64,000 nt of DNA. Origin: Pseudomonas gozinkensis. GTDB lineage: Bacteria > Pseudomonadota > Gammaproteobacteria > Pseudomonadales > Pseudomonadaceae. The DNA is taken from positions 5,661,501 to 5,725,500 of the forward strand of contig NZ_CP062253.1 in NCBI RefSeq assembly GCF_014863585.1, written 5' to 3'. The notes under the pieces were generated by a model. That model was not told the origin of the DNA. It did no database searches and worked only from the letters and a program-made list of their open reading frames with translations. Below, one piece after another: positions 1 through 64,000 of the stretch; position 1 is the first letter of the stretch, and every line of letters starts with the position of its first letter. A program made the translations under genes and the position numbers.

Positions 1-149
1 ACATCCTGTACATCTCCTGCAATCCGGAGACGCTGGCAGCCAACATCGCCCAACTGAACGATACCCACCGCATCACCCGCTGTGCGTTGTTTGACCAGTT
101 CCCGTGGACCCACCACATGGAATCCGGCGTGCTGTTGACCCGCCGTTGA
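1..149 (+). CDS. trmA: tRNA (uracil-5-)-methyltransferase, C-terminal end (partial)
   Basis: The window opens inside this gene; only the last 48 codons and the TGA stop are present, read in the frame that begins at base 3. TrmA makes 5-methyluridine at position 54 of tRNA, using S-adenosylmethionine. The fragment contains [16 protein letters not shown], the Cys-Asn-Pro motif of the RNA m5U methyltransferase family that holds the catalytic cysteine. It ends [19 protein letters not shown], which is typical of TrmA C-termini. The start and the rest of the gene lie outside the window. An intrinsic terminator follows 21 bases after the stop. Confidence 0.9.
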
Positions 150-170
150 TCGCAGGTGCCAGAAACAAGA

Positions 171-196
171 AAGCCGTCCTGACCGACGGCTTTTTT
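171..196. terminator. Intrinsic terminator after trmA
   Basis: An 8-bp perfect stem, AAGCCGTC (171-178) and GACGGCTT (185-192), encloses a six-base loop and runs into T6. It should end trmA transcription. The minus-strand reading is also hairpin followed by a T-rich stretch, so it may also stop the converging DUF2442 gene, whose stop codon lies at 205. Confidence 0.85.
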
Positions 197-204
197 GTAC
201 TTGC

Positions 205-651
205 TCACAACACAGGATCGACTTTGCGCGGGCGCCCGCCCTTCCTGCCATTGGCCCGTGCCGCCTCAGCTTTCGCAGTGCTGCTCTGGCGGCCGTTGCG
301 GGAAGCGATCACCGAGGCCGCCATGGCCATCAATGGCTGACTGGCGGAGATCATGCCAGCGATGGAAACCTGCAGGTCCTTGTCGTCGTGGCAAAGGGCG
401 GTGCCGGCAAAGCCGACCTTCAATCCGGTGAAGTCTTCCTGTTCGAAATCATCGAATTCGCGGTAGAGATTCACTGGTAGCAGCACGCCGCTGTCGTCTT
501 CAAAGTGGATAACAAGACATGGTTTCTGGAAGGCCACCGACACGGCTTGCAGGCTGCTGCGTCGGCGCACGCCGCCACGGTCGACGGCCTCGTCCAGACG
601 TTTTTGCGTGACAGGGCGATCCGCGTGCAACGCGGTTTTGACTGTTTTCAT
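205..651 (-). CDS. DUF2442-domain protein, possible antitoxin with AT-hook-like tail
   Basis: A 148-residue protein. The middle section (about residues 35-85, with LPVNLYREFDD and an LKVGFAGTALCHDD stretch) looks like the DUF2442 fold, a small domain often encoded beside DUF4160 proteins. The C-terminus is basic and contains NGRKGGRPRK, which resembles an AT-hook (GRP core flanked by Arg/Lys), so DNA binding is plausible. The start codon overlaps the stop of the upstream DUF4160 gene by four bases (ATGA), so the two are co-transcribed and probably translationally coupled. A DUF4160/DUF2442 pair is widely treated as a putative toxin-antitoxin module. Antitoxin function here is inferred, not shown. 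Confidence 0.7.
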   Translation of the reverse strand: MKTVKTALHADRPVTQKRLDEAVDRGGVRRRSSLQAVSVAFQKPCLVIHFEDDSGVLLPVNLYREFDDFEQEDFTGLKVGFAGTALCHDDKDLQVSIAGMISASQPLMAMAASVIASRNGRQSSTAKAEAARANGRKGGRPRKVDPVL

Positions 652-1118
652 AATTCTATTTCCACTCCTTCATGAGCGCCGACCAGGTCCAACAGGGTTT
701 TGTTGACCTCAGGCTCGTAATACGCCGACCCGATCCTGAAACTGGTGCTGGTGACCTCCCGCAGCACCGCCACCTGATTCGACTGCCCGTCCCACCACTG
801 ATTGTCGAGACAGGCTGTGCGCAATCGAGTCCACCAGATCCAGCGCGCCCGCCGCAGATGATCGGTTTCACGCAGCGACTGGCGCAGCCCCTCAAGCAGG
901 CTGACCGGAGGTCGATGTGACAACGGCACCACATCCCACAGTTCAACGCCGTTGTGCCAGAAACTGAATTTGAAGCGGGCGCTCCAGGCCCCTGCATCCA
1001 CATGCGCGTGAGGCGGGCAATGTTCGTCACGCAGCATGATCACCACTGACAGTCCTTTGTAACTGCATACCTTCATGCTAACCCATCCGTTAGGTTTAAA
1101 AGTTTCAACAATTGCCAT
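648..1118 (-). CDS. DUF4160-domain protein, possible toxin partner
   Basis: A protein of up to 156 residues. The stretch SVVIMLRDEHCPPHAHV (about residues 25-41) carries the x-E-H-x-PPHxHV signature of DUF4160, whose members are small and often adjacent to DUF2442 proteins. The rest is Trp/Arg-rich and unfamiliar. An internal ATG at 1076 has a better upstream purine stretch (GGATGGG) and would give 142 residues; the ATG at 1118 has no properly spaced ribosome site. The gene is first in a two-gene operon with the DUF2442 gene. Base composition looks a little lower in G+C than the neighbours, which fits a mobile module, but I have not calculated it. DUF4160 membership is likely; toxin activity is inference. 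Confidence 0.65.
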   Translation of the reverse strand: MAIVETFKPNGWVSMKVCSYKGLSVVIMLRDEHCPPHAHVDAGAWSARFKFSFWHNGVELWDVVPLSHRPPVSLLEGLRQSLRETDHLRRARWIWWTRLRTACLDNQWWDGQSNQVAVLREVTSTSFRIGSAYYEPEVNKTLLDLVGAHEGVEIEL

Positions 1119-1279
1119 TCCCTGGCAAATCCGACCACCGGCGCCATCGCCTGCTGTGGCCGTTACCCTCCGAGCCTAGTGCGGGAGCCGCAAAAGCCTC
1201 GCGCAAAATGGTAAGCAGTTCTTTCGCAGCGACCGCGCATTTGCTACATACGAAGACTCATTCCCCGGTGTAATCAATC

Positions 1280-2191
1280 ATGCAGCGACACTTCGACGAT
1301 CTTCAGCTGGGCAGCATCGAACTGTTTTGCCTGGCCGCCGAGTGCGGCAGTTTTACCGCTGCGGCGCAGGCGGCTTCGGTGACGCCGGCAGCGGTGAGCC
1401 GCTCGGTGTCACGCATGGAGGAACGCCTGGGCGTGCGACTGTTTGCGCGCACCACCCGCAGCGTGAAATTGACCGACAGCGGCCGGCGCTATTACGAAGA
1501 ATGCCGCCAGGCGCTGGCGCAACTGGTCGAGGCGCAGCGGGAAGTCATGGGCCAGCAGCAGGAACCGTCCGGCACTCTGCGCATCAGTATTCCTACGACA
1601 TACGCCCATCATCGAATCCTGCCGCTGCTGCCGGCCTTTCGCGCGCGATTCCCGCAGGTGAAGGTCGACATGCACATCAGCAACCGCAACATCGACTTCG
1701 TCGGCGAGGGCTACGACATGGCGATCCGCGTGCGGGCGATTCCCGATTCGGGCCTGATCGCCCGACACCTGGAAGATGCGGCACTGGTGATGGTCGCCAG
1801 CCCCGATTACCTCAAGCGCGCCGGCACGCCGCAGACCCTCGAAGACCTCGAACAGCACGAGTGCATCCAGTACGAGTTGCCCAGCAGTGGGCGGCGGATC
1901 ACCTGGCTGTTTTACGACGAGGACGCGCCACGGGAAATCCTCACCGAGGGCAATTTCTGCTGCTCCGATGACGTGCTCGGCGGCGTGACCCTGGCCAGAC
2001 ATGGCGCCGGATTGTTCCAGACCTATCGCTTCATCGTCGAAAAAGAACTGGCCGACGGCTCGCTGATAGAAGTGCTCAAACCCTACAGCGGACGCTCGCG
2101 GCCATTCACCTTGTTGTACCCGCAGAATCGCCACATGCCGCTGCGCGTCAGGGCTTTCATCGATTTTCTGGTGGAGCAGTTACCGCAATGA
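1280..2191 (+). CDS. LysR-family transcriptional regulator
   Basis: A 303-residue LysR regulator of normal length. The N-terminal winged helix-turn-helix is clear (FCLAAECGSFTAAAQAASV...PAAVSRSVSRMEERLGVRLF, about residues 16-55). It is followed by the linker helix and a substrate-binding effector domain (about 90-300, starting SGTLRISIPTTY). The subfamily resembles CrgA/DsdC-like regulators that often act on oxidoreductase genes. It lies upstream of aroQ on the same strand, with a 140-base gap that carries two candidate operators, so it may or may not regulate the dehydroshikimate cluster. No clear ribosome site precedes the ATG, but the LysR N-terminus starts in the expected place. Confidence 0.85.
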   Translation: MQRHFDDLQLGSIELFCLAAECGSFTAAAQAASVTPAAVSRSVSRMEERLGVRLFARTTRSVKLTDSGRRYYEECRQALAQLVEAQREVMGQQQEPSGTLRISIPTTYAHHRILPLLPAFRARFPQVKVDMHISNRNIDFVGEGYDMAIRVRAIPDSGLIARHLEDAALVMVASPDYLKRAGTPQTLEDLEQHECIQYELPSSGRRITWLFYDEDAPREILTEGNFCCSDDVLGGVTLARHGAGLFQTYRFIVEKELADGSLIEVLKPYSGRSRPFTLLYPQNRHMPLRVRAFIDFLVEQLPQ

Positions 2192-2202
2192 ATACCGCCT
2201 GT

Positions 2203-2217
2203 GTGCGATCACCGCAC
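2203..2217. promoter_or_regulatory. PcaR-like palindrome upstream of aroQ
   Basis: GTGCGATCACCGCAC lies inside a longer inverted repeat (TGTGTGCG at 2200-2207, CGCACACA at 2213-2220). It matches 12 of 15 bases of GTTCGATAATCGCAC, which I recall as the PcaR target of pseudomonads and which occurs exactly at 6551-6565. It lies about 115 bases before aroQ. It could instead be a weak terminator for the LysR gene, but no T-run follows. Confidence 0.45.
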
Positions 2218-2251
2218 ACAAAACAGAGCTGTCGATGCAGAGCAATTGATT

Positions 2252-2276
2252 AAAGTAACCAGCTAGTACAATTTAA
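2252..2276. promoter_or_regulatory. Candidate operator of the local TetR regulator (aroQ copy)
   Basis: The 25-base stretch read on the minus strand contains TTGTACTAGCTGGTTACTTT. It is 21/25 identical to 6523-6547 in the quiC/MFS intergenic region. The two copies flank the TetR gene and face the two outer transcription units of the dehydroshikimate cluster. The core GTACTANCYGGTTA is a degenerate palindrome, as expected for a TetR dimer. Confidence 0.5.
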
Positions 2277-2331
2277 CTCCACAGGTCGAACCCTCGGCCC
2301 AAGCCAAAAACAATAAGTGGAGTTTGCCCCC

Positions 2332-2772
2332 ATGCCCCCTATCGTTCTGGTGCTCAACGGCCCGAACCTGAACCTGCTCGGTACCCGTGAACCGGCGACG
2401 TACGGTCACGAAACCCTGGCCGACATCTCTGCCCTGTGCGGGCGCGCCGCCGAAGAATTCGGCCTGGCCGTGGAGTTTCGCCAGACCAATCACGAAGGCG
2501 AACTGCTCGACTGGATTCACGGCGCCCGCCAGCGCTGCGCCGGCATCGTGATCAACCCGGCCGCCTGGACACACACCTCGGTAGCGATCCGCGACGCCCT
2601 CGTTGCCAGCGAATTGCCGGTGATCGAAGTGCACCTGTCCAACGTCCATGCCCGCGAGCCGTTCCGTCACCACTCGTTCGTCTCGGCCATCGCCACCGCC
2701 GTGATGTGCGGCTTCGGCAGCCACGGTTATCGCCTGGCCCTGGAACATTTCAGCCAGCGGCTGAAGGGGTGA
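2332..2772 (+). CDS. aroQ: Type II 3-dehydroquinate dehydratase
   Basis: A 146-residue type II enzyme that converts 3-dehydroquinate to 3-dehydroshikimate. The signature [17 protein letters not shown] is at residues 9-25. The family catalytic residues are visible: Tyr24, Asn75 ([11 protein letters not shown]), His101 (VHLSN) and Arg112 (EPFRHHS). The ATG at 2332 is chosen over an in-frame upstream ATG because the family begins at [11 protein letters not shown] and TGGAG lies nine bases before it. The gene is followed five bases later by an AroE-type dehydrogenase and precedes quiC. It is therefore probably the catabolic copy that feeds dehydroshikimate into protocatechuate formation, rather than the biosynthetic one. 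Two candidate operators lie upstream. Confidence 0.95.
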
Positions 2773-2777
2773 ACCAC

Positions 2778-3632
2778 ATGAACCGCAACAACGTGATACT
2801 CGCCGGGCTGATCGGCGCCGGCATTCAGGCCTCCCGCACTCCGGCGCTGCATGAACACGAAGGTGACGAACAGGGTCTGCGTTACTTGTACCGCTTGATC
2901 GATCTCGATCAACTGCAACTGGACAGCAACGCCCTGCCCGACCTGTTGTTGGCCGCCGAACGAATGAATTACACCGGCCTGAACATCACCTTCCCGTGCA
3001 AGCAGGCAATCATCCCGCTGCTCGATGAGCTGTCCGCGGAAGCCCGAGGCATCGGCGCCGTGAACACGGTGGTGCTCAAGGACGGCAAACGCGTCGGACA
3101 CAACACCGATTGCCTGGGTTTCGCAGAGGGTTTTCGTCGCGGCCTGCCAGACGTCGCCCGCGAGCGTGTGGTCCAGATGGGCGCCGGTGGCGCCGGTGCG
3201 GCGGTGGCCCACGCCTTGTTGAGCGAAGGCGTACAGCAACTGAGCATTTTTGATGTGGACGTGGAGCGCGCCGAAAGCCTGGCGAACAACCTCAACCAGC
3301 ATTTCGGCGCTGGCCGGGCGGTTGCCGGGCATGATCTGGCGAGCACGCTGAATCAGGCCGATGGCCTGGTGAACACCACGCCGATGGGTATGGCCAAACT
3401 GCCGGGTATGCCCGTGCCGGCGGCATTGCTGCGGCCTGAGTTGTGGATAGCGGAGATCGTATATTTCCCACTGGAAACCGAACTGCTGCGCAACGCCCGC
3501 GCCCTGGGTTGCCGAACCCTGGATGGCGGCAACATGGCGGTGTTTCAGGCGGTGAAGGCGTTTGAGCTGTTCAGCGGCAGAGTGCCGGATGCGCAGCGAA
3601 TGCTCGCGCATTTCCAAAGCATGAATGGTTGA
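2778..3632 (+). CDS. aroE: Shikimate/quinate dehydrogenase, AroE family, probably NAD-dependent
   Basis: A 284-residue shikimate dehydrogenase family enzyme that interconverts shikimate (or quinate) and the 3-dehydro compound. Substrate-site residues are present: Ser19/Thr21-type start (SRTPALH), Lys75 in NITFPCKQ, Asn96 in GAVNT and Asp111 in GHNTDCLGF. The Rossmann motif GAGGAGAAVAHAL is at about 136-148. After the second strand the sequence reads IFDVDVERAESL. NADP-dependent AroE proteins have Asn-Arg-Thr here, so Asp159 suggests NAD preference, as in quinate-type catabolic enzymes. It sits directly after aroQ in an apparent operon. Catabolic shikimate or quinate dehydrogenase is the best reading. 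A BIME follows the stop. Confidence 0.9.
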   Translation: MNRNNVILAGLIGAGIQASRTPALHEHEGDEQGLRYLYRLIDLDQLQLDSNALPDLLLAAERMNYTGLNITFPCKQAIIPLLDELSAEARGIGAVNTVVLKDGKRVGHNTDCLGFAEGFRRGLPDVARERVVQMGAGGAGAAVAHALLSEGVQQLSIFDVDVERAESLANNLNQHFGAGRAVAGHDLASTLNQADGLVNTTPMGMAKLPGMPVPAALLRPELWIAEIVYFPLETELLRNARALGCRTLDGGNMAVFQAVKAFELFSGRVPDAQRMLAHFQSMNG

Positions 3633-3649
3633 ATCACACCTCTGTTCCC

Positions 3650-3739
3650 TGTGGGAGCGAGCTTGCTCGCGAAGGCTTAACGTCAGCCAATACATGTGTT
3701 GGCTGACGCACCGCTTTCGCGAGCAAGCTCGCTCCCACA
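3650..3739. repeat. BIME: inverted REP pair between aroE and tetR genes
   Basis: GTGGGAGCGAGCTTGCTCGCGA and its reverse complement face each other 30-40 bases apart. Between them is a further perfect 10-bp hairpin, CGTCAGCCAA/TTGGCTGACG (3681-3708). The element lies between the convergent aroE and tetR genes, where it could act as a bidirectional transcript end or a 3'-end stabiliser. Confidence 0.9.
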
Positions 3740-3749
3740 AAGGACGCCG

Positions 3750-4427
3750 TCACGCCTGCAAGTAGCGCAGCACCGACTCGCAAATCATCTCGCGATGACG
3801 CTGTTTGATGGCTTCGTCCGGCAGGTCGATCTGAAAGATCTCACCGAACGTGTGGCGGTTCGATACGCGATAGAAGCAGAACGAACTGATCAACAGATGC
3901 ACGTCCAGCGCGTCGAGCCCGGCGCGGAACACCCCTTCTTCAGCACCACGACGCAGAATCTCGCCCAGTGAATCGAGGATGGTGTTGTTCATCGCCTTGA
4001 TCGCGTCGGAACGCTTCACGTACTCGGCGTTATGGATGTTTTCGATGCTGACGATCCGCACGAAATCGACGTTGCGGTCGTGGTGATCGAAGGTGAATTC
4101 CACCAGGCGCCGGATCGCTTCCACCGGCGGCAATTCAGCCAGGTGCAGGCGGTTCTCGGTGCTGCGGATATCGCCGTAGAGTTTCTCCAGCACCTCGACG
4201 TACAACTGCTCCTTGCTGCCGAAGTAGTAATAGATCATGCGCTTGGAGGTATGGATGCGCTCGGCGATCGCGTCCACACGAGCACCGGACAGACCCTGCT
4301 GGACGAACTCGACGATCGCCTCCTGCAGGATATTCTCGCGGGTCTTTTCCGGGTTGTTCTTGCGACTTTTGCGCGGCTCTACCGTGGGTAGAACGGGGGC
4401 GGCGGAAAGTTCTGAAGTCATTGTCAT
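3750..4427 (-). CDS. TetR-family transcriptional regulator of the dehydroshikimate cluster
   Basis: A 225-residue TetR regulator. The DNA-binding domain spans about residues 27-75 and includes TRENILQEAIVEFVQQGL and SKRMIYYYFGSKEQLY, the canonical TetR recognition helix. The remaining 150 residues are a ligand/dimer domain. It is encoded between aroQ-aroE and quiC on the opposite strand to aroE. A 25-bp motif occurs in front of both outer units (2252-2276 and 6523-6547), which makes this gene product the most likely binder. The ligand may be dehydroshikimate, shikimate or quinate; this is inference. A second ATG two codons downstream is possible. Confidence 0.9.
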   Translation of the reverse strand: MTMTSELSAAPVLPTVEPRKSRKNNPEKTRENILQEAIVEFVQQGLSGARVDAIAERIHTSKRMIYYYFGSKEQLYVEVLEKLYGDIRSTENRLHLAELPPVEAIRRLVEFTFDHHDRNVDFVRIVSIENIHNAEYVKRSDAIKAMNNTILDSLGEILRRGAEEGVFRAGLDALDVHLLISSFCFYRVSNRHTFGEIFQIDLPDEAIKQRHREMICESVLRYLQA

Positions 4428-4529
4428 TGCGGGCTCACGGCCATCACTGCACAGGCTGGCGATTATGGGCCGCGCGCCCCAGTGAAGGAAGTCGCGCGAC
4501 CCGTGTTTAATCCCGCGTTTACGAATTTC

Positions 4530-6431
<1,902 letters not shown>

Positions 6432-6522
6432 GTTTCAACTCCCGGTGGAGACGTCGGCTATGAAAATTGCGCCGCTTTTATAGGGTGAGCGAATTATTGG
6501 TCCCGGTTTTTCATTGGGCAAT

Positions 6523-6547
6523 TTAAACTGTACTACCCGGTTAGTTT
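6523..6547. promoter_or_regulatory. Candidate operator of the local TetR regulator (quiC/MFS copy)
   Basis: The core GTACTACCCGGTTAGTTT (6530-6547) belongs to a 25-base block that matches 21/25 with the inverted block at 2252-2276. ACTACCCGGTTAGT is an almost perfect palindrome centred on CCGG. It lies in the divergent quiC/MFS spacer, about 90 bases from quiC and just beside the PcaR-like site. Confidence 0.5.
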
Positions 6548-6550
6548 TGC

Positions 6551-6565
6551 GTGCGATTATCGAAC
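6551..6565. promoter_or_regulatory. PcaR-type site in the quiC/MFS spacer
   Basis: The minus strand reads GTTCGATAATCGCAC, identical over 15 bases to the PcaR box I remember from P. putida pca promoters. PcaR responds to beta-ketoadipate, an intermediate of protocatechuate breakdown. A site here would tie protocatechuate production by QuiC to the downstream pathway. Confidence 0.6.
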
Positions 6566-6704
6566 ACAATGCCGGTTTGGCGAATTGACGATTTTTCGTC
6601 CACTGCCCAACATCCCTTTCACCTTGAGTCCGGAACTGAACCACCGGTCGCAGCGTGCACAAAAAAAGCACACCAAATAACAAATCCAAAAACGGGTGGA
6701 ACAC

Positions 6705-8042
6705 ATGATTCCTTCACAGACTTCCCGCATGGCTCCGGCCATGAGCACTGCCACGGGTGGCATCGGCGACAAGATCCGCGGCGCCATGGCCGTCGGCAAG
6801 ACCCGTTGGGGCATGCTGGCGCTGGTGTTTTTCGCCACCACCCTGAACTACATCGACCGCGCCGCCCTCGGCGTCATGCAGCCGATCCTCGCCAAGGAAA
6901 TGAGCTGGACGGCGATGGACTACGCCAACATCAACTTCTGGTTTCAGGTTGGCTACGCGATCGGCTTCGTGCTGCAAGGACGGCTGATCGACCGGGTCGG
7001 CGTCAAACGCGTGTTCTTCTGCGCGGTGCTGCTCTGGAGCCTGGCCACCGGCGCCCACGGTCTGGCGACCTCGGCAGTGGGCTTCATGGTCTGCCGGTTC
7101 ATCCTCGGCCTCACCGAAGCGGCCAACTATCCGGCCTGCGTGAAAACCACACGCCTGTGGTTCCCGGCCGGCGAGCGCGCCGTGGCTACCGGCATCTTCA
7201 ACGCCGGCACCAACGTCGGCGCGATGTTCACCCCGATGCTGCTGCCGCTGATCCTTCACGTGTGGGGCTGGCAGGCTGCGTTCCTGTGCATGTCGGCACT
7301 GGGCGGGATCTGGCTGCTGTTCTGGGGCCTGAAGTACTTCAACCCGGAAGATCACCCGAGCGTCAAACAGTCGGAACTGGAGTACATCCAGAAAGAAGTC
7401 GAACCGGACCAGGCCCGTGTGCCGTTCTCGAAAATCCTGCGCATGCGCGGCACCTGGGCCTTCGCCCTCGCCTATTCGCTGACCGCGCCGGTGTTCTGGT
7501 TCTACCTGTACTGGCTGCCGCCGTTTCTCAATCAGCAATACAACCTGGGCATCAACGTCACCCAGATGGGCATTCCGCTGATCATCATCTACGTCACCGC
7601 CGACTTCGGCAGCGTGGGCGGCGGGATTCTGTCTTCGTTCCTGATCGGTCGCGGCATGAACTCGATCAAGGCGCGGCTGCTGTCGATGTTCCTGTTTGCC
7701 TGCTGCATCATCGGCGTGGTCATGGCCGCCGGTTCCGCCAACCTGTGGGTCGCCGTCGCCGCCATCTCCCTGGCCATCGGCGCGCATCAGGCCTGGACGG
7801 CCAACATCTGGAGCCTGGTGATGGACTACACGCCCAAGCACATGATGAGTACGGTGTTCGGTTTCGGCGGCATGTGCGCGGCGATCGGCGGGATGTTCAT
7901 GACCCAGATCGTCGGCCACATCCTGACGGTCACCAACAACAACTACACCGTGCTGTTCACCCTGATCCCGGCGATGTACTTCATTGCCCTGACCTGGATG
8001 TACTTCATGGCACCGCGCAAGATTCCTACCGTCACTGAGTAA
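6705..8042 (+). CDS. MFS transporter (anion:cation symporter type), probable quinate/shikimate uptake
   Basis: A 445-residue inner-membrane major facilitator with about twelve hydrophobic segments. It starts with the ACS-type first helix, ALVFFATTLNYIDRAALGV, and has the loop 2-3 motif GRLIDRVGVKRVFF. These features match transporters for organic acids and hexuronates. It is divergent from quiC and shares its regulatory region with it, so the cargo is probably quinate, shikimate or dehydroshikimate. The ATG at 6705 is chosen because GGTGGA lies four bases upstream; a GTG three codons earlier (6696) is in frame and possible. The gene ends in front of a BIME. Confidence 0.85.
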   Translation: MIPSQTSRMAPAMSTATGGIGDKIRGAMAVGKTRWGMLALVFFATTLNYIDRAALGVMQPILAKEMSWTAMDYANINFWFQVGYAIGFVLQGRLIDRVGVKRVFFCAVLLWSLATGAHGLATSAVGFMVCRFILGLTEAANYPACVKTTRLWFPAGERAVATGIFNAGTNVGAMFTPMLLPLILHVWGWQAAFLCMSALGGIWLLFWGLKYFNPEDHPSVKQSELEYIQKEVEPDQARVPFSKILRMRGTWAFALAYSLTAPVFWFYLYWLPPFLNQQYNLGINVTQMGIPLIIIYVTADFGSVGGGILSSFLIGRGMNSIKARLLSMFLFACCIIGVVMAAGSANLWVAVAAISLAIGAHQAWTANIWSLVMDYTPKHMMSTVFGFGGMCAAIGGMFMTQIVGHILTVTNNNYTVLFTLIPAMYFIALTWMYFMAPRKIPTVTE

Positions 8043-8054
8043 CCTGCCCTTCCT

Positions 8055-8144
8055 TGTGGGAGCGAGCTTGCTCGCGAATGCGGACTGACATTCAGCACTG
8101 ACATTGAATGACACACCGCCTTCGTGAGCAAGCTCACTCCCACA
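8055..8144. repeat. BIME after the MFS gene
   Basis: A head-to-head REP pair of the GAGCTTGCTC type. The right arm has diverged (CGTGAGCAAGCTCACTCCCACA), which keeps partial pairing. It lies between the convergent MFS and EamA genes. Confidence 0.85.
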
Positions 8145-8151
8145 GTGCCTT

Positions 8152-9030
8152 TCAGCGCCGGCTCTGCTGCCACGCTGCCGCCAGTCCGCTGCAACAGATC
8201 ACCGCGATCCCGATCACCGTCATCAGGGTCGGCGTGTGAGCAAACAGCAACCAGCCCAACAACCCTGCGAACACGATCTGGCAATAACCGAACGGCGCCA
8301 GTAACGCCGGCGCGGCATGCCGGAATGCCTGGGTCAGAAACAGGTGCGCCGTCATCCCGCAACTGCCCAGCGCCAGCATCAGCAACGCATGCCCCAGGCT
8401 CGGCACCTGCCAGAAGAACGGCACCAGCGCACTCATCACCAGCGTGTTGCACAACCCGGCGAAAAAGTTGCTGGTGGTCGGACTGTCGATTTCCGCGAGC
8501 TTGCGGGTGAGCAACTGATAGAAGCAGAAAAACAGCGCCGAACAGAACGGCAACAGAATCGCCGGAGTAAACAGGTCACCGCCCGGATGGACGATGATCA
8601 GCACACCGATGAACCCGCACACCACCGCAATCCACTGACCGCGCGTCACCCGTTCCTTGAGCAACGGCACCGACAGCGCCGTCACCAGCACCGGCGCAAG
8701 AAAGTTGACCGCCGTGGCCTCGGCCAGCGGGATGTACAGCAACGCCGTGGTGAAAAACAGGCTGGTGCCCAACAGGCACAACGCCCGCGCCAACTGCCAT
8801 AACGGGCGTTTGGTGCGCAGCACGCGCAGCCCGGACTGCGGCAGGAAAATTCCCGCCATCAGCAGCGTGTGCACCAGATACCGCGCCCACACCACCATGA
8901 CGATCGGATAAAAACCCGAAAGGTATTTCGACAGCGCGTCGTGGCTGGAGAACAGGAAGGTTGCCACGACAATCAGCAAGATCCCCTTGAAGGGTTGGTT
9001 GACGCCGGAAAGCGGAGTGCTGACGGTCAT
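8152..9030 (-). CDS. EamA-family (DMT) transporter
   Basis: A 292-residue membrane protein with about ten hydrophobic helices in two EamA repeats, starting ILLIVVATFLFSSHDALSKYL and continuing with the WARYLVHTL segment typical of the 10-TMS drug/metabolite transporters. It is the last gene of a minus-strand group with the TIM-barrel isomerase and the Gfo/Idh dehydrogenase, 66 bases downstream of the former. An importer or exporter for the compound handled by that module is likely; the substrate is unknown. A BIME lies downstream. Confidence 0.85.
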   Translation of the reverse strand: MTVSTPLSGVNQPFKGILLIVVATFLFSSHDALSKYLSGFYPIVMVVWARYLVHTLLMAGIFLPQSGLRVLRTKRPLWQLARALCLLGTSLFFTTALLYIPLAEATAVNFLAPVLVTALSVPLLKERVTRGQWIAVVCGFIGVLIIVHPGGDLFTPAILLPFCSALFFCFYQLLTRKLAEIDSPTTSNFFAGLCNTLVMSALVPFFWQVPSLGHALLMLALGSCGMTAHLFLTQAFRHAAPALLAPFGYCQIVFAGLLGWLLFAHTPTLMTVIGIAVICCSGLAAAWQQSRR

Positions 9031-9096
9031 TGGCTCTCTCTGAATGAAAAATAAACGGTGACGAGGACGCAGGCGCCCTCGCCCCTTGAAGCAGAC

Positions 9097-9912
9097 TTAA
9101 AGCCGGGCCAACAATTCCCGTGTGCGGTCGATCGCCATTTGCGCCCGCTGCAAACCACTCACGCCTTGCTCCAGCAATTTGACCGTGGGAATTTCCAGAC
9201 TCAGGGCAAGGTTAGCCGGAAGACTGTGCAACAAACCGATCAGGTCACAATCGCCCTCGCCGGGAAACCGTCGTTCATTGCGGGCCTGACGCAAAATCTC
9301 GGCCATGTCCGTCGGCCTCGGCCCGGCAACATCGCACAACTGTGCATAGCGCAGCCGTGAGGGCGGCACACCGGTCAGATCTTCCAGCCGCGATCCGGAA
9401 CGGTCGAAGTGAAAGGCATCCACCAGCACGGCCCCGTTTTCGCGCCCGGCATTGTCGACGATGCGCAACGCCTGCTCGAGATTGCGCGCATCGGTCCACG
9501 GCATGAACTCCAGATGCGGATGCAAACCGTAGGGCACCGCAAGATCGCAGAGTGCCGCAAAATTATCGGTGAGCCGCTGCTCGTCAGGGTCATTACCGGC
9601 GACCAGCAATTCACTGGCACCGAACTCAGCGCCAACGCTCAGCAGCTGCTCGAAATCCGCGACCAACGTCTGCGGTTTCAAACGCAGGATTTCCACGTCG
9701 AGCACGCCGATTCCGGTGTCACGCAAACGCGCCAGTGTCTGACGCCGCAAATCGCCATCGGCTACCAGTGGAAAGTGATATTCCTCGGGCGTCGCCGGCT
9801 CCAGACGCAGGCCGACATGGCTGTAACCGGCACGGGCCGCGACCTCGACCATGTAGGGTGGCGACAACTCCAGCACGGTCAGGCTGGCCAGGGACAGGAT
9901 TCGTTCGCTCAT
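9097..9912 (-). CDS. Sugar phosphate isomerase/epimerase-type TIM-barrel protein
   Basis: A 271-residue AP-endonuclease-2-like TIM barrel, the fold of xylose isomerase, IolE/IolI and keto-sugar epimerases. Family metal-site positions can be picked out: Glu in HPHLEFMPW, Asp in GAVLVDAFHFD, His in the same strand, and Glu in LALSLEIPT. ERRFPGEGDCDLIGLL matches the loop before the last ligand in this family. The stop of the upstream Gfo/Idh gene is only two bases away, so the two are one operon. Together they suggest oxidation and isomerisation or dehydration of a polyol, cyclitol or sugar acid. The substrate cannot be read from sequence. Confidence 0.8.
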   Translation of the reverse strand: MSERILSLASLTVLELSPPYMVEVAARAGYSHVGLRLEPATPEEYHFPLVADGDLRRQTLARLRDTGIGVLDVEILRLKPQTLVADFEQLLSVGAEFGASELLVAGNDPDEQRLTDNFAALCDLAVPYGLHPHLEFMPWTDARNLEQALRIVDNAGRENGAVLVDAFHFDRSGSRLEDLTGVPPSRLRYAQLCDVAGPRPTDMAEILRQARNERRFPGEGDCDLIGLLHSLPANLALSLEIPTVKLLEQGVSGLQRAQMAIDRTRELLARL

Positions 9913-9914
9913 GT

Positions 9915-10976
9915 TCAGGCCTCGATCTGCGCAGGTTCGGTGGCGCGACCGCTGGCCGCTGCTTCACGGACGGCCTCGACCAGCGCCAGCGTGCGTGCGG
10001 CATCGGCGGCACTCACCAGCGGTTCGACTTCCCGGCGCGCCACGCGGACGAAATGCTGCAACTGCAATCGCAAGGCTTCGTCAGGCGTGAACGGTTCATC
10101 GACCGCCAGCAACGGCTCATGCCAACCGGCGTCCACCTGATCGGCGCAGTAATGCCAGCGCTTGAGCTGTGGAATGCTCAAGGCCCCGGCTGTTCCCGCC
10201 AGCAAGTAACAGGGCTGATCGGCCTGACGCGGATAGACCGGGTTCTCCCCGGAGTTCAACTCCCAGCTCCACGGCGCCGCCACCGCATCGGAACCGGTCA
10301 GACTGCCCAGCGCTCCGCCGTCGAATTGCAGCAGGATCGCTGCGCTGTCTTCATTGGCGAAACCGCGCAGCGAACGATCAGTGATCGCCTGCACCGAACA
10401 CACTTCGCCGCACAAGTGGCGCAGCAGATCGAGGTCGTGGATCAGATTGGTCAGCAGCATGCCGGCACCGGCTTCGCGCCGCCACGCGGTTTCGAAATAC
10501 TGGTCAGGCTTACGCAGCTGGAACAACGCAGTCACCAGCGTCAGCCGTCCCAATGCTCCGTCCTTGACCAGTTCATGGGCACGCACGATCAACGGATTGT
10601 GCCGCCGATGATGGCCGACCAGCACCGGCACGCCGCTACGTTTCACCGCTGCTACCAGTTGTCGCGCCTCATCCAGATGCACACCCACCGGTTTTTCCAG
10701 CAACACCGGAACACCAGCGGCCAGGCAATCCAGCGCAGTGCTGACGTGTTGATTATTCGGATTGGCGACGATCACTGCGTCTGGCCGGTTCTGCTCCAGC
10801 ATCTGACGGTGATCGACGAAATGCGCCACACCCCACTCCGCCGCCAGGGCCGGTGCCTGAGGGCCGGGATCTGCCACGGCGCATAACGTGGCCTCGGTGA
10901 GATGTTTCAGGTGCCGATAATGTTGCTGGCCCATGTTACCGGCGCCGATAAGGGCGATTCGAAGGGGCGGGTTCAA
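9915..10976 (-). CDS. Gfo/Idh/MocA-family oxidoreductase
   Basis: A 353-residue NAD(P)-dependent dehydrogenase. The Rossmann motif IALIGAGNMGQQHYRHL is at residues 6-22, the family EKP motif at LLEKPVGVHLDEA, and GHHRRHNPLI is a substrate-loop match. Relatives act on inositols, glucose-fructose and sugar acids. The start is a TTG at 10976, chosen because GAGGA lies seven bases upstream and no ATG precedes the Rossmann strand. A 19-bp candidate IclR operator (11025-11043) lies about 50 bases upstream. It is first in the operon with the TIM-barrel and EamA genes. Confidence 0.85.
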   Translation of the reverse strand: MNPPLRIALIGAGNMGQQHYRHLKHLTEATLCAVADPGPQAPALAAEWGVAHFVDHRQMLEQNRPDAVIVANPNNQHVSTALDCLAAGVPVLLEKPVGVHLDEARQLVAAVKRSGVPVLVGHHRRHNPLIVRAHELVKDGALGRLTLVTALFQLRKPDQYFETAWRREAGAGMLLTNLIHDLDLLRHLCGEVCSVQAITDRSLRGFANEDSAAILLQFDGGALGSLTGSDAVAAPWSWELNSGENPVYPRQADQPCYLLAGTAGALSIPQLKRWHYCADQVDAGWHEPLLAVDEPFTPDEALRLQLQHFVRVARREVEPLVSAADAARTLALVEAVREAAASGRATEPAQIEA

Positions 10977-11024
10977 GGTGCGATCCTCTTGTGATTGTTG
11001 TGGGAAAACTCACTCCTCCAACAA

Positions 11025-11043
11025 TTTAGAACCCGGTTCCAGA
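11025..11043. promoter_or_regulatory. Candidate IclR operator A (Gfo/Idh operon)
   Basis: The minus strand reads TCTGGAACCGGGTTCTAAA. It matches 12001-12019 at 16 of 19 bases, and the inner part GGAACCGGGTTC is a near-palindrome of the TGGAAC-N-GTTCCA kind bound by IclR proteins. It lies just upstream of the minus-strand Gfo/Idh gene. Confidence 0.55.
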
Positions 11044-11092
11044 TTCTCACACCCGCCCGACTGAAAAGTGGGCGAACAGCGCACAGCTTTGC

Positions 11093-11869
11093 TTAAACGA
11101 ACAACTCCGAAGCCAGGCTGGCCGCCGACAACTCCTCGGTGAACGTCAGCAACAGCGGTGCCAGTTCATGCAATCGAGCCCCCGGCATCCGTGCGCTCGG
11201 CCCGGCGATGCTGAGCACGCCAATCACCCGGCCATCGGCGGGATGTTTCACCACGGCGGCAATTGCCGAAGTGCCCACGGCCGAGCTTTCTTCCACACAG
11301 GCATAGCCCTGCTCCCGGGCCACGCGCAGGCGTTCGAGCAGTTCAATATTGGAGCGCGGCGCGTTGGGCCCGATATCCGCCGGCACTTCCGCCCCTTGGC
11401 GTTCAACCAGCGACAACGCCTCGGCGTCGCTCATGCACGCCAGCCAAGCATGGCCCGACGCGGTGTAGAACAGCGGCGCATCGCGGCCCATGTCCGGGTC
11501 GTAACGCAGACCGGTGCGGGCGCCCTGGGCCTTGGCGATCCAGGTCTGGCGCTCGCCTTCGATCACCCCCAGACGCACCAGCTCACCGGTTTCCTGGGCC
11601 AGGCGATCAAGCACCGGCTGTACGATGTCGGCCCCGCTGCTCGACAGGTACTGAAAGCCCATCGCAACCAGTTTGGTCGACAGGTGATAGCGCAACGTCT
11701 CCGGATTCTGCCGCACGTAACCCAGGCGGATCAGCTCGGCGAGCAGCCGGTGCGTCGCGCTTTTCGGAATGTCCAGTTGCTCGGCCAGGGTCTGCATCGG
11801 CAGCCCGCGCGGATCACTGGTGAGGCTTTCCAGCACGCTGAAAACCCGTTCGATTTGACTGCCGGCCAT
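11093..11869 (-). CDS. IclR-family transcriptional regulator
   Basis: A 258-residue IclR regulator. The N-terminal winged helix spans about residues 3-65 (ERVFSVLESLTSDPRGLPMQTLAEQL, then KSATHRLLAELIRLGYV). The effector domain includes ARTGLRYDPDMGRDAPLFYTASGHAWLA and CVEESSAVGTSAIAAVV. The open frame continues far upstream across the neighbouring divergent gene, so the start was set at the ATG at 11869: it gives the usual family N-terminus and has GAGAG seven bases before it. It lies between two catabolic operons that share a 19-bp motif, which makes it their likely repressor. Confidence 0.9.
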   Translation of the reverse strand: MAGSQIERVFSVLESLTSDPRGLPMQTLAEQLDIPKSATHRLLAELIRLGYVRQNPETLRYHLSTKLVAMGFQYLSSSGADIVQPVLDRLAQETGELVRLGVIEGERQTWIAKAQGARTGLRYDPDMGRDAPLFYTASGHAWLACMSDAEALSLVERQGAEVPADIGPNAPRSNIELLERLRVAREQGYACVEESSAVGTSAIAAVVKHPADGRVIGVLSIAGPSARMPGARLHELAPLLLTFTEELSAASLASELFV

Positions 11870-11925
11870 GGTGCGCTCTCGGTGAAATTTCGCCGATTCT
11901 AGAAGACATCCCGAGGAATGCGAAA

Positions 11926-11944
11926 TCTGGAACCAGGCGTCCGA
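11926..11944. promoter_or_regulatory. Possible IclR half-site B (autoregulatory)
   Basis: TCTGGAACC at 11926-11934 repeats the left arm of the two full sites, but the right arm is not conserved. It is 57 bases upstream of the iclR-type gene, where it could support autoregulation. Weak on its own. Confidence 0.3.
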
Positions 11945-11971
11945 TAACCGCCCACTTTGCGCGTCAGTCGG

Positions 11972-12000
11972 TTGATCTGCTTCGCCCGCACTGGTTATTT
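11972..12000 (+). promoter_or_regulatory. Sigma-70-like promoter of the flavoprotein gene
   Basis: TTGATC (11972-11977), a 17-base spacer and TTATTT (11995-12000) make a fair -35/-10 pair. The next base begins the candidate IclR operator, so a bound repressor would cover the transcription start. Confidence 0.45.
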
Positions 12001-12019
12001 TCTGGAACATGATTCTAAA
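12001..12019. promoter_or_regulatory. Candidate IclR operator C (flavoprotein operon)
   Basis: TCTGGAACATGATTCTAAA, 16/19 identical to the inverted copy at 11025-11043. It sits 27 bases before the flavoprotein ATG and directly after a -10-like hexamer. Confidence 0.55.
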
Positions 12020-12046
12020 AACAATTGATTGCTGGAGCCCTTGCTG

Positions 12047-13783
12047 ATGTCTGCCCTTCCCGATATCGACTGCGACGTTCTGGTGGTCGGCTCCGGCGCC
12101 GCCGGTTTGTCGGCCGCCGTCACCGCCGCCTGGCATGGCTTGAAGGTCATCGTGGTGGAGAAGGATCCGGTGTTCGGCGGCGCCACCGCGTGGTCCGGCG
12201 GCTGGGCGTGGGTGCCGTGCAATCCGCTGGCCCGGCGCGCCGGGATCGTGGAAGACGTGGAATTGCCGCGCACCTATCTGCGCCACGAACTCGGCGGGCA
12301 CTACGACCCGGCCATGATCGACGCCTTCCTTGAAGCCGGCCCGCGCATGGTGGCGTTCTTCGAACAGCACACCGCCCTGCAATTTGCCGACGGCAACGCC
12401 ATCGCCGACATCCACGGCGAATCACCGGGCGCCGGCACCGGCGGACGCTCGGTGATTGCCGCGCCCTATGACGGACGAAAGGTCGGGCGCCTGCTCAAGC
12501 GTCTTCGCACAACCATGCGAGAAACTTCGTTCATGGGCATGCCGATCATGGCCGGCGCGGACCTGTCGGCGTTTCTCAATCTGACTCGCTCGTTGTCGGC
12601 GGCCTGGCACGTGACCCGGCGTTTCACCCGCCACCTGCTGGACCTGGCGCTGCACGGCCGGGCGATGCAACTGGTCAACGGCGTGGCGCTGGTGGCCCGG
12701 CTGGCGAAGTCCGCCGAAGACCTCGGCGTACTGCTGTGGGAGTCGGCGCCGGTGACTGAACTGCTGCGCGACGAATCACGCATCACCGGCGCTCGCGTGA
12801 ACACCACAAAAGGCCCGGTCAATGTCCATGCGCGCAAAGCCGTGGTGCTCGCGGCCGGCGGGTTCGCCAATGACATCGAGCGGCGCAAAGACTTGTTCCC
12901 TCGCACGCCCACCGGTCATGAACATTGGGCGCTGCCTCCGCTGGCAGTCAATGGCGACGGACTGCGACTGGGCGAAACCGCCGGGGGCCGGGTCAATACC
13001 GATGTGGCTTCGACCGTGGCCTGGGCACCGGTTTCGCAGGTGCCACATTCCGACGGCAGCATCGGCCATTTCCCGCACATCATCGAACGTGGCAAACCGG
13101 GCGTCATCGGCGTGCTGCGCAACGGCCAGCGCTTCGTCAACGAAGCCAACGGCTATTACGACTATGTCAGCGCCATGGTCGCCGCCGCCCCCGAAGGCGA
13201 AGAGGTCGCGTCCTGGCTGATCTGCACCCGCGCGTTCCAGCGGCGTTACGGGCTCGGCATGTCTCGGCCGTTTCCGGTTCCGGTGTCAGGTTTTATCCGC
13301 AGCGGCTATCTGAAAACCGGCAATACCCTTGAGGAATTGGCCACCGCATGCGGCATCGACCCGAAGGGTTTACGCGCCACTGTTGACGACTACAACCACC
13401 CTGCCCGGCACGGCGAAGACCCGCTGTTCGGTCGCGGCTCGACCCCGTACAACCGCAAACAGGGCGATCCGGCGCAACAACCCAATCCGTGCGTGGCGCC
13501 TATCGAACAAGGCCCGTTCTACGCGGTGAAGGTGCAGCCGGGCTGCTTCGGCACCTTCGCCGGGCTCAAGGTCAACCCTCACGCGCAAGTGCTCGACGCC
13601 GAAGACCGGCCCATCGCCGGGCTCTACGCCGCCGGAGGCGACATGGCCAGCATCATGGGCGGGCATTATCCGGCGGGCGGGATCAACCTCGGCCCGGCGC
13701 TGACTTTCGGTTACATTGCAGCCCGACACATGGCGGGCGTCACGGCTTTCGAACAGGAGATCGACCATGCAGCACATCGTTAA
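12047..13783 (+). CDS. FAD-dependent dehydrogenase, 3-ketosteroid-dehydrogenase/fumarate reductase superfamily
   Basis: A 578-residue flavoprotein. The FAD dinucleotide motif is DVLVVGSGAAGLSAAV (about residues 8-23), followed by EKDPVFGGATAWSGG, as in KstD-like enzymes. A second FAD segment is AVVLAAGGFANDIERR. The C-terminal part contains GLYAAGGDMASI and HYPAGGINLGPALTFGYIAARH. The Tyr-Pro-x-Gly-Gly pattern there resembles the KstD active-site loop, and NGQRFVNEANGYYDY supplies another candidate active-site Tyr. Members introduce or reduce a C=C bond next to a carbonyl, often in a ring. The ATG at 12047 has GGAG nine bases upstream. It overlaps the aldo-keto reductase gene by 17 bases. The substrate is unknown; a cyclic ketone is the natural guess. 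Confidence 0.8.
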   Translation: MSALPDIDCDVLVVGSGAAGLSAAVTAAWHGLKVIVVEKDPVFGGATAWSGGWAWVPCNPLARRAGIVEDVELPRTYLRHELGGHYDPAMIDAFLEAGPRMVAFFEQHTALQFADGNAIADIHGESPGAGTGGRSVIAAPYDGRKVGRLLKRLRTTMRETSFMGMPIMAGADLSAFLNLTRSLSAAWHVTRRFTRHLLDLALHGRAMQLVNGVALVARLAKSAEDLGVLLWESAPVTELLRDESRITGARVNTTKGPVNVHARKAVVLAAGGFANDIERRKDLFPRTPTGHEHWALPPLAVNGDGLRLGETAGGRVNTDVASTVAWAPVSQVPHSDGSIGHFPHIIERGKPGVIGVLRNGQRFVNEANGYYDYVSAMVAAAPEGEEVASWLICTRAFQRRYGLGMSRPFPVPVSGFIRSGYLKTGNTLEELATACGIDPKGLRATVDDYNHPARHGEDPLFGRGSTPYNRKQGDPAQQPNPCVAPIEQGPFYAVKVQPGCFGTFAGLKVNPHAQVLDAEDRPIAGLYAAGGDMASIMGGHYPAGGINLGPALTFGYIAARHMAGVTAFEQEIDHAAHR

Positions 13784-14600
13784 CAGACAAGGACTGAACC
13801 TGCCAAAACTCGGCCTCGGCACCTGGCCGATGCTCGGCGACGAATGCACCCGCGCCGTGGAGCAAGCGCTGGAACTCGGTTACCGCCACATCGACACGGC
13901 AGCGGCCTACAACAACGAAGACGCCGTCGGACAGGCCCTGGCGAATACGCCGACACCCCGCGAGCAGATTCACGTCACCACCAAGGTCTGGTGGGACCAG
14001 TTGCAACCGGACGCCATGCGTCACTCGCTGGAGCGCAGCCTCAAGGCGTTGCGCAGCGAGTACGTCGACCTGTTCATGATTCATTGGCCGACCACCGACT
14101 GGGATCTGCCGCACACTCTTGAAACCCTCGCGTCGTTCAAGGAACAGGGGCTGGCTCGCAACATCGGCGTAGCGAATTTTCCGCTGCCGCTGCTGCGCAA
14201 AGTCGTCGAGGAATACGGCATTCCTCTGTCAGCCATTCAGGTCGAGTACCACGTCCTGCTCGGACAAAACGCCCTGCTCGACTACGCCCGTCAACACGAT
14301 CTGGCGCTGACGGCCTACACGCCTCTGGCGCGCAACAAGGTCTCGGAGGTTCCTCAGATTCAGCAGATCGCCGAAAAACACGGCGTGTTGCCAACTCAGG
14401 TCGCGCTGAAGTGGCTGCTGGATCAGGACAACGTCGCGGCGATTCCCAAGGCCAGCAGCAAGACCAATCAACTGGCCAACCTGGCCTCACTGCAGGTCGA
14501 ACTGGACGATGACGACCGGGCGCTGATCGCCGCGTTGTCCAAGCGCGAACGTCAGGTCAGCCCGGACTTCGCGCCGGTCTGGGATGCCTTCGACCGCTGA
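13767..14600 (+). CDS. Aldo/keto reductase, DkgB-like
   Basis: A 277-residue NADPH-dependent carbonyl reductase. The AKR tetrad is complete: Asp43 and Tyr48 (HIDTAAAYNNE), Lys73 (VTTKVWW) and His106 (FMIHWPTT). The C-terminal IPKASSKTNQLANL forms the cofactor-phosphate pocket. The sequence end (RERQVSPDFAPVWD) parallels the end of E. coli DkgB, a 2,5-diketogluconate reductase. The start at 13767 lies inside the flavoprotein gene and is preceded by CAGGAG; the two are one operon. In this context it may reduce a diketone produced by the flavoprotein, but that is inference. Confidence 0.85.
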   Translation: MQHIVNRQGLNLPKLGLGTWPMLGDECTRAVEQALELGYRHIDTAAAYNNEDAVGQALANTPTPREQIHVTTKVWWDQLQPDAMRHSLERSLKALRSEYVDLFMIHWPTTDWDLPHTLETLASFKEQGLARNIGVANFPLPLLRKVVEEYGIPLSAIQVEYHVLLGQNALLDYARQHDLALTAYTPLARNKVSEVPQIQQIAEKHGVLPTQVALKWLLDQDNVAAIPKASSKTNQLANLASLQVELDDDDRALIAALSKRERQVSPDFAPVWDAFDR

Positions 14601-14665
14601 CACCCGACCCGGCGAAAGAAATCCGCCGGCGGATTGAATTCCCGGCGCTCGCGCTCGTCAATAAC

Positions 14666-14699
14666 AGGCCCGACCTCGTCACCCCGAGGCCGGGCCTTT
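14666..14699 (+). terminator. Hairpin after the aldo/keto reductase gene
   Basis: AGGCCCGACCTCG and CGAGGCCGGGCCT pair over about twelve bases with one bulge around TCACC, followed by only TTT. A strong stem with a short T-tract; probably terminates the flavoprotein/AKR transcript. Confidence 0.5.
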
Positions 14700-14804
14700 G
14701 TGCGTGTGTGCGAATAGACGGACGACCGGACTGGCGCCACACTCACACACCAGCAACACTCATCACCACACACACTCTCCACCTGCACAGACGAGGATTC
14801 CCAC

Positions 14805-15692
14805 ATGCTATGGAAAAAAGGCCGACGCAGTGACAACGTCGTCGATGCCCGTGGCGATGACATGGGCGGTGGTGGCGGCATGCGTTTCGGCGGTGGCAAG
14901 GGCCTGAGCCTCGGGGCGATCCTGCTGATCGTCGGCATCGGCTGGATCACCGGGCAGGACCCGCTGCAGATCCTCGGCCAGCTCACCGGGCAGATGACCG
15001 AACAATCGGCCCCCACTTCGCAAACCCGTCAGGCGCCGCCGGCCAACGATGAACAGGCCGAATTCGTGCGCTCGATCCTCGGCGACACCGAAGACACCTG
15101 GGGCGCGATCTTCCAGCAGGCTGGCCGGCAATATAAGGATCCGACCCTGGTGCTGTTCAGCAATCGGGTCAATTCCGCCTGCGGTCTGGCAACCTCGGCC
15201 ACTGGCCCGTTCTATTGCCCGGCGGACCAGAAGGTCTATCTGGACATGGCGTTCTTCCAGGAAATGGCCCAGCGCTTCAAGGCCGCCGGCGACTTCGCCC
15301 AGGCCTACGTGATCGCTCACGAAGTCGGACACCATGTGCAGACGCTTCTGGGCGTCTCGGCGAAAATTCAGACAGCCCGCCAGCAAGGCCGGCAGATGGA
15401 AGGTGACGGCGGTCTGCTGGTGCGTCAGGAACTGCAAGCCGACTGCCTGGCCGGGGTCTGGGCCTATAACGCGCAAAAGCGTCTGAACTGGCTGGAACCG
15501 GGCGACATCGAAGAAGCCTTGAACGCGGCGAACGCCATCGGTGATGATCGCCTGCAACAACAGGGTCAGGGCCGCGTGGTGCCGGACTCGTTCACTCACG
15601 GAACGTCGGCGCAAAGGGTGCGCTGGTTCAAAACCGGATTCGCCCAGGGCCAGGTCGGCCAGTGCGATACCTTTGCGGCGAAAAACCTGTAA
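14805..15692 (+). CDS. ypfJ: Neutral zinc metallopeptidase family protein
   Basis: A 295-residue protein of the YpfJ family. A glycine-rich N-terminus (GGGGGMRFGGGKG) leads into one transmembrane helix (about 34-48, LSLGAILLIVGIGWITG), so the bulk is probably periplasmic and membrane anchored. The zinc-peptidase motif HEVGHH is at 172-177, and RQELQADCLAGVWA follows with the expected third ligand Glu. Two Cys pairs are possible. GAGGA lies seven bases before the ATG. The stop TAA is followed at once by the ATG of the alpha/beta hydrolase gene. The cellular substrate is unknown. Confidence 0.9.
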   Translation: MLWKKGRRSDNVVDARGDDMGGGGGMRFGGGKGLSLGAILLIVGIGWITGQDPLQILGQLTGQMTEQSAPTSQTRQAPPANDEQAEFVRSILGDTEDTWGAIFQQAGRQYKDPTLVLFSNRVNSACGLATSATGPFYCPADQKVYLDMAFFQEMAQRFKAAGDFAQAYVIAHEVGHHVQTLLGVSAKIQTARQQGRQMEGDGGLLVRQELQADCLAGVWAYNAQKRLNWLEPGDIEEALNAANAIGDDRLQQQGQGRVVPDSFTHGTSAQRVRWFKTGFAQGQVGQCDTFAAKNL

Positions 15693-16646
15693 ATGCATAA
15701 ATGGCTGTTGGCTTTTCTGTTCATCGGCGGCACTGCCCAAGCGGCTGGCGTCGACGCAATCAGTCCCGGGCGCCTGCAATTGCAGGCCGGCGAAATGGCG
15801 GTGGGTATCGGCCCGGCGCCGGCAAAAATCGAGCGCGTGCTGATCGTCATTCATGGCAAGCTGCGCAACGCCGAGACCTATCGCAAAAGCGGTGAAGTCG
15901 CGGCGGAACTGGCCGGGCAAACCGCCAACACCCTGGTGATCGCCCCGCAGTTTCTCAACGAAAGCGATGTGGCGCTCTATTCGTTACCCGCCAGCGTGCT
16001 GCGCTGGCAAGGCAACGACTGGATGGGCGGCGGGTTATCCACAGGGCCGAACCCGCTGAGTTCCTACGCCGCACTGGACGAAATCGTCGGGCGCCTGAGC
16101 GATCGCAAGCAGTTTCCGGACGTGAAGCAGATCGTGATCTTCGGCCACTCCGGCGGCGCTCAGGTGGTGCAGCGTTATGCGCTGCTGGCCCAGGAACAAC
16201 CGGCGCTCAAGACCGAAGGCATTCGCTTGCGTTACGTGGTCGCCAACCCGTCGTCGTACGCCTACTTCAATGAGCAACGCCCGGTGGCCTTCGATCATGC
16301 GAAGTGTTCGGGATTCAACCGCTGGAAGTACGGTCTGGTGGACCCACCGATTTACTCGGGTGGGCAAACGCCCGCGCAGCTTGAAGGCCGTTACGTCAAA
16401 CGCGAGGTGATTTATCTGCTGGGCCAGCAGGACACCGACCCGCAACACCCGGCGCTGGACAAGAGCTGCGCCGCCAAAGCCCAGGGGGCTTATCGACTGG
16501 AACGCGGGAAGCTGTTTTTCGGTTATTTGCTGCGCCGTCACCCTGAAGGGGTGAATCAACGGCTGATCGAAGTGCCCGGCGTCGGGCATAACGGCGACGG
16601 CATGCTGACCTCGCCGGAAGGCCAGAAAGCACTGTTCGACCAATAA
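15693..16646 (+). CDS. Secreted alpha/beta hydrolase-fold protein
   Basis: A 317-residue protein with a signal peptide (MHKWLLAFLFIGGTAQAAG, cleavage near residue 18). The alpha/beta-hydrolase core follows: the IVIHGKLRNAETY oxyanion region, the nucleophile elbow IFGHSGGAQVV and a C-terminal catalytic His in VPGVGHNGDGM. Two Cys (AKCSG, DKSCAA) may form a disulphide in the periplasm. It starts on the base after the ypfJ stop, so translation is coupled. The substrate is unknown: an esterase or lipase-like role is likely. Confidence 0.8.
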   Translation: MHKWLLAFLFIGGTAQAAGVDAISPGRLQLQAGEMAVGIGPAPAKIERVLIVIHGKLRNAETYRKSGEVAAELAGQTANTLVIAPQFLNESDVALYSLPASVLRWQGNDWMGGGLSTGPNPLSSYAALDEIVGRLSDRKQFPDVKQIVIFGHSGGAQVVQRYALLAQEQPALKTEGIRLRYVVANPSSYAYFNEQRPVAFDHAKCSGFNRWKYGLVDPPIYSGGQTPAQLEGRYVKREVIYLLGQQDTDPQHPALDKSCAAKAQGAYRLERGKLFFGYLLRRHPEGVNQRLIEVPGVGHNGDGMLTSPEGQKALFDQ

Positions 16647-16665
16647 GTCTGGTGTTGTTTGATCC

Positions 16666-16767
16666 GGCCCCATCGCTGGCAAGCCAGCTCCCACAGGGAT
16701 TTGTAGCGGATACAGAATTTGCATTCACGCAAGTCATTGTGGGAGCTGGCTTGCCAGCGATGGGGCC
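16666..16767. repeat. BIME of the GCTGGCTTGCCAGC type
   Basis: Two facing copies of the second REP family (ATCGCTGGCAAGCCAGCTCCCAC and its inverse) form a long hairpin whose outer arms are GGCCCCATCGC/GCGATGGGGCC. It lies between convergent genes. Confidence 0.9.
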
Positions 16768-16782
16768 CTCTCAGACAACCAA

Positions 16783-17376
16783 TCAGGCGAACAACATCCG
16801 CCGCAACTCCACACAATCCTTCGCATGCCAATCGGTCAGCTCCGGCCACGGATTATCCGGCAGGTTAACCAGCACCGTGTGAGTGCCCGCCGCGCGGCCG
16901 CAATCAAGATCAAACCGGTAATCACCGACCATCACCATCTCGCTCGCCGGCACTTGCCAGGCTTCAGACAGTTTCAGCAGGCCACCCGGATGCGGTTTTG
17001 GCTGTGCTTCATCGCGGCCCAGCACATCCTCCACCGCGAAGCAGTCCGCAAGGCCGATGGCCTCCAGCGTCACGTGGGCCAGCTCCCGCGCATTGCGGGT
17101 CAGGATGCCGAGACGATAACCGCGCGCATGCAGGTCGCGCACCAGCGCCACCGCGCCAACTGCCGGTGTCGAACCGAGCGCCAGATCCCGCTCATGTTCC
17201 AGCAGCCACGCATGTTTCGCCGCTGCTTCCTCGGCGGGCAATGCCGCGAGATGGGTGAGGATGTCATCCTCCGGCGGGATCGCCAGCGCCACGCGGATCG
17301 CCGCGAAGTCGTGCACGGCGACGGTCAGGGTGCCGTCCATGTCGAACACCCAGTTCCGCAAAACCGCCAGACTCAT
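16783..17376 (-). CDS. HAD-family phosphatase (phosphoglycolate phosphatase-like)
   Basis: A 197-residue HAD subfamily IA hydrolase. Motif I is FDMDGTLT (residues 9-16), motif II is LGILTRNARE, motif III Lys lies in EAQPKPHPGGLLKL, and motif IV is MVMVGDYRFDLDCG. The open frame extends upstream into tesB, but the ATG at 17376 overlaps the tesB stop in an ATGA arrangement and gives the family N-terminus. It is co-transcribed with tesB. The physiological phosphate ester is not evident. Confidence 0.85.
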   Translation of the reverse strand: MSLAVLRNWVFDMDGTLTVAVHDFAAIRVALAIPPEDDILTHLAALPAEEAAAKHAWLLEHERDLALGSTPAVGAVALVRDLHARGYRLGILTRNARELAHVTLEAIGLADCFAVEDVLGRDEAQPKPHPGGLLKLSEAWQVPASEMVMVGDYRFDLDCGRAAGTHTVLVNLPDNPWPELTDWHAKDCVELRRMLFA

Positions 17377-18242
17377 GCCCAGTCCTTGCGATGACGGATC
17401 AGGCCTTCCTGAGTCACCGAAGCGACCAGTTGCCCGGCGCGGTTGAACACGCTGCCACGGGAGAAACCGCGCGAGTTGCCGGCCCACGGACTGTCCATGG
17501 CGTAGAGCAACCAGTCATCGGCCCGCAGGTCATTGTGGAACCACAACGCGTGGTCGAGGCTGGCGACCTGCATGTCTTTCTGCCAGACCGATTTGCCGTG
17601 CGGCAGCATCGAGGTGGTCAGCAGACCGAAGTCCGAGGCGTAGGCCAGCAGGTATTTGTGCAGTGCCGGGATGTCGGCCAACGCGCCGTCGGCACGGAAC
17701 CACACGTACTTGATCGGGTCCGCCGGCTGCGGGTTGTACGGATCCTTTTCAGTGACCGGGCGCACTTCGATCGGCTTCGGGCACAGCAGTTTTTCGCGCA
17801 TGTGTTCCGGGATCAGGTGCGCGCGTTGCTGGGTCAGTTCCAGCTCCGACGGCAGGTTCTCCGGGCCGACCACTTGCGGCATCTGGCTCTGGTGTTCGAA
17901 GCCTTCTTCGTCGTACTGGAACGAAGCGCTGCAGGTGAAAATCGGGTGGCCCTTCTGGATCGCGGTCACGCGGCGGGTGCTGAAACTGCCGCCGTCGCGC
18001 ACGCGGTCAACCGAGTAGACCACCGGCAACTTGGCATCGCCCGGACGCAGGAAATAACCGTGCATCGAATGCACATGACGGGTTTCTTCAACGGTCTGAC
18101 TGGCCGCCGACAGCGACTGGCCGAGCACCTGGCCGCCGAACAACTGGCGAAAGCCCAGATCCTGGCTGCGACCACGGAACAGGTTTTCCTCGATCGGTTC
18201 GAGGGTCAGCAGATCCACCAGATCTTCCAACACTTGGCTCAT
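17373..18242 (-). CDS. tesB: Acyl-CoA thioesterase II
   Basis: A 289-residue double hot-dog thioesterase that hydrolyses medium and long acyl-CoA. Length and sequence match TesB. The N-terminal hot-dog has FRGRSQDLGFRQLFGGQVLGQSL and HSMHGYFLRPGD. The C-terminal hot-dog has SLDHALWFHNDLRADDWLLY, containing the active-site Asp, and VASVTQEGLIR, containing the active-site Gln; NSRGF supplies the Ser/Thr position. The stop overlaps the start of the HAD gene by four bases. Confidence 0.95.
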   Translation of the reverse strand: MSQVLEDLVDLLTLEPIEENLFRGRSQDLGFRQLFGGQVLGQSLSAASQTVEETRHVHSMHGYFLRPGDAKLPVVYSVDRVRDGGSFSTRRVTAIQKGHPIFTCSASFQYDEEGFEHQSQMPQVVGPENLPSELELTQQRAHLIPEHMREKLLCPKPIEVRPVTEKDPYNPQPADPIKYVWFRADGALADIPALHKYLLAYASDFGLLTTSMLPHGKSVWQKDMQVASLDHALWFHNDLRADDWLLYAMDSPWAGNSRGFSRGSVFNRAGQLVASVTQEGLIRHRKDWA

Positions 18243-18305
18243 TCAGACTCTCCTCACACAAAGCAATGCCGCGCAGTCTTGGCTGCGGCGGGGGATTCAG
18301 GTTCT

Positions 18306-18330
18306 GGCCGGCGCCCCCAGGGTGCCGGCC
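18306..18330. other. GC-rich hairpin between the GNAT gene and tesB
   Basis: GGCCGGCGCCC and GGGTGCCGGCC pair over eleven bases (one G-U) around a three-base loop. It lies 21 bases beyond the GNAT stop on the minus strand. No T-run follows, so it may attenuate or stabilise rather than terminate. Confidence 0.45.
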
Positions 18331-18351
18331 ATTGTAAACGTCCGCGCCTGC

Positions 18352-18921
18352 TTATCCATGCAAGGTTTCCAGCCACTGCTCCCTCGTGATGCGGTACAGC
18401 ACATGTCGACGTAACGGGTGACCGTCCGCGAGACGCGGGTGGTCGAAATCATCCTGCGGGGCGTGGTGCATGCCGATCGCCTGCATGACTTTCTGCGACG
18501 GCAGATTGGTCTCGCTGGTGAACGACACCACTTCATTCAGCGCCACCCGGTCAAAGCCGCAACGCAGCGCGGTCCACGCCGCTTCGCTGGCATAACCCAG
18601 GCCCCAGTGTTCCTTGGCCAGACGCCAGCCGATTTCCACCGCCGGCGTGAACGGCGCATCGAAGCCGACCACGCCGAGCCCGGTAAAACCGATGAACTCG
18701 CCAGTGTCCTTGCGCTCCAGCGCCCACAGGCCGTAACCGTGCTCGGCAAAATGCCCGCGCACCCGGCCGATCAGCGCGGCGCTTTCCAGCCGGCTCAAGG
18801 GCGCGGGGAAGTAGCGCATCACCTGCGGGTCGGCGCACATGGCCGCGAACGCCGGCAAATCCTCGTCCTGCCATTGGCGCATCAGCAGCCTTGCGCTTTC
18901 CAGCTCCAGTATCGGTTCCAT
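18352..18921 (-). CDS. GNAT-family N-acetyltransferase (RimJ/RimL type)
   Basis: A 189-residue acetyltransferase. It opens LELESARLLMRQWQDEDLPAFAAMC, the usual start of RimJ/RimL-like GNATs. The acetyl-CoA loop region is VEIGWRLAKEHWGLGYASEA (consensus R/Q-x-x-G-x-G/A is relaxed here), followed by NLPSQKVMQAIGMH. Such proteins acetylate ribosomal protein N-termini or small molecules. It is upstream of tesB with a 109-base gap, so it may or may not share a transcript. Confidence 0.85.
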   Translation of the reverse strand: MEPILELESARLLMRQWQDEDLPAFAAMCADPQVMRYFPAPLSRLESAALIGRVRGHFAEHGYGLWALERKDTGEFIGFTGLGVVGFDAPFTPAVEIGWRLAKEHWGLGYASEAAWTALRCGFDRVALNEVVSFTSETNLPSQKVMQAIGMHHAPQDDFDHPRLADGHPLRRHVLYRITREQWLETLHG

Positions 18922-19003
18922 CCCGCCCCTCCGCTTGATGCCGTCAGTCTACATCGCTGTTAGGCTTTGCACTCTTTCCTGCAGCCTTTATGAATAGTCC
19001 ACC

Positions 19004-19924
19004 ATGCCATTGCCGTTGATCTACCACGAAGACTACAGCCCCGAGTTTCCGGCGGATCACCGCTTTCCCATGGACAAGTTCCGGCTGCTGCGCGATCACC
19101 TGGTGGACAGCGGCCTGACCCGCGACGAAGACCTGCTGCGCCCTGAACTGTGCCCTGCCGACATTCTCGCCCTGGCCCATGACCGCAGTTATATCGAGCG
19201 CTACATGAGTGGCGAGTTGTCCCGCGAAGACCAGCGGCGCCTCGGCCTGCCGTGGAACGAAGCTCTGGCCCGACGCACGGTGCGGGCGGTCGGCGGTTCG
19301 ATTCTGGCAGCGGAAAAAGCCCTGGAGCATGGCCTGGCCTGTCATCTCGCCGGCGGTACTCATCACGCCCACTACGACTACCCCGCCGGGTTCTGCATCT
19401 TCAATGACCTGGCGATCATCAGCCACTACCTGCTGCAAAGCGGCCGGGTGAACCGGGTGCTGATCTTCGACTGCGACGTGCATCAGGGCGACGGCACTGC
19501 ACGAATTCTGCACAACACCCCGGAAGCGATCACCGTTTCCCTGCACTGCGAAAAGAACTTTCCTGCACGCAAGGCCGAAAGCGACTGGGACATTCCGCTG
19601 CCCAACGGCATGGGCGACGCCGATTACCTGAAAGTGGTCGACGATGCGCTCAACTATCTGCTGCCGCTGTATCAGCCGGATCTGGTGCTGTACGACGCCG
19701 GCGTCGATGTGCACAAGGACGACGCCCTCGGTTATCTGCAACTGACCGATGAAGGCGTCGCCGCCCGCGATGAAAGCGTGATGCGCCACTGCCTGGGCCG
19801 CGACATCCCGGTGGTCGGGGTGATCGGCGGCGGTTACAGCAAGGATCGCCACGCCCTCGCCCGCCGCCACGGCATCCTGCATCACAGTGCGCAGCGTGTC
19901 TGGCAGTCATCGGGTTGTCATTGA
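19004..19924 (+). CDS. Histone deacetylase-like amidohydrolase
   Basis: A 306-residue protein of the HDAC/acetoin-utilisation/acetylpolyamine amidohydrolase superfamily. The active-site His dyad is H120-H121 (GGTHHAHYDYPAGFC). Zinc ligands by family alignment are Asp158 and His160 (FDCDVHQGDGT) and Asp235 (DAGVDVHKDD). GGGYSKD holds the transition-state Tyr. All catalytic positions are intact. The substrate may be an acetylated polyamine, protein lysine or small amide. No obvious partner gene lies next to it. No good ribosome site precedes the ATG, but the N-terminus LIYHEDYSPEFP is typical. Confidence 0.85.
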   Translation: MPLPLIYHEDYSPEFPADHRFPMDKFRLLRDHLVDSGLTRDEDLLRPELCPADILALAHDRSYIERYMSGELSREDQRRLGLPWNEALARRTVRAVGGSILAAEKALEHGLACHLAGGTHHAHYDYPAGFCIFNDLAIISHYLLQSGRVNRVLIFDCDVHQGDGTARILHNTPEAITVSLHCEKNFPARKAESDWDIPLPNGMGDADYLKVVDDALNYLLPLYQPDLVLYDAGVDVHKDDALGYLQLTDEGVAARDESVMRHCLGRDIPVVGVIGGGYSKDRHALARRHGILHHSAQRVWQSSGCH

Positions 19925-20061
19925 GTTGTGCTGCGTTACCCACAATGGCTGTGGAACGGCCTGTGGATAACCTGAGCGAAAGGGACTACAGGCCACGCTG
20001 AACATGGCTTGCAGCGCGCTGGTTGTTTTTTGATCAGCTATTTGAATCACCACAAGTCTCC

Positions 20062-20149
20062 GTGGGAGCGAGCCTGCTCGCGATGAGGCCCTCTCATCCC
20101 GAATCGATGGCGACTGATCCACCGCATCGCGAGCAAGCTCGCTCCCACA
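20062..20149. repeat. BIME between the HDAC-like gene and the flavoprotein gene
   Basis: A GTGGGAGCGAGCCTGCTCGCGATG arm faces its inverse (CATCGCGAGCAAGCTCGCTCCCAC). Unlike most others here it lies between genes on the same strand, just upstream of a promoter-like TTAGAATGCGCGCC. Confidence 0.85.
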
Positions 20150-20204
20150 AGGGATCTGCGCTGTTAGAATGCGCGCCATATTTCGCCAGACCGCAGCGCA
20201 CGCC

Positions 20205-21446
20205 ATGACCCAGATTCACGCCACCTCCTCCGCTCACGTCGCCATCATCGGCGGTGGCCCCGCCGGCCTGATGGCCGCCGAAGTGCTGAGCCAGGCCGGA
20301 GTCCGCGTCGATCTGTACGACGGCATGCCCTCGGTGGGCCGCAAGTTCCTGCTGGCCGGGGTCGGCGGCATGAATATCACCCATTCCGAAGCCTACCCGG
20401 CCTTCCTCTCGCGCTACGCTGAACGCGCCCCGAACATCGCCCCGTTGCTGCGCGCGTTCGACGCCGATGCGCTGTGCCGCTGGATTCACGAGCTGGGGAT
20501 CGAAACCTTCATCGGCAGCTCCGGCCGGGTGTTCCCCACCGACATGAAAGCCGCGCCATTGTTGCGCGCCTGGCTCAAGCGCCTGCGCGACAGCGGCGTG
20601 GTTATCCACACCCGCCACCGCTGGCTCGGCTGGGATGAAAACGGCGCGCTGCGCATCGACAGCCCGGAAGGCGAGAAAACCCTCAACCCCGACGCCACCC
20701 TGCTCGCCCTCGGCGGCGGCAGTTGGTCGCGACTGGGTTCCGACGGCGCGTGGATGCTGCCGCTGGAGCAACGCGGTGTAGGACTGGCGCCCTTGCAGCC
20801 AAGCAATTGCGGCTTCGAGGTGCAGGCCTGGAGCGAAGTGATGGTCAGCAAATTCGCCGGCGCGCCGCTGAAAAATATCGCCATCGGTTTGAACGACGAC
20901 GTTCCGCGTTTGGGTGAATGTGTGATTACCGCGACCGGCATCGAGGGCAGTCTGATTTATGCCCTGTCGGCGCCGATTCGTGAGGCGATCAATGTGCACG
21001 GTGCCGCGACCATTCACATCGACCTGCTGCCCGGCCGACCTGTGGATAAATTGCAGGCGGCATTGAGCAAACCACGGGGATCACGCTCGATGGCCAAGCA
21101 TCTGCACAGTCAGGTCGGGATTGATGGGGTGAAAGCGGCGCTGTTACGTGAACTCACCGATGCTGCGACGTTTGCCGATCCGGCGTTGTTGGCCCGGGCG
21201 ATCAAGGCTTTGCCGCTGACGCTGGTGAAAACCCGTCCGCTGGACGAAGCGATCAGCAGCGCGGGCGGAGTGACGTTCGAGGCGATGGATGAGCGGATGA
21301 TGCTCAAGGCGTTGCCGGGGGTGTTTTGTGCGGGGGAGATGGTCGACTGGGAAGCGCCGACTGGGGGGTATTTGCTGACGGCGTGTTTTGCCAGTGGCCG
21401 GGCGGCGGGGTTTGGGATGGCGCAGTGGTTGCAGCGCAAAGGTTAA
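20205..21446 (+). CDS. HI0933/YhiN-family FAD flavoprotein (TIGR03862 type)
   Basis: A 413-residue NAD(P)/FAD-dependent oxidoreductase-like protein. The N-terminal dinucleotide motif HVAIIGGGPAGLMAAEVL is at about residues 10-27, followed by VGRKFLLAGVGGMNITHSE, a hallmark of the HI0933 family. The C-terminal FAD contact is VFCAGEMVDWEAPTGGYLLTACFASGRAAG. The function of the family is not firmly known. The start at 20205 is chosen over an upstream ATG at 20169, which overlaps the -10-like TTAGAAT. Confidence 0.85.
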   Translation: MTQIHATSSAHVAIIGGGPAGLMAAEVLSQAGVRVDLYDGMPSVGRKFLLAGVGGMNITHSEAYPAFLSRYAERAPNIAPLLRAFDADALCRWIHELGIETFIGSSGRVFPTDMKAAPLLRAWLKRLRDSGVVIHTRHRWLGWDENGALRIDSPEGEKTLNPDATLLALGGGSWSRLGSDGAWMLPLEQRGVGLAPLQPSNCGFEVQAWSEVMVSKFAGAPLKNIAIGLNDDVPRLGECVITATGIEGSLIYALSAPIREAINVHGAATIHIDLLPGRPVDKLQAALSKPRGSRSMAKHLHSQVGIDGVKAALLRELTDAATFADPALLARAIKALPLTLVKTRPLDEAISSAGGVTFEAMDERMMLKALPGVFCAGEMVDWEAPTGGYLLTACFASGRAAGFGMAQWLQRKG

Positions 21447-21460
21447 AACCGAGGCGCTGC

Positions 21461-21540
21461 CTTCGCGAGCAAGCTCGCTCCCACAAGTGATCTCCATACC
21501 ACTGAAGCTCAATGTGGGAGCGAGCTTGCTCGCGAAGGCG
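21461..21540. repeat. REP pair between the flavoprotein gene and rhlE
   Basis: Two REPs in the opposite relative orientation to most others here: CGCGAGCAAGCTCGCTCCCACA comes first and TGTGGGAGCGAGCTTGCTCGCG second, with about 30 bases between. It lies between convergent genes. Confidence 0.9.
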
Positions 21541-21562
21541 GCCTTACAACCGCCGACTCAAT

Positions 21563-22903
21563 TCAAGGCTTACGCTTGCGCGGCCCGGTATTGAATACCG
21601 GCACCTTGCGCACAGGCTTGATCGAAGGCTCCGGCGCCTGGGTCTCGCCGCTGTCCACCCACTTGCCCAGATTGCGCTTGCCACCGCCACCACCGGAAGC
21701 CTTGGGCTTTTTCGGTTTCTTCGGCTTCTTGATCACCTGTCCACTGGCATCGGTGTCCGGCACGCGGTGCTCCGGCACAAAATCCGGCTCAACCTCACGC
21801 TTCAACGTGCTGCGAGTCAGCATTTCAATCGCCGACAACATGTTCACTTCATCGGCACACACCAGCGAAATCGCCTCACCGGTCGAACCCGCGCGGCCAG
21901 TCCGGCCGATACGGTGAATGTAATCCTCAGCGACGATCGGCAGGTCAAAGTTGACCACCAATGGCAGGTCTTCGATATCCAGACCACGGGCAGCAACATC
22001 AGTGGCCACCAGAATCTGCACTTCGCTGGCCTTGAAGCGATCCAGCGCCCGCTGCCGGGTCGCTTGCGGCTTGTCGCCGTGGATGCCGTCGGCGTTCACG
22101 CCCAGGCCCTGAAGTTTCTCGACCAGCGCGTCCACACCATTACGGGTCTTGGCGAACACCAGCACCTGCTTCCACTTGTTCTTGCGCATCAGGTGCACGA
22201 ACAGTTCCGGCTTGCGCTTCTTGTCCACCGTCACCACCCATTGCTTGACGGTGTTGGCGGCAACGTTGCGCGGGCTGACTTCGATGCTCTGCGGATCGTT
22301 GAGCATCTGCCCGGCCAGCAGGCGGATGTCATCGGAGAAGGTCGCGGAGAACAGCAGCGTCTGACGTTTCTTCGGCAGCGCGCGGTAAATGTTCGCCAGC
22401 TCTTCGGAAAAGCCCAGGTCGAGCATGCGGTCGGCTTCGTCCAGCACCAGGGTTTGCAGCTGATTGAACTTCAGCGCGTTCTGGCGGAACAGGTCGAGCA
22501 GACGGCCCGGCGTCGCGACCAGCAGATCGACACCGCCGCGCAGCTTCATCATCTGCGGGTTGATGCTGACGCCGCCGTACACCGCATAAGTGCGCAATGG
22601 CAGGTTTTCGGCGTACTGGCGCACGGCTTCGTGGACTTGTTCGGCCAGCTCGCGGGTCGGCACCAGAATCAGCGCACGCACCGAGTTGGCGGTGACTTTC
22701 GGCCCTTCCATCGCCAGCAGTTGCAGCAGCGGCAAGGCAAAACCGGCGGTCTTGCCGGTGCCGGTCTGGGCCGCGGCCATCAGGTCGCGACCGGCCAGCA
22801 CGGCCGGAATGGCCTGCGCCTGCACCGGCGTCGGGGTCTGGTAGCCGAGCTTCTCGAGGGAGCGCAGCAAGGGTTCGATCAGGCCAAGGGTGGCGAAAGT
22901 CAT
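21563..22903 (-). CDS. rhlE: DEAD-box ATP-dependent RNA helicase RhlE
   Basis: A 446-residue DEAD-box helicase. In order: Q motif (FATLGLIEPLLRSLEKLGY...TPVQAQAIP), Walker A AAQTGTGKT, PTRELAEQV, TPGRLLDL, DEAD, SAT, then the second RecA domain with VATDVAARGLDIEDLP and HRIGRTGRAG. The tail is basic and flexible (KKPKKPKKPKASGGGGGKRN), a feature of RhlE proteins that bind structured RNA. RhlE works in ribosome maturation and RNA turnover. The gene stands alone, with a REP pair downstream. Confidence 0.93.
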   Translation of the reverse strand: MTFATLGLIEPLLRSLEKLGYQTPTPVQAQAIPAVLAGRDLMAAAQTGTGKTAGFALPLLQLLAMEGPKVTANSVRALILVPTRELAEQVHEAVRQYAENLPLRTYAVYGGVSINPQMMKLRGGVDLLVATPGRLLDLFRQNALKFNQLQTLVLDEADRMLDLGFSEELANIYRALPKKRQTLLFSATFSDDIRLLAGQMLNDPQSIEVSPRNVAANTVKQWVVTVDKKRKPELFVHLMRKNKWKQVLVFAKTRNGVDALVEKLQGLGVNADGIHGDKPQATRQRALDRFKASEVQILVATDVAARGLDIEDLPLVVNFDLPIVAEDYIHRIGRTGRAGSTGEAISLVCADEVNMLSAIEMLTRSTLKREVEPDFVPEHRVPDTDASGQVIKKPKKPKKPKASGGGGGKRNLGKWVDSGETQAPEPSIKPVRKVPVFNTGPRKRKP

Positions 22904-22955
22904 GGGAGTACCGTAGGAAAAATCAGAGCAAGTGTGCGATGGCGCGCAGTTTACC

Positions 22956-23909
22956 CTAATTCACACGCTGCTCTGTCGGAATGGCGGTCGGTGCAGCGAC
23001 TACTGGCGGCCGCGCAGGACGCCGCCACTGCGGCAGACCGATCAGCACCACCGCGCCGATGATCACCAGCATCGCCAGCGCCTCTTCGATGCCGATGGTC
23101 TCGCCGACAAACACGATCCCCAGCAACACCGCCACCGCCGGGTTCACATAGGCATAACTGGTGGCCGCCGCCGGACGAACGTTTTTCAACAGATACATGT
23201 AAGCGTTGAAAGCGATGATCGAGCCGAAGAAGATCAGGTACGCCAGCGCCAGCCAGCCTTCCAGCGGCGGCATGGCTTGCAGGTGTTCACCGCTCGCCGC
23301 ACTGCCGATCAACAGCACCACGCCGCCGACCAGCATTTCCACAGCACTGGCCATCGCGCCCTTGGGCAGCGGCAGATGTTTGCTCCACACCGAACCGAAC
23401 GCCCAGCTCGCCGCCGCGAAAATCAGCAGCGCCGCGCCCAGCGGGCTCGATTGCAGGTTGGAGCCCATGTTGAGCATCGCGATGCCGATAATCCCCATCG
23501 CCACCCCGGCCCATTCCAGACGGGTGTTGCGCGCGCCCCAGAAATAGCCGCAGAGCAAAGTGAACAGCGGCACCGTCGCCACCGCCAGCGCGGCAACACC
23601 CGACGCCACGCCGCTGTGCTCGGCCAGCGTCACCGCGCCGTTGCCGAAACTGAGCAACAGAATCCCGATGATCCCCGCCGCTTTCCACTGCGCCCAGGTC
23701 GGCGCCGGGGCCCCGCGCCAGCGCAGGAAGGCGTACATCAGAGTGCCGGCAATCACGAAGCGCACGCCGCCGAGCATCAGCGGCGGCCAGTATTCGACGC
23801 CGATGCGGATCACCAGATAGGTCGATCCCCAAATCACGTACAACGCAAAAAACGCGGCGATCAACGGCAAGGAAAAACGGCGCACGGCAGACATGAGACG
23901 ACTCGACAT
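22956..23909 (-). CDS. EamA-family (DMT) exporter, YedA-like
   Basis: A 317-residue inner-membrane protein with about ten helices in two EamA repeats; the first is AAFFALYVIWGSTYLVIRIGVEYWPP, the WGS-x-Y motif of this family. It is divergent from an Lrp/AsnC gene 148 bases away, a common arrangement in which the regulator controls an amino-acid exporter. The ATG at 23909 is used; an ATG at 23894 (MSAVRRF) has a slightly better spaced GAG and is also possible. Confidence 0.85.
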   Translation of the reverse strand: MSSRLMSAVRRFSLPLIAAFFALYVIWGSTYLVIRIGVEYWPPLMLGGVRFVIAGTLMYAFLRWRGAPAPTWAQWKAAGIIGILLLSFGNGAVTLAEHSGVASGVAALAVATVPLFTLLCGYFWGARNTRLEWAGVAMGIIGIAMLNMGSNLQSSPLGAALLIFAAASWAFGSVWSKHLPLPKGAMASAVEMLVGGVVLLIGSAASGEHLQAMPPLEGWLALAYLIFFGSIIAFNAYMYLLKNVRPAAATSYAYVNPAVAVLLGIVFVGETIGIEEALAMLVIIGAVVLIGLPQWRRPARPPVVAAPTAIPTEQRVN

Positions 23910-24057
23910 CAAGGCAGGGAGACTGGTTATTCTAGAAAGGCCAACCGCTAAAAATAAGTTACAAAACCTGTTTATCGTGCCGGTACACTTTTGAATTCAC
24001 GGAGATCGACGGGATAAACCTTGATTTCGAAAGTCTGGCATTTTCAGGAGTCCGACC

Positions 24058-24513
24058 TTGGACAAATACGACCGCATGCTGCTCAGCGCCCTGCTCGAAA
24101 ACGGTCGCGCGTCCTACGCCGACCTCGCCCGCAAAGTGAACCTCTCCGCCCCCGCCGTCGCCGAGCGCGTGGCCAAGCTTGAGGCATCCGGGGTGATCAC
24201 CGGGTATCAGGCGAACATCGACCTGTCGAAAATCGGCCTGCCGATCCAGTGCATGATCGAACTGCGCCTGCACCAGAACGGCAGTCAGAAGGTCTACGAC
24301 GAACTGACGAAAATCCCGCAACTGACCGAATGTTTTCGGGTGACGGGTGATCCTTGCGTAATGATGAAGGCTGCAGTGGGGTCGATGACCGAGCTGGAAG
24401 AGCTGATCAACCGGGTGGCGAAATTCGGCTTCAGCAAGACGTCGATCGTGTTGTCGAGTGCGATAGAGAAGCGGGTGCCGTTGGGGCATATCGAGGGCAA
24501 CGGCAAACCCTGA
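24058..24513 (+). CDS. Lrp/AsnC-family regulator
   Basis: A 151-residue Lrp-like regulator. The N-terminal helix-turn-helix is YADLARKVNLSAPAVAERVAKLE (residues 20-42), and the C-terminal RAM/AsnC effector domain follows (about 65-145, ending FSKTSIVLSS). The start is TTG at 24058, with CAGGAG seven bases before it; there is no in-frame ATG before the domain. It probably senses an amino acid and regulates the divergent EamA exporter. Confidence 0.9.
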   Translation: MDKYDRMLLSALLENGRASYADLARKVNLSAPAVAERVAKLEASGVITGYQANIDLSKIGLPIQCMIELRLHQNGSQKVYDELTKIPQLTECFRVTGDPCVMMKAAVGSMTELEELINRVAKFGFSKTSIVLSSAIEKRVPLGHIEGNGKP

Positions 24514-24528
24514 GGCAAGAGTGATCCC

Positions 24529-24620
24529 TGTGGGAGCGGGCTTGCCCGCGATGAGGCCATCACATCCAACAATTTGGGTGACTGACAATACGCCATCGCG
24601 GGCAAGCCCGCTCCCACAGG
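24529..24620. repeat. BIME with GGGCTTGCCC cores
   Basis: Facing REPs of the GTGGGAGCGGGCTTGCCCGCGATG variant. Lies between the convergent Lrp and exonuclease genes. Confidence 0.9.
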
Positions 24621-24640
24621 GAAATGTGTTTGCCTGAAAA

Positions 24641-25246
24641 TCAGCGATAGCGCTGCAGGTGCTCGCCCACTTTAGCAGCCGGGACTTTCTGCAATTTGCA
24701 CAGCAGGTCGTGCGATAGCTCCCGCACCCCATGCTTGCGCCGCAACTCATCCGCCAGATGCGCCATCAGGTTCGCCGCCATCTCCGCATCCGCCATCGCC
24801 CTGTGCGCCTGGCCGGTATGCGGCAGTTGAGCAAACGTGGTGAGCGTGCCGAGCTTGTGGTTTGGCGCCGCCGGCATCAATCGGCGGGCCAGCAGCAGCG
24901 AGCAGGCAAAATTCTGCAAACGGGTACGTTTGATCCGGCCCAGTTCGAAGTCCCAGAACTTCTGGTCGAACGCGGCGTTGTGCGCCAGCAGGGGCGTGCA
25001 GCCGACGAATTCGTTGACTTCGTTCATCACCTGTTCGGCCGACGGCGCGGTACGCAACATGGCGTTGCTGATGCCGGTGAGTTGTTCGATGAAGGCCGGG
25101 ACGCGTACGCCGGCGTTCATCAGGCTCTGGTAACGCTCGACGATGCGGCCGTTTTCCAGCATGACCACGGCGATTTCCGTGGCCCGGCAGCTGCTGCTCG
25201 GCGAGATGCCGGTGGTTTCAAAGTCGATGACTGCAATGCGTTCCAA
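24641..25246 (-). CDS. DnaQ-like 3'-5' exonuclease
   Basis: A 201-residue DEDD-family exonuclease. Exo I is VIDFETTG (Asp/Glu, residues 5-12), Exo II is LLAHNAAFDQKFWDFE with the conserved Asp, and Exo III is HRAMADAEMAANL (His and Asp, DEDDh type). It resembles stand-alone proofreading-like or RNase T-like proteins. The frame has no ATG before Exo I. I chose TTG at 25246 (ERIAVIDFE) because GGAG precedes it and homologues start there; a TTG seven codons earlier is possible. Its start is about 40 bases from the stop of a NYN-domain gene on the same strand, so both nucleases may share a transcript. Confidence 0.85.
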   Translation of the reverse strand: MERIAVIDFETTGISPSSSCRATEIAVVMLENGRIVERYQSLMNAGVRVPAFIEQLTGISNAMLRTAPSAEQVMNEVNEFVGCTPLLAHNAAFDQKFWDFELGRIKRTRLQNFACSLLLARRLMPAAPNHKLGTLTTFAQLPHTGQAHRAMADAEMAANLMAHLADELRRKHGVRELSHDLLCKLQKVPAAKVGEHLQRYR

Positions 25247-25286
25247 ACCGGGTGGTACTCCGTCCAAATCAATGCTTGAGCAGGGC

Positions 25287-25766
25287 TCAATTTTTCAACA
25301 GCAGCGCGCCTTCGATCGGCACGTAACGGCTGGCGGCGCGGATCAGCGAGTTGGCGGTCAGGCCGGGAACGCCGTAGGCCACCGCTTGCACGCCGTGTTT
25401 GTTGATGATGCGTTCGAGCAGCATGTCGAAGTCGCCGTCACCGGAGGCCAGGACGATTTCGTCGACGTGGTCGGCGGCGTCCATGATGTCGAGGGTGATG
25501 CCCACGTCCCAGTCGCCCTTGGCCGAGCCGTCGCTGCGCTGGATGTAGGGTTTGAGTTTCACGGTGAAACCGAGGTTGCGCAGGATCTGCTGGAACTGCT
25601 GCTGTTTGCTGTCGCCTCGGTCGATCGCGTAGGCATAGGCCTCGACGATCTGCCCGTGCTGGCTGACATCCGCCCACAGCGCCGCGTAGTTGAAGTGGCA
25701 ACCATAGGCCTGGCGCACGGTGTAGTAGAGGTTCTGCACATCGGCGAACACTGCGATTTTTTTCAC
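25287..25766 (-). CDS. NYN-domain (LabA-like PIN) protein, putative ribonuclease
   Basis: A 159-residue NYN domain protein related to LabA/DUF88. The acidic PIN-like catalytic positions are visible: Asp9 in VFADVQNLYY, Asp in KGDWDVGITLDIMD, and LASGDGDFDMLLE with two Asp residues. Such proteins are predicted metal-dependent RNases. The start is GTG at 25766 with AGGAA five bases upstream. It is upstream of the DnaQ-like exonuclease on the same strand. Confidence 0.85.
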   Translation of the reverse strand: MKKIAVFADVQNLYYTVRQAYGCHFNYAALWADVSQHGQIVEAYAYAIDRGDSKQQQFQQILRNLGFTVKLKPYIQRSDGSAKGDWDVGITLDIMDAADHVDEIVLASGDGDFDMLLERIINKHGVQAVAYGVPGLTANSLIRAASRYVPIEGALLLKN

Positions 25767-25869
25767 CGGAGTTCCTGTGAGCGCTGACGCGCATGAGCCG
25801 GATCAGGCACCAGGCCCGAAAAAGGCGCTCAGTATGCCAGCCCGAAGGAAGGTTCCGCGAATAATCGGC

Positions 25870-25891
25870 CCGGGGCGATCAGGCGCCCCGG
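25870..25891 (-). terminator. Hairpin after the DUF2076 gene
   Basis: CCGGGGCG and CGCCCCGG pair perfectly around ATCAGG, 13 bases beyond the DUF2076 stop. Only a T-poor tail follows on the minus strand, so it is a weak intrinsic terminator. Confidence 0.5.
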
Positions 25892-25903
25892 ACGAATGGT
25901 GAA

Positions 25904-26662
25904 TCAGACGAAAGAATCGTCGTCATCGAAGAACGATGAGTTGTCATCGCTGTAGTCGGTGTCGGTGAAGCCGCCCTGATCATTACCGTAGGAGTCGTTG
26001 TTGGCCATGCGCTGGTCATCGCCCCAGCCGTTGTTGCTCTGGTCGTTGACCTGGGCCGGCTCTTCCTTGATGACTTCGACGATTTCTTCCGGCTGCTGGT
26101 TGTGATGGAACAGGCTGCTGATGCCTTGTGCCAGCATCACGCCACCGGCCACACCGGCGGCGGTTTTCAGGGCGCCGCCGAGGAAGCTGCTGCCGGCTGC
26201 CGGGGCCGCTTGTTGCTGGCCATAACCCGGTGGTGGCGCGCCGAAGTTCTGTTGCGGCGCGGGCGCACCGAAGTTCTGCTGCGGTGCAGGTTCACGCCAG
26301 CCGCCAGTGGAGGTCGGGGCACTCTGGGTCGGTGCGGGGCGGGAGCTGCTGCCACCGAAGATGCTCGACAGGAAGCCACCACCGCTGGAGGCCGGCGGCG
26401 CGCTCTGGGCCTTGGCCGATTGCAGTTCGGCCTGCAATTGCTTGACCTGTTGAGTCAGTTGCTTGTTCTGTTCGTCGAGGCTCTTGAGGGCAGCCTCCTG
26501 CACCAGAATCGCCTGGGTCATGAAATAACCTGCGGCCGGCTGGCGCGTCAGGTGTTCCTTGATCCGCGCTTCAGCCAGTGCGTCGCGCGGGGCTGCCTCC
26601 GTTTCGGCCTGTTGCAGCCGGGAAAACAGTCCATCGATCAGGGTTTGTTCTTCGCTGTTCAT
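25904..26662 (-). CDS. DUF2076-domain protein
   Basis: A 252-residue protein. The N-terminal part (about 1-80, MNSEEQTLIDGLFSRLQQAE, then QPAAGYFMTQAILVQEAALKSL) is the DUF2076 domain with a coiled-coil stretch of Gln/Leu heptads. The middle is low complexity: Ser/Gly/Pro/Gln-rich with a repeated PAPQQNFGAP unit. A hydrophobic GGALKTAAGVAGGVMLAQGI segment follows. The C-terminus is very acidic and ends FFDDDDSFV. Such proteins are sometimes called periplasmic ligand-binding sensors, but no signal peptide is seen and the role is unknown. The upstream in-frame ATG is rejected because it lies in the divergent promoter region. Confidence 0.85.
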   Translation of the reverse strand: MNSEEQTLIDGLFSRLQQAETEAAPRDALAEARIKEHLTRQPAAGYFMTQAILVQEAALKSLDEQNKQLTQQVKQLQAELQSAKAQSAPPASSGGGFLSSIFGGSSSRPAPTQSAPTSTGGWREPAPQQNFGAPAPQQNFGAPPPGYGQQQAAPAAGSSFLGGALKTAAGVAGGVMLAQGISSLFHHNQQPEEIVEVIKEEPAQVNDQSNNGWGDDQRMANNDSYGNDQGGFTDTDYSDDNSSFFDDDDSFV

Positions 26663-26840
26663 GGCGACCTCGTAGATTGCCGGGGATAACGTTGCCCTCG
26701 TCCACGTCGGAGGAGGCGCCCCTCTGTAATGGAGGCAGCAACAGAATGTTTCAATGACCTTTACCGAACGTTTACGTTTGCGCAGCAAAACGGATCATCG
26801 GTTAAAGTGGGCCACTGTTTTTGACCTGCGATACCGACTG

Positions 26841-27515
26841 ATGAATGCCTTCGATGTGCTGCGTGACTCGCTGTATTTCTTTAAACGCAATCTGGCCCGG
26901 ATCGTCCAGTTGTGCCTGCCGCTGGTGATTTTCGAAGCCGCGCTGCAACAGGTGGTCGACCATGCCAGCGACCCGGACGGTTACTCGGCGATCAGCGTGA
27001 TCGTCGGCCTGCTGGTGTATCCGCTGTACACCGCCGCGCTGATTCTGTTTCTCGATGCCCGTACCCGCGGCGAATCCCCGCAAACCCGCGATCTGCTGGC
27101 AATGGCCGCTCGTCTGTGGCCACGTTTCGCCCTGCTGACGGCACTGAACACGCTGCTGATTCTGCTCGGTCTGTCCCTGTATTTCCTGCCAGGCCTGTGG
27201 CTGATGGTCACCCTGGCCTTCGGTGAGTACCTGCTGGTGCTGCGCGGCTACGGTCCGTTGCAGGCGATGAAGGAAAGCCTGCGCCTGAGCCGTGGGCATT
27301 TTCTGCGGATTCTGGTGTGCATCCTCTGTGTGATGGGACCGTTGTGGCTGCTCAAGGGCCTGACCCTGCAGGTCTATCCCGATCCGCAGAATCCGTTGAT
27401 CGCCGTGCTGATCGACAGTGGCCACAGCTTCCTGCAACTGTTCACCAGCGTGGTGTTGTTCCGCCTGTTCATGTTGATCAGCGAATTGCCCGACAAACGT
27501 GACGGAATAGTCTGA
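26841..27515 (+). CDS. yciC: YciC-family (UPF0259) membrane protein
   Basis: A 224-residue inner-membrane protein with about six hydrophobic helices, opening MNAFDVLRDSLYFFKRNLARIVQLCLPL as the UPF0259 family does. The later GEYLLVLRGYGPLQAMKESLRLSRG is the family's conserved cytoplasmic segment. The function is unknown. The start at 26841 gives the family N-terminus; an earlier ATG at 26754 would add 29 residues across a promoter-like TTGCGC...TTAAAGT. Confidence 0.8.
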   Translation: MNAFDVLRDSLYFFKRNLARIVQLCLPLVIFEAALQQVVDHASDPDGYSAISVIVGLLVYPLYTAALILFLDARTRGESPQTRDLLAMAARLWPRFALLTALNTLLILLGLSLYFLPGLWLMVTLAFGEYLLVLRGYGPLQAMKESLRLSRGHFLRILVCILCVMGPLWLLKGLTLQVYPDPQNPLIAVLIDSGHSFLQLFTSVVLFRLFMLISELPDKRDGIV

Positions 27516-27589
27516 CTGCGCCGCGCTTGGGCTGATCGATGGGTCTCGGGTATGCTCGGGACCACTTCCGTATCGCTATAAGCCGAGCC

Positions 27590-28666
27590 ATGACCCGTCT
27601 ACTGCGCTACATCCTGTTGCCCGTACTGCTCGCACTCGCCCTGATCGGCACGCTGATCTACAGCCTGACCTGGCGCCCCGACGCCCGGGAAACCCTGCCG
27701 GTCAGTTGCACCGGGCAACCGCCGACGCTGGTGCCCGGCCAGGCCCTGAAAGTCATGACCTGGAACGTGCAATACCTGGCCGGCAAGCGCTACGTGTTCT
27801 GGAATGACCTGGCCCAAGGCGACGACGAAGCCCCGACCCCGGAAGACATGGCGTTCAGCCTCGATGAAGTGGCGCGAGTGATCCGCGACGAACAGCCTGA
27901 CGTGGTGCTGTTGCAGGAACTCGATGACGGCGCCAAGGCCAGCGACTATCAGAACCAGCTCAAGCTGTTGCAGGAACGTCTCACCGACCTCTACCCGTGC
28001 GGCGCCCACGCCTTTGACTGGAAGGCCGATTTCGTCCCGGATCCGCATATCTTCGGCAGCGTCGGCCGGCAACTCGCCACCCTCAGCCGCTACCGCATCG
28101 AACACGCCGAGCGCCTGCAATTGCCGGTGCAGCCGTCGAACATCATCAGCCGTCAGTTCCAGCCGAAAAACGCCCTGCTCGCCACCACCCTGCCGCTCAG
28201 TGATGGCGGGCAACTGGTGGTGTTCAACACCCATCTGGATCGTGCCATACAGCCGGACGACACCTTGCAGGCGCAGGTGACAGCGGTGGCCAAGGTTCTC
28301 GACAAACACGAAAGCCACGGCACGCCGTGGCTGATCGGTGGCGACTTCAACCTGTTGCCGCTCGGCCAGTACCGGCGCCTGCCCACCGAGCAGCGCACGC
28401 CGTACTCCGCCGACAGTGCGCTGCATGTGCTTTGGGACAAGTACCCGATGATCCCGACCAACAACGAAGCCAGCGGCATCGACCGCGCCAAGTGGCTGAC
28501 CCACTACCCCAACGACCCCGGCCTGAATGGCCCGGACCGCACGGTCGATTATCTGTTCTACAGCCCGAAGATCAAACGGGTCGAAGCCACGGTACGGCAG
28601 GACGATACGTTGCGCATTTCCGATCATTTACCGGTGATTGCGCGTTTCCTGCTGCCGCCCAACTGA
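27590..28666 (+). CDS. Endonuclease/exonuclease/phosphatase-family protein, membrane-anchored
   Basis: A 358-residue EEP-superfamily protein. It has an N-terminal signal anchor (LLRYILLPVLLALALIGTLIYSL). The EEP catalytic motifs follow: MTWNVQYLAG (Asn), VVLLQELDDG (Glu), GGDFNLLP (Asp, Asn), and SDHLPVIARF (Asp-His) at the end. Members hydrolyse phosphodiesters in nucleic acids, phosphoinositides or sphingomyelin. An exported location makes a nucleic-acid role inside the cell unlikely. It converges on the ABC transporter operon with only two bases between the stops. Confidence 0.8.
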   Translation: MTRLLRYILLPVLLALALIGTLIYSLTWRPDARETLPVSCTGQPPTLVPGQALKVMTWNVQYLAGKRYVFWNDLAQGDDEAPTPEDMAFSLDEVARVIRDEQPDVVLLQELDDGAKASDYQNQLKLLQERLTDLYPCGAHAFDWKADFVPDPHIFGSVGRQLATLSRYRIEHAERLQLPVQPSNIISRQFQPKNALLATTLPLSDGGQLVVFNTHLDRAIQPDDTLQAQVTAVAKVLDKHESHGTPWLIGGDFNLLPLGQYRRLPTEQRTPYSADSALHVLWDKYPMIPTNNEASGIDRAKWLTHYPNDPGLNGPDRTVDYLFYSPKIKRVEATVRQDDTLRISDHLPVIARFLLPPN

Positions 28667-28668
28667 AT

Positions 28669-29505
28669 TCAGTGAGCTTCTTCGAGATCGTCGTGCAACA
28701 GCCCGAAGATCTGCCGCTTCATGTCGATGAACGAGCGCTCCATCACCATGTCCAGCGTGCGCGGGCGCTCGATCGGCACATCGAGAATCTGCTTGATTCG
28801 CCCCGGGCGCGCGCCCATTACGTACACCCGATCGCCGAGCAGGATCGCTTCGTCGATGTCGTGGGTGACGAACAGCACGGTCTTCTTGCTGTTGCCCCAC
28901 ACCCGCAATAACAGCTGCTGCATTTGCAGACGGGTCTGGCTGTCCAGGGCGCCAAAGGGTTCGTCCATCAGCAGGATCTGCGGATCGTTGGCCAGCGCCC
29001 GGGCAATCGCCACCCGCTGCATCATGCCGCCGGACAACTGCTTGGCGTAGTTGTCGGCGAACCCGGACAAGCCGACTTCGTGCACATAGTGATCGACGAT
29101 TTCCTTGCGCCGCGCCGCCGGCATACCCCGGCGCTTGAGGCCGAACTCGACGTTCTGCCGCACCGTCAGCCACGGAAACAGCGTGTAGCTCTGGAACACC
29201 ATCCCGCGATCCGCGCCGGGGCCCTGCACCTGCTGGCCACCGACGTAGATTTCGCCAGAGGTCGGCTCGGCCAGGCCGGCGGTGAGGTACAGCAGGCTCG
29301 ACTTGCCGCAGCCCGACGGCCCGACCAGCACCGCGAATTGCTGATCCGGCACTTCGAACGACACTTCTTCAAGCGCAGTGAATGTTCCGCCGCCGGGCTT
29401 GGTGTAACGCAGGCTGACCTTGTCCACCTGCAACCTTGGCTCGGCGTGTGCCGGTGCGGCGACCGGTTCGATGAAACGACGGTTGGCAGCGGTTACTGAG
29501 CCCAT
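28669..29505 (-). CDS. ABC transporter ATP-binding protein, Tau/Ssu/Nrt type
   Basis: A 278-residue ATPase: Walker A GPSGCGKSSLLYL, Q-loop GMVFQSYTLFPWLTV, signature LSGGMMQRVAIA, Walker B ILLMDEPFGALD and H-loop FVTHDIDEA. The similarity to TauB/SsuB/NrtD ATPases points to an importer of sulfonate, nitrate or a related small solute. It overlaps the permease gene by 13 bases and is the last gene of a three-gene operon. Confidence 0.9.
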   Translation of the reverse strand: MGSVTAANRRFIEPVAAPAHAEPRLQVDKVSLRYTKPGGGTFTALEEVSFEVPDQQFAVLVGPSGCGKSSLLYLTAGLAEPTSGEIYVGGQQVQGPGADRGMVFQSYTLFPWLTVRQNVEFGLKRRGMPAARRKEIVDHYVHEVGLSGFADNYAKQLSGGMMQRVAIARALANDPQILLMDEPFGALDSQTRLQMQQLLLRVWGNSKKTVLFVTHDIDEAILLGDRVYVMGARPGRIKQILDVPIERPRTLDMVMERSFIDMKRQIFGLLHDDLEEAH

Positions 29506-30296
29506 GCGGCAATCCTCAAACGCAAGAAGCGGAACAGTTGATCGGTGACCAGGCCGAGCAGGCCGATGATCGCGATGGCGAGAAAAATCACGTCGACCTG
29601 AAAGCCGCGCATGGCCTTGAGGCTCAAGTAACCGAGGCCACTCGAGGCGGCGACCAGTTCGGCGACCACCAGATAGGTCCAGGCCCAGCCCATGGTCACC
29701 CGCAAGGTATCGAGCACGCCGGGCAACGACGCCGGGGCGATCACATGCAGCACCGCGTCACGCCGGTTGGAGCCGAGGGTATAGGAGGCGTTGATCAAGT
29801 CCTTGGAAATGCCTTTGGACACGTCGGCGATCATCACCAGTTGCTGAAAGAACACGCCGAAAATGATCACCGACACCCGCTGTTCCAGACCGATACCGAT
29901 CCACAGGATGAACAGCGGCACGAACGAGGTCACTGGCAGGTAGCGGATGAAATTCACCAGCGGTTCGAGGAACGCCTGGACGATGCGAAAGCTGCCCATC
30001 AGCAAACCCAGCGGCACCGCCACCAGCGACGACACAATGAAACCGACCATCACCACTTCGACGCTGGCCCAGACATGCTGGCCGAGGGTGCCGTCGCGGC
30101 TCAGGCGCACGGCGGCTTCGACCACCGCGCCGGGTGTCGGCAGGAACATCCCCGGCACGATGCCGCCGTAGGACAACCCGGCCCACAGGCCGACCAGCAA
30201 CACCCAGGCCAGACCGCTGGCGCTCCACACCACCGGCACCGGCAACCCGGTCTTCGGCGTGATGCAGCGGCTCAGCCATGAATTGCGCTTGAACAT
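29493..30296 (-). CDS. ABC transporter permease, TauC/SsuC type
   Basis: A 267-residue inner-membrane permease with about six helices. The binding-protein-dependent EAA loop is seen as INASYTLGSNRRDAVLHVIAPASLPGVL. It pairs with the ATPase downstream and the periplasmic protein 10 bases upstream. Confidence 0.9.
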   Translation of the reverse strand: MFKRNSWLSRCITPKTGLPVPVVWSASGLAWVLLVGLWAGLSYGGIVPGMFLPTPGAVVEAAVRLSRDGTLGQHVWASVEVVMVGFIVSSLVAVPLGLLMGSFRIVQAFLEPLVNFIRYLPVTSFVPLFILWIGIGLEQRVSVIIFGVFFQQLVMIADVSKGISKDLINASYTLGSNRRDAVLHVIAPASLPGVLDTLRVTMGWAWTYLVVAELVAASSGLGYLSLKAMRGFQVDVIFLAIAIIGLLGLVTDQLFRFLRLRIAAWAQ

Positions 30297-30306
30297 GACC
30301 AGTCTC

Positions 30307-31284
30307 CTAGAGCGGGCTGACGAAACGGTTATCCACCAGATCGTCGTTGCTGACGTTGTAGGGCTTGCCCTGCAGTTCGCTGGCGGTTTCGTTGGCCAGT
30401 TTGATCAGGGGGGCGCTGTCACCCGGCTTGCCCGGCGAGCCGAGCAGTTTTTCGCTCATGGCCTGATCGTAGAAGCGCACGCCTTGCGCGGCGGCGGCCA
30501 GCTCCTTCGGATCGGACAAGTAACCGCCGACGCCCTTGGCCATGATTTCGTAGGCTTTCTGTGGATGGTCCTTGGTGAACTGCACCGCTTTGTAGAGACC
30601 GGCGACGAGCGCCTTGACGTCTTCCGGCTGCTTCTCGATCACCGTGCAGTTGAGCGCCACCACATCGACGATCACCCCCGGCGTACTGCTGCTGTCGATC
30701 AGCACCTTGCCCTGCTGCTTGTCGCGCACCATCGACAGATGCGGTTCCCAGGTCACGGCGGCCGGCACGCGACCGGCGATGAACGCGGTGGCGGCATCGT
30801 CGGCGGTCATGTTCTGCACGGTGATGTCGCTCATGCTCATGCCGTTCTTTTTCAGCAGGTACGAGAGCCAGAACTGCGAGGTCGACCCCTCGTTGACGGC
30901 CACAGCCTGGCCCTTGAGTTCCTGCAGGCTCTTCACATTTTTACCGACCAGAACGCCGTCGCCGCCATGGCTGTCATCCAGCGCGGCCACGGCCTTGAAG
31001 CAGAATTGCGGGCGGTACTTCAGCACTTCGTCGATGGTCGAAGCCGAGCCGGACAATTGCCCGGACGCCTGGGCGGCCATGTACATCGAGGCTTCTTCGA
31101 CCACCGGCAATTCGACGGTCAGGCCGTTTTCCTTGAAGTAGCCCAGATCCTGGGCCAGATACAGGGTGCCGTAACCGACCCACGTGGTGTGGCCGATCGA
31201 CAAGGTGCCGGCCTGGGCGCCGGTGACGGAAAGGGCGGAAATCGCCAGAGGACATGCAAGACGGGTAAACAAGGACTTGTTCAT
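30307..31284 (-). CDS. ABC transporter substrate-binding protein, NMT1/TauA-like
   Basis: A 325-residue periplasmic binding protein with a signal peptide (MNKSLFTRLACPLAISALSVTGAQA, cleavage near 25). The mature start TLSIGHTTWVGYGTLYLAQDLGYF is typical of the NMT1/TauA/SsuA family. Ligands of this family include taurine, alkanesulfonates, nitrate and thiamine precursors; nothing decides between them here. GGGAG lies seven bases before the ATG. First gene of the importer operon. The nearby transaminase and aldehyde dehydrogenase suggest the cargo has a primary amine. Confidence 0.88.
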   Translation of the reverse strand: MNKSLFTRLACPLAISALSVTGAQAGTLSIGHTTWVGYGTLYLAQDLGYFKENGLTVELPVVEEASMYMAAQASGQLSGSASTIDEVLKYRPQFCFKAVAALDDSHGGDGVLVGKNVKSLQELKGQAVAVNEGSTSQFWLSYLLKKNGMSMSDITVQNMTADDAATAFIAGRVPAAVTWEPHLSMVRDKQQGKVLIDSSSTPGVIVDVVALNCTVIEKQPEDVKALVAGLYKAVQFTKDHPQKAYEIMAKGVGGYLSDPKELAAAAQGVRFYDQAMSEKLLGSPGKPGDSAPLIKLANETASELQGKPYNVSNDDLVDNRFVSPL

Positions 31285-31672
31285 GGAGCACTCCCAACGC
31301 TGTTGATTTAGTTGTCATGGGCAGTACGGCCAGCCGTGGTGTCGCGATTGCACGCTGCGGTCTCTGCTGGACTCTGGCGGGCAATGCCTTGGCTGGCGAA
31401 ATCGATGTTGACCCAGGCTTGGCGTCAGGAAAACGAGGAAATAGTTAGACGCGAACGATGAAAAAACTGGGTAGTGCGCACCGCGAAAGGGCGCGTCGGG
31501 CGGGGGTGCACGGAGGGGGTGCAAGACAGCAAAAACAGTGGTGAATCGACCGACGCAATCGCGAGCAAGCCCGCTCCCACAGGTTTATCGGTCGTTCACA
31601 ACTGTGTGATCCACCCCGATAACTGTGGGAGCGAGCTTGCTCGCGAAGAGGCCCTTGAGCTTTACGAATACC
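31285..31672. other. Intergenic region upstream of the ABC operon
   Basis: This 388-base gap separates the ABC operon from the transaminase gene. It holds the presumed promoter of the binding-protein gene near 31285-31450, where I find no convincing -35/-10 pair, and a BIME at 31559-31650. The GC-rich stretch 31480-31530 has no credible coding sequence. Confidence 0.6.
31559..31650. repeat. REP pair with mixed cores upstream of the ABC operon
   Basis: The left arm has the GGGCTTGCCC-type core (GCGAGCAAGCCCGCTCCCACAG, slightly mismatched) and the right arm the GAGCTTGCTC type. The spacer contains ATCGG and CCGAT inverted repeats that extend pairing. Confidence 0.85.
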
Positions 31673-33043
31673 TCAGAGCCGACCGTATTCCTGCGCCGTA
31701 CGATCCAGCGCTTTCAACGTCTTGCCCACCAGCTCGTCAATCTCTTCACGACTGGCAATCAACGCCGGCGCCATGATCATCCGCCCCAGTGTCGAGCGAA
31801 TGATCACCCCCTCTTCAAACCCGATCGTGCGGCAGCGCCAGGCAATATCGTTTTCATTGGCAAAGCGCTTGCGCGTGGCCTTTTCTTCGGCCAGTTGCAA
31901 CGCCGCGACCATGCCGGTGCCCTGGATATCGCCCACCAACGGGTGATTGCCGAACACCTCGCGCAGGCACTGTTGCAGGTACGGGCCGATGTCATCCTTG
32001 ACCCGCGTCACCACGCCTTCATCGCGCAGGGCCTTGAGGTTGGCAATCGCCACCGCCGCTGCCACCGGGTGCCCGGAATAGGTCAGGCCGTGGGCGAACA
32101 CACCGCCCTGCTCCACCAGCACGTCGGCCATTTTCTTCGACAGGATCAGGCCACCCATCGGGATATAACCGGAGGTCAAACCCTTGGCGATGGACAGGGT
32201 GTCCGGCTCGAAACCGAAGTATTCGTGAGCGAACCATTCGCCGGTGCGACCGAAGCCGCCGATCACTTCATCGGCGCACAACAGCACGTCGTATTTGCGG
32301 CAGATGCGCTGGATTTCCGGCCAGTAGCTTTCCGGCGGGAAGATCATTCCGCCCGCGCCCTGGAACGGCTCGGCGATGAAACCTGCGACCTTGTCGGCGC
32401 CCAGTTCGAGGATCTTCGCTTCCAGTTGCTGCGCCACCCGCAGGCCGAACTCCGTCGGGGTCAGGTTGCCTTCGTGGGCGAAAAAGTACGGCTCGTCGAT
32501 GTGCGCGATGTCGGGAATCATCCCGCCCATTTCGTGCATGAACTTCATGCCACCGAGGGCCGTCGCCGCGAGGGTCGAACCGTGATAACCGTTCCAGCGG
32601 CCGATCATGATTTTCTTCTCGGGCTTGCCCAGCACCTGCCAGTAACGGCGCACGGTACGGATCAGCACCTCGTTGGCCTCGGAGCCGGAGTTGGTGTAGA
32701 TCGCGTGGCTGTAGTGCCCCGGCAGCAGGCTGAACAGCAGCTCGGAGAGCTCGATCACCTGCGGGTGGGTGGTGTGGAAAAACATGTTGTAGTACGGCAA
32801 CTGCTCCAGCTGCCGGCTCGCCGCCGCGTTCAAGTCCTTGCGCCCGTAGCCGAGGTTGGTGCACCACAGCCCGGACATGCCGTCGAGGTAGCGCCGACCG
32901 TCGTTGTCCCACAGGTGCAGGCGGTCACCGCGCACCATCACCCGTGGGCCTTCGTCGTTGAGGGCCTTCTGGTCGACGAACGCATGAATGTGGTGCGCTG
33001 CATCGGCGGCCTGGTAGTCGCGGGTTTCACGTGAGGTGGTCAT
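31673..33043 (-). CDS. Class III omega-aminotransferase (SpuC-like)
   Basis: A 456-residue PLP-dependent transaminase. NSGSEANEV and the aromatic NGYHGSTLAA bind the phosphate; the aspartate is in LLCADEVIGGFGRTG, and the Schiff-base lysine is K287 in SIAKGLTSGYIPMGG. The sequence resembles pseudomonad SpuC-type enzymes that transfer the amine of putrescine or other omega-amines to pyruvate. The start ATG at 33043 is preceded by AGGAG; an earlier in-frame ATG gives 12 extra residues with no ribosome site. It lies 32 bases downstream of the aldehyde dehydrogenase gene, so the two probably convert an amine to the acid through the aldehyde. Confidence 0.9.
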   Translation of the reverse strand: MTTSRETRDYQAADAAHHIHAFVDQKALNDEGPRVMVRGDRLHLWDNDGRRYLDGMSGLWCTNLGYGRKDLNAAASRQLEQLPYYNMFFHTTHPQVIELSELLFSLLPGHYSHAIYTNSGSEANEVLIRTVRRYWQVLGKPEKKIMIGRWNGYHGSTLAATALGGMKFMHEMGGMIPDIAHIDEPYFFAHEGNLTPTEFGLRVAQQLEAKILELGADKVAGFIAEPFQGAGGMIFPPESYWPEIQRICRKYDVLLCADEVIGGFGRTGEWFAHEYFGFEPDTLSIAKGLTSGYIPMGGLILSKKMADVLVEQGGVFAHGLTYSGHPVAAAVAIANLKALRDEGVVTRVKDDIGPYLQQCLREVFGNHPLVGDIQGTGMVAALQLAEEKATRKRFANENDIAWRCRTIGFEEGVIIRSTLGRMIMAPALIASREEIDELVGKTLKALDRTAQEYGRL

Positions 33044-33075
33044 CGCCGGATCTCCTTTCTTGTTGTGAGCGGCTG

Positions 33076-34569
33076 TCATGAGCGCAGCTGAAACCAGGTG
33101 GTTTTCAACTGGGTGTATTTGTCGAACGAGTGCAGCGAGAGGTCGCGGCCGAAACCGGACTGCTTGCCGCCGCCGAACGGCACGGTCACGTCCAGCGCAT
33201 CGACGCTGTTGACCGACACCGTACCGGCTCGCAATTGCCGCGCCACCCGATGTGCGCGGTGCAGATTATCGGTCCACAGCGACGCCGCCAGACCGTAGAC
33301 GCTGTCGTTGGCCAGTTGCAAGGCGTGGGCCTCGTCATCGAACGGCATCACCGCCAGCACCGGGCCGAACACTTCTTCGCGAAACAGAGTCATGTGCGGC
33401 TGCACGTCGGTGAAAATCGTCGGCTGAACGAAGTTGTCCGAATCGTTGAAACTCAATCGACGGCCGCCGCAGACGCGGGTCGCGCCTTCGCGTTCGGCCT
33501 GGTTGATGAAGCGCAGAATGCTTTCGGTCTGACGGGTGTCCACAATGGCCCCGGCCGCACTCGCCGGGTCCAGCGGATCGCCCGGCTGCCAGCGCTCGGC
33601 CTGAGCCTTCAGTCGCTCGACGAACTCGTCATGAATCGAGCGTTCCACCAGCAATCGCGAGTTGGCCGAGCAGACTTCGCCCTGATTGAAGAAGATCCCG
33701 AACGCGGCTTTCTGCGCCGCCAGATCCAGATCCTTGCAATCGGCGAACACCAGATTGGCGCTCTTGCCGCCGCATTCCAGCCACACCTGTTTGAGGTTCG
33801 ATTGCGCGGAGTACTGCATGAAATATTTGCCGACCTGGGTCGAGCCGGTGAACACCAGACAATCGACATCCGAGTGCAGGCCCAACGCTTTGCCGGTCTG
33901 CTCGCCGAGACCCGGCAGCACATTCAGCACACCGGCCGGCAAACCGGCTTCAAGCGCCAGCTCGGCCAGACGCAACGCGGAGAACGGCGATTGTTCGGCG
34001 GGTTTGAGAATGACCGAGTTGCCCGCCGCCAGCGCCGGGGCGAGTTTCCACGCGGCCATGTCCAGCGGGAAGTTCCAAGGCACCACGGCGGCAACCACGC
34101 CCAGCGCTTCGCGGGTGATGGTCGCCAGCACGTTCGACGCACTTGGCGCGACCTGATCGTAGAGTTTGTCGAGGCTTTCGGCGTACCAGCGGAACACCCC
34201 GGCGGCGCCCGGCACGTCGATGTTGTAAGCGTCCATCACCGGTTTGCCCATGTTCAGCGAATCGAGCAGTGCCAGTTCTTCGCGATTGGCCAGAATCAGA
34301 TCCGCCAGCCGCAACAACACTTGCTTGCGCTCGGTCGGTGAACACCCGGCCCAGGTGCCGGCCTCGAACACCTGCCGCGCATTTTTCACCGCCGCATCGA
34401 CGTCTTCTTCACCGCACGCGGCGACGTTTGCCAGCAACTGGCCGGTGGCCGGGTTGATCGCGGCAAAGGTCTGCCCCGACTGCGCCGCACGCAGTGTGCC
34501 GTCGATCACGGCCTGGTACGGATAGCTCAATTCAGCGGCCTTGCGCTGCCAGTCTGCAAGCTCGAACAC
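33076..34569 (-). CDS. Aldehyde dehydrogenase, PuuC-like
   Basis: A 497-residue NAD(P)-dependent aldehyde dehydrogenase. Catalytic Glu265 is in WLECGGKS and Cys300 in FNQGEVCSANSR; the cofactor-binding segment is VVPWNFPLDMAAWKLAPALA. It is similar to PuuC/gamma-aminobutyraldehyde dehydrogenases. The start is GTG at 34569, with AAGGAG eight bases upstream, and the resulting length is the usual one. First gene of an operon with the transaminase; it is divergent from a LysR gene, its likely regulator. Confidence 0.9.
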   Translation of the reverse strand: MFELADWQRKAAELSYPYQAVIDGTLRAAQSGQTFAAINPATGQLLANVAACGEEDVDAAVKNARQVFEAGTWAGCSPTERKQVLLRLADLILANREELALLDSLNMGKPVMDAYNIDVPGAAGVFRWYAESLDKLYDQVAPSASNVLATITREALGVVAAVVPWNFPLDMAAWKLAPALAAGNSVILKPAEQSPFSALRLAELALEAGLPAGVLNVLPGLGEQTGKALGLHSDVDCLVFTGSTQVGKYFMQYSAQSNLKQVWLECGGKSANLVFADCKDLDLAAQKAAFGIFFNQGEVCSANSRLLVERSIHDEFVERLKAQAERWQPGDPLDPASAAGAIVDTRQTESILRFINQAEREGATRVCGGRRLSFNDSDNFVQPTIFTDVQPHMTLFREEVFGPVLAVMPFDDEAHALQLANDSVYGLAASLWTDNLHRAHRVARQLRAGTVSVNSVDALDVTVPFGGGKQSGFGRDLSLHSFDKYTQLKTTWFQLRS

Positions 34570-34730
34570 GGTGGTTGCTCCTTGGACTTTTATTCTTTTG
34601 AGAACAGTGCGGGGTCGATAGTCGCTCAGGCCCGTGCGCGCTAAAACCAGTAAAAATGTCTTCGCAGACAATAAAAAAGGTAACCAGCCGATGGCCCCTT
34701 CGCGCGCGTATGAGGCTATTGTTCAGGGAC

Positions 34731-34762
34731 AAAAAAACCGCCGACAGAACGGAGGCCGGCGG
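34731..34762 (-). terminator. Minus-strand intrinsic terminator upstream of the aldehyde dehydrogenase
   Basis: On the minus strand CCGCCG, a 13-base loop and CGGCGG are followed by T7. It points toward the aldehyde dehydrogenase but lies about 160 bases before its start, so it could be an attenuator of a long leader or the end of a short RNA from under the LysR start. Confidence 0.6.
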
Positions 34763-34808
34763 CGTACAAATTGCTTGGATGTGGAATCCGTTCGCTTTGA
34801 GGTTCACC

Positions 34809-35723
34809 GTGGCCGCTTACAACCTGCGTCAGTTGAAATACTTCATCACCACCGTCGAATGCGGCAGCGTCGCCGAAGCGTCGCGCAAGCTGTACATCGC
34901 GCAACCGGCGATCTCCACGGCAATCAAGGGGCTGGAAGACAGCTTCGGCGTGCAGCTGCTGATCCGTCATCACGCCCAGGGCGTGTCCCTGACACCGAGT
35001 GGTGCGCGGTTCTTCCGCAAGGCTCAGGAACTGCTGCGCATGGCCAAGGAGTTCGAACAGAACGCCCTCGCCGACAACGACGTGGTGGCCGGGCAGATCG
35101 ATATCGGCTGTTTTGAAACGGTCGCGCCGCTGTACCTGCCGCAACTGATTGCCGGCTTCTCGGCGCTGTATCCGGGAGTGAAGATCCGCATCCGCGACGG
35201 CGAACAACAGGAACTGGTGCAAGGCCTGACTTCGGGCACCTTCGACCTGGCAATCCTCTACAAACACGACCTCGACGCCACCATCGAAACCGAACCCCTG
35301 ATGCCGGCCCAACGGCCTTACGCCTTGCTGCCGGCTGATCACCGCTTCGCCCAGCTCAAGCAGGTTTCGCTGCGGGACTTGTGCCTGGAACCGATGATCC
35401 TGCTCGACGTACAACCGAGCCGCACCTACTTCGTCAGCCTGTTCGAAGAACTCGGGCTTTCGCCACGCATCGAGTTCAGCTCGCCATCGATCGAAATGGT
35501 GCGCGGCATGGTCGGTCAGGGTTTCGGCTTCTCGATCCTGGTCACCCGCCCGCATTCGGAATGCACCTACGACGGCAAGAAAGTCGTGTGCGTGGACATC
35601 GTCGAAGACGTCACCGGCTCAGGCCTGGTGGCCGCGTGGCTCAAACGCGGACAGCTGACCAAACCGGCGCAGTTGTTTGCCGATTATTGTCGGGAGCAGC
35701 TGACCGCGAAGGCCAGTCGCTGA
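34809..35723 (+). CDS. LysR-family regulator
   Basis: A 304-residue LysR protein. The helix-turn-helix is YFITTVECGSVAEASRKLYIAQPAISTAIKGLED, and the effector domain begins VAGQIDIGCFETVAPLYLP. The chosen start is GTG at 34809, six bases after GAGG; the open frame continues upstream to 34656, but that part runs through a hairpin and is not LysR-like. It is divergent from the aldehyde dehydrogenase/transaminase operon and probably activates it. Confidence 0.88.
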   Translation: MAAYNLRQLKYFITTVECGSVAEASRKLYIAQPAISTAIKGLEDSFGVQLLIRHHAQGVSLTPSGARFFRKAQELLRMAKEFEQNALADNDVVAGQIDIGCFETVAPLYLPQLIAGFSALYPGVKIRIRDGEQQELVQGLTSGTFDLAILYKHDLDATIETEPLMPAQRPYALLPADHRFAQLKQVSLRDLCLEPMILLDVQPSRTYFVSLFEELGLSPRIEFSSPSIEMVRGMVGQGFGFSILVTRPHSECTYDGKKVVCVDIVEDVTGSGLVAAWLKRGQLTKPAQLFADYCREQLTAKASR

Positions 35724-35726
35724 CTC

Positions 35727-38246
35727 TTACGTACCCCGCGGTTTGGCCCGGGCGGTAGCTTCGGCCACCAGCGGATCATCCGGCCAATAGTGCTTCGGAT
35801 ACCTCCCCTTCAGATCCTTCTTCACTTCGGCATAGGTGCTGCGCCAGAAGTTGGCCAGATCCTGGGTCACCTGCACCGGACGCCTTGCTGGCGACAGCAG
35901 GTGCAGTTTGACCACTTGCCGGCCGCCGGCGATGCGCGGTGTGTCGGCGAGGCCGAACAACTCCTGCAAACGCACGGCGAGAATCGGTGGTTGTTCGCTG
36001 TAGTCGAGGCGAATCGACGAGCCCGACGGCACGCTCAGGTGATGAGGCGCCTGTTCGTCGAGCTGTTGCGGCAGCGGCCAAGGCAGCAGATTACGCACGA
36101 TGCTCGACAGGTCGAGGTTGGCGAAATGGCTGAGTCGCGAGACTTTGCCCAGATAAGGCATCAACCAGTCTTCGAGGGTTTTCAGCAGCGTGGCGTCGCT
36201 GACATCCGGCCATTGGCTGTCGCCTTTGGCGTTCAGGTCGAGCTGACGCAGCAACGCGACTCGCGCCTGCCACTGGCGCAGTTCCGGGGTCCATGGCAGT
36301 AGTTCCAGACCTTTGCGCCGCACCAGATTGACCAGCGCCTGACTGCGAGCATTTTCATCGAGCCCGGTCAGCGGTTCGCGGCTGAGGATCAGTTCGCCGA
36401 CCTTGCGCTGACGCTCGGCGCGCAGCACGCCTTCGCGTTCGTCCCAGTCCAGTTGATCGACGGTGTGCACTTGTTCGGCCAGCACCGAATCGAACAGCGC
36501 CGGATCGAAATCTGCCGCCAGATAAATCCGCTCTTCGCGCTGACCCTGACGGCTGCCGAGGTCGGCGATGACGATCCACGGTTCCTTCATCAGGCTGTCG
36601 GCTTCGGCGAACAGCGCCGCGCGACCGTTGGCCAGACGATATTCAGCACCACCGGCACGCCGCTGCTGGGCGACGCGATCCGGATAGGCCAGCGCCAGCA
36701 GAGCGCCGAGCCAGCGCGGGTGATCCGGGTCGGCGACCGGTTCGCTGGCCTTACCGCGCAGGTAGCCGCGATATTGCCGCGCCAGTTGCCGGGCGCGCTG
36801 CACGCCGCCCTGGGCTCCGCGCGCCGCACGCTCTTCGCCGGACAGCAGCACCAGGCGACTGTGCAGATCCGCCCCGGCACCGCGCAGAATGTCGCGTTCG
36901 CCGAGCAACGCGGCGACATCGCACGCCATGTTCGCCAGCCCCAGCGCCTGACCGCGCAACAGCAAATGAGCGATGCGCGGGTGCGCCGGCAATTCAGCCA
37001 TTGCCTGACCGTGACGATTCAGGCTTTCGCCGTCCAGCGCACCGAGACGCTGCAACAAATCCTGAGCCTGTGCATAAGCGGCCGCTGGCGGCACGTCCAG
37101 CCAGATCAGATCACTCGGCGCCACGCCCCAGCGCCCGAGCTGCAAGGCCAGACCGGCAAGATCCGCCGAGAGGATTTCCGCACTGCCATAAGCCGCGAGT
37201 TGTTCGTGCTGATCCTGCGACCACAGGCGATAACACACGCCCGGTTCCAGACGCCCGGCCCGGCCCGCGCGCTGGGTGGCGCTGGCTTTGGAGATCCGTT
37301 GAGTGTCGAGGCGGGTCATGCCGCTGCCCGGATCGAAACGCGGCACCCGCGCCAGCCCGGCGTCGATCACCACCCGCACGCCGTTGATGGTCAGGCTGGT
37401 CTCGGCGATGTTGGTGGCCAGCACCACTTTGCGCTGGCCTGCCGGGGCCGGGTCGATGGCGGCGCGCTGGGCATTCAGGTCGAGTTCGCCGTGCAATGGG
37501 CAGAGCAACACGTCGCTGCGCTCACCGATAGCGTCCGCCAGTTGTTGATGCACACGGCGGATTTCTGCCTGCCCCGGCAGGAACACCAAGAGGCTGCCGG
37601 TTTCATCGTGCAGCGCTTCGAGCACCGTTTGCGTGACGCGCTGATCGATGTATTCGCCGGGCTGGAACGGCCGGCCCCAGCGCATCGTCACCGGGAACAT
37701 CCGGCCTTCGCTGCGCAGGATCGGCGCGTCGTCGAGCAACCCGGCCAGACGTTCGCCTTCAAGGGTGGCGGACATCAACAGAATCTTCAGCGGTTGTTCA
37801 GCTCGAAACAGCTCGCGACCGTTCAGACTGAGGGCCAGCGCCAGATCGGCGTCGAGGCTGCGTTCGTGGAATTCATCGAAGATCAGCAGGCCCACGCCTT
37901 CCAGCGCCGGGTCGTCCTGCAAGCGCCGGGTGAGGATGCCTTCGGTGACCACTTCGATGCGGGTGTTGGCGCCGACCTTGCTGTCGAGGCGGATGCGATA
38001 ACCGACGGTTTCACCGACCTTCTCGCCCAGCTCGCTGGCCAGCCGCTCCGCCGCTGCTCGGGCAGCCAGCCGACGCGGTTCGAGCATGAGAATGGTCTGC
38101 CCGTTCAGCCACGCTTCATCGAGCAGGGCCAAGGGCACGCGGGTGGTTTTACCGGCGCCGGGCGGTGCTTCGAGCACGGCTTCGTGGCGTGTCGCCAACG
38201 CTTCACGCAGGGCGGGTAAAACTTCATCGATTGGCAAAGAAATCAT
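35727..38246 (-). CDS. hrpB: ATP-dependent helicase HrpB
   Basis: An 839-residue DEAH/RHA-type helicase. Walker A APPGAGKTTRVPL is near residue 30, motif II is the HrpB variant DEFHE, motif III SATLE, and motif VI QRAGRAGRLEPG; the helicase-associated domain and a long C-terminal HrpB domain follow (ending ARAKPRGT). Its cellular role is poorly known. The start ATG at 38246 follows GGGAG by five bases. The stop lies three bases from the convergent LysR stop. Confidence 0.92.
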   Translation of the reverse strand: MISLPIDEVLPALREALATRHEAVLEAPPGAGKTTRVPLALLDEAWLNGQTILMLEPRRLAARAAAERLASELGEKVGETVGYRIRLDSKVGANTRIEVVTEGILTRRLQDDPALEGVGLLIFDEFHERSLDADLALALSLNGRELFRAEQPLKILLMSATLEGERLAGLLDDAPILRSEGRMFPVTMRWGRPFQPGEYIDQRVTQTVLEALHDETGSLLVFLPGQAEIRRVHQQLADAIGERSDVLLCPLHGELDLNAQRAAIDPAPAGQRKVVLATNIAETSLTINGVRVVIDAGLARVPRFDPGSGMTRLDTQRISKASATQRAGRAGRLEPGVCYRLWSQDQHEQLAAYGSAEILSADLAGLALQLGRWGVAPSDLIWLDVPPAAAYAQAQDLLQRLGALDGESLNRHGQAMAELPAHPRIAHLLLRGQALGLANMACDVAALLGERDILRGAGADLHSRLVLLSGEERAARGAQGGVQRARQLARQYRGYLRGKASEPVADPDHPRWLGALLALAYPDRVAQQRRAGGAEYRLANGRAALFAEADSLMKEPWIVIADLGSRQGQREERIYLAADFDPALFDSVLAEQVHTVDQLDWDEREGVLRAERQRKVGELILSREPLTGLDENARSQALVNLVRRKGLELLPWTPELRQWQARVALLRQLDLNAKGDSQWPDVSDATLLKTLEDWLMPYLGKVSRLSHFANLDLSSIVRNLLPWPLPQQLDEQAPHHLSVPSGSSIRLDYSEQPPILAVRLQELFGLADTPRIAGGRQVVKLHLLSPARRPVQVTQDLANFWRSTYAEVKKDLKGRYPKHYWPDDPLVAEATARAKPRGT

Positions 38247-38354
38247 GCTGGCTCCCAAACAGAGCCGCGAGTATAACGGCGAACTGCCAGGCGTTCGTCA
38301 GGGTCTTAACTTCACACGATGACGCTTCGTTAACAGATGACTCAGGAGATTCCC

Positions 38355-38774
38355 ATGCGCTTACCTTTTCGCCTGATCGGCGGTGTACTGGTTGCCACCC
38401 TGCTCACTCAGATCACCGCGTGCGGTTCGATTTTCTATCCCGACCGGCGCGGCCAGATCGACGGCAAGATCGACCCGGCGATTGCCGTGCTCGATGCCGT
38501 GGGCCTGCTGTTCTATATCCTTCCGGGCGTGATCGCATTTGCCGTGGACTTCGCCACCGGCGCGATCTACTTCGAACCGGGCCACACGGCGCAGGTCGAT
38601 CCGGCCAAGCTCAAGCAAGCCATCGGCCCGGACGGTCAGGTCGATAACTTGAAGTTGCAGGCTATTCTCGAAACCGAGCTGGGCCGCAATCTGCCGCTGG
38701 ACGATCCGCGCCTGATCCAGCACAAGGGCAGCACCCAGCAACTGGCGATGTTCGGCCTGCAACCTGCCGCATAA
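38355..38774 (+). CDS. Small lipoprotein, conserved in Pseudomonas
   Basis: A 139-residue protein with a lipoprotein signal: VATLLTQITACGSIF, lipobox ITA-Cys at about residue 25. The mature part has YPDRRGQIDGKIDPAIAVLD, a hydrophobic helix (VGLLFYILPGVIAFAVDFATGAIYF) and a charged C-terminus. Homologues are often mislabelled as polyribonucleotide nucleotidyltransferase; nothing here supports that name. CAGGAG is upstream of the ATG at 38355. Function unknown. Confidence 0.8.
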   Translation: MRLPFRLIGGVLVATLLTQITACGSIFYPDRRGQIDGKIDPAIAVLDAVGLLFYILPGVIAFAVDFATGAIYFEPGHTAQVDPAKLKQAIGPDGQVDNLKLQAILETELGRNLPLDDPRLIQHKGSTQQLAMFGLQPAA

Positions 38775-38789
38775 GGAATTGACGCACCC

Positions 38790-39686
38790 ATGACCACAAG
38801 CACCGAACACGCCCGTCTGCTGCGGCTGGCGACCCGCGCCTCGGTGGCGGTGGCCTGTACGCTGATCATCGCCAAAGCCATCGCCTGGTGGCTGAGCGGT
38901 TCGGTGAGCATGCTCGCCGGCCTCACCGACTCGGCCCTCGATGGTGTCACTTCGTTGCTCAATCTGCTGGCGGTGCATTACGCACTGCGTCCGGCGGATG
39001 ACGATCACCGTTATGGCCATGGCAAGGCCGAGTCCCTGGCGGGCATGGCGCAGGCGCTGTTCATTGGCGGCAGTGCGGTGCTGATCGCGTTTCAGGCTTA
39101 TGAGCGTTTGAACAATCCCGAACCGCTCGGCGCGCCGTGGCTGAGCATCGGGGTGATCGTGTTTTCCCTGTTGCTGACGGCGGCGCTGTTGATGCTGCAG
39201 CATCGGGTGATCAAGCAGACCGGTTCCAACGCGGTGCGGGCGGATTCGCTGCATTACCGATCGGACCTGTTGCTCAACGGTAGCATTCTGATTGCGCTGG
39301 TGTTGGCCGGATTGGGTTTCGATCAACTGGATGCGTGGTTTGGTCTGGGAATTGCGGCGTACATTCTGTGGAGCGCGATCCAGATCGCCCGGGAAAGTTT
39401 TTCGGTGCTGATGGATGAAGAGCTGCCGACGGATGTCAGTCAGCACATGCTCGAACTGGCGTGCGGCGTGCCGGGGGTGTTGGGCGCGCATGACTTGCGA
39501 ACACGGATTTCCGGCAATCACTGGTTCGTGCAGTTGCACCTGGAGTTGCCGGGGGAGCTGACGCTGTCAGTGGCTCACGGCATCAGCGATCAGGCGGCGG
39601 ATGCGATTCACAAGGCTTACCCACGGGCCGAAGTGCTGGTGCACGCCGACCCGCAGGAAGTGGTCAAAGCCGCCCGGGCTCAGTAG
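38790..39686 (+). CDS. fieF: Cation-efflux pump FieF-like (CDF family)
   Basis: A 298-residue cation diffusion facilitator with six helices and a cytoplasmic C-terminal domain. Metal-site motifs are LTDSALDG (helix 2, Asp-x-x-x-Asp type) and LHYRSDLLLNG (helix 5), and the loop DDDHRYGHGKAESLA is as in E. coli FieF. It exports zinc and iron using the proton gradient. It lies 15 bases after the lipoprotein gene. Its stop overlaps the convergent DUF6515 gene by seven bases. Confidence 0.9.
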   Translation: MTTSTEHARLLRLATRASVAVACTLIIAKAIAWWLSGSVSMLAGLTDSALDGVTSLLNLLAVHYALRPADDDHRYGHGKAESLAGMAQALFIGGSAVLIAFQAYERLNNPEPLGAPWLSIGVIVFSLLLTAALLMLQHRVIKQTGSNAVRADSLHYRSDLLLNGSILIALVLAGLGFDQLDAWFGLGIAAYILWSAIQIARESFSVLMDEELPTDVSQHMLELACGVPGVLGAHDLRTRISGNHWFVQLHLELPGELTLSVAHGISDQAADAIHKAYPRAEVLVHADPQEVVKAARAQ

Positions 39687-40729
39687 TTGACCTGATAACC
39701 GCGACTGCTCAGGCAATTGCCCTGTGCCTGACGGTAGGCCTGCACCACTTCTGGCGCCGGCTGGTAGGTTGCGGTACGCGGATTGAAGCCGCTCTGTTGC
39801 ACCGCGTACTGATAGCACTCATAGCCGTCGCGCTGAACCTGTTCCGGTGACTGACCGTTGGCCGGATAGGCTTCCACGTCATAACCATTGCCGGTCGGCT
39901 GCGGTGGCTGCTGCGACGGCGGCTCGACCACCACGTAATCCTGGGTCGCCTCCTGATAGGAGTAGTACGAGCCGGCGGCGAGGAACAGCAGCGAACCGCC
40001 GATCCACACTTCCCGCGCGTAATCAGGCAGATATTGGATGCGGATCCCGCGCGGCGGCTGGACCACGATGTAGCGCGGCCCCTGCGGGCGATACCAGTAG
40101 CCGCCGGAGTAGAAATAGTCCTGGCCGCGATATGGAACGCGGTAATCACGATCCGGGAAACGGTCGATCACATGGCCCGGCCGGTATTGCGGGCCAGGGC
40201 CCCAGCCGTTGCCATGACCGTCGGGGCGACCCGGCCAGCGGTTGTCGTTGGGGCGGTTGCCGGTCTGCCAGTTCTGGTGATAGCCATTTTGCGGGCGCTC
40301 GTCGCGGTAGTAGCCCTGACGCGGTTCCTGAGTCTGGCGCACGGTGTCGGGGCGCGGCTGGATCGGCAGGTCATTGGCCGGCAGTTGCGGCGGCGGTGGC
40401 GGCTGGCGCACCGGGTTGGGGTTGTACGCCGGACGTGGCTGGTTCTGGTTCTGCCACTGGCCATTGTTCGGTTGGCCGTGGTTCTGCTGACCGTTGTGCT
40501 CGAATTGGCGGCTGTTGTCGCCACGAATGATGTCGTTGTTCTGCCGCTGCGGATTGTTCTGGCCGTGGGGCTGATTGCCGCCGCCATGCCCCTGATTGTT
40601 GCCCTGATGCTCCGGCCCGCGTCCGCCGCCGTCGGGGCCTCGATTCTGCGGCTCATCCGCCAGCGCTTGCGCACCGACACTCACACACAGCAAACCAACA
40701 CTGGCCAGACGCCAGATGCGCGACTTCAT
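39680..40729 (-). CDS. DUF6515-type protein, exported, Gln/Asn/Pro-rich
   Basis: A 349-residue protein with a signal peptide (MKSRIWRLASVGLLCVSVGAQALA, cleavage near 24). Residues 25-190 are low complexity: repeated NQGHGGGNQPHGQNN-like runs of Gly, Asn, Gln, Pro and His. Then come a conserved aromatic segment (RVPYRGQDYFYSGGYWYRPQG), one hydrophobic stretch (EVWIGGSLLFLAAGSYYSY) and a C-terminal domain with two Cys (YECYQYAVQQ, QGNCLSSRGY), likely a disulphide. The Tyr/Trp motif and Cys-containing end are typical of DUF6515. GAGGA precedes the ATG at 40729. A cell-surface or periplasmic structural role is a guess. Confidence 0.8.
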   Translation of the reverse strand: MKSRIWRLASVGLLCVSVGAQALADEPQNRGPDGGGRGPEHQGNNQGHGGGNQPHGQNNPQRQNNDIIRGDNSRQFEHNGQQNHGQPNNGQWQNQNQPRPAYNPNPVRQPPPPPQLPANDLPIQPRPDTVRQTQEPRQGYYRDERPQNGYHQNWQTGNRPNDNRWPGRPDGHGNGWGPGPQYRPGHVIDRFPDRDYRVPYRGQDYFYSGGYWYRPQGPRYIVVQPPRGIRIQYLPDYAREVWIGGSLLFLAAGSYYSYQEATQDYVVVEPPSQQPPQPTGNGYDVEAYPANGQSPEQVQRDGYECYQYAVQQSGFNPRTATYQPAPEVVQAYRQAQGNCLSSRGYQVNY

Positions 40730-40867
40730 GAAATTCCTCACTGCGGACTAGAGCCTGAAATTAAGAGGGCGTGTAGCTAAGACCGGGGATGGGCACACCG
40801 GGTTCTGCTACAGGTTATCAGTCACGTCATTTATTTATTGAGCGAGAGGGGCCAAATCGCGGGCAAG

Positions 40868-40895
40868 AAAAAAGGGAGACCCGTCGGCCTCCCTT
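40868..40895 (-). terminator. Minus-strand intrinsic terminator in the DUF6515/Lrp gap
   Basis: On the minus strand AAGGGAG and CTCCCTT pair perfectly around a ten-base loop and run into T6. It is about 140 bases before the DUF6515 start and 45 bases beyond the stop of a small reading frame, so it most likely ends a short upstream transcript. Confidence 0.75.
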
Positions 40896-40940
40896 CTAGA
40901 GAACTTCGTCCTGGCTCGACGCTTTTGACGTCGGCTCACC

Positions 40941-41111
40941 TCACGCCGTCTTCTGGACAGTGTGCAGCTCGGGGGCCGGCACAACCCCGGTGGGGGTGGC
41001 GGCCGCGGCAGGCCGGATTGGGCGGGCCGCAGTGGACTGTGTTACCGAGCAGTGATTCTGGTGATAAGAATAGGCCTGAGGCCGCGACAGATGATTGCGA
41101 AGATTGCTCAA
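40941..41111 (-). CDS. Possible small protein or leader peptide (56 aa)
   Basis: A minus-strand frame from TTG (41111) to TGA: it starts SNLRNHLSRPQAYSYHQNH and ends PAPELHTVQKTA, with a central Ala/Pro/Thr-rich stretch. The second half has strongly G/C-ending codons, as real genes in this genome do. The start is weak, with no good ribosome site, and an upstream TTG at 41192 would overlap the Lrp gene. It is followed by an intrinsic terminator. I recognise no family. It could be a regulatory leader or a non-coding RNA with chance coding potential. Confidence 0.3.
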   Translation of the reverse strand: MSNLRNHLSRPQAYSYHQNHCSVTQSTAARPIRPAAAATPTGVVPAPELHTVQKTA

Positions 41112-41184
41112 ATAAACATCACTTGCGCAATTTTTAACCCTGGATAGATAATCCGCCGCAATAGTTAAGACAAAGGACCGTTTG

Positions 41185-41664
41185 ATGAGCAAACTCGACC
41201 GTTACGACCTGAGTATTTTGGCGGAATTGCAGCGCGACGCCCGCATCTCCAACCAGGAACTGGCCGAGCGCATCGGTCTGTCGCCCTCCCCGTGCTCGCG
41301 CCGGGTCAAGCAGCTGGAGGACGACGGCTACATTTCCCGCCAGGTCGCCCTGCTCGATCGCAAGATGCTCGGCCTGAGCCTGACCGCCTACGTGCTGATC
41401 GGCATGGACCGGCACACGCCGGAGCGTTTCGAGAACTTCGAAGCGGCGATCCGTACCCTGCCGCAAGTGCTGGAATGCAGTCTGGTCACCGGGGTGGATG
41501 CCGACTATCAGCTGAAAGTGGTGGTGCCGGACATGGATCACTATCAGAAGCTGCTGCTGGGGCACCTGACCCGGATCGAAGGCGTGACCAGCGTGCGCTC
41601 GAGCTTTGTGCTGAATCAGGTGCTCAACAGCACTGAATTGCCGCTGACTCATCTGCGCAGTTGA
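41185..41664 (+). CDS. Lrp/AsnC-family regulator
   Basis: A 159-residue Lrp-type regulator. The helix-turn-helix is ISNQELAERIGLSPSPCSRRVKQLEDDGYI and the AsnC effector domain runs about 70-150 (LVTGVDADYQLKVVVPDMDHY). It resembles Lrp proteins that control amino-acid catabolism or export. The ATG at 41185 follows AAAGGA. It is divergent from a possible small transcript and the DUF6515 gene. No metabolic partner gene is adjacent, so the regulated pathway is unclear. Confidence 0.9.
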   Translation: MSKLDRYDLSILAELQRDARISNQELAERIGLSPSPCSRRVKQLEDDGYISRQVALLDRKMLGLSLTAYVLIGMDRHTPERFENFEAAIRTLPQVLECSLVTGVDADYQLKVVVPDMDHYQKLLLGHLTRIEGVTSVRSSFVLNQVLNSTELPLTHLRS

Positions 41665-41670
41665 AACCGC

Positions 41671-41735
41671 CTTCGCGAGCAAGCTCGCTCCCACATTTGA
41701 AATGCATTTCCCTGTGGGAGCGAGCTTGCTCGCGC
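41671..41735. repeat. REP pair after the Lrp gene
   Basis: CGCGAGCAAGCTCGCTCCCACA followed 20 bases later by TGTGGGAGCGAGCTTGCTCGCG, the tail-to-tail arrangement also seen at 21461-21540 and 52401-52463. Confidence 0.9.
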
Positions 41736-41853
41736 AGAAGCCGGTGCAGGCGACGAATGACTGCGGCACACCGACGCAGGTCAATGCTGCGTCGTTGGCC
41801 GCTGGCGTATACTCCCGGCCGCCCTTTCAGCCGCGCAGCGCCGGAGATGCCCG

Positions 41854-42063
41854 ATGGATCCAGCAGTATTTGAAGAGTGGATGATGACCGGTCTGGTCAG
41901 CATCCTGATCATTTTCATGGGTTTCATCGTCTGGGATCTGGCGAAGAAGTCCAAGGCCGGGCGTTTCGGCTCGTTCATTCTGTTCTTCGTGCTGGGCCTG
42001 GGCGTGGCGGCGTTCATCATCAAAAGTGTGGTGATCGGCCTGATCGAATCCGGCGCCTTATAA
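41854..42063 (+). CDS. DUF2788-domain membrane protein
   Basis: A 69-residue protein of the DUF2788 family, with two transmembrane helices ([17 protein letters not shown] and [20 protein letters not shown]) separated by a basic KKSKAGR loop. Function unknown. A TATACT hexamer about 40 bases upstream may be its -10 element. The stop overlaps the convergent RluE gene by six bases. Confidence 0.85.
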
Positions 42064-42693
42064 GCGCGCCGGCACTTCTTTCCACTGGCCCTGATCGAGC
42101 CCTTCGATCGTCCAGTCACCAATCCTGACCCGCACCAGCCGCAGCGTCGGCAGCCCGACCGCCGCCGTCATCCGCCGCACCTGGCGGTTGCGCCCTTCGC
42201 GAATCACCAGTTCCAGCCAGGTGGTCGGGATGGTTGCGCGAAAGCGTACCGGCGGATTGCGCGGCCACAGTTCAGGCTCCTCCAGTTGCCGCGCTTGCGC
42301 GGGCAAGGTCATGCCGTCATTCAACTCGACGCCGTCACGCAGGCGCTGCAACTGCTCGGCTGTCGGCACACCTTCGACCTGCACCCAATAGGTTTTCGCA
42401 AGCTTGTGCTTCGGGTCGGCGATCCGCGCCTGCAACTGGCCGTCGTTGGTCAGCAGCAGCAAACCTTCGCTGTCGCGGTCCAGCCGTCCGGCCGGGTAGA
42501 TGCCCGGAACGTCGATGTAATCCTTGAGCGTCGCCCGCCCTTCGCCGTCGCTGAATTGCGTCAGCACATCGAACGGTTTGTTGAACAGGATCAGCTTCGG
42601 CTCGGCCGGTGGCGCCTTGGCGACACGACGCGGGGTTGAAGAGGATGGCTTCGCGCCGGGACGGCGGGAAGGTGGACGCTGGGGACGGGACAT
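42058..42693 (-). CDS. rluE: 23S rRNA pseudouridine synthase RluE
   Basis: A 211-residue RsuA/RluB/E/F-type pseudouridine synthase; E. coli RluE modifies U2457. The catalytic motif is [20 protein letters not shown], holding the active-site Asp, and the C-terminal [16 protein letters not shown] is the family's RNA-binding motif. The N-terminus is a basic, Pro/Arg/Ser-rich extension without the S4 domain, as in RluE. Two starts are possible: ATG at 42693 (MSRPQRPP) and ATG at 42708; neither has a good ribosome site. Confidence 0.9.
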
Positions 42694-42764
42694 GGACAAA
42701 AACAACATCTAACGGTCAGGGCTGCCAATGCTAGTAGCCCGACCGTTAAATGACCATCGACAAA

Positions 42765-44228
42765 TCAGCGGAACGGCGGCTCGTCGAAGCTGCGCAGTTT
42801 GCGCGAGTGCAGCGAGTTGAGTTCGGTGCGCAGCAGATCCACCGCTTCGATGCCGATCTTCAAGTGCTGGCTGACCGCACGCTCGTAGAACGCGTTGGCC
42901 GAACCCGGCAGCTTGATTTCGCTGTGCAGCGGTTTGTCCGAGACGCAGAGCAACGTGCCGTACGGCACCCGCAGGCGGTAACCCTGGGCGGCGATGGTAC
43001 CGCTTTCCATGTCCACGGCAACGGCGCGGGACAGGTTGATCAACGGTCGCTCCTGGGCCCAGCGCAATTCCCAGTTACGGTCGTCGTAGGTCAACACAGT
43101 GCCGGTGCGCAGGCGTTTCTTCAGTTCTTCGCCTTTTTCCCCGGTGATGTTGGCCGCCGCTTGCTGCAACGCCAGCTGCACCTCGGCCAGCGCCGGGATC
43201 GGAATGTTCGGCGGCACCACCCGGTCGAGAATCCCGTCGCGACGCATGTAGGCGTGAGCCAAAACGTAGTCGCCGATGGTCTGCGACTGACGCAGGCCAC
43301 CGCAGTGACCGATCATCAGCCAGCAATGCGGACGCAGCACTGCCAGGTGGTCGGTGATGTTCTTGGCGTTGGACGGGCCGACACCGATGTTGACCAGGGT
43401 CACGCCGTGGCCATCGCTGGCGATCAGGTGATAGGCCGGCATCTGGTAGCGGTGCCAGACCACGCCGGCCGCAATGGCCGACGCTTCGCCATGATCCATG
43501 CCTTTTTCGATGATCACGTTGCCCGGCAACACCATGCGCACGAAGCGCGGGTCGCGGCGCAGTTGCTCCAGGCCATGGACGATGAACTGGTCGACATAAC
43601 GGTGGTAGTTGGTCAGCAGAATCCAAGGCTGCACATGGCGCCAGTCGCTACCGGTGTAGTGCACCAGACGGCGCAGCGAGAAGTCGACGCGCGCGGCATC
43701 GAACAGCGCCAATGGCAATGGATCGGTGTTTTCCCAATCGTAGAGACCGTCGGCGATGCCATCGGTGGCCGCAGACAGGTCGGTACTCGGGAACACCCGT
43801 GCCAGCACCGCAGCGGTGACGCCGGAGCCGGCCAGTTCATCGCCCTGCTCGACCACGTACGGGTACGGAATGTTCTGCTCGCTGACCCCGACTTCCACGG
43901 TTACCGTGAAGTCGTGCATCAGTGGCACCAGCTGTTCCAGCAGGTATTTGCGAAACGCCGCCGGGTGGGTGACGGTCACGCTGTAGGTGCCCGGCAACTG
44001 CACCTTGGCGTAGGCGCGGGTGGTCTGCGGGACTTCGCCCTGGCAGTGGTAGGTCAGACGCAGTTCGGGATAACGGAACAGGGCACGTTGCTGGGCGTCG
44101 GGCTCGACGCGATCCTTGAGATAACGCTTGAGCGCCGAGTTCAGCGCCGTGGTGGCCCGCTCATGCAGCTCGGCGAGACGGTCCACGGCCTGTTCGGCGG
44201 TTTGAACGACAATAAACGCTTCGGTCAC
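42765..44228 (-). CDS. amn: AMP nucleosidase
   Basis: A 487-residue AMP nucleosidase that splits AMP into adenine and ribose 5-phosphate. The N-terminal domain (about 1-200) contains GTYSVTVTHPAAFRKYLLEQL. The nucleoside-phosphorylase-like catalytic domain follows, with LVNIGVGPSNAKNITDHLAVLRPH, MIGHCGGLRQSQTIGDYVLA and VAVDMESGTIAAQGY, where the Met-Glu-Ser binds ribose. I use the GTG at 44228 because AGGAA lies seven bases upstream; an ATG 12 codons earlier (44264) is also open. It helps set adenylate levels. Confidence 0.92.
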   Translation of the reverse strand: MTEAFIVVQTAEQAVDRLAELHERATTALNSALKRYLKDRVEPDAQQRALFRYPELRLTYHCQGEVPQTTRAYAKVQLPGTYSVTVTHPAAFRKYLLEQLVPLMHDFTVTVEVGVSEQNIPYPYVVEQGDELAGSGVTAAVLARVFPSTDLSAATDGIADGLYDWENTDPLPLALFDAARVDFSLRRLVHYTGSDWRHVQPWILLTNYHRYVDQFIVHGLEQLRRDPRFVRMVLPGNVIIEKGMDHGEASAIAAGVVWHRYQMPAYHLIASDGHGVTLVNIGVGPSNAKNITDHLAVLRPHCWLMIGHCGGLRQSQTIGDYVLAHAYMRRDGILDRVVPPNIPIPALAEVQLALQQAAANITGEKGEELKKRLRTGTVLTYDDRNWELRWAQERPLINLSRAVAVDMESGTIAAQGYRLRVPYGTLLCVSDKPLHSEIKLPGSANAFYERAVSQHLKIGIEAVDLLRTELNSLHSRKLRSFDEPPFR

Positions 44229-44339
44229 GATCAGCTTCCTGTGTTCTGACTTGCAGAGCTTCATCTTGCCTGCATCGTGGCGTCACGGAAACAGTGGCGT
44301 TGTGGGTTCACCCTAATCATTCAAACAATGAAGATCCCC

Positions 44340-44428
44340 TGTGGGAGCGAGCTTGCTCGCGATAGCGGTATGTCAGTCACCCTCTACTCAACTGAACTAC
44401 CGCTTTCGCGAGCAAGCTCGCTCCCACA
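44340..44428. repeat. BIME between amn and aidB
   Basis: A facing pair of the GAGCTTGCTC REP (GTGGGAGCGAGCTTGCTCGCGATAG and CGCTTTCGCGAGCAAGCTCGC) between two genes on the same (minus) strand. Confidence 0.9.
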
Positions 44429-44456
44429 AGGTTTCGTATTGTTCAAAAAAACAGAG

Positions 44457-46106
44457 TCAGAAACCTTGCGGCGTAGAGCGGGCGACGATGGCTTCGACAT
44501 CCAGCCCGCGCGGCAACGCGCCGTAGACCCGCCCGCCTCCGCTCAGACGACTGGCGATGAACGCATCGCTGACCGCCGAATTCCCGGCCTCCAGCAGCAG
44601 CTTCGCTTGCAGTCCCAAAGCGATGTCTTCGGTCAGTTGCCGAGCGCGGTATTGAATGTCGCCGGTGTCCTTGAACTGCGCCTGCAATTGCTGAATGTGC
44701 GCGGCCAGTCGCCTGTCGCCATGACCATCGCCCAACTCACTGAACAACACATCAAGCACGCCCGGCTCTTTCGACAACGCCCGCAGCACGTCGAGGCATT
44801 GCACGTTGCCGGAGCCTTCCCACGTCGAGTTCACCGGCGCTTCGCGGTACAGCCGCGGCAGGATGCTCTCCTCGACATACCCGGCGCCGCCCATGCACTC
44901 GGCGGCTTCGTTGATCATTGCCGGCGCGCGTTTGCAGATCCAGTACTTGCCCACCGCCGTCACCAGTCGGGCGAACTGCGCTTCATGGCGATCGTCCAGA
45001 TGATCCAGCGCCTTGCCCATGCGCAGGCTCAACGCCAGCGCGGCTTCGCTTTCAAGTGCCAGATCGGCCAGCACGTTTTGCATCAGTGGTTGTTCGCTAA
45101 GCAGTTTGCCGCTGACCTTGCGATGGGCGCAGTGATGGCTGGCCTGAGTCAGCGCCTGACGCATCAGCGAGCTGGAGCCGACCATGCAATCGAAACGGGT
45201 CATGGCCACCATCTCGATGATGGTCGGCACACCGCGCCCTTCTTCGCCGACCATCCACGCCAGCGCGCCTCGGAACTCCACTTCGCTGGAGGCGTTGGAC
45301 TGGTTGCCGAGCTTGTTTTTCAGGCGCTGGATATAGAACTGATTGCGCGCGTCGTCCGGGCGATGGCGCGGCAGCAGGAAACAGCTCAAACCCTTGTCGG
45401 TCTGCGCCAGCGTCAGGAACGCATCGCACATCGGCGCCGAACAGAACCATTTGTGCCCCACCAATTCATAGGCCTGACCCGGGCCACTGGCGCCGACCGG
45501 ATATGCCTTGGTGGTGTTGGCGCGCACGTCGGTGCCGCCCTGTTTCTCGGTCATCGCCATGCCGATCGTGACACCAGCCTTATGCGCCATGCCGACATTG
45601 CGCGGGTCGTATTCGGTGGCGAGGATTTTCGGCAGCCATTGTTCGGCCAGATTCGGCTGCAAACGCAGCGCGGGCACACTGGCGAAGGTCATGGTCAACG
45701 GACAACCACTGCCGGCCTCGGCCTGACTGTGCAGATAGCTCATGGAGGCACGGGCGACATGGGCGCCATCCTGTGGATGAGCCCAGGGCAGAGAGGTCAG
45801 GCCATGTTCGATGGCGGTGCGCATCAGCTCGTGATACGCCGGATGAAACTCCACCAGATCGATGCGATGGCCATAGCGGTCATGGCTGGCGAACACCGGT
45901 TTGTTCTGGTTGGCGAGGAACCCGGCTTCCATCAGCGGCCCGCCGGCCAACGCACCGTAGGCGTCGATCCGCGACTCGGCCCAGCCAGCGCCAAACCGCC
46001 GCGACCACTCCTGTAACGGCAGGTCGATGCGGTACAGGTTGGTGCCGTCCAGCGACGGTGGCTGGTTGGTGACTTCGTGGGTTTCGGCGAACTGATGCAG
46101 GTTCAT
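44457..46106 (-). CDS. aidB: AidB-type acyl-CoA dehydrogenase family protein
   Basis: A 549-residue flavoprotein, the length of E. coli AidB. The acyl-CoA dehydrogenase motif GMAMTEKQGGTDVRANTTKA binds FAD, and RFDCMVGSSSLMRQA and ECMGGAGYVEESILPRLYREA are typical AidB segments. AidB belongs to the adaptive response to alkylating agents and binds DNA through its C-terminal domain; it has little dehydrogenase activity. No ada/alkB gene is adjacent. A divergent relation to other genes is absent: it sits between amn and the hybrid kinase on the same strand. Confidence 0.9.
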   Translation of the reverse strand: MNLHQFAETHEVTNQPPSLDGTNLYRIDLPLQEWSRRFGAGWAESRIDAYGALAGGPLMEAGFLANQNKPVFASHDRYGHRIDLVEFHPAYHELMRTAIEHGLTSLPWAHPQDGAHVARASMSYLHSQAEAGSGCPLTMTFASVPALRLQPNLAEQWLPKILATEYDPRNVGMAHKAGVTIGMAMTEKQGGTDVRANTTKAYPVGASGPGQAYELVGHKWFCSAPMCDAFLTLAQTDKGLSCFLLPRHRPDDARNQFYIQRLKNKLGNQSNASSEVEFRGALAWMVGEEGRGVPTIIEMVAMTRFDCMVGSSSLMRQALTQASHHCAHRKVSGKLLSEQPLMQNVLADLALESEAALALSLRMGKALDHLDDRHEAQFARLVTAVGKYWICKRAPAMINEAAECMGGAGYVEESILPRLYREAPVNSTWEGSGNVQCLDVLRALSKEPGVLDVLFSELGDGHGDRRLAAHIQQLQAQFKDTGDIQYRARQLTEDIALGLQAKLLLEAGNSAVSDAFIASRLSGGGRVYGALPRGLDVEAIVARSTPQGF

Positions 46107-46177
46107 GACGGGGCTCCTTGATCGGCCAGAGCTTCAGTTAAGCACCGCCCCCGAACCGTTCAAAGTGTCATATCGGC

Positions 46178-48550
46178 CTAAATACCGGCGCTTTCACCCT
46201 GCCAGCAACTCAACACCCGCCGCTGCATCGCAACCTGCAAATCCTCGAATTTAACCGGTTTGCTCAGGTAATCGATCGAGCCACCCGACGCGCAATGCTC
46301 GCGATCCGCCCCCAGCGCGATCATGAACACCGGCAAATGGGCGCATCCCGGCAGGTCACGAATCTGGCAACACAGCGATGCTCCGTCGAGCGGTGGCAAC
46401 TGACAATCGATCAACACTGCATCGAAGCGCTCGCGCTGCAAACAGTCGAGCGCCGCCGCGCCGTGGTCGGCGGTGCGCACCCGGAAACCGAGCTTGAGCA
46501 ACATGCCGCGCATCACCAATTGGTTGACGCTGTTGTCGTCCACCAGCAGCACGGTGCAATCCTGCGGCGCGCGCACGGTGTCGCGGCTGAACGCAGGCAC
46601 GGCTTCCACTTCCGGCAACTCAAACTCGACATCCAGTTGAAAACGGCTGCCGCGCCCCGGCTCTGAGCGGTGCGTGAGCTTGCCACCGAGCAACTCCACC
46701 AATTGCCGGCAGATCGCCAGGCCGACACCCAGCCCGCCGTATTCGCGGGTCATCGAACCGTCGAGCTGGAAGAACCGCTGATACAGCGTGGCCTCACCCA
46801 GATCGGTAAAGCCGATGCCGGTGTCGATCACCGCAAAGGAAAGTGCCAGGCGATTGTCCGTCGACGATTTGCCGGTGACCCGCAAGGCCAGACCGCCGAC
46901 ACGGGTGAATTTGATCGCGTTATCCAGCAAGCATTCCAGGCATTGCGCGAGTTTGGCGCTGTCGCCATACAGGCGATCCGGCAGGGTCGGCAGCACGTCG
47001 ACCTTGAAGTCCAGCGACTTGCTCGAAGCGTTGCCATCGAACTGAATCCGCAACGCCTCGACCACCCCGCGCAGGCTGAAACTGCCCGGCGTGGCCTTGA
47101 GCTTGCCGGCCTGCAATTCGGTCAGGGTCAGGATACCGTTGACCATTCGCATCATGTCCCGGGCCGAACCGGCGGCGGTCTGCTGGTATTGCTCCAGTTC
47201 CGGATCGAGTTCGACGGTCTGCATCAACTCGAGCGAGCCGATCACACCGTTCATCGGCGTGCGCAGTTCGTGAGTGAGGGTCGCGAGGAATTCGTCCTTG
47301 AGCTTGTTGCTGTGGGCCAGTTGCTGGTTCAGCACTTCGAGCTTCTGGCCGGCATCGAACAGGGTCTGCGCCTGTTGTTCACGCATCGCGTTGATCCGGT
47401 CGGCCAGCGCCAGCGACAGCAGCGCCACTTCGATGGCCGAGCCGATCTGGCTGGCGTACATGGTCAGGAACACGTTCGGCAACAAACCCAGAACCATCAT
47501 CGTGTTGACGATGCCGCCGATCAGGAACGCCGACCAGGCAATGATGAAATAACGCGCCACCCGCAGGCCGCGCCACCAGGCGAGGATCCCGGCGGCGAAG
47601 ATCACCACGGTAAAAGTCAGTGCCAAGGTCGTCGCCAGACGCAGGGCCAGGCCATAACTGGTCATCAACGACAGGCCGATCACCACGGCGCCAAATACAA
47701 TCAGGGCGATCAGCAGGCGATCGAGCCAGCGGCTGTGGTTCTTGGTCTGCAGGAAACTGCGGGCGAACTGGCTGCCGAACAGCCCCGCACAACCGATGAA
47801 GAACGGCGTGGCGGCGTTGGCCCACCACGGGTTGTCCGGCCAGAAATACTCGACCGCCGCGCCATTGACCGACAGCTGATAAAGGCCGAACGAAGCGATA
47901 TAGAAGATGTAATAGAGGTAACTGGTGTCGCGCACGCTGAGGTAGATGAACAGGTTGTAGACCAGCATCCCCAGCAGCACGCCATAAATGATCCCCAGCA
48001 CATATAGGCGCACTGGCTGGTCTTCGAGGTACGCGGTGCTCGACCACAATGTCACCGGCGCCTGGATCGAGCCTTCGCTGGACAACCGCAGATAAACGGT
48101 TCGCTGTTGATCCGGCTTGAACGCCAGGTCGAACAGGTAATTGTTCTGGCGGATCTCGCGACTGGCGAACGGCAAGGCGTCGCCGGTTTGCCGCACCAGA
48201 CGGTAGTCTCCAACGGCATCGGGCAGATACAGGTCGAGATGATCGAGCGGCGGATACGCCAGTTCCAGCAACCAGCTGCGCTGCGCCGACGGATTGCTCG
48301 GGCGGTAATGCAGGTCGATCTTCAGCCAGAACGCCGAGCGCGAATAACCGGCATTGAGCGTGGCTTTGTCATGGGGTTTGAAGTTTCCGGCGGCGGCTTG
48401 CGCGCGGACGTCGGCAATGCTCGCCTGACCGCTCGGGTCTTCGAACACTTGCAGGGATCGACCCAGCGGGAGGCTCTGGGTGAACTCGTCGAACTCGACG
48501 GCGCCTGCCAGGAGGGGCAAGCAGAACAGCAACATCAACAAATAGCGCAT
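46178..48550 (-). CDS. Hybrid sensor histidine kinase/response regulator with 7TMR-DISM input
   Basis: A 790-residue membrane sensor. A signal peptide (MRYLLMLLFCLPLLAGAVE) is followed by a periplasmic 7TMR-DISMED2 domain (about 20-165) and seven hydrophobic helices (about 175-390). The cytoplasmic part has the dimerisation H-box FLATLTHELRTPMNGVIGSL (about 428-447), the N-box CLECLLDNAIKFT, the G boxes DTGIGF and GGLGVGLAIC, and a C-terminal receiver domain (about 655-780; DD in VLLVDDN, phospho-Asp in VLIDCQLP, Lys in YLSKPV). There is no HPt domain, so the phosphate probably passes to a separate HPt protein. The ligand is likely a carbohydrate or other small molecule bound in the periplasm. 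Confidence 0.9.
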   Translation of the reverse strand: MRYLLMLLFCLPLLAGAVEFDEFTQSLPLGRSLQVFEDPSGQASIADVRAQAAAGNFKPHDKATLNAGYSRSAFWLKIDLHYRPSNPSAQRSWLLELAYPPLDHLDLYLPDAVGDYRLVRQTGDALPFASREIRQNNYLFDLAFKPDQQRTVYLRLSSEGSIQAPVTLWSSTAYLEDQPVRLYVLGIIYGVLLGMLVYNLFIYLSVRDTSYLYYIFYIASFGLYQLSVNGAAVEYFWPDNPWWANAATPFFIGCAGLFGSQFARSFLQTKNHSRWLDRLLIALIVFGAVVIGLSLMTSYGLALRLATTLALTFTVVIFAAGILAWWRGLRVARYFIIAWSAFLIGGIVNTMMVLGLLPNVFLTMYASQIGSAIEVALLSLALADRINAMREQQAQTLFDAGQKLEVLNQQLAHSNKLKDEFLATLTHELRTPMNGVIGSLELMQTVELDPELEQYQQTAAGSARDMMRMVNGILTLTELQAGKLKATPGSFSLRGVVEALRIQFDGNASSKSLDFKVDVLPTLPDRLYGDSAKLAQCLECLLDNAIKFTRVGGLALRVTGKSSTDNRLALSFAVIDTGIGFTDLGEATLYQRFFQLDGSMTREYGGLGVGLAICRQLVELLGGKLTHRSEPGRGSRFQLDVEFELPEVEAVPAFSRDTVRAPQDCTVLLVDDNSVNQLVMRGMLLKLGFRVRTADHGAAALDCLQRERFDAVLIDCQLPPLDGASLCCQIRDLPGCAHLPVFMIALGADREHCASGGSIDYLSKPVKFEDLQVAMQRRVLSCWQGESAGI

Positions 48551-48854
48551 TGAAGCCCCAGCGTGGCTTGGCCGGTTGTGTCAGGAAGCCCCCCATTCCC
48601 TTTGAGATGACGTAAAACCGGTATTACCTGTTATTGGTTTGGATCCACTCTAGCATAGCCGTTGATGGCCATTGAGCACCATGGAAATTTTTCCGACGAA
48701 GGCTCTAGAACGGGCGTTCCAGAGCAGAACGCCGAGCTAGAGCTGTTTGCCCGGTCAAATTGTGACAAGCGGTACGAATCCCGCTACCCGTGTTATCGGC
48801 CGCGCGCTGCGCCACAACACCCGAAAAACAGGTTTGGTGGTAAGCTCGCGCACC
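48551..48854. other. Divergent promoter region between the hybrid kinase and thiD
   Basis: About 304 bases with no coding sequence. It contains a 24-base palindrome at 48702-48725 and the presumed promoters of both genes. I looked for a thiamine-pyrophosphate riboswitch before thiD and saw none of its conserved segments. Confidence 0.6.
48702..48725. promoter_or_regulatory. Palindrome in the kinase/thiD spacer
   Basis: GCTCTAGAACG and CGTTCCAGAGC are inverted arms with one mismatch around GG. The size and symmetry fit a dimeric repressor or activator site; the binder is unknown. Confidence 0.4.
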
Positions 48855-49652
48855 ATGAATATCTACAGCTCACGCCCCGTTGTCCTCTGTCTCTCCGGCC
48901 ACGACCCCAGTGGTGGCGCCGGCTTGCAGGCAGATATCGAAGCCCTGCTCGCTCAGGGTTGCCATGCGGCTCCGGCCGTCACCGCCCTGACCGTGCAAGA
49001 CACGGTCAACGTCACTGACTTTCGCGTCCTCGACCGTGAGTGGGTACTGGCCCAGGCCAATGCCGTGCTCAACGACTCCGAAGTCGCGGCAGTGAAACTG
49101 GGCATGCTCGGTTCCCTGGAAATGGTCGACACCGTCGTCGAACTGCTCCAGGCGCACCCGCACTTGCCAGTGGTCTGCGACCCGGTGCTGCGCGCCGGCG
49201 GTGGCGGACGCCTGGGCAAGGACGAAGTCGGCTACGCCATGCGCGAACGCCTGCTGCCGCTGTCGATCATCGCCACCCCCAACCTTCCCGAAGCCCGGAT
49301 CCTCGCCGAACTGCCAGAAGGCACCGCGGACGAGTGCGCTGAAAAACTGTTGCCCTACATAAAGAACCTGCTGATCACCGGCGGTCACGGCGACGAGACC
49401 GAAATCCACAATCGCCTGTACAGCCGCGACGGCCTGCGCGAAACCTTCAAGTGCCAGCGCCTGCCGGGCAGCTATCACGGTTCCGGTTGCACCCTGGCCA
49501 GCACGCTTGCCGGTCGCCTGGCGCTGGGTGAAAACCTTGCCAGCGCCGTGCGTACGGCACTCGATTACACCTGGCGCACCCTGCGCGATGCCGAACAGCT
49601 GGGCAAAGGCCAGTTCGTGCCGCGTCGCCTGCCGCTGGATTTCTGTTCCTGA
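48855..49652 (+). CDS. thiD: Hydroxymethylpyrimidine (phosphate) kinase
   Basis: A 265-residue ribokinase-fold enzyme that phosphorylates HMP and HMP-P for thiamine synthesis. It has VLCLSGHDPSGGAGLQADIEA (substrate site), VCDPVLRAGGGG, and the anion-hole and base motif YHGSGCTLASTLAG. The start at 48855 (MNIYSSRP) gives the usual length; the frame is open for 36 codons more. It is followed 24 bases later by thiE. Confidence 0.93.
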   Translation: MNIYSSRPVVLCLSGHDPSGGAGLQADIEALLAQGCHAAPAVTALTVQDTVNVTDFRVLDREWVLAQANAVLNDSEVAAVKLGMLGSLEMVDTVVELLQAHPHLPVVCDPVLRAGGGGRLGKDEVGYAMRERLLPLSIIATPNLPEARILAELPEGTADECAEKLLPYIKNLLITGGHGDETEIHNRLYSRDGLRETFKCQRLPGSYHGSGCTLASTLAGRLALGENLASAVRTALDYTWRTLRDAEQLGKGQFVPRRLPLDFCS

Positions 49653-49676
49653 TGTTTCGAGCCTGAGGACTGCGCG

Positions 49677-50300
49677 ATGAAACTACGTGGCCTGTATGCC
49701 ATCACCGACAGCCAGTTGCTGGCCGGCAAGTTTCTGTCCTACGTGGAGGCGGCGCTGGAAGGCGGCGTCACCCTGCTGCAATACCGCGACAAGAGCAGCG
49801 ACGAGGCCCGCCGCCTGCGTGAGGCTGAAGCCCTGCGCGACCTGTGCGAACGCTACAAGACGCAACTGATCATCAACGATGACGCCGAACTGGCCGCGCG
49901 CCTGAACGTCGGCGTGCACCTGGGCCAGACCGACGGCCCGCTGTCGCCGACCCGCGCCCTGCTCGGCTCGAAAGCGATCATCGGTTCGACCTGCCACGCG
50001 CAGCTCGAACTGGCCGAACAGGCCGCCAAAGAAGGCGCTAGCTACGTCGCCTTCGGTCGCTTCTTCAATTCCAATACCAAACCCGGTGCACCGAGTTGCA
50101 GCCTCGATCTGCTCGACGAGGCCAAACGCACCCTGCACCTGCCGATCTGCGCGATCGGCGGCATCACCCTCGACAACGCCGCGCCGCTGGTGGCCCATGG
50201 TGTCGATCTGCTGGCCGTGGTCCATGGCCTGTTCGGCGCCGACAGCACCGCCGAAGTGACCCGCCGCGCCCGCGCCTTCAATGAATTATTAAAAGTCTGA
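49677..50300 (+). CDS. thiE: Thiamine-phosphate synthase
   Basis: A 207-residue TIM-barrel enzyme that joins HMP-PP and thiazole phosphate. Typical motifs: [50 protein letters not shown] and [15 protein letters not shown]. It is between thiD and hemL on the same strand with short spacings, so a shared transcript is likely. Confidence 0.95.
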
Positions 50301-50310
50301 GAGCCCGATC

Positions 50311-51594
50311 ATGTCTCGTTCCGAAACCCTTTTTGCCAACGCCCAGAAACACATTCCCGGTGGCGTGAACTCGCCGGTTCGCGCGTTCAAGAGCGTTGGC
50401 GGCACGCCGCTGTTCTTCAAGCACGCCGAAGGCGCCTACGTCACTGACGAAGACGACAAGCGTTATGTGGATTACGTGGGTTCGTGGGGCCCGATGATCC
50501 TCGGCCACAGCCACCCGGACGTGCTGGACGCCGTGCGTAACCAGTTGCAACACGGCCTGTCCTACGGCGCGCCGACCGCGATGGAAACCGAGATGGCCGA
50601 TCTGGTCTGCTCGCTGGTGCCGTCGATGGAGATGGTGCGCATGGTCAGCTCCGGCACCGAAGCGACCATGAGCGCAATCCGTCTGGCCCGTGGTTTCACC
50701 GGCCGCGACAGCATCATCAAGTTCGAAGGCTGCTACCACGGTCACTCCGACAGCCTGCTGGTCAAGGCCGGTTCCGGCGCACTGACCCAGGGCGTACCGA
50801 GCTCGGCCGGCGTACCGGCAGCGTTCGCCAAACACACCCTGACCCTGCCGTTCAACGACATCGACGCGGTTGAAAAAATGCTCGCCGAAGTCGGCCAGGA
50901 CGTGGCGTGCATCATCGTCGAGCCAGTGGCCGGCAACATGAACTGCGTACCGCCGGCGCCGGGTTTCCTCGAAGGCCTGCGCAGCCTGTGCGACAAGCAC
51001 GGCGTGGTGCTGATTTTCGACGAAGTGATGACCGGTTTCCGCGTCGCCCTCGGCGGCGCCCAGGCCTACTACGGCGTAACCCCTGACCTGACCACCTTCG
51101 GCAAGATCATCGGTGGCGGCATGCCGGTCGGCTGCTTCGGCGGCAAGCGCTCGATCATGGAGCGAATCGCGCCACTGGGGCCGGTCTATCAGGCGGGCAC
51201 CTTGTCGGGTAACCCGCTGGCGATGGCTGCCGGCCTGACCACCCTGCGCCTGATCAGCCGTCCGGGTTTCCACGCCGAGCTGACCGACTACACCACGCGT
51301 CTGCTCGATGGCCTGCAACAGCGCGCCGATGCCGCCGGCATTCCGTTCGTGACCACCCAGGCGGGCGGCATGTTCGGTCTGTACTTCAGCGGTGCCGACG
51401 ACATTGTTACTTTTGAAGACGTGATGGCCAGCGATGCAGCGCTGTTCGGCCGCTTCTTCCACCTGATGCTGGAAGGTGGCGTGTACCTGGCACCGAGCGC
51501 CTTCGAAGCCGGTTTCACCTCGATCGCCCATGGCGAAGCCGAGCTGAAACTGACCCTCGACGCCGCCGAACGCGCCTTCGCGAAGTTGAAGTAA
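50311..51594 (+). CDS. hemL: Glutamate-1-semialdehyde 2,1-aminomutase
   Basis: A 427-residue PLP enzyme that makes 5-aminolevulinate for tetrapyrrole synthesis. The Schiff-base Lys is K265 in [42 protein letters not shown] and [11 protein letters not shown] are conserved family segments. The gene starts ten bases after thiE, the Pseudomonas order thiD-thiE-hemL. A hairpin follows the stop. Confidence 0.96.
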
Positions 51595-51605
51595 AACGCC
51601 CCGCC

Positions 51606-51633
51606 GCTGACGTTGGCCATTGCCAGCGTCAGC
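51606..51633 (+). terminator. Hairpin after hemL
   Basis: GCTGACGTTGGC and GCCAGCGTCAGC pair over twelve bases (one G-U) around CATT, starting 12 bases past the hemL stop. The tail GTTCTCCT is only moderately T-rich. Confidence 0.6.
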
Positions 51634-51732
51634 GTTCTCCTACATCCGCACGCCTTTTCCGACACTCCTGCCAAAAATCTCCCATAAAGTGGGCGATATA
51701 TTTCCCGCGCAGCAGAAAATCGAGTAAAGACT

Positions 51733-51762
51733 TTGTAAGGATGGCCCTGCTTATTTCATAAT
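51733..51762 (+). promoter_or_regulatory. Sigma-70-like promoter before the Sel1 gene
   Basis: TTGTAA (51733-51738), 18-base spacer, CATAAT (51757-51762), then GCGCGC, a GC-rich discriminator of the kind seen at growth-rate-controlled promoters. It lies about 60 bases before the start codon. Confidence 0.5.
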
Positions 51763-51820
51763 GCGCGCTTATTGGATCCCTCGACGGGTCCGCGCGCCCT
51801 TCAGAGGTAAGTCGATTCCC

Positions 51821-52375
51821 ATGAACCGCACCGGCCGCACCCTTGCCTTGGGCTGCCTGTTGCTCCTTCAGCCGCTGCTCGCACATGCACAAGCAGGCGG
51901 CAACTCGTTGTTGATCCCGGCGATGGGTCGCTGCACCCTCAATACTCAGCCGCAAGACGTCACGCAGGCACTGGCCGCCTGCCAGAAGTCGGCGGACGAA
52001 GGGGATGCGCAAGCGCAATACGAGTTGGGTGAGTTCTACTACGACGGCAAGAACGCGCCGCGCGACCTCAATCAAGCCCTGAGCTATTTCGAAAAGGCCT
52101 CGCTGCAAGGCCACGCCCAGGCGCAATTCAAGCTCGGCACCATGTTCTTCCACGGCGAAGGTGTGCAGGCCAACAACATTCAGGCGTATATCGTGCTGAA
52201 GATGGCCGCGGTCAACGGCGCTGAAGATGCGCTGGACACCGCGGACGAAGTCTCCGAAAAAATGTCCCGCGAAGATCTCGAAACCGCGACCCAGGTGCTC
52301 GGGCAAATTTTCCGTAAATACCTGATGGAACTGCAGAGCGCTGACGGGCGTACGCCGTTCTCGCCCCTGCCCTGA
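51821..52375 (+). CDS. Exported Sel1-repeat (TPR-like) protein
   Basis: A 184-residue protein with a signal peptide (RTLALGCLLLLQPLLAHAQA, cleavage near residue 24). Two to three Sel1 repeats are visible: QKSADEGDAQAQYELGEFYYDG, then FEKASLQGHAQAQFKLGTMFFHGEG, then a partial third. Such repeats mediate protein contacts in the periplasm. The frame opens at 51761, inside the -10 region, so the ATG at 51821 is preferred. Single-gene unit; partner unknown. Confidence 0.82.
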   Translation: MNRTGRTLALGCLLLLQPLLAHAQAGGNSLLIPAMGRCTLNTQPQDVTQALAACQKSADEGDAQAQYELGEFYYDGKNAPRDLNQALSYFEKASLQGHAQAQFKLGTMFFHGEGVQANNIQAYIVLKMAAVNGAEDALDTADEVSEKMSREDLETATQVLGQIFRKYLMELQSADGRTPFSPLP

Positions 52376-52400
52376 TTTCTGCGCCGACTTCTCTGGCCTC

Positions 52401-52463
52401 TTCGCGAGCAAGCTCGCTCCCACACAGGAATGAATCTCCCTGTGGGAGCGAGCTTGCTCGCGA
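52401..52463. repeat. REP pair after the Sel1 gene
   Basis: CGCGAGCAAGCTCGCTCCCACA and TGTGGGAGCGAGCTTGCTCGCG in tail-to-tail order with an 18-base spacer, between convergent genes. Confidence 0.9.
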
Positions 52464-52486
52464 ATGAGGCGACTCGGTCTTACAGA

Positions 52487-52816
52487 TTATTTTTCGGGCA
52501 TCGGTACCGGAAACGGCATCACGTTGCCAACGCCGCCACGGGCTTCGCTGATCTTCGGCGTCCCCAGTCGCTCGACCTCGTCGATGCGCACGATCGAATG
52601 CATCGGCACAAAGCTGCGCACCACACCTTCGAACTGCGCCTTGAGCTTTTCTTCGCTCGGGTCGACGACCACTTGCGTGCGCTCGCCAAAGACGAACTCT
52701 TCCACTTCCAGGAAGCCCCACAGATCACTTTGATAGATCTGCTTGGCGTACATTTCGAACACCTGGCCCTGGTTGAGGAAAATCACCTTGTAGATTGGAG
52801 CTTCGCGTTTGGTCAT
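52487..52816 (-). CDS. DUF1820-domain protein
   Basis: A 109-residue protein of the DUF1820 family, well conserved in gammaproteobacteria. It contains YKVIFLNQGQVFEMYAKQIYQSDLWGFLEVEEF, with VDPSEEKLKAQFEGVVRSFVPMHSIVRIDEV after it, and the tail is Gly/Pro-rich. Function unknown. It is divergent from miaB. Confidence 0.85.
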   Translation of the reverse strand: MTKREAPIYKVIFLNQGQVFEMYAKQIYQSDLWGFLEVEEFVFGERTQVVVDPSEEKLKAQFEGVVRSFVPMHSIVRIDEVERLGTPKISEARGGVGNVMPFPVPMPEK

Positions 52817-52886
52817 GGCGGGTGGACAACATCGGGGTAAAAATGAGGGCGCGAACTATAGCATAGCCACCGGACGCGCAGCGGTA

Positions 52887-52913
52887 GGAACCTGGGGACA
52901 TGTTCCCTATAAT
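52887..52913 (+). promoter_or_regulatory. Probable miaB promoter with an inverted repeat
   Basis: TATAAT at 52908-52913, followed by GCGCGG, is a consensus -10. The preceding bases contain GGAAC (52887-52891) and GTTCC (52902-52906), an inverted repeat between the -35 and -10 positions. The -35 itself (TAGGAA) is poor, so activation by a bound protein is possible. Confidence 0.4.
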
Positions 52914-52948
52914 GCGCGGTTCTTTGAACCACGTGACGACCCTATTCC

Positions 52949-54277
52949 ATGGCCAAGAAGCTTTACATCGAAACCCACGGTTGCCAGATGAACGAGTACG
53001 ACAGCTCGCGCATGGTCGATCTGCTGGGCGAACACCAGGCCCTGGAAGTCACGGCGCGCGCCGAAGATGCCGACGTGATTCTGCTCAACACCTGCTCGAT
53101 CCGCGAACGCGCCCAGGACCGGGTGTATTCCCAGCTCGGCCGCTGGCGTGAACTGAAACTGGCCAACCCGGACATGGTGATCGCCGTCGGCGGCTGCGTG
53201 GCCAGCCAGGAAGGCGCGGCGATCCGTGATCGCGCCCCGTACGTCGACGTGGTCTTCGGCCCGCAAACCCTGCACCGCCTGCCGGAAATGATCGACGCCG
53301 CACGCATCAGCAAACTGCCGCAGGTCGACGTGTCGTTCCCGGAAATCGAAAAATTCGACCACCTGCCCGAGCCGCGCATCGACGGCCCGAGCGCCTATGT
53401 GTCGGTGATGGAAGGCTGCAGCAAGTACTGCACGTTCTGCGTGGTGCCTTACACCCGCGGCGAGGAAGTCAGCCGACCGTTCGACGACGTGATCGCCGAA
53501 ATCATTCACCTGGCCGAAAACGGCGTGCGTGAAGTGACCCTGCTGGGCCAGAACGTCAACGGCTATCGCGGGCTGACCCATGACGGTCGCCTGGCGGACC
53601 TCGCCGAACTGATCCGCGTGGTCGCGGCGGTCGACGGCATCGATCGCATCCGCTACACCACCTCGCACCCGCTGGAGTTCTCCGACAGCCTGATCCAGGC
53701 CCACGCCGAAGTCCCGGAACTGGTGAAGCACCTGCACCTGCCGGTGCAGTCGGGTTCGGACCGGATCCTGGCCGCGATGAAGCGCAACCACACGGCGCTG
53801 GAGTACAAATCCAAGCTGCGCAAACTGCGTGCGGCCGTACCGGGTATCTGCATCAGTTCGGACTTCATCGTCGGCTTCCCGGGGGAAACCGAGAAAGATT
53901 TCGAACAGACCATGAAGCTGATTGCCGACGTCGGTTTCGACTTTTCCTACTCGTTCGTCTACAGCCAACGCCCTGGTACTCCGGCCGCCGATCTGGCCGA
54001 CGACACCCCGGAAGAACTGAAAAAAGAGCGCCTGAACGCCTTGCAGCATCGCTTGAACCAGCAAGGTTTCGAGATCAGCCGACAAATGGTCGGTTCGATC
54101 CAGCGGATTCTGGTGACCGATTATTCGAAGAAGGACCCGGGCGAGCTGCAAGGGCGCACCGAGAATAATCGTATCGTCAACTTCCGCTGCGATAATCCGA
54201 CCCTGATCGGCCAGTTCGCCGACGTGCACATCGACGCGGCGCAACCGCACTCGCTGCGCGGCTCGCTGATCCAGTAA
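52949..54277 (+). CDS. miaB: tRNA-2-methylthio-N6-dimethylallyladenosine synthase
   Basis: A 442-residue radical-SAM methylthiotransferase that adds the 2-methylthio group to i6A37 of tRNA. The N-terminal cluster cysteines are Cys12, Cys49 and Cys83; the radical-SAM cysteines are Cys157, Cys161 and Cys164 (CSKYCTFC). The TRAM domain is at the C-terminus ([27 protein letters not shown]). Length is normal. A REP pair follows and separates it from phoH. Confidence 0.96.
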
Positions 54278-54302
54278 CAAATATCAGAAACGCTGAGAAT
54301 TC

Positions 54303-54409
54303 TGTGGGAGCTGCGGTGCGACGATTCGACTTGCCAGCGATGAGGCCATCAGCCCCGACCAATATGTCGCCTGTCGTACCGCTCTCGCTGGCAAGCCAGC
54401 TCCCACAGT
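54303..54409. repeat. Chimeric BIME between miaB and phoH
   Basis: The right arm (TCGCTGGCAAGCCAGCTCCCACAG) is the GCTGGC-type REP. The left arm is GTGGGAGCTG, then about 16 extra bases (CGGTGCGACGATTCGA), then CTTGCCAGCGATG, so its own hairpin is broken or lengthened. The inserted piece resembles another REP variant of this genus. Confidence 0.75.
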
Positions 54410-54520
54410 GGCCTGCATTGTTCTTGAGAACAGGCTCATCAATTTAAGAGCTTTCGCACCCACGCCACTGGCGTTATCCTTGATTTCATCCTAATTGCCC
54501 CAGGGCGGCTAAATACGACC

Positions 54521-55525
54521 TTGAACGCACCCATCGAACCACATCGTTTTATCCTCGAGCCCTTTGAGGCTCGCCGCTTCGCCAATCTGTGCGGGCAGTT
54601 CGACGAGCACCTGCGCCTGATCGAACAGCGCCTGGCCATCGAGATCCGCAACCGCGGCAATCAATTCGAACTGATCGGCGAACCCAAGCTCACCACTTCC
54701 GCGGAAAACCTTATTCGCCGCCTGTACCGGGAAACCAAGGGTTCAGAGCTGTCGCCGGATACGGTGCACCTGTTCCTGCAGGAATCGGCCGTCGAGCAAC
54801 TGGACAACCACGCCCCCGCCGAAGCCTCCGTCGCCCTGCGCACCAAGAAAGGCATGATTCGCCCACGCGGCTTGAATCAGCTGCGCTACGTGAAGGAAAT
54901 CCTCGGCAACGACATCAACTTCGGCATCGGCCCGGCCGGTACCGGCAAGACCTATCTGGCTGTCGCCTGTGCGGTGGATGCGCTGGAGCGCGAGCAGATC
55001 CGTCGCATCCTGCTGGTGCGTCCGGCGGTCGAAGCCGGTGAAAAACTCGGCTTCCTGCCCGGCGACCTGTCGCAGAAGATCGACCCGTACCTGCGCCCGC
55101 TCTACGACGCACTCTACGAGATGCTCGGGTTTGAATACGTGGCCAAGCTGATCGAACGTCAAGTGATCGAAGTTGCACCGCTGGCCTACATGCGCGGTCG
55201 CACGTTGAACAACAGCTTCATCATTCTCGACGAAAGTCAGAACACCACCGTCGAACAGATGAAGATGTTCCTGACCCGGATCGGTTTCGGCTCCACGGCC
55301 GTGATCACCGGCGACATCACCCAGGTCGACCTGCCGCGCGGCACCAAGTCCGGACTTCATCACGTCATCGAAGTCCTGAAAGATGTGCCGGGCATCAGCT
55401 TCACCCACTTCCAGCCCAAAGACGTGGTGCGCCATCCATTGGTGCAACGCATCGTCGAAGCCTACGAGCGCTTCGAGACGCGTGTCGCTGATGAAGCGCC
55501 AAAGGACACCCGCCACGATGCTTGA
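54521..55525 (+). CDS. ybeZ: PhoH-family ATPase (YbeZ)
   Basis: A 334-residue PhoH-like protein. The N-terminal RNA-binding-like segment is followed by the ATPase core: Walker A GPAGTGKT (residues 137-144), Walker [10 protein letters not shown], and [14 protein letters not shown]. The start is TTG at 54521, before [19 protein letters not shown]; no ATG exists upstream of this conserved start. It overlaps ybeY by eight bases. YbeZ partners YbeY in ribosome and RNA quality control. Confidence 0.92.
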
Positions 55526-56012
55526 GCTTGACCTGCAAATCGCGACCGAAGCGTCTGCGCCGACCGAAGCCGAGTTCCGCCAATGGTGCGAACTGGCCCT
55601 GCGCCAGCGCACCGCCGACTCGGAAATGACCATTCGTCTGGTCGACGAAGAAGAAGGCCGCGAACTGAATCACACCTGGCGCCACAAGGATTACGCGACC
55701 AACGTCCTGTCCTTTCCCGCCGAGGTGCCCGACGAGTTTCTCGACATTCCATTGCTGGGCGATCTGGTGATCTGCGTGGCCGTGGTTGAGCGTGAGGCCG
55801 CCGAACAGGGCAAGGAACTAAAGGCCCACTGGGCACATCTGGTCATTCACGGCTGCTTGCATCTGCTTGGTTACGACCATATAGATGACGAGGAAGCCGA
55901 GGAAATGGAAGCACTGGAACGCGAGTTGCTTGCCGAATTGGGTTATCCCGATCCATACGCGGACGACGAAACCGAAACATCCCCTATCGTTACAACAAAG
56001 GATTCAGAGTAA
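55518..56012 (+). CDS. ybeY: Endoribonuclease YbeY
   Basis: A 164-residue zinc-dependent RNase for 16S rRNA maturation. The metal site is His111-x3-His115-x5-His121 ([11 protein letters not shown]), and the conserved Arg/Asp region is [15 protein letters not shown]. Starts inside the last codons of the PhoH gene; CorC follows after five bases. The C-terminus is unusually acidic (YADDETETS). Confidence 0.95.
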
Positions 56013-56017
56013 TCGCT

Positions 56018-56857
56018 ATGAGCGAAGATCGATCGAGCAACGGGCAGAAGTCATGGCTGGGTAAACTGACCCAGGCTTTTGCCCACGAGCCGAAGAACCG
56101 CCAGGAGCTGCTGGAGCTGCTGCGCGATGCACATCAGAACAAACTGCTGGACAGCGAAGCGCTGGCCATCGTCGAAGGCGCCATCCAGGTGGCTGACCTG
56201 CAGGTTCGCGACATCATGGTGCCGCGCTCGCAGATGATCAGCATCAAGGCGACCCAGACACCCCGCGAATTCCTCCCTGCCGTGGTCGACTCGGCCCACT
56301 CGCGCTACCCGGTCATCGGCGAAAGCCATGACGACGTGATGGGCGTGCTGCTGGCCAAGGATCTGCTGCCGTTGATCCTCAAGGAGAACGGCGACAGCTT
56401 CAACATCAAGGATCTGCTGCGCCCGGCCACGTTCGTGCCGGAGTCCAAGCGTCTGAACGTGTTGCTGCGTGAATTCCGCGCCAACCACAACCACATGGCC
56501 ATCGTCATCGACGAATACGGCGGCGTGGCGGGTCTGGTGACCATCGAAGACGTGCTCGAGCAAATCGTCGGCGACATCGAAGACGAGCACGACGTCGAAG
56601 AAGACAGCTACATCAAGCCGCTGCCCAGCGGTGATTTCCTGATCAAGGCCCTGACGCCGATCGAGAACTTCAACGAGTTCTTCGACAGCGAATTCTCCGA
56701 CGACGAGTTCGACACCGTCGGCGGGCTGGTGATGAGCGCGTTCGGGCACTTGCCAAAACGCAACGAAATCACTGAAATCGGCGCTTATCGTTTCCGCATC
56801 CTGAACGCCGACAGCCGTCGGATTCATTTGCTGCGACTGACCCCAATCGCCCGGTAA
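56018..56857 (+). CDS. corC: CBS/CorC-domain protein (YbeX)
   Basis: A 279-residue protein with two CBS domains (about 70-195, beginning DIMVPRSQMISIKATQT) and a C-terminal CorC_HlyC domain (FDTVGGLVMSAFGHLPKRNE). It lacks the N-terminal membrane helices of the long CorB/C proteins. It is linked to magnesium/cobalt efflux and, through operon neighbours, to ribosome metabolism. Fourth gene of the miaB-phoH-ybeY-corC-lnt neighbourhood. Confidence 0.93.
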   Translation: MSEDRSSNGQKSWLGKLTQAFAHEPKNRQELLELLRDAHQNKLLDSEALAIVEGAIQVADLQVRDIMVPRSQMISIKATQTPREFLPAVVDSAHSRYPVIGESHDDVMGVLLAKDLLPLILKENGDSFNIKDLLRPATFVPESKRLNVLLREFRANHNHMAIVIDEYGGVAGLVTIEDVLEQIVGDIEDEHDVEEDSYIKPLPSGDFLIKALTPIENFNEFFDSEFSDDEFDTVGGLVMSAFGHLPKRNEITEIGAYRFRILNADSRRIHLLRLTPIAR

Positions 56858-56874
56858 AAAATCTAAGGATTGAA

Positions 56875-58398
56875 ATGCGCTGGACAACCCGCCCCGGCTG
56901 GCCCGGTAACCTGCTGGCCGTGGCGGCCGGTGCAATCACCACCTTCGCTCTCGCACCGTTCGATCTCTGGCCGCTGGCCCTGCTGGCGGTCGGCCTGTTC
57001 TACGCAGGCCTGCGCGAGCTGAGCCCGCGCCAGGCGCTAGGTCGCGGATGGTGCTTCGGCTTCGGCCTGTTCGGTGCCGGCACCAGCTGGATCTATTACA
57101 GCATCCACCACTTCGGCGGCGCTTCGGTGCTGCTGGCCGGTTTCCTGATGCTGATCTTCACCGCGGCCATTGCCTGGTTTTTCGCACTGCCCGCGTGGCT
57201 GTGGGCGCGCTGGTTGCGGCGTAACGAAGCGCCGGTGGCCGATGCCTTGGCCTTTGCTGCGCTGTGGGTTGGCCAGGAGGCGTTCCGTGGCTGGTTCCTC
57301 ACCGGTTTCCCATGGCTGTATTCCGGTTACAGCCAGCTCGATGGCCCGCTGGCCGGGCTCGCGCCAGTAGGCGGCATGTGGCTGGTGTCGTTTGTCCTGG
57401 CGCTGACCGCTGCACTGATCTACAACGCACCGCGCCTGCTGCAAACCCGTCGCAAAATCTTCATCGTTGCCGGTCTGGTATTGCTGATCGGGCCATGGGC
57501 TGCGGGTATTGCGCTCAAGGGCCATGCCTGGACCAGCCCGGCCGGCGCGCCGCTGACCGTTGCTGCCATCCAGGGCAACGTCGCACAAAGCATGAAATGG
57601 GACCCGGCCGAGCTCAATGCGCAGCTGGCGCTGTACCGCGACCTGAGCTTCCGCTCCAAACCGGTTGATCTGCTGATCTGGCCGGAAACCGCTGTCCCGG
57701 TGCTCAAGGAGTCCGCCGAGGGCTACCTCGGCATGATGGGCAACTTCGCCGCCGAGCGTAAATCGGCGCTGATCACTGGCGTGCCGATCCGCGAAATGGT
57801 CCGTCACGAGAAGCGCTTCTTCAACGGCATCACTGTGGTCGGCGAAGGCGATGGCACTTACCTGAAGCAGAAACTGGTGCCATTCGGCGAATACGTACCG
57901 TTGCAGGACATCCTGCGCGGACTGATTGCGTTCTTCGACCTGCCGATGTCCGACTTCGCCCGCGGCCCAGCGGATCAGGCCCTGCTGCAGGCCAAGGGAT
58001 ATCAGATCGCGCCGTTCATCTGCTACGAAGTGGTCTACCCGGAATTCGCCGCAGGTCTGGCGGCACGCAGCGATCTGCTGCTGACGATCAGCAACGACAC
58101 GTGGTTTGGTACGTCCATCGGCCCGTTGCAACACCTGCAAATGGCGCAGATGCGCGCGCTTGAAGCCGGACGCTGGATGATCCGCGCGACCAACAACGGC
58201 GTGACCGGGTTGATCAACCCGTTCGGGCAGATCACCGAACGCATTCCGCAGTTCGAACAAGGCGTGCTCTACGGCGAAGTGGTGCCGATGCACAACCTGA
58301 CGCCGTATCTGCAATGGCGCTCGTGGCCGCTGATCATCCTGTGTGTGGTGCTGTTCGGCTGGGCGCTGATGACCAACCGGATGTCCAAGACTCTCTGA
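56875..58398 (+). CDS. lnt: Apolipoprotein N-acyltransferase
   Basis: A 507-residue inner-membrane enzyme that adds the third acyl chain to lipoproteins. Seven or so hydrophobic helices occupy about 10-200. The nitrilase domain follows with the catalytic triad Glu (LIWPETAVPV), Lys (KQKLVPFGEYVP) and Cys (PFICYEVVYPE). It starts 17 bases after corC. Essential in most gammaproteobacteria. Confidence 0.96.
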   Translation: MRWTTRPGWPGNLLAVAAGAITTFALAPFDLWPLALLAVGLFYAGLRELSPRQALGRGWCFGFGLFGAGTSWIYYSIHHFGGASVLLAGFLMLIFTAAIAWFFALPAWLWARWLRRNEAPVADALAFAALWVGQEAFRGWFLTGFPWLYSGYSQLDGPLAGLAPVGGMWLVSFVLALTAALIYNAPRLLQTRRKIFIVAGLVLLIGPWAAGIALKGHAWTSPAGAPLTVAAIQGNVAQSMKWDPAELNAQLALYRDLSFRSKPVDLLIWPETAVPVLKESAEGYLGMMGNFAAERKSALITGVPIREMVRHEKRFFNGITVVGEGDGTYLKQKLVPFGEYVPLQDILRGLIAFFDLPMSDFARGPADQALLQAKGYQIAPFICYEVVYPEFAAGLAARSDLLLTISNDTWFGTSIGPLQHLQMAQMRALEAGRWMIRATNNGVTGLINPFGQITERIPQFEQGVLYGEVVPMHNLTPYLQWRSWPLIILCVVLFGWALMTNRMSKTL

Positions 58399-58403
58399 GA
58401 TAT

Positions 58404-58450
58404 CGCCCGCTCCCACAGATGATCACTGTGGGAGCGAGCTTGCTCGAAGG
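58404..58450. repeat. Degenerate REP pair after lnt
   Basis: A shortened pair: CGCCCGCTCCCACAG faces GTGGGAGCGAGCTTGCTCGA. The left arm has lost most of the core, so only a short stem remains. Lies between convergent genes. Confidence 0.75.
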
Positions 58451-58469
58451 CGCCACCAACGACACCGCG

Positions 58470-59249
58470 TCAATCGGCGCTGTCACCCCCTCGGTAGAAC
58501 AGCGAATAACCGATCTGCCCCACCGCCTCGTTCATCAACTGCCCGCTCTGCCAGATCGACTTGAACTCCGGCAGCCAGCCGCCAAACGGTCGCGCATTAT
58601 CCGTACCGAGGAAACCGACCGGCGCCGGCACCACTTCAAATCCAGCCTGTTGATAACTCCACACCGCACGCGGCATGTGCCAGGCCTGGGTCACCAGCAC
58701 GATGCGTTTGACGCCTTCCGGCAACAGCATTTTGGCGCTGAATTCGGCGTTCTCCCACGTGGTACGGCTCTCCCCTTCCTGCCAGCGCACCGCCACCCCG
58801 AAATCATCGCGCAGCGAATCCGCCATCAGTTTGGCTTCAGTCGGCGGCGTACCGTAATGCAGGCCACCGCTGGTCAGAATCGGCAACCCCGAAGCCTTGG
58901 CCAGTCGCGCCGCATAACGCTGGCGCTCCAGCCCTACACCGGTCGGTTGATCCTCGCCCCAGGCCACATCGCCGCGTTCACGGCCTGATCCCAGCACCAC
59001 AATCGCATCGGCGCGCTGTGCAAGGCTTGTCCACGCTTCCCGGGCCAGCGGCGGCTCGCGCTCCAGGGCCTTGGCGCCCCATTGCACGACCACCGGCAGA
59101 CTCATCAGCAAGAAACCGCCAAAACCCAGGGCAAAACACAGCCCGGCCAGTCGCGGCCGCGAACGTCGCAACCACCAGGCGACGAGTAGCAGCAACAAGA
59201 GAAGGCCAGGCGGCAATAGAAGCTGTTTAATCAAATAACGAAAAGGCAT
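58470..59249 (-). CDS. elyC: YdcF/ElyC-family membrane protein (DUF218)
   Basis: A 259-residue protein with two N-terminal helices (about 8-26 and 36-55), and a DUF218 domain from about 80 onward: ADAIVVLGSGRERGD, ILTSGGLHYG, and VLVTQAWHMPRAVWSYQQAG. It is the same length as E. coli ElyC, which is needed for peptidoglycan assembly at low temperature. The DUF218 domain may bind or modify an undecaprenyl lipid; no catalysis is shown. Orthology to ElyC is likely but not certain. Confidence 0.8.
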   Translation of the reverse strand: MPFRYLIKQLLLPPGLLLLLLLVAWWLRRSRPRLAGLCFALGFGGFLLMSLPVVVQWGAKALEREPPLAREAWTSLAQRADAIVVLGSGRERGDVAWGEDQPTGVGLERQRYAARLAKASGLPILTSGGLHYGTPPTEAKLMADSLRDDFGVAVRWQEGESRTTWENAEFSAKMLLPEGVKRIVLVTQAWHMPRAVWSYQQAGFEVVPAPVGFLGTDNARPFGGWLPEFKSIWQSGQLMNEAVGQIGYSLFYRGGDSAD

Positions 59250-59354
59250 CGAGCATCTCCAGAGATGCCCGAAGCCTAAGTGGGTTGATACAGCGCGACA
59301 ACCAGTAGGGTCGGATCCCGTTGAAAAAGATCCGCTTTTTGACCTGCCATGCGT

Positions 59355-59678
59355 TTACTTGGCCTGCAGAGTCCTAATCTTGACGGAGTCTCTGCCGGGC
59401 GCCTTGTCCTTGAGCCAGATGACTTTGGCCGAACGGGGTGCATCGAGTTGCTTCACTGCCTGTGACAGGTATCCGTGGGTTTCACGCTCACTGCGATCCA
59501 GATAGGCCTTGACCAATTCGAACTCGGCGGGGCTCAAGCCACGCAATTCCAGCTCCAGGGGGCGCTCGTCGCGCAGCCGGCCAGCGGTTTTTGCAGCGTC
59601 CAGGGCCATACCCAGACGATCGATCAACCGCTCGTACAACTCGGGTTTGGTAACGTTTTTTTGCTGTGACTCCACCAT
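59355..59678 (-). CDS. Conserved hypothetical protein (107 aa)
   Basis: A charged, soluble, 107-residue protein without cysteines. It looks mostly alpha-helical: KPELYERLIDRLGMALDAAKT, then GLSPAEFELVKAYLDRSERET and a basic C-terminus. The helical pattern faintly recalls the N-terminal part of the DUF1451 proteins encoded beside leuS in other bacteria, but the zinc ribbon is missing. The gene is about 250 bases upstream of leuS on the opposite strand, and 105 bases from the ElyC-like gene. Function unknown. Confidence 0.7.
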   Translation of the reverse strand: MVESQQKNVTKPELYERLIDRLGMALDAAKTAGRLRDERPLELELRGLSPAEFELVKAYLDRSERETHGYLSQAVKQLDAPRSAKVIWLKDKAPGRDSVKIRTLQAK

Positions 59679-59851
59679 CCCTCACCTCATTGAAGATAAG
59701 ACTCACTCCCCAGTTAGAGCTTAGCTTCGCTGCACAAACCGGCTGCACGCCGCGACCAACGGCCCTCGCCGCGATTTTGACCGGTCAAACGGCTGCAATC
59801 AGGGTTTCCCTAGGCCGAGCGCGGTCATGTATGCTACGGCGCTTCCTGTAA

Positions 59852-62539
<2,688 letters not shown>

Positions 62540-62546
62540 TTGGATC

Positions 62547-62570
62547 GGGCGTCAGGTCAGCCTGACGCCC
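62547..62570 (+). other. Intercistronic hairpin between leuS and lptE
   Basis: GGGCGTCAGG and CCTGACGCCC form a perfect ten-base-pair stem around TCAG, eight bases past the leuS stop. There is no T-run, so it probably acts as partial terminator or RNA stabiliser within the operon. Confidence 0.55.
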
Positions 62571-62626
62571 AGTAAAACCTTTCGGGCCACAGAACCGGCC
62601 CACATGGTTTCAAGGGGAGCAACACA

Positions 62627-63232
62627 ATGATCAAACGCAATCTGCTGGTGATGGGCCTCGCTGTCCTGTTGAGCGCCTGCGGTTTCCAGCTGCGTGGTAC
62701 TGGCACCAACGAACTGTCGATCAAGGAGCTCGACCTGAGCGCCCGCAACGCCTACGGCGAAACAGTGACGCAACTGCGTCAGGTGCTGGAGGCCAGCGGC
62801 GTCAAGATCGTATCCGGTGCGCCGTACAAGTTGTACCTGGCGGATGAGCAGGAAACCCAGCGAATCCTCAGCTACGCTGGCGCCGGTCGTACTGGCGAAT
62901 ATCAGGTGAGCACAGTGCTGAACTACGATATCCGTGGTGAAAAAGACCTGCTGCTCAAAAGCGACAAGCTTGAAGTGCAGAAAGTGTTCATCCACGACGG
63001 CAACAACCTGGTGGGTTCCGACCAGGAAGCCAACGATGCCCGCCGTGAAACCCGCCGCGAGCTGGTACAACGCATGATGCTGCGTCTGCAACAACTGACG
63101 CCGGCACAGCTGGACGCTCTGCAGCAAACCGCCAACGCGCGGGCCAAGGCAGAAGCCGACGCCCTCGAAGCGGCACAGAAGGCTGAAGCGGAAACCCCGC
63201 GCCAGTCGCCGCTCGAACTGCCGCAGCAGTAA
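62627..63232 (+). CDS. lptE: LPS-assembly lipoprotein LptE
   Basis: A 201-residue outer-membrane lipoprotein that plugs LptD for LPS insertion. The signal ends at LLSA-Cys (residue 20), followed by GFQLRGTG, the LptE hallmark. The middle LYLADEQETQRILSYAGAGRTGEY is as in other LptE proteins. The C-terminal tail (about 165-201) is Ala/Glu/Gln-rich and poorly conserved. It lies between leuS and holA. Confidence 0.95.
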   Translation: MIKRNLLVMGLAVLLSACGFQLRGTGTNELSIKELDLSARNAYGETVTQLRQVLEASGVKIVSGAPYKLYLADEQETQRILSYAGAGRTGEYQVSTVLNYDIRGEKDLLLKSDKLEVQKVFIHDGNNLVGSDQEANDARRETRRELVQRMMLRLQQLTPAQLDALQQTANARAKAEADALEAAQKAEAETPRQSPLELPQQ

Positions 63233-63238
63233 GACGTT

Positions 63239-63258
63239 CGGGGCGCTCAGGCGCCCCG
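63239..63258 (+). other. Hairpin between lptE and holA
   Basis: CGGGGCGC and GCGCCCCG pair perfectly over eight bases around TCAG. It lies just after the lptE stop and 13 bases before the holA start. No T-run, so not a clear terminator. Confidence 0.5.
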
Positions 63259-63271
63259 TTCGCCCTCTCTT

Positions 63272-64000
63272 ATGAAGCTCGCTCCCGCTCAACTCGGCAA
63301 ACACCTGCAAGGCGCTCTCGCGCCGGTCTACATCATCAGCGGCGATGACCCGCTGCTGTGCCAGGAAGCAGCCGACGCCATTCGTTCCGCTGCCCGTCAG
63401 CAAGGGTTCGACGAACGCCAGGTCTTTGCCGCCGACGCCAATTTCGATTGGGGTACGCTGCTGCAGGCCGGCGCCAGCATGTCGCTGTTCGCCGAAAAGC
63501 GCCTGCTGGAACTTCGCCTGCCCTCGGGCAAACCCGGTGACAAGGGTGCTGCAGCATTTATCGAATACTGCTCGCGCCCGGCTGAAGACACGGTGCTGCT
63601 TATCAGTTTGCCCAAGCTGGACGGCAGCGCGCAGAAGACCAAGTGGGGCAAGGCGCTGGTCGAAGGTCAGCAGACCCAGTTCATCCAGATCTGGCCGGTG
63701 GACGCCAACCAGTTGCCGAGCTGGATTCGTCAGCGTCTGTCCCAGGCCGGCCTGTCGGCCAGCCAGGACGCGGTCGAACTGATTGCTGCGCGGGTCGAAG
63801 GCAACCTGCTGGCCGCTGCGCAAGAGATCGAAAAGCTCAAGTTGATGGCGGAAGGCGGGCAGATCACCGTCGAAACGGTACAGGCGGCCGTGGCCGACAG
63901 TGCGCGCTTCGACGTGTTCGGCCTGACCGACGCGGTGCTCAACGGCGAACCGGCCCACGCTCTGCGCATGCTCGAAGGGCTGCGCGGTGAAGGGGTCGAG
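63272..64000 (+). CDS. holA: DNA polymerase III subunit delta (partial)
   Basis: The first 243 codons of holA; the end lies beyond the window. HolA is the clamp-opening subunit of the DNA polymerase III clamp loader. The N-terminal AAA-like domain reads LGKHLQGALAPVYIISGDDPLLCQEAADAI, and the middle DANQLPSWIRQRLSQAGL and ARVEGNLLAAAQEIEKL are typical delta-subunit segments. The ATG at 63272 gives the standard HolA start. Confidence 0.95.
   Translation, partial: MKLAPAQLGKHLQGALAPVYIISGDDPLLCQEAADAIRSAARQQGFDERQVFAADANFDWGTLLQAGASMSLFAEKRLLELRLPSGKPGDKGAAAFIEYCSRPAEDTVLLISLPKLDGSAQKTKWGKALVEGQQTQFIQIWPVDANQLPSWIRQRLSQAGLSASQDAVELIAARVEGNLLAAAQEIEKLKLMAEGGQITVETVQAAVADSARFDVFGLTDAVLNGEPAHALRMLEGLRGEGVE

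Follow-up and report, generated by a model that had tools for sequence, protein, structure and literature searches.

Around a single IclR-type regulator in Pseudomonas gozinkensis (GCF_014863585.1, NZ_CP062253.1), genes for a transporter and four enzymes are grouped, raising the question of whether they act together and, if so, on which compound. The group occupies positions 8152-14600 of the window, the whole analyzed stretch of 64,000 nucleotides. A sequence-only reading of this DNA had described six genes as one IclR-controlled catabolic module with shared operators, and all six were indeed found to be intact open frames. On the minus strand, they encode the EamA/DMT transporter EamA (8152..9030; PF00892), the 271-amino-acid, single-domain TIM-barrel protein TIM (9097..9912; PF01261), the Gfo/Idh/MocA dehydrogenase Gfo (9915..10976, TTG start; PF01408, PF22725), and the 258-amino-acid regulator IclR (11093..11869; PF01614, PF09339). 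The plus strand carries FAD, a 578-amino-acid FAD_binding_2 flavoprotein and putative KstD/ChcC-type ring desaturase (12047..13783; NF004789), and the aldo/keto reductase AKR (13767..14600; PF00248), the start of which falls inside the 3' end of the FAD gene. An alternative TTG start at 12029 is possible for the FAD gene. Both IclR domains, HTH_IclR and IclR_C, scored above cut-off (60.6 and 89.3 bits), placing the regulator in the IclR family, and its nearest NCBIfam model, TIGR02431 PcaR/PcaU/PobR, reached 108.7 bits, which is below the subfamily cut-off of 284.75.

Two predicted IclR operators of the same palindrome type, TRGAAY-N3-RTTCYA, were identified: operator 1 (CAATTTAGAACCCGGTTCCAGATTC; 11022..11046, minus strand, 35.9 bits) ahead of Gfo-TIM-EamA and operator 2 (TTTTCTGGAACATGATTCTAAAAAC; 11998..12022, plus strand, 19.8 bits) ahead of FAD-AKR. 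The weight matrix had been trained on 16 Gfo-side sites alone, including operator 1 and excluding operator 2. These sites were the only matrix matches above 11 bits in the window, and five single-base shuffles of the window yielded none. A 19-base pattern drawn from both operators matched solely these two sites in the 6.56-Mb genome, with 0 matches for a control pattern. Hence, the shared operators are real and exceed chance. A shorter pattern matched five genomic places, not above its control, and so revealed no further regulon members; promoter and terminator scans (1 found versus 0.9 expected and 9 versus 6.4 expected, respectively) were not used. The half-sites and the 3-base spacing agree with the group 2 IclR motif TGRAACAN1-2TGTTYCA (TGRAAC and GTTYCA separated by 3-4 bases, with A and T at the inner edges), as given in an excerpt of Suvorova and Gelfand 2021 (PMC8222616), but the present sites deviate from it in having A or G as second base and variable inner bases.

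In relatives, the same site type precedes Gfo, TIM, or EamA. Among 27 genomes in which the DNA ahead of FAD was inspected, 25 carry an operator above 14 bits there. Across 1.55 Mb of public loci (the best 80 of 137, some of them from genomes also represented in the matrix training set), all 143 matches above 14 bits were situated at most 260 bp ahead of TIM, Gfo, FAD, AKR, or EamA. Operators mostly travel with relocated TIM and FAD genes: in three loci (L040, L043, and L046) FAD lies 7-13 kb from IclR yet retains its upstream operator, and in two others (L055 and L065) operators are found between relocated, divergent FAD and TIM genes, with IclR megabases distant. This supports the assignment of TIM, Gfo, FAD, AKR, and EamA to one dedicated IclR regulon comprising dehydrogenase and ring-desaturase members, as had been proposed. 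IclR probably acts as a repressor at these promoter sites, from which the substrate or an intermediate would release it. QuiC and the neighboring MFS transporter gene were considered as additional regulon members and rejected, since neither the QuiC-MFS gap in the window nor any of the 143 public-locus matches provided a site for them.

Of 144 genomes, 32 contain TIM (at least 62% identity), and exactly these 32 also contain FAD (at least 69%); all belong to the same genus, and one of them, G076, has a fragmented FAD. A failure of the two halves of the module to co-occur would have spoken against the sequence-only reading, but TIM and FAD were together in 32/32 genomes with either, and the 57 remaining same-genus genomes had neither at the thresholds used. 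Gfo (Gfo1) was present in 25 of the 32 module genomes and Gfo2, a 42-43% relative, in the other seven, and both were absent from all other genomes of the 144 (E<=1e-70). Fisher values (6.5e-25 for TIM/FAD and 0.0016 for QuiC) ignore relatedness and were not counted as evidence. IclR was found more widely, in 44 of the 144 genomes, i.e., also in 12 module-less loci; all seven of these that were examined carry EamA and QuiC alongside. AKR was present in 42 of 70 full-length loci, and in 40 of 41 loci carrying both genes it lies no more than 60 bp from FAD. The locus of P. fluorescens FW300-N2E3 (L160), for instance, combines FAD, IclR, Gfo, TIM, and EamA with both operators but lacks AKR. Judged from this gene content, EamA and IclR are a separate, wider unit, to which TIM, Gfo, and FAD are the actual add-on, with AKR optional. 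Co-conservation of the whole set, as originally anticipated, was thus borne out for TIM, FAD, and one or the other Gfo form, but not for EamA, which together with IclR also occurs where the enzymes are absent, or AKR. In a class-wide search, TIM was found at E<=1e-25 in two of 369 genomes, its own and that of a member of another bacterial family (G506). Among loci L079-L086, five TIM paralogue loci from the same genus (40-44% by tblastn) and three loci from two other-family genomes (30-34%) contained no FAD or QuiC homologue detectable with the query set at E<=1e-20. Several of these loci carry a distant MFS protein (28-29%).

The structure model of TIM (pLDDT 95.3) had Lmo2234, IolI, and QuiC as top PDB matches, and fold comparison could not separate QuiC from IolI. 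Identity to QuiC was just 21-23% in structural alignments, and the full-length QuiC model NF042435, which spans TIM plus HPPD domains, gave 32.9 bits against a cut-off of 1200. An excerpt of PMC7442255 lists R64, L97, E134, L136, D165, H168, Q191, S206, R210, and E239 as the QuiC active-site set. TIM is identical at eight of these ten positions, with R77, L103, E135, D165, H168, Q191, R214, and E240 matching QuiC R64, L97, E134, D165, H168, Q191, R210, and E239 in 12/12 aligned orthologues; L136 is replaced by Met and S206 by Ala. In distant TIM relatives, R77 is missing in 8/8 and L103 in 7/8. R77 and R214 of TIM are predicted to contact the ligand, putatively 3-dehydroshikimate or its dihydro form. 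We therefore propose that TIM has a QuiC-type metal site and may be a dehydratase. Given this site, the isomerization suggested before is not the favored step, though the fold allows it. Among the 120 of 2567 matches listed in a TIM protein search, names, where given, were mostly generic and from Pseudomonas, the most frequent being "sugar phosphate isomerase/epimerase."

FAD falls into the NF004789 (PRK06134) subfamily with 1004.5 bits (cut-off 747). It scored higher with the model for ChcC2, 4-oxocyclohex-2-ene-1-carboxylate 5-dehydrogenase (NF053677; 520.7 bits, cut-off 900), than with that for ChcC1 (294.3 bits, cut-off 1000), in both cases below cut-off, as with the three KstD models listed. 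According to positions hand-counted on an alignment to 4c3x with a 20-residue offset, KstD1 Tyr318, Tyr487, and Gly491 are kept as Y370, Y541, and G545, invariant in 11/11 aligned sequences; Tyr119 is replaced by Ile122, next to His123, and the KstD residue set is thus incomplete.

By gene content, the setting of the module is that of quinate/shikimate genes, both in Pseudomonas and in another family, so the link to the quinate cluster, previously regarded as suggestive, is real. The window contains AroQ, a type II 3-dehydroquinate dehydratase (2317..2772, plus strand; TIGR01088, above cut-off), an AroE-type shikimate/quinate dehydrogenase (2781..3632, plus strand, approximate start; NF009201, 475.7 bits, cut-off 235, matching residues 116-397 of ORF 2436-3632), QuiC, a two-domain 3-dehydroshikimate dehydratase (4530..6431, minus strand; NF042435, 1286.6 bits, cut-off 1200) adjoined by a TetR regulator (3750..4427, minus strand; PF00440, PF17938), and the MFS transporter (6696..8042, plus strand; PF07690). 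In G506, the FAD-TIM pair precedes AroQ-AroE-QuiC, and TctABC-like genes flank the group on either side. Gfo2 lies near an AroQ in three of its seven loci; in one of these, Gfo2 is also next to a symporter with shikimate transporter as second-best model (263.5 of 538 bits). TctABC genes, of the tripartite tricarboxylate transporter type, are found beside IclR in five loci, and some loci also carry OprD porin and chemoreceptor genes.

This setting bears on the substrate. Degradation of a cyclic polyol, cyclitol, or sugar-derived ketone, as put forward by the sequence-only reading, would involve an IolG-like Gfo, an IolI-like isomerase, desaturation by FAD beside a ketone, and carbonyl reduction by AKR. 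It would agree with IolG (TIGR04380) being the best model for both Gfo (154.2 bits) and Gfo2, with IolI among the three nearest folds of TIM, with the DkgB-like character of AKR, and with the label "inosose isomerase" of one listed TIM relative. However, Gfo and AKR remained below the respective cut-offs (355 for IolG; 245 bits versus 327 for DkgB, NF008377), the Arg and Leu shared with QuiC are kept in TIM and lost in its distant relatives, and the genes found alongside belong to quinate/shikimate metabolism or, in some loci, encode TctABC-type transporters. We thus regard such a substrate as unlikely, and less likely than a hydroaromatic carboxylate.

Another possibility is that quinate or shikimate are the actual substrates and that the module offers an alternative or accessory route for them, with TIM as a second 3-dehydroshikimate dehydratase and FAD converting, e.g., 3-dehydroshikimate to gallate. 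Removal of two hydrogens from 3-dehydroshikimate yields gallate, and this explanation would account for the QuiC-like site in TIM and the AroQ, AroE, and QuiC neighbors. However, QuiC is present in 43 of the 57 same-genus genomes without the module, implying that the ordinary quinate/shikimate route does not need it. Moreover, module genomes already possess QuiC (31 of 32 at E<=1e-200, including a split QuiC in G080; the last, G076, has a partial QuiC on its contig), and the extra Gfo dehydrogenase is left without explanation. An auxiliary quinate or shikimate route therefore appears rather improbable.

Many EamA proteins are exporters, and IclR might mainly govern EamA-mediated efflux of some intermediate of aromatic or hydroaromatic nature, with the enzymes as a detoxification or salvage appendix instead of a growth pathway. 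IclR and EamA do occur without the enzymes, with an operator ahead of EamA in six of the seven module-less loci examined. Yet the TctABC, OprD porin, and chemoreceptor genes of some loci fit uptake, and three dedicated ring-modifying enzymes would be costly for detoxification; we consider this very unlikely. Chance adjacency of two unrelated operons flanking one regulator, for which the wide separation of FAD and TIM in G061 and G071 might be quoted, is rejected on the basis of their presence in the same 32 genomes and of operators that moved with most relocated genes.

With a probability of roughly 0.6, we favor the interpretation that the IclR regulon constitutes a catabolic branch whose substrate belongs to the quinate/shikimate family of hydroaromatic carboxylates but is neither quinate nor shikimate. 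The module probably turns a more saturated ring acid related to these compounds into an aromatic one that serves as food. A ring hydroxyl would first be oxidized to a ketone by Gfo or by a dehydrogenase taking its place; TIM, through its QuiC-type metal site, would remove water beside the ketone, yielding an enone; and FAD, acting like ChcC2, would take two further hydrogens to render the ring aromatic, possibly as protocatechuate or a close relative. A protocatechuate-type product would enter the beta-ketoadipate pathway, for which a pair of neighboring dioxygenase frames (242 and 222 amino acids; PF00775; G000, 1504641-1505709) represents a candidate sink. EamA may transport a related compound.

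Dihydroshikimate is a candidate substrate. Excerpted literature reports conversion of quinate to shikimate and dihydroshikimate by lactic bacteria (PMC13204703), names dihydroshikimate as a product from chlorogenic acid (PMC7427622), and describes quinate as abundant in plants (PMC5449446). It is tempting to speculate, though only tentatively, that the module performs an undescribed aerobic aromatization of reduced hydroaromatic acids (dihydroshikimate, 3,4-dihydroxycyclohexanecarboxylate) to protocatechuate, in which the dehydrogenase can be exchanged (Gfo1, Gfo2, or SDR), the dehydratase resembles QuiC but acts on a saturated ring, and a KstD/ChcC-type desaturase completes the aromatic ring. 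Such reduced acids would arise from plant quinate through the activity of fermenting bacteria. Among the matches listed in a search of open-license PMC literature, we found no description of aerobic dihydroshikimate breakdown or of this gene cluster. If true, enzymes for an aerobic dihydroshikimate route would be named, a TIM-barrel protein mostly annotated as a sugar phosphate isomerase/epimerase would gain a function, and an IclR sensor would be available with its predicted operator. Since nearly all public loci (79 of the best 80 of 137) are labeled Pseudomonas, the remaining one being Azotobacter, the pathway is testable in tractable strains.

Compared with known systems, the module shares the folds of Gfo and TIM with myo-inositol catabolism (IolG, IolI, IolE) but differs in the low IolG score (154 of 355 bits), its other neighbors, and the FAD desaturase. 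With KstD, FAD has the Tyr318, Tyr487, and Gly491 equivalents in common, whereas it lacks Tyr119, and no steroid genes were present among the neighbors examined. In cyclohexanecarboxylate aromatization (ChcC1/ChcC2, NF053676/NF053677), hydroxyl oxidation is followed by ring desaturation to a phenolic acid. The same logic is proposed here, with a KstD-type desaturase closer to ChcC2 than to ChcC1; however, the module combines a single desaturase with a dehydratase where the known pathway has two desaturases, its neighbors are different, and its FAD protein falls well short of the ChcC2 cut-off (521 of 900 bits). The quinate/shikimate pathway, leading via AroQ, AroE/QuiA, and QuiC to protocatechuate, shares its neighborhood and eight of the ten QuiC site residues with the module. 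In contrast to the two-domain QuiC, which is without an IclR operator, the module employs a single-domain TIM, supplemented by Gfo and a FAD desaturase, and forms an IclR regulon of its own.

The best reading of the module at 8152-14600 is an addition to quinate/shikimate catabolism, controlled by IclR, that serves a hydroaromatic acid. The window (positions 5,661,501-5,725,500 of a 6.56-Mb single-contig genome) carries a quinate/shikimate locus in its left part, with AroQ (2317-2772), an AroE-type dehydrogenase (near 2781-3632), TetR (3750-4427), the two-domain 3-dehydroshikimate dehydratase QuiC (4530-6431; 1286.6 bits, above the cut-off), and an MFS transporter (6696-8042). To the right of the latter, the six genes named in the sequence-only reading were confirmed: those for EamA, a TIM barrel protein with a putative QuiC-type active site (TIM), a Gfo/Idh/MocA dehydrogenase (Gfo), and IclR lie on the minus strand, and beyond IclR those for a KstD/ChcC-type flavoprotein (FAD) and an aldo/keto reductase (AKR) lie on the plus strand. 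FAD and AKR overlap in the window, and their spacing is at most 60 bp in 40 of the 41 public loci carrying both. Among the matches listed, from which the source genome's own record is perhaps absent, the closest named match of the TIM protein is from P. koreensis B1M1-15 (97% identity). A terminator-like hairpin of 10 pairs (9060-9083), from a scan whose total was not much above that of shuffles, lies between TIM and EamA and might set their relative expression.

TIM, FAD, Gfo, IclR, AKR, and QuiC were queried against 144 genomes, comprising 89 of the same genus (source genome included) and 55 from other genera. The two halves of the module, proposed earlier to belong together, do co-occur: TIM (at least 62% identity) and FAD (at least 69%; fragments in G076) were found in the same 32 genomes, all of the same genus, and these cases are not independent events because the genomes are related. 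Weaker TIM relatives (29-35%) were detected in three further genomes, and a second TIM copy (42-46%) in 5 of the 32. Gfo (at least 70%) was present in 25 module genomes, the other seven possessing a 42-43% relative (Gfo2); at E<=1e-70, neither Gfo nor Gfo2 was found in the set outside the 32. IclR (E<=1e-60) occurred in 44 genomes, the 32 and 12 others, AKR (E<=1e-95) in 24, of which four lack the module, and QuiC (E<=1e-200) in 74, including 31 module genomes; in G076, the one left over, TIM shares its contig with a partial QuiC. In G080 (86% completeness), QuiC (L071 4657-7293) and FAD (L065 8519-10251) are each divided between two frames, reflecting either broken genes or sequence errors.

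The predicted IclR operators tie these genes together. A 25-base weight matrix, trained on 16 different Gfo-side sites, gave 35.9 bits for the window site before Gfo (11022-11046), itself in the training set, and 19.8 bits for that before FAD (11998-12022), outside it; no third window position exceeded 11 bits, nor did any in five single-base shuffles of the window. Sites above 14 bits preceded FAD in 25 of the 27 module genomes (of 32) whose FAD upstream DNA was examined, the exceptions being G061 (5.7 bits) and G071 (-5.9 bits). Across 80 public loci (1,554,041 bp), a few of them from training-set genomes (e.g., L133 and L161), all 143 matches above 14 bits lay before module genes (Gfo, 69; FAD, 59; TIM, 11; AKR, 3; EamA, 1; elsewhere, 0), bearing out the earlier proposal of operators common to both halves. 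In loci lacking the window-type Gfo, Gfo1 (L042 and L066-L069), the site precedes TIM, and FAD relocated 7-13 kb away from IclR (L040, L043, and L046) retains its site. Divergent FAD/TIM pairs far from IclR enclose one site in G023 (1.28 versus 5.08 Mb) and two in G080 (2.07 versus 3.84 Mb). Sites before module genes across loci, including relocated ones, thus provide comparative evidence that Gfo, TIM, FAD, and partners may form one IclR-controlled regulon. In G071 (L049 9376-11990), FAD has moved and overlaps the gene of an IclR relative (48%), which is preceded by an operator-like site (17.7 bits) and is possibly a duplicated regulator relocated together with FAD.

Seven loci (L072-L078) from the 12 module-less IclR genomes all contain QuiC, EamA, and IclR, with an operator before EamA in six; therefore, the variable part is TIM, Gfo, and FAD. 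Judged by gene order, in module genomes Gfo-TIM look as if inserted between operator and EamA, with FAD(-AKR) on IclR's other side. This could reflect gain in module genomes or loss in others; IclR-AKR without FAD or TIM in G029 would fit loss. Among the 70 public loci exceeding 20 kb, which were selected for TIM, QuiC was counted in 69, IclR and EamA in 68 each, MFS in 64, Gfo in 63, AKR in 42, and FAD in 60, and in the remainder FAD may sit elsewhere, as in G061 and G071. The 20.8-kb P. gregormendelii locus L144, with FAD, Gfo, TIM, and one operator and without QuiC, EamA, and IclR, is a compact relocated form of the module. It also carries a second FAD, 64% identical to that of a second AroQ-AroE cluster found in L039 (4500-11474) and L042 (12900-19896), and in part in L041 (12646-18142) and L069 (12759-17447). 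This cluster reads AroQ, AroE, an IclR relative (25-30%), a second AroE-type protein, FAD (41-43%), a NIPSNAP protein, and FAD (about 50-54%); its two KstD-type desaturases and shikimate dehydrogenase relatives suggest another hydroaromatic route.

Partners of the AroQ, AroE, QuiC, and TctABC type point to a ring carboxylate as the module substrate. In G506, from a different family within the order of the source genome, FAD (68%) adjoins TIM (63-64%), and AroQ, AroE, and QuiC come next; TctABC-like gene sets flank the group, an SDR gene is present, and Gfo is absent from this locus. TctABC genes adjoin IclR-Gfo-TIM-EamA-QuiC-TetR-AroE-AroQ in five Pseudomonas loci (L158, L161, L162, L165, and L167); the last of these also carries an MCP-like gene, assigned by visual inspection, and a porin gene whose reference protein is OprD. 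Gfo2 is found near AroQ in G007, G009, and G076, and in G009 a symporter that reaches 263.5 bits with the model of the shikimate transporter (cut-off 538) is also close by. In G023, Gfo2 adjoins TIM and FAD; in G051, G080, and G085, none of these neighbors was seen beside it. At the loci L059 (6294-7876), L060 (6486-9524; with a symporter related to shikimate transporters), and L061 (7201-8761), Gfo2 stands by AroQ and a LysR gene, and the IclR operator is absent, a grouping that is possibly a second regulon. A gene for a chemoreceptor with a 4HB domain (confirmed in L048) lies between MFS and EamA or TIM in L048 (6380-8002), L050 (10740-12362), and L053 (13950-15572), with relatives of at least 75% in 12 of the 80 public loci; PcaY_PP of P. 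putida, a possible counterpart, binds quinate and shikimate (PMC5449446).

Because QuiC is present in 43 of 57 module-less genomes of the genus, ordinary quinate/shikimate use does not depend on the module, which probably broadens the substrate range. Dihydroshikimate fits as a candidate substrate: by our own reasoning, it would first be oxidized at C3, then lose the C5 hydroxyl as water, and a single desaturation would yield protocatechuate. Formation of shikimate and dihydroshikimate from quinate by lactic bacteria is mentioned, with reference to other work, in a research article (PMC13204703). Stereoisomers or 3,4-dihydroxycyclohexanecarboxylate would be alternatives.

A comparative IclR regulon study (PMC8222616) mentions jointly regulated COGs with a likely role in quinate/shikimate metabolism; the present regulator may be among those it covers, which would make the regulatory link less new and leave the newness of the enzyme set unaffected. 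The module's enzymes and regulation are of known kinds, here in a new version.
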